Source: a bacterium
GTDB lineage: Bacteria; CSSED10-310; JAJRTK01
Length of the DNA stretch: 10,605 bases
Direction: 5' to 3'
Assembly: GCA_024278345.1 (NCBI GenBank)
Contig: JAJRTK010000274.1
Location: 1 to 10,605, forward strand
Part shown: one piece after another, positions 1 to 10,605 of the stretch
Position numbering within the stretch: the stretch's first letter is position 1
Layout: each line of letters opens with the position of its first letter
The notes under the pieces: generated by a model
Told to the model about the DNA's origin: nothing
What the model saw: the letters and a program-made list of their open reading frames with translations, nothing else
Databases searched by the model: none
Position numbers and translations under genes: made by a program

Positions 1-121
1 GGATAGCGAAGTAGAGATGCTGGCGTATGAAACCCCGGACGGCGGGGATCCTACGTTCCGGTGGGATCATGTAGTGCATCTTGGAGTTGCAGGGGCCGGC
101 GACGTTGAAGAAACGGTTCAT
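1..121 (-). CDS. AAA-type ATP-binding protein, N-terminal part only
   Basis: Translating leftward from the ATG at 119-121 gives 40 residues to the window edge, beginning MNRFFNVAGPCNS and containing HYMIPPERRIP and then IRQHLYFAI. This matches the usual opening of the AAA-like ATPase family (AAA_35-type, 'ATP-binding protein'), where a F-N-x-A-G-P segment and an H-Y-x-x-P-P segment come just before the strand that leads into the Walker A loop. The Walker motifs themselves lie outside the window. The start is well supported by a near-perfect Shine-Dalgarno sequence six bases upstream. The gene lies downstream of cas6 on the same strand with 101 bp between them, so co-transcription is possible but not shown. 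The role of this ATPase family is poorly defined; many members occur in accessory regions. The family call rests on the N-terminal signature alone. Confidence 0.75.
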   Translation of the reverse strand, partial: MNRFFNVAGPCNSKMHYMIPPERRIPAVRGFIRQHLYFAI

Positions 122-127
122 GGAAAG

Positions 128-134
128 ACCTCCT
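128..134 (-). promoter_or_regulatory. Ribosome binding site of the AAA ATPase gene
   Basis: On the minus strand this reads AGGAGGT, a nearly ideal Shine-Dalgarno sequence, six bases before the ATG at 121. It fixes the start of a gene of which only 40 codons are visible. Confidence 0.75.
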
Positions 135-189
135 GTGGAAGGCATACCATTCATACTATCAGTGAAAGCAGTGACCGTCGGCTCTGCCC

Positions 190-202
190 GAACACCGTGT
201 TC
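190..202. promoter_or_regulatory. Perfect inverted repeat between cas6 and the ATPase gene
   Basis: GAACACCGTGTTC is a 13-bp palindrome with 6-bp arms and one central base. It sits about 70 bp upstream of the ATPase start and 20 bp beyond the cas6 stop. It could be an operator for the ATPase gene or the stem of a small hairpin. No T-tract follows on either strand, so it is not a standard terminator. It resembles a LexA box (GAAC-N4-GTTC), but its spacer is five bases rather than four. The function is unknown. Confidence 0.3.
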
Positions 203-222
203 TTGGGTGAGATGCCTGCTCG

Positions 223-1260
223 TCAGAAAATGGTGGCCGATCCCGCCTCCGGCGCCTCCAGCCGGATTTGACCGAACCCGAAGCTGGCGTTCTTTCCCGT
301 GTGGAGGATCTCCGCGGTTTTCCATAGGCCGGCCAGCTCGGGAGCGACGTTATGCAGCCTGGCCGTCCCCAGGATTCCGTTCATGGGTATCCTCCGTCGG
401 CCACGGCGGGTGTTTCGCCAGGATTTCATCGGTCGGAAGTCGCTCGATTCCACCCGAACATTGCGGGCAAGACGCCGTAAATAGCCGTAGTCCCAGTCCG
501 CCAGGACTCCCTCGTGGAACCAGCTCAAGCGCTCCAGCCGTTCTACCAGGCGGACGGTGAAGATTTCCGGATCGAAGCGCCGGAGTAATCGACCGCCAGA
601 CACGATCTGGAGCGGAGAGAGAGTCTTCAGATGAATCCTACCACCAACCTCCCATGGTTCGGGTCTTACCTGGATCCGCCGGAGCCGGCCCCAAGAGAGC
701 GGCCCTTCCTCGCCCCCGCGAAGCGAATGGGTCTGTCCAGAATCGTCCCGGCAATGGAGCTTCACCACGTCGAACCTTCCGTGGCTTCGGCCCAGTCCGT
801 TGAAGAACCCCGCCTGCCGAACCGCCACCAGGAAATAGGGAACATGGGCCAGGGCCCTTCCCATGAGCACAAGGCGGAAGGAGAAGAGAGAGCCCCTTTT
901 CAAAGCGCGAGGAATTGCCTCGCTGGCCGTGTCCAGAATGTAGGGCCGCGGCGGGGATTGGAGACGCAAGGGCGCCTTGGGATCGCGGTTCCGCTCCCAG
1001 ACGTGGAAATAAAGGCACTCCTCCTGCTCGGGACAGCTTTGGCAGTCCGAGCGAAGCGTGGAGCAAGCCAGCTCCCGGAAAACCTTGCCAATGGCCCCAC
1101 GGATGGTCGATCCAGGCCACCTTGGAAGCGTAATGGGCTCCAGCGCTTGAAGCCGGAACCGCAGGACCGCCACCGTCACCCGAGGCAGGAGAACGCCCCC
1201 CCGATCCTCAGTCCCCATATCTATTTCCTCCATGGAACTTTCCGCTTTACCAACGTTCAC
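223..1260 (-). CDS. cas6: Cas6-type CRISPR pre-crRNA endoribonuclease (RAMP, DUF2276 type)
   Basis: Cas6 enzymes cut the long CRISPR transcript within each repeat to make mature crRNA guides for type I and III systems. The 345-residue product fits the Cas6 subfamily that carries a cysteine cluster: an N-terminal ferredoxin-like strand (residues 28-40), the segment GSTIRGAIGKVFRELAC (50-66), a C-x6-C-x2-C-x5-C cluster (Cys66, 73, 76, 82), GLGRSHGRF (155-163), LSPLQI (214-219), and a C-terminal glycine-rich RAMP loop GKNASFGFG (322-330) preceded by His320, a candidate catalytic residue. The length is normal for the family and there is no frameshift. A GTG at 1260 gives the longest frame. An ATG at 1233, preceded by GGAAAG, gives MEEIDMG and is an equally plausible start. 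No CRISPR repeats or other cas genes lie within the window, so it is either an orphan or the edge of a locus further left. Neighbours are the ATPase gene downstream and a 308-bp non-coding stretch upstream. Confidence 0.88.
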   Translation of the reverse strand: MNVGKAESSMEEIDMGTEDRGGVLLPRVTVAVLRFRLQALEPITLPRWPGSTIRGAIGKVFRELACSTLRSDCQSCPEQEECLYFHVWERNRDPKAPLRLQSPPRPYILDTASEAIPRALKRGSLFSFRLVLMGRALAHVPYFLVAVRQAGFFNGLGRSHGRFDVVKLHCRDDSGQTHSLRGGEEGPLSWGRLRRIQVRPEPWEVGGRIHLKTLSPLQIVSGGRLLRRFDPEIFTVRLVERLERLSWFHEGVLADWDYGYLRRLARNVRVESSDFRPMKSWRNTRRGRRRIPMNGILGTARLHNVAPELAGLWKTAEILHTGKNASFGFGQIRLEAPEAGSATIF

Positions 1261-1362
1261 GGCTCTCTGTTCCCTCTCTAATGGAAAGCGATGAAGCCAC
1301 TGGCCATCTGACCTGAGCAGAGAGTCTATTCAAAGTTTTTTTTTGGCTGGCCTCCCCGGACC

Positions 1363-1390
1363 TTGGTCATCGGTGGTCGGCGGAGCCGAC
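1363..1390 (-). repeat. Dispersed palindromic repeat, copy A
   Basis: The minus strand reads a hairpin GTCGGC-TCC-GCCGAC (1376-1390) directly followed by CCACCGATGACCAA (1363-1376). The same 14-base tail, also next to a GGCGGAGCC core, recurs at 6666-6696. This suggests a small dispersed repeat (REP-like) found in non-coding gaps. It lies downstream of the secreted-protein gene, where it could stabilise or end the message, though no T-tract is present. Confidence 0.45.
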
Positions 1391-1398
1391 TCTCCGTG

Positions 1399-1413
1399 AT
1401 GGCCTGCGGCCAT
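1399..1413. repeat. Short perfect hairpin
   Basis: ATGGCC-TGC-GGCCAT is a 6-bp stem with a 3-base loop, eight bases from the hairpin of repeat copy A. Two adjacent stems of equal size suggest a composite palindromic unit. No T-tract follows. Confidence 0.4.
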
Positions 1414-1568
1414 TGTCTCCGCTACGATCCGGCTCCGTCGGCCCTGGCCCGCCAGCGAAACGTGTAAGTGGCGCGCACCGGAGGAGCGACGCGAACGGAA
1501 CGTCGTCTTAAAGAAGGGTTGTGGGGTTGGGTTGTTCGATTGGTGGAAATGTCCGGGAGCTCGGTGTT

Positions 1569-3044
1569 TCAGGCCGTAAAGCCGGCCTTGGAAGCTAGAA
1601 CCGCGGTGGTGGCAAGGATGAGAAGGCCCATGAACCACGGGGGCAGGCTTGTGCTGGGCGCCGCGGGATCGTTTCCCGGCATTTGGCGGAATCCGGCATT
1701 GGTGTTGGCTTGGAGAAAGGCGTTGAGACGGGCGGTGGCATCGGAAATGGTAAGGGCTTGCATGAGGATTCCCGGGGATGCCTGAGATCCCACAACTTCT
1801 GCTTTCGTCAGGCCCGTTGGGGTGGTAAACCACTGGGGATGAGCGGTGCTGTTGGCGTCGATGAAGTCCTCGAGGGTATCCCACGCGTAGCTGAGCGCCG
1901 AAAAGCTTCGTTCCGGGAGAGATTGCAACCCGATCTCTTCGTAGTGGCGCCAGGCGTGGACATCCTGGGCGCAATCCGTTTTGCCGTAATCGTAGGTGAA
2001 AAGGCCTCCAGGCAGGCTTGGACCCGACACGGTGGAAGCATCTCCGCAGGCGGAATGGGAGATGCGATCTTGAAGAATGTGGAGGTAGATCCCCGTTCTG
2101 GCCACTTCGGGCGGGACAGGCTGACCGTCCATGAGCTTGCCGGTTCCGGCGTCCAGGAGAGCCTGGAGTTCAGTGGCGTACTGGATGTCGTGGATGTAGC
2201 AGTCATTGGGATCGGTGGTGGTGCCCTGTTTGCAGCCTATCAAATCGACCGGCGGCGTGAAGCGGGCAATCTGATTTCCAGAGTAGGCCTGGAAGGGGAT
2301 CGACACCTGAAGGTTGCTCAGGACCGGAATGTCGCCTTCGATGTTGTGAGAAACTGCGGCCGGATCGGTGGTCAGCCGCGGGTCGTGGCGATAACAGGTC
2401 GTTCCGGTAAAATAGGTCAGATCAGTCGAAAGGGAGGTCAATCCGTCAGAGCATGGGTCGCGCTCTGAAAGTGCCCAAGATCGGATGTGGGCCAGCATTC
2501 CTTCATGCTGGATGTCCGAGAGGTCTGGATGGACGCCGTCCACCGTGGGAGGAAGCTGGGTTTCACCGCTGGGAAGGAATGGGGCGACGAAATGCAAGGA
2601 AATGCCACCGGTTTCGCCACTGGTTCTTTGCCATCCGTTGAGAAGGATGGAGTGCCATTCGGTCTGGCTTTCCAAAAGCTGCGCGTCTCGGCCGATGGGC
2701 ACATACTGAGCGATGTCGGTCACCTCGTTGTAGGCCGCCAGCCAATACGCTACGTCCCACCGGATGCCCAGCGCTTGAGCGATGTAGAAAACGGAATCGA
2801 CGTGGACCATGCTGCGCCCGTTTTCCAGGGCCGACGTGAGAGCGGCGTCCCACAAAATGTTGGCCCGGCAACGCGCCAGGACAGCATCCGGATTAGACGG
2901 ATCGCAATCGCTGTCAAGACAGTTGACAAAAGTAAAGTTTCCGTTGCCGTCGTCTTGGCGGCAGAGATCCTCGGAAAAGCCGAAGACCATCGGTGGAAGC
3001 AAGAATAGACTGGCTATCAGCAATAGATTCGAGTTCCTCATCAA
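1569..3044 (-). CDS. Secreted, disulfide-rich protein with metal-hydrolase-like histidine motifs
   Basis: This is a 491-residue exported protein. Residues 1-23 form a signal peptide (basic start, hydrophobic core LLLIASLFLLPP, cleavage near VFG/FS). About ten cysteines (28, 42, 47, 59, 198, 217, 271, 282, 333, 358) suggest periplasmic disulfides. Residues 319-330 read IYLHILQDRISH, a H-x3-D-x3-H pattern, and 363-370 read HAWRHYEE. With WLAAYNEVTDIAQYVP (101-116), these resemble the metal-binding helices of zinc-dependent phospholipase C/S1-P1-nuclease-like proteins, where H-x-x-Q-D-x-x-S-H is common. That assignment is tentative. The C-terminus has a proline-rich segment and a hydrophobic helix PPWFMGLLILATTAVLASK (468-486), probably a membrane anchor or sorting tail. 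An AGGAAAGGAAA purine tract precedes the two possible starts at 3044 and 3041. It may act on lipids or nucleic acids outside the cytoplasm; the substrate is unknown. Confidence 0.6.
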   Translation of the reverse strand: MMRNSNLLLIASLFLLPPMVFGFSEDLCRQDDGNGNFTFVNCLDSDCDPSNPDAVLARCRANILWDAALTSALENGRSMVHVDSVFYIAQALGIRWDVAYWLAAYNEVTDIAQYVPIGRDAQLLESQTEWHSILLNGWQRTSGETGGISLHFVAPFLPSGETQLPPTVDGVHPDLSDIQHEGMLAHIRSWALSERDPCSDGLTSLSTDLTYFTGTTCYRHDPRLTTDPAAVSHNIEGDIPVLSNLQVSIPFQAYSGNQIARFTPPVDLIGCKQGTTTDPNDCYIHDIQYATELQALLDAGTGKLMDGQPVPPEVARTGIYLHILQDRISHSACGDASTVSGPSLPGGLFTYDYGKTDCAQDVHAWRHYEEIGLQSLPERSFSALSYAWDTLEDFIDANSTAHPQWFTTPTGLTKAEVVGSQASPGILMQALTISDATARLNAFLQANTNAGFRQMPGNDPAAPSTSLPPWFMGLLILATTAVLASKAGFTA

Positions 3045-3136
3045 CAGTTTCCTTTCCTGTAATCGTGGCGCACGAACTCGGTTTTCACCCGCCTTTACTT
3101 ATCTAGAACCGTTTTTCTGGATTGACCAGCCTTATT

Positions 3137-3239
3137 CCCGGAAACCTCATCAAATCCCTGCTGCGTCAACGCAATCATCGCAGCCAACAGCGCCCTCATC
3201 GGTCAGGTATCCTCAACGTAGTTCTACTACGCCTCCGGG
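3137..3239. repeat. Nested-hairpin element at the 3' end of the TetR gene
   Basis: Three inverted repeats nest here: an outer CCCGGA (3137-3142) with TCCGGG (3234-3239), an inner GCTGCG (3160-3165) with CGCAGC (3179-3184), and CGTAGT-TCT-ACTACG (3217-3231), which overlaps the TetR stop codon. Folded together they give a branched structure of about 100 nt. The stems are short and no T-run follows on the minus strand, so it is not a plain terminator. It could be a small structured RNA element or a dispersed repeat. It fills most of the 182-bp gap before the secreted-protein gene. Confidence 0.3.
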
Positions 3240-3925
3240 GCCTGCCTGTCGTCGGACTCGCCGGCTGCGCGCCCGCGCCGCCGAGCGACAGTCTGCCACT
3301 CCGAAGAGCTCAGCTTTTCCAAGATCGCATCCACGACCCAGTGGACGTGGAACCTTCGCTCCTCGAGCTCTGGAGGGCTCATGGGATCGTCGCCCCATAG
3401 ACTGCCCAAGACCGGCGCAAAGGTGAAATAGTTGATCACGAGCCCAGAAAAGGTGATGAAGAGGTGGCGTGCCGCCATGGGCCCGATTTCGGGCGCCAGC
3501 CCCGTAAGGGATTGCCGGGTCCAATTGAAAATGGGGCCCAGGTTGCGGCGGATCAGATCGTGGTGCTCGTCGCTTCCTGCCATCTGCTGCTGGACCAGGC
3601 GAGGATAGCGGAGGTTTTCTTCCATGAAATCCAGGTACGCATCCACCAAGTTGTGCAGCCGCTGGGGCAACGGTCCTTCCTCCACGAACGCTTCTTGGAG
3701 CGCTGCCAGGTGGGCCGTGTAGTACCGCTCCAGAACACGCTCCACAAGCTGGGCTTTGCTCCCGAAATAGTAGAAGAGCAGTGCCTTGTTGACTCCGGCA
3801 CGCCGTGCCACGGCGCTCATGCTCACGCCATTGTAGCCGCCTTCCACCAAAAGCTCGTCCGTGGCCTGGAGGATCTTTGCCGCCGTAGGATTTTTTTTCC
3901 CCGGTTTTTGTTTCATGGGGCTCAT
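3227..3925 (-). CDS. TetR/AcrR-family transcriptional repressor
   Basis: The 232-residue product has the classic TetR N-terminal DNA-binding domain: a first helix AAKILQATDELLVEGG (15-30), then MSAVARRAGVNKALLFYYFGSK (36-57), which contains the recognition helix and the conserved YYF-x-S/G-K signature. The C-terminal ligand-binding domain (about 60-205) is variable, so the inducer cannot be read from sequence. The ATG at 3925 is chosen, with 3916 (MKQKPGKK) the alternative. Upstream starts are unlikely because a palindromic operator lies at 3958-3973. The last 22 or so residues, beginning QTVARRRGRAAG, are basic, low in complexity and beyond the usual family end. They are encoded by sequence that runs into a hairpin-rich element. 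An almost identical palindrome precedes the TPP-enzyme operon, so the protein probably represses itself and that operon. Confidence 0.9.
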   Translation of the reverse strand: MSPMKQKPGKKNPTAAKILQATDELLVEGGYNGVSMSAVARRAGVNKALLFYYFGSKAQLVERVLERYYTAHLAALQEAFVEEGPLPQRLHNLVDAYLDFMEENLRYPRLVQQQMAGSDEHHDLIRRNLGPIFNWTRQSLTGLAPEIGPMAARHLFITFSGLVINYFTFAPVLGSLWGDDPMSPPELEERRFHVHWVVDAILEKLSSSEWQTVARRRGRAAGESDDRQAPEA

Positions 3926-3953
3926 GATAGCCGAAGGATGATCCCCGCTGCAA
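3924..3953 (-). promoter_or_regulatory. Possible TetR-gene promoter
   Basis: On the minus strand TTGCAG (3953-3948) and TATCAT (3929-3924) are separated by 18 bases, a fair sigma70-type pair. The operator lies just upstream of the -35 box. Transcription would begin near 3917, so translation from 3916 would be almost leaderless. This would explain the lack of a clear ribosome binding site. Confidence 0.25.
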
Positions 3954-3957
3954 GGCA

Positions 3958-3973
3958 TTGACCGTTCGGTCAG
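3958..3973. promoter_or_regulatory. TetR operator, autoregulatory site
   Basis: TTGACCGTTCGGTCAG contains the perfect inverted repeat TGACCG-TT-CGGTCA (3959-3972). Size and symmetry are typical of TetR-dimer operators. It lies 33 bp upstream of the TetR start, and a near-identical copy is at 6885-6900. Repressors of this family usually bind next to their own gene. Confidence 0.7.
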
Positions 3974-4043
3974 TTTCTCTCGCCCGGGTTGCCCACTTTT
4001 TTTGATGACCTCGTCCTTGGTGGAACCGTGCCCGCCAGCCTGG

Positions 4044-6599
4044 TTACGAGCCGTCATGAGAGTTCCGGGACCAAGAGTTGTCTAAGGAAAAGACGCCGCC
4101 CAGGCGAAAAGTCTTCAAGGGGTTGGTAAAATCATCGGTCCATGGAGCGGCCAAGTGATCGGACTCGGGGGATCGCCAACCCAGGTGCCGTAGATCTGTA
4201 AGATTTAGTCTCTTCCCTTTCCCTTGAAGCACGCACCAGGCGGATGGCTGCTCGTATGGCCCCAGATCCCGGGTCTTGACCTTGCAGGCTCCTTCCAGGC
4301 CCACTTCCCGGCCAGCGGCCAGGACTGTTCGCCGTAGGTCGTGAAGGCGATTGGAGACGTGGAGGAGAAGAAGACCTTGCTCTCGCAGTTTTCTCTTGTA
4401 CAGACGGAATGCCTCCACCGTCAGCAGGTGAGTGGGAATCGCGTCGCCGGAAAAGGCGTCCACCACAAGAAGATCCAGACTCCCGTCGCCAAGCTGGTGA
4501 TCCTGGGCCAAACCGGCGCGGCCATCACCGGTGACCACCCGGTAGCGAGCCCGGGTATTTGCCAGGTAGCTGAAATGAGTTTCGGCGATGGTCACGCAGT
4601 GGGGATCGATCTCGTAATAGGTGATCTCGTCGCCCATTCCGAAGTAGGCCGCCAGGACTCCCGCGCCCAGCCCGATGATGGCGGCACGCCTTGGCGGCCT
4701 GGTCCGGGAGAGAATCTCTCCCAGGGGCGACTGCTCGTGAAAATAGCTGATGGGCCGGCCGGCATAGGGGCCGGAAATTGCCTCTGCCCCGTGGATGGTT
4801 CGCCCGTGGACCAGGATGCGCTTTCCGGCCTCCCTCGGTGCCTCCGGTGGGAGATCCAGCACCCGGTAGACGCCGTAATGATTTCGGACCCGCGCCACCA
4901 TCCGTGTGTCGCCCAGCTCGAAGGGAACCATCGACAAGCGGAGGAGGATCCCCACAGCGAAGAGCGCCGTGGCCGTTCGTCCGAATCGGCCCAACGGGCG
5001 GGCCTCCTTCCCGGACCAGCCTCGTGACGAGATCATGGCGATTGCCAGGAGTCCCAGGCTCAAGGGGTATTCCGCCATTCGAGCAAAGAGTAGCGGTGCC
5101 AGCAGGGCCGAAAAGATGCTTCCCAGCCAGCCGCCCAGGGCGATGAGCACGTAAAATTCGCCGTGGCGCCAGGCAACGGGTCGCCCCTGATAGAGCCTCT
5201 GATGCCCGGCCAGACAGATTGCGGTGAGCGCTGCCAGGTGGGCCGCGGCTCCCCAGAGACCGCTCCGGGTCCAGGTGGAGTGGAAAAGAAAGCCCAAAAT
5301 CGCCAGATAGGGCCACCACCGCTCATACCAGGAAATCTCATCACGGATCCGCCGCGGCCTCTTCGCCATCCTTTCAGACTGCTTCGCCGCATTCCGGGAC
5401 CGGATATTCGGGTGATGGGCCGGGCGCTCTTCTGGCCTTGCGAAGACCAGGATGAAGCTGCCGATATAAGCTGCCAGCGGCAAACTCCAGATGATGGGCA
5501 TCGACCCAAAATCGGTGGCAAGGGCGTTGGTAACCGCCACCAGGAAGGAAGAAGGTGCCGCCGCCAGGAGTAGCCAGAGAGCCCTCTCTTGCCAGCGGTT
5601 TCGTGGAACCTTGCTACGGCGTGCCCCAGAGCGCACCGACGGGGCGGGCCACTCACTCTCTGGCAGGCCTCGGTCACCCGTTGCCGGCTCCGCCGGCAAC
5701 GGGGATCCACGCAAGGCGGGACATTCCCGGGACTGTGGAATCGCAAGCGTCCGGACAACGCCTCGCTGTCGCTCGGCGGTCGTCCGGGCAACGCCTCGCT
5801 GTCGCTCGGCGGTCGTCCGGGGATTCCATCCCCCGTCCCCTGGCAGGGCTTTGCCCTGCACCCACCAGGGAGCGCGCTCATCTTCCCGTTGCAACGAAGG
5901 GCAACGGGATCCCAGCCCACGTTTTTGTGCGCTGCCTGCTTTTATCGGGTGGCCGGAATGGCCGCCGTCAACGGTCTCGCTGCCCGGCCCTGGATCCCTG
6001 CCAAGAATCGCTGGAATGGTCGAATTTCCCGACCCGGGCCGAAGAAGGACCGCCGTCATCACCCCTAGAGCGGCATGCACCACGTATCCCAAAGCCCACA
6101 ATTCCCGCTGAAGGTGCAGGCCCAAAAAGGTCTCCACAAGGATCGGGTAACTCAGCAAGGCCAGAAGAGAACCGAGGTTGGAGACAGCGTAGACACGGTA
6201 AGGCCGGACTCTCTCCGGAAGCTCCGAGTGTACCAGCCACTCCTGGCCGACGACGCTGGCTGTGGCAAGGGCGAAGAGGAGGGGCCCCACTCCCACCAAA
6301 AGATCCCAAAGCAACCCCGTCACCGGTGTTCCGTGAAGGTGCGCAGCACCCGGATCTAGCGGCAGGTAGAGCAGAGGGATGAGCAGCACCAGAAAATGCC
6401 AGTACCCCAGGCGCCGGGCAAGGGCATAGGCATAGAGGTAGGCGAAGAAGACCAGCCCTTGAAAGAACATCAGGCAGGTCGCCCAAACGTAGATCCCCGC
6501 CCCGTGGGCCGGTAACAGCATCTTGCCCACCATGGGCTCGGCCGAAAAAAGGAGAGCCGCTGCCGAAAAGAGGTAGAGCTGAAGAACAAGTAGTTGCAT
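4044..6599 (-). CDS. Membrane-fused spermidine-synthase-like protein with a repeat-derived insert
   Basis: This is an 851-residue protein of the fused MFS/spermidine synthase type: a polytopic membrane part followed by a cytoplasmic Rossmann methyltransferase-like domain. The start at 6599 (MQLLVLQLYLFSAA) is chosen because FSAEPMVGKMLLP and VWATCLMFFQGLVFFAYLYA (residues 18-50) are the family's usual N-terminus. The frame stays open further upstream only as low-complexity sequence. Membrane helices fill residues 1-185 and about 340-555. The C-terminal domain shows the nucleotide-binding loop IIGLGAGVLAAYFG (641-654), the acidic YYEIDP (661-666), VTGDGR (689-694), VVDAFSGDAIP (712-722) and the family-typical end PWTDDFTNPL. 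Residues of about 188-336 interrupt the membrane domain and come from palindromes and tandem repeats; homologues normally have only a short linker there. The true substrate is unknown, and many such fusions lack proven polyamine activity. The ribosome binding site is weak. Confidence 0.82.
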   Translation of the reverse strand: MQLLVLQLYLFSAAALLFSAEPMVGKMLLPAHGAGIYVWATCLMFFQGLVFFAYLYAYALARRLGYWHFLVLLIPLLYLPLDPGAAHLHGTPVTGLLWDLLVGVGPLLFALATASVVGQEWLVHSELPERVRPYRVYAVSNLGSLLALLSYPILVETFLGLHLQRELWALGYVVHAALGVMTAVLLRPGSGNSTIPAILGRDPGPGSETVDGGHSGHPIKAGSAQKRGLGSRCPSLQREDERAPWWVQGKALPGDGGWNPRTTAERQRGVARTTAERQRGVVRTLAIPQSRECPALRGSPLPAEPATGDRGLPESEWPAPSVRSGARRSKVPRNRWQERALWLLLAAAPSSFLVAVTNALATDFGSMPIIWSLPLAAYIGSFILVFARPEERPAHHPNIRSRNAAKQSERMAKRPRRIRDEISWYERWWPYLAILGFLFHSTWTRSGLWGAAAHLAALTAICLAGHQRLYQGRPVAWRHGEFYVLIALGGWLGSIFSALLAPLLFARMAEYPLSLGLLAIAMISSRGWSGKEARPLGRFGRTATALFAVGILLRLSMVPFELGDTRMVARVRNHYGVYRVLDLPPEAPREAGKRILVHGRTIHGAEAISGPYAGRPISYFHEQSPLGEILSRTRPPRRAAIIGLGAGVLAAYFGMGDEITYYEIDPHCVTIAETHFSYLANTRARYRVVTGDGRAGLAQDHQLGDGSLDLLVVDAFSGDAIPTHLLTVEAFRLYKRKLREQGLLLLHVSNRLHDLRRTVLAAGREVGLEGACKVKTRDLGPYEQPSAWCVLQGKGKRLNLTDLRHLGWRSPESDHLAAPWTDDFTNPLKTFRLGGVFSLDNSWSRNSHDGS
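5677..5703. repeat. Strong 12-bp hairpin within coding sequence
   Basis: CCCGTTGCCGGC (5677-5688), loop TCC, then the perfect complement GCCGGCAACGGG (5692-5703). It has the same GGCTCCGCC core as repeat copy A (1376-1390), and its outer arms recur in the hairpin at 5885-5908. It is the strongest stem noticed in the window. Confidence 0.75.
5749..5820. repeat. 33-bp tandem repeat, 2.2 copies
   Basis: Unit one is 5749-5781 and unit two 5782-5814; they differ at one base (A or G at the seventh position). A partial third unit (GTCCGG) follows to 5820. On the minus strand each full unit encodes an 11-residue block containing TTAERQRGV, so the repeat is in frame. The 14-base string CTGTCGCTCGGCGG, present in both units, also occurs in reverse orientation at 3278-3291 within the TetR 3' end. 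Confidence 0.85.
5838..5870. repeat. Compound hairpin within coding sequence
   Basis: An inner stem GCAGGGC-TTT-GCCCTGC (5843-5859) is flanked by CCCTGG and CCAGGG (5838-5843 and 5865-5870), giving a longer, interrupted hairpin. It is one of three palindromes packed into the insert. Confidence 0.6.
5885..5908. repeat. 8-bp-arm hairpin sharing arms with 5677-5703
   Basis: CCCGTTGC (5885-5892) pairs with GCAACGGG (5901-5908) across an 8-base loop. The arms equal the outer eight bases of the 5677-5703 stem, which suggests the two belong to one repeat family. Confidence 0.6.
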
Positions 6600-6665
6600 G
6601 GAGATTCCAGGAAGGGAATGAAGGTGGTGCCCGGGACTTGGGGCAGTGGGCCTCGTCCATCGAGG

Positions 6666-6696
6666 GTCGGCGGAGCCATCGGCCACCGATGACCAA
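6666..6696 (+). repeat. Dispersed palindromic repeat, copy B
   Basis: GTCGGCGGAGCC (6666-6677) is followed by CATCGG-CCA-CCGATG, a 6-bp stem, and then GACCAA. It shares CCACCGATGACCAA (6683-6696) exactly with copy A, which is reversed at 1363-1376, and the GTCGGC/GGCGGAGCC core lies next to it in both. It sits in the upstream leader of the membrane protein gene. Confidence 0.45.
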
Positions 6697-6884
6697 CCGC
6701 CGGGCAGTGGATGGCAAGTGGGGCGAGAATGGCGAGCAGTGGGTGCTGGACAGCGCCCGATGTGAGCGGAACGCAACTCCCGGGAAGAGATAACGAGAAA
6801 AACGCATCGTTGGGAAGTTGGAACTGAATCATCTTGCCTTGATCTTGTCGAGCAGATGGTGAAGTTGGACCTTAATTCGGAGGT

Positions 6885-6900
6885 TTGACCGATTGGTCAA
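6885..6900. promoter_or_regulatory. TetR operator in front of the TPP-enzyme operon
   Basis: TTGACCGATTGGTCAA has perfect 6-bp arms TTGACC/GGTCAA and matches the TetR-gene operator (3958-3973) at all but three of its 16 positions. It covers the -35 box of the rightward promoter, the expected place for a repressor. It could also affect leftward transcription of the membrane protein. Confidence 0.75.
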
Positions 6901-6913
6901 TTCTTGTTATGAG
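6885..6913 (+). promoter_or_regulatory. Sigma70-like promoter of the TPP-enzyme operon
   Basis: The -35 box is TTGACC (6885-6890, five of six to consensus), followed by a 17-base spacer and TATGAG (6908-6913, four of six). Transcription would start near 6920, leaving a leader of about 110 nt. The -35 box is the left arm of the operator, so repressor binding would block RNA polymerase. Confidence 0.5.
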
Positions 6914-7017
6914 AGGAGTGGCGCTGGAGTTCTTATCCGATGGATTCGAAGGCGTAGACCTTGGAGAAGCAGTCACATTCAATTTCTTCCATGACATTTT
7001 GGAAGCATCGGTCCGAT

Positions 7018-7023
7018 GGAGGT
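7018..7023 (+). promoter_or_regulatory. Ribosome binding site that sets the TPP-enzyme start
   Basis: GGAGGT lies seven bases before the ATG at 7031. It overlaps the earlier in-frame ATG at 7016, so 7031 is the likely start. Confidence 0.75.
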
Positions 7024-7030
7024 ACTGGCT

Positions 7031-8833
7031 ATGGCACTTGCGGAAAAACTGGGACTTTCCAAGCAGCAAATCATGGGAGGCGAAATCCTGACCCGGCTCC
7101 TGGCCGCCGAGGGAGTGGACAAGGTCTTCGGAATCATTGATGGAACCTATTTTGGCTTCTATACGACGCTGAAGGCGCATGGAATCGAGCTCGTGACGCC
7201 CCGGCACGAAACCAGCGCCGCGCACATGGCGGGGGCTTACGCTCGGTTGACCGGAAAACTCGGAGTCTGCATCGCATCCAACGGACCCGGCGTGGCCAAT
7301 GTGCTTCCCGGTGTGGCCGTGGAGAACGCCGAGGGGAACCGGGTCCTGCTCATCACGAGCTGCCGGAGGTCCGGCATCTCCTACCCGGATCGGGGTGGCA
7401 CGTTCCAGTGTTTTCCCCAGGTGGAGGTGACGCGCCCCATGACGAAGCTCAGTGCCGCCGTGCCCTCGGCGGAGCGGGTGGCGGAGATGCTGCGTCACGC
7501 CCTTCGTGTTTCCTGGGCGGGGAGGCCCGGGGTCGTGCATTTGGATGTTCCCGAGAGCATCATGAACTCCAAGGTTCCCATGGATCCTTCCTGGTTTCGA
7601 CCGCCCTCCACCTACCGGTTGGTGGGGCCGCTGTCTCCTTCGGAATGGCAAGTGGAAGAGGCTGTCAGGCTCCTGGGAGCCGCGGAGAAACCCCTTCTCC
7701 ACGCCGGTTCCGGGATCCTCCACGGCGGAGCCGAAGAGGAGCTTGCCGAGGTTGCCGATCTTCTGGCTGCCCCGGTCACCACGAGCTGGGGGGCCCGATG
7801 CACCCTTGACGAAAGAAAACCCTACGCCATCCCCTTGCTCTATGTCGATGCGGTGAACCGCGCCCGGCGGGAAGCCGATCTGGTCCTGGTTCTTGGCTCC
7901 CGCCTGGGGGAGACCGACTGGTGGGGCAAAGCCCCTTACTGGGGGAAACCCGAGGAACAGAAGATGATCCAGGTGGACCTGGAGGCGGCGAATTTGGGGG
8001 TGAACCGGCCGGTGGATTTGGCCATCCAGGCTGACGCCAAGCTCTTCTTGCGCCTTCTCTCGGCGCGGCTCCGGGAAATCGGAGCTTCGTCCGAACCTCC
8101 CTCCGCGGCTCCGATGGCTGGGCGGCGGCAATGGCTGGATTCTTTGGGCCGGGACAAGGCCAAGCGCCGATCACACCTCGACAAGCACCTGGAAGAGGCC
8201 GGATCGCCCATGCACTCTGCCCACGTGGCGACGATCTGCCGTAAAGTCTTTGACGACGACGCCATCCTGGTCATCGACGGCGGGAACACCTCCATTTGGG
8301 CCAATTTCTACCATGAGTCCCGAGCGCCCCATTCCATTCTGGGAACGCCGAAGATGGGGATGTTAGGCGCTGGTGTTTCCCAGGCGTTGGGGGCGAAGGT
8401 GGCCTTCCCGGATCGCCAGGTCTACTGCATCATCGGCGACGGGGCCATGGGGATGCACCAGCAGGAAGTGGAGACTGCCGTGCGGAATCGCCTGCAAGTG
8501 ATCTACCTCGTGCTTTGCGACAAGCAGTGGGGTATGGTGAAGATGAACCAGCAGTTCATGCTCAAGCCTCTCAAGACGTTGGTGTTCAAGTCACTGGGAC
8601 CAGAGGAGACCATCAATGCGGACCTTTCCGAGACCCGTTTCGATGAGCTTGCCAAGGCCATGGGCGCCCACGGCGAGAGGGTGAGTGACGCCGGGAAATT
8701 GGAGGATGCCCTTCGGCGTTCCCTGGAATCGGGGCTTCCCGCGGTCATTCATCTGGATGTCGATCCCGTCAAGCACATGTGGGCACCCAATCTGCGGACT
8801 TTCAAGGCGATGCACGAAGAGCCCAAGGGTTGA
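7031..8833 (+). CDS. Thiamine-diphosphate-dependent decarboxylase/carboligase (acetolactate-synthase-like superfamily)
   Basis: The 600-residue product has the three-domain layout of the IlvB/pyruvate-decarboxylase superfamily, which breaks or makes bonds next to a carbonyl using TPP and Mg2+. The N-terminal PYR domain has the cofactor-activating glutamate in PRHETSAAHMAGAYAR (Glu60). A central domain spans about 200-350. The C-terminal PP domain has GDGAMG (469-474). The second half of the TPP motif, normally Asn-Asn about 26 residues on, here reads LVLCDKQWG (493-501), so Cys-Asp replaces Asn-Asn; Asp497 sits where the Mg-binding Asn should be. No FAD-type or ADP-type signature could be read, so it cannot be assigned to acetolactate synthase, benzoylformate decarboxylase or 2-hydroxyacyl-CoA lyase. 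It is first in an apparent operon with an SDR reductase 69 bp downstream, behind a TetR operator. Confidence 0.85.
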   Translation: MALAEKLGLSKQQIMGGEILTRLLAAEGVDKVFGIIDGTYFGFYTTLKAHGIELVTPRHETSAAHMAGAYARLTGKLGVCIASNGPGVANVLPGVAVENAEGNRVLLITSCRRSGISYPDRGGTFQCFPQVEVTRPMTKLSAAVPSAERVAEMLRHALRVSWAGRPGVVHLDVPESIMNSKVPMDPSWFRPPSTYRLVGPLSPSEWQVEEAVRLLGAAEKPLLHAGSGILHGGAEEELAEVADLLAAPVTTSWGARCTLDERKPYAIPLLYVDAVNRARREADLVLVLGSRLGETDWWGKAPYWGKPEEQKMIQVDLEAANLGVNRPVDLAIQADAKLFLRLLSARLREIGASSEPPSAAPMAGRRQWLDSLGRDKAKRRSHLDKHLEEAGSPMHSAHVATICRKVFDDDAILVIDGGNTSIWANFYHESRAPHSILGTPKMGMLGAGVSQALGAKVAFPDRQVYCIIGDGAMGMHQQEVETAVRNRLQVIYLVLCDKQWGMVKMNQQFMLKPLKTLVFKSLGPEETINADLSETRFDELAKAMGAHGERVSDAGKLEDALRRSLESGLPAVIHLDVDPVKHMWAPNLRTFKAMHEEPKG

Positions 8834-8890
8834 CGGGGGAGGGCCTAAGACTGTTGAGAGGAAAGAATCGCGGTATTGGGATTTGGGAAT

Positions 8891-8897
8891 GAGGAGG
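8891..8897 (+). promoter_or_regulatory. Ribosome binding site that sets the SDR start
   Basis: GAGGAGG, five bases before the ATG at 8903, favours that start over an in-frame TTG at 8876. Confidence 0.7.
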
Positions 8898-8902
8898 CAG
8901 CC

Positions 8903-9892
8903 ATGGCGGAAGATAAACAGGTGACGCCCATCCGCTCCATTCTAGTGACCGGCGCGGCCGGTTACATCGGGCGCCTGGTGACGGAGGCTCTAGTCGCGGA
9001 GCGCGGCCTGGACAGCCGGATCGTCGCCCTGGATGTCCGGGAGGTAGAGGCTTCCGAAAGGCTTCAAGGGGTCATCCACGTGGCCATGGACATCTGTTCT
9101 TCGGAGCTGGCCGATCTCTTGGCCGAGCACCGGATCGAGACCGTGGTCCACCTTGCGGCCATCGTGAATCCGCCGAAGAAAGGAGGGCGGGAGCTCGCCT
9201 ACCGGGTGGATGTGGAAGGGACGAAGAATGTTCTGGAGAGCTGCCTGAAAGCGGGTGTGGAGAAACTCATCGTCACCAGCAGTGGCGCGGCCTACGGCTA
9301 CCATCCCGCCAACTCGGCCTGGCTCACCGAGGAGGACCCCATCCGCGGCAACAGGGAGTTCGCGTATGCCTATCACAAGCGGCTGGTGGAACAGATGCTG
9401 GCCCAGTACCGGCGGGAGCATCCCGAGCTTCGACAACTGATCTTTCGCCCTGGAACCGTTCTTGGGGAAGGGACGCGGAACCAGATCACCGACATCTTCG
9501 ATGCGCCCGTAGTTGTGGGCCTATACGGAGTGGACACGCCCTTCGTCTTCATCTGGGACAAAGATGTGGTGGACGCCATCTTGGAGGGCGCGCGGACCGA
9601 TAAAACCGGGATTTACAATCTTGCTGGCGATGGAGTGGTGCCTCTCCGGGAGGTGGCCAAGGAGATGGGGAAACCCTTCATCGGTCTGCCCGTGGGCCTG
9701 GTCAAGGGCTCGCTGGCCGTGGGACACCGGTTGGGGCTCACCCGCTATGGCCCGGAGCAGGTGGCCTTCTTGCAGTATCGGCCTGTCCTCTCCAACCGCC
9801 GCCTGAAAGAGGAGTTTGGTTACACGCCGAAGAAGAGCAGCCGCCAGGTGCTGGAGCTTTTCCGGGAGAGTCGGGTGGGGGGGAGCCGTTAG
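8903..9892 (+). CDS. NAD(P)-dependent epimerase/dehydratase-type SDR oxidoreductase
   Basis: The 329-residue product is an extended short-chain dehydrogenase. The coenzyme-binding VTGAAGYIG (15-23) carries the GxxGxxG loop, VALDVRE (41-47) ends the second strand with an acidic residue that suggests NAD preference, HLAAIVNP (83-90) follows, and the active site has Ser126/Ser127 in VTSSGAAYG and the YxxxK pair in YAYHK (Tyr155, Lys159). Later segments LIFRPGTVLGEGT and VFIWDKDVVDAI are typical of UDP-sugar-epimerase-like and 3-beta-hydroxysteroid-dehydrogenase-like members. Its length is normal. It follows the TPP enzyme by 69 bp without a visible terminator, so both probably share the TetR-controlled message. 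It may reduce the 2-hydroxy-ketone or aldehyde made by its partner; this is inference. Its stop codon lies three bases from the stop of the convergent kelch gene. Confidence 0.88.
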   Translation: MAEDKQVTPIRSILVTGAAGYIGRLVTEALVAERGLDSRIVALDVREVEASERLQGVIHVAMDICSSELADLLAEHRIETVVHLAAIVNPPKKGGRELAYRVDVEGTKNVLESCLKAGVEKLIVTSSGAAYGYHPANSAWLTEEDPIRGNREFAYAYHKRLVEQMLAQYRREHPELRQLIFRPGTVLGEGTRNQITDIFDAPVVVGLYGVDTPFVFIWDKDVVDAILEGARTDKTGIYNLAGDGVVPLREVAKEMGKPFIGLPVGLVKGSLAVGHRLGLTRYGPEQVAFLQYRPVLSNRRLKEEFGYTPKKSSRQVLELFRESRVGGSR

Positions 9893-9895
9893 TGG

Positions 9896-10408
9896 TTAGT
9901 GGTCTGGCCACTTTTCGCTCGTGGTGGTCAGTCTGGGCCGGGAGAACCCGAACCAGAGCAAACCAAGGAACGGGAGCAGAAAACTGGGCTCCATAGGGAC
10001 CAGGGGCGCGGCCAGGTCCAAGGACCAAGAACGATTCGCGGCGGCCCCGTCGATAGATCCGCCGAAGAGCAGGAACCCACTTGCCGCCGCGCCATTCGTT
10101 TCCCTGCGGCGAAAGTTGAACTCGGTGCCGGCCGAGTCGATGATTTCTACGGGCATATCGGTCTTTTGGGTCCACTTTTTGTCCGTGGCGTTGTAAACCC
10201 AGGCATCCTTCAAGGAAAGGCTCGAGGAAGATCCTTGACCGCCAAAAATCCAGAATCTCTTCTCTTTGGGGCCGGCTGCCATCATGAGCCGTCCTGGCGG
10301 AAGAATTCGTTGCGTTACGGGGGCTACCGCCCAGGAGTCCGTTGCCGGATCGTAGATGCGAAGGTCGGCATAGACGGAGGCTCTATATGCGATCCAGGGA
10401 TCTGGTGG
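9896..10408 (-). pseudogene. Kelch-repeat surface protein, 3' remnant cut by an insertion sequence
   Basis: The leftward frame is open from a TGA at 10409-10411 to the TAA at 9896-9898, about 170 codons. It contains kelch blades: YADLRIYDPATDSWAVAP, then KRFWIFGGQGSSSSLSLKDA and WVYNATDKKWTQKTDMP, then FLLFGGS. Paired glycines and spaced Tyr/Trp mark the beta-propeller. The tail reads VPMEPSFLLPFLGLLWFGF followed by SRPR, close to a PEP-CTERM sorting signal (VPEP, hydrophobic helix, basic end) with one extra Met. The protein would be exported and anchored or processed by an exosortase, if the cell has one. No start or signal peptide is present: the 5' part is replaced by the IS1595-like element, so this copy is probably inactive. 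An ATG at 10285 exists but would begin within a blade. Confidence 0.7.
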
Positions 10409-10605
10409 TCAACGCTGGTAGTTGAAGGGTTGAGGTTGCATGAAGAGGCTGCGGGAGCGATATTGCTGGCATGCTGAATATCCAAACACTCATCGACGAC
10501 GCGAAGTGCTTCGAGATGGTGCGGCAGATGCGATGGCCACAGGCTGTGCATTGTCCGGACTGCGACTCGGAGTTGGTGGTCAAACAAGGCCAAGACGAAA
10601 CTCAA
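10398..10605 (+). mobile_element. IS1595-like insertion sequence, left part
   Basis: The element interrupts the kelch gene and carries the transposase starting at 10471. Its left end is not defined exactly: kelch coding sequence is recognisable down to about 10395 and is lost before the stop at 10409-10411. The right end, target duplication and most of the transposase lie outside the window, so the terminal inverted repeat could not be confirmed. Confidence 0.6.
10471..10605 (+). CDS. IS1595-family transposase, N-terminal part only
   Basis: The 45 visible codons begin MLNIQTLIDDAKCFEMVRQM, then RWPQAVHCPDCDSELVVKQG. An N-terminal helix with D-x-x-K/C-x-x-x-V-R-x-x-R-W-P followed by a C-P-x-C zinc-ribbon half (Cys28, Cys31) is the standard opening of IS1595-type (ISXO2-like) transposases. 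The second zinc-ribbon half and the catalytic DDE/DDN domain lie beyond the right edge. The frame is intact as far as seen. A GGGAG 13 bases upstream is a weak ribosome binding site. Confidence 0.8.
   Translation, partial: MLNIQTLIDDAKCFEMVRQMRWPQAVHCPDCDSELVVKQGQDETQ

Follow-up and report, generated by a model that had tools for sequence, protein, structure and literature searches.

A gene in the window (the whole 10,605-nt stretch of bacterial DNA analysed here) encodes a spermidine-synthase-like protein whose membrane domain contains a long, repeat-rich segment, which raises the question of what this segment is and how it came to lie within an open frame. The original prediction was that about 145 codons, carrying hairpins and a tandem repeat, had been inserted in frame at a loop between helices (5595-6030), as RPE elements are in Rickettsia. 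Indeed, the minus-strand frame from 6776 to 4044 was open for 910 codons, straight through the segment; the gene likely starts at the ATG at 6599 (residue 60), and its product matched NCBIfam NF037959 (MFS_SpdSyn, 1.2e-14). As no homologue was found at 1e-10 in seven genomes of the phylum, we used plasmid-borne homologues from Sphingomonas, Methylobacterium, Microvirga, Leptolyngbya and Pseudoalteromonas for the comparison. In the MAFFT alignment, the loop between two membrane helices measured ~143 residues here versus ~15-30 in the five homologues, all of which lacked the segment. The open frame and the placement between helices were thus as predicted.

The homologues aligned on both sides of the segment, in one frame, and the two sides encode successive stretches of a single protein. 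This speaks against an assembly chimera made of reads from two loci joined at a repeat. Such a chimera, which the distribution of the MAG over 550 contigs and the position of about half of the repeat copies described below (at most 250 bp from the end of the sequence pieces analysed) would favour, is therefore extremely improbable here. Elsewhere in the window, an ORF on the minus strand (223-1260) had a Pfam Cas6 C-terminal match (1e-10).

The repeats and hairpins that had been described were found as well. The 33-bp tandem repeat comprised 2.2 copies with a 97% match (two units, 5748-5813), and the hairpin with 12-bp arms was perfect (5677-5688/5692-5703, 3-nt loop); other stem-loops were observed at ~5838-5860 and 5887-5912. 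The single-strand DNA fold of 5677-5960 reached -79.2 kcal/mol, versus -61.6 ± 3.9 kcal/mol for dinucleotide shuffles (z = -4.5; none of the 200 shuffles folded as well). The borders had to be redrawn: in a BLAST search of the own genome, 5595-6030 matched dozens of loci (best E 1e-85) with a common part from 5700/5701 to ~5935, and the mobile part extends from 5701 to ~5946/5956, so that the range first proposed includes non-repeated flank on both sides. These flanks (5585-5700 and 5973-6020) were single-copy in the sequence examined and may belong to the host loop. They are what would speak for a low-complexity loop native to the protein family, with a similarity to the repeats due to convergence of GC-rich sequence. 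However, the window element shared 85-89% DNA identity over more than 200 bp with tens of dispersed loci, which refutes this explanation for 5701-5935, and the loops of the homologues are short; its probability is next to negligible. The features of the locus, and the copies found in other genes, are listed in Table 1.

Table 1. Features of the segment and its host gene (window positions), and copies of the same family in genes (contigs of the own genome)
Feature	Position	Strand	Basis or remark
Host gene, fused MFS/spermidine-synthase-like membrane protein	4044..6776	-	Open frame, NCBIfam match, homologue alignment
Whole extra-long loop relative to homologues	5586..6014	-	MAFFT alignment, 5 homologues
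Perfect hairpin with 12-bp arms	5677..5703		Abuts left terminus; outside canonical element; single-copy
MITE copy, dispersed family	5701..5946	+	Part common to other copies to ~5935, up to 89% identity
Left TIR GGGGATCCACGCAAGGCGGGACA	5701..5723	+	1 mismatch to family GGGTATCCACGCAAGGCGGGACA
Minisatellite, 33 bp x 2.2, within element	5748..5821	+	97% match; sister copies have 23/24/27/28-bp arrays
Family-wide hairpin modules (GGGGATTCCATCCCC; GGCAGGGCTTTGCCCTGC; CCCGTTGCAACGAAGGGCAACGGG)	5813..5915	+	Copy alignment, folding, core-pattern count
Atypical right end, like 'type B' repeat (...GCTTTTATCGGGTGGCCGG), replacing family right TIR	5930..5964	+	Repeat comparison
In-frame copy with TSD	C278		Helicase
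In-frame copy with TSD	C512		TPR/AAA protein
In-frame copy with TSD	C26		TPR membrane protein
In-frame copy with TSD	C205		Zn-ribbon methyltransferase, between two CxxC knuckles
Out-of-frame copy with TSD	C332		Helicase, apparently frameshifted already
In-frame copy without secure TSD	C124:2891-3079		AMP-binding domain of 1796-aa protein
In-frame copy without secure TSD	C321:17062-17390		Linker before ApbE
In-frame copy without secure TSD	Window gene		MFS/spermidine-synthase-like

Aligned copies from the genome had GGGTATCCACGCAAGGCGGGACA at the start and an imperfect reverse complement of it at the end, and were bordered by short direct repeats. A core pattern (≤2 mismatches) matched the own genome 263 times and the TIR pattern GGGTATCCACGCAAGGCGGGACA (≤3 mismatches) 413 times, versus 0 for both reversed controls; the search of the host genome that the original prediction called for, with a lack of any second copy as the adverse outcome, thus returned hundreds of copies. 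We counted 170 copies in 1.39 Mb, a sample that favours copy-rich contigs and therefore biases copy densities upward. Complete copies were ~170-340 bp long, with TIRs of ~23 bp. TSDs of 8-9 bp surrounded 34 complete copies (1.39 Mb; border slack of one or two bases), and exact-register TSDs (≤1 mismatch) were present in 18 of the 42 testable pairs of the first 1.01 Mb, versus 1% with shuffled right flanks.

The family thus combines a length below 600 bp, many copies, TIRs and a TSD with the lack of a transposase gene, and it has its termini in common with an autonomous element (a DUF6399 relic in the own genome and full elements in cyanobacteria, see below). Because of the TIRs, the 8-9 bp TSDs and the candidate transposase DUF6399, we assign it to the MITEs, and presume that it transposes. 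It is highly likely that the segment represents a mosaic member of this high-copy bacterial MITE family, probably moved in trans by a DUF6399 transposase of the DDE type. Searches for the element DNA in 40 relatives and for the TIR pattern in 385 genomes gave no copies beyond the own genome, and the TIR was not found in viral contigs. An Rfam scan of the segment gave no relevant match; one miRNA match, below the cut-off, was rejected as chance.

Some copies lay inside or directly beside other copies and related repeats (e.g. C5:1050-1238 and C321:11781-12427), which suggests repeated self-insertion or recombination between families. Many contig ends (L160-L177 and others) lay in or adjoined a MITE, so the repeat probably limits and fragments the assembly.

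The window copy itself had the left TIR only, without the canonical right TIR, and its positions 5930-5956 matched the end of another repeat type of the own genome, 'type B' (...GCTTTTTTCGGGTGGCCGGTACCATGACC). The best TSD candidate, found by eye, was CCGGCAAC (5693-5700) and CCGTCAAC (5965-5972), an imperfect match (7/8) that is not secure. As it implies a 272-bp insertion, which is not a multiple of three, we did not rely on it. Given the missing right TIR and this imperfect candidate, the window copy may have arrived otherwise than by a simple single insertion, and we class it as mosaic or decayed. Elsewhere, a 'type B' repeat (ending in GGCCTCGGTCATGGTACCGGCCAC) interrupts an ISL3 transposase gene (L056, own contig C5, ~350-540), where it is apparently flanked by GTTCAAGCG (by eye). 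Internal hairpin modules of the MITE recur in many other 'type B' copies of the genome.

At least seven host proteins contained an in-frame, stop-free copy. In the frame test, each TSD-flanked copy was excised by script, together with one duplication, and seven of these TSD-proven copies lay in an ORF of at least 300 codons; with the element present, five of the seven were in frame and stop-free, versus the 22% expected from copy lengths and open frames (p = 0.007). Two of the seven were removed by curation, since the copy at C124:8964 precedes what is likely the signal peptide of an MscS channel, while that at C364:3748 precedes purA, both being therefore probably 5'-upstream and not intragenic; in the secure intragenic TSD-flanked set, four of five were in frame. 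The direction of this bias fits the survival of harmless insertions, in a small sample of few genes.

The copies were also poor in stop codons, with a mean of 2.85 stop-free frames of six in complete copies versus 1.16 in shuffles. Tests on single copies gave p values from 0.002 to 0.62, and since the copies share ancestry, stop-poverty counts as one observation and not as independent evidence. The peptide of the window gene was matched in the same frame by many copies; others had stops there, and other genes used other frames. Moreover, MINISATELLITE arrays with periods of 23, 24, 27, 28 and 33 bp were observed within many MITE copies. The arrays inside genes, three in all and thus a small number, had periods of 24, 27 and 33 bp, each divisible by three. 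In ApbE (L080:16307-18457) and in the AMP-binding protein (L158:3-5390), the minisatellites at the MITE (27 and 24 bp, respectively) are in frame and extend the proteins by repeated peptides, AKRGENPRR and AERSAGVP among them.

When GTDB contigs were scanned with a degenerate TIR, matches appeared in Leptolyngbyaceae. In Shackletoniella, the TIR was followed by a reading frame whose relatives on plasmids of Acaryochloris and Crinalium are annotated as DUF6399. On the Crinalium plasmid (NC_019737.1), 31-bp inverted repeats lay around the DUF6399 gene, and the element, made up of this gene and one small hypothetical gene, had a perfect 8-bp TSD (CGTTTTCT/CGTTTTCT). The same linkage was observed in genome G041 (C158), where a 557-aa DUF6399 protein had a TIR on either side; in G042 (C59 and C283), with the TIR 36 bp past the DUF6399 domain match; and on own contig C188, where the gene stops at 524 and the TIR lies at 540-562. 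The own genome gave six matches to Pfam PF19936, fragments only, and an intact DUF6399 gene was not found in this MAG (87.9% complete). In Leptolyngbya sp. PCC 6406 (G043), we found ~86 TIR matches, many in short MITE-like pairs of ~95-138 bp, and no DUF6399 gene.

DUF6399 proteins had in common the motifs DETFFG, SDxAxALIKLA and SSAxEGRNG and an N-terminal HTH match, which, as sequence features, fit a DDE transposase; we infer that they catalyse the transposition. A search of the DUF6399 profile against the PDB gave no solved transposase structure and only weak winged-helix matches, viral contigs gave no DUF6399, and in the literature we found no paper naming this domain.

The TIRs might instead belong to another transposase, such as ISL3 or another IS, with DUF6399 genes as passengers or frequent targets. 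Duplications of 8 bp are also made by other IS families, an ISL3 gene is present in the own genome, and one DUF6399 protein had a weak ISL3 DDE match (E 0.005). However, the gene adjoining these termini was DUF6399 in each of the three genomes named above, the own one included, and the Crinalium element, with its matched TIRs and perfect TSD, contains DUF6399 along with one small hypothetical gene. As for the other IS genes tried as partners, the ISL3 gene on C5 lacked termini of this kind and is broken up by a repeat of another type, and the ISAs1 fragment on C373 had ends unlike the MITE TIRs. We therefore consider another transposase unlikely. On balance, it is rather probable that DUF6399 is an unrecognised family of DDE transposases, i.e., a new IS family with TIRs of 23-31 bp and 8-bp TSDs, in cyanobacteria and in the sparsely sampled phylum studied here, with stop-poor MITEs that supply new in-frame protein segments.

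The cyanobacterial elements of Leptolyngbyaceae, Acaryochloris and Crinalium had nearly the same TIR (GGGTATCAACGTAAGGCGGGACA) as the present family, but the internal MITE sequence was unrelated in the copies read, and some contained a full-length DUF6399 gene. Like known bacterial MITEs (Correia, ERIC, Nezha and MITEPgRS among others; PMC10969869), the present family is short, non-coding and high in copy number, with TIRs, a TSD and termini shared with an IS; it differs in that these termini belong to DUF6399 and in its unusually many in-frame intragenic copies. According to the same 2024 review, in-frame fusions through intragenic MITEs are not unusual, and RPEs are found in frame at unusually high frequency. 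In Porphyromonas, too, a MITE has been described that contains a minisatellite (PMC4596501).

The original prediction of a dispersed palindromic element that invades coding genes and persists there in frame was borne out by the hundreds of copies and by the in-frame ones in several genes; its likeness to RPE held for this mode of entry and not for the family. Like RPEs (Ogata 2000, 2002, per PMC10969869), which are palindromic, ~100-300 bp long and in frame in unrelated genes as a tolerated extra segment, the present element is inserted in frame in protein-coding genes, whereas it has TIRs, TSDs and a candidate transposase, and the reading frame used differs between copies. The kinship to RPE is functional only, with RPE-like behaviour and MITE architecture. 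RPE families are ~150 bp long, with a conserved peptide frame, and are not known to have a TIR, TSD or IS partner. A protein-invading repeat of that kind, with a mobility that is not IS-based (an RNA- or recombination-borne hairpin repeat), would also account for in-frame copies in several unrelated genes, strong palindromes and stop-poor sequence. However, TIRs, 8-9 bp TSDs and the same termini linked to DUF6399 are signatures of a DDE transposon, and the TSD-flanked copies refute such a repeat as the general mechanism; for the window copy alone it could apply, and overall we hold it very improbable.

For the MITE family, we propose that copies landing in genes would mostly be purged, presumably by selection, and that the survivors would chiefly be those in frame. 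Their survival may be helped by a sequence rich in hairpins and poor in stops, and by insertion sites that fall in loops or between domains. In the window gene, the copy, together with growth of its 33-bp minisatellite, would have produced the larger inter-helix loop of the spermidine-synthase-like protein; the insert is presumably translated and the function of the enzyme probably retained.

The classic example of selfish DNA turned protein is the RPE, and how these elements move is unclear. Here, an RPE-like outcome is linked to the signature of ordinary cut-and-paste transposition and to a candidate transposase that can be named, which makes the process testable. In outline the original interpretation was right, with the wrong family; novel above all is the link to DUF6399, a domain of unknown function that gains a likely one. 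In-frame protein growth of this type thus extends beyond Rickettsia, with hundreds of copies of the element in one genome.
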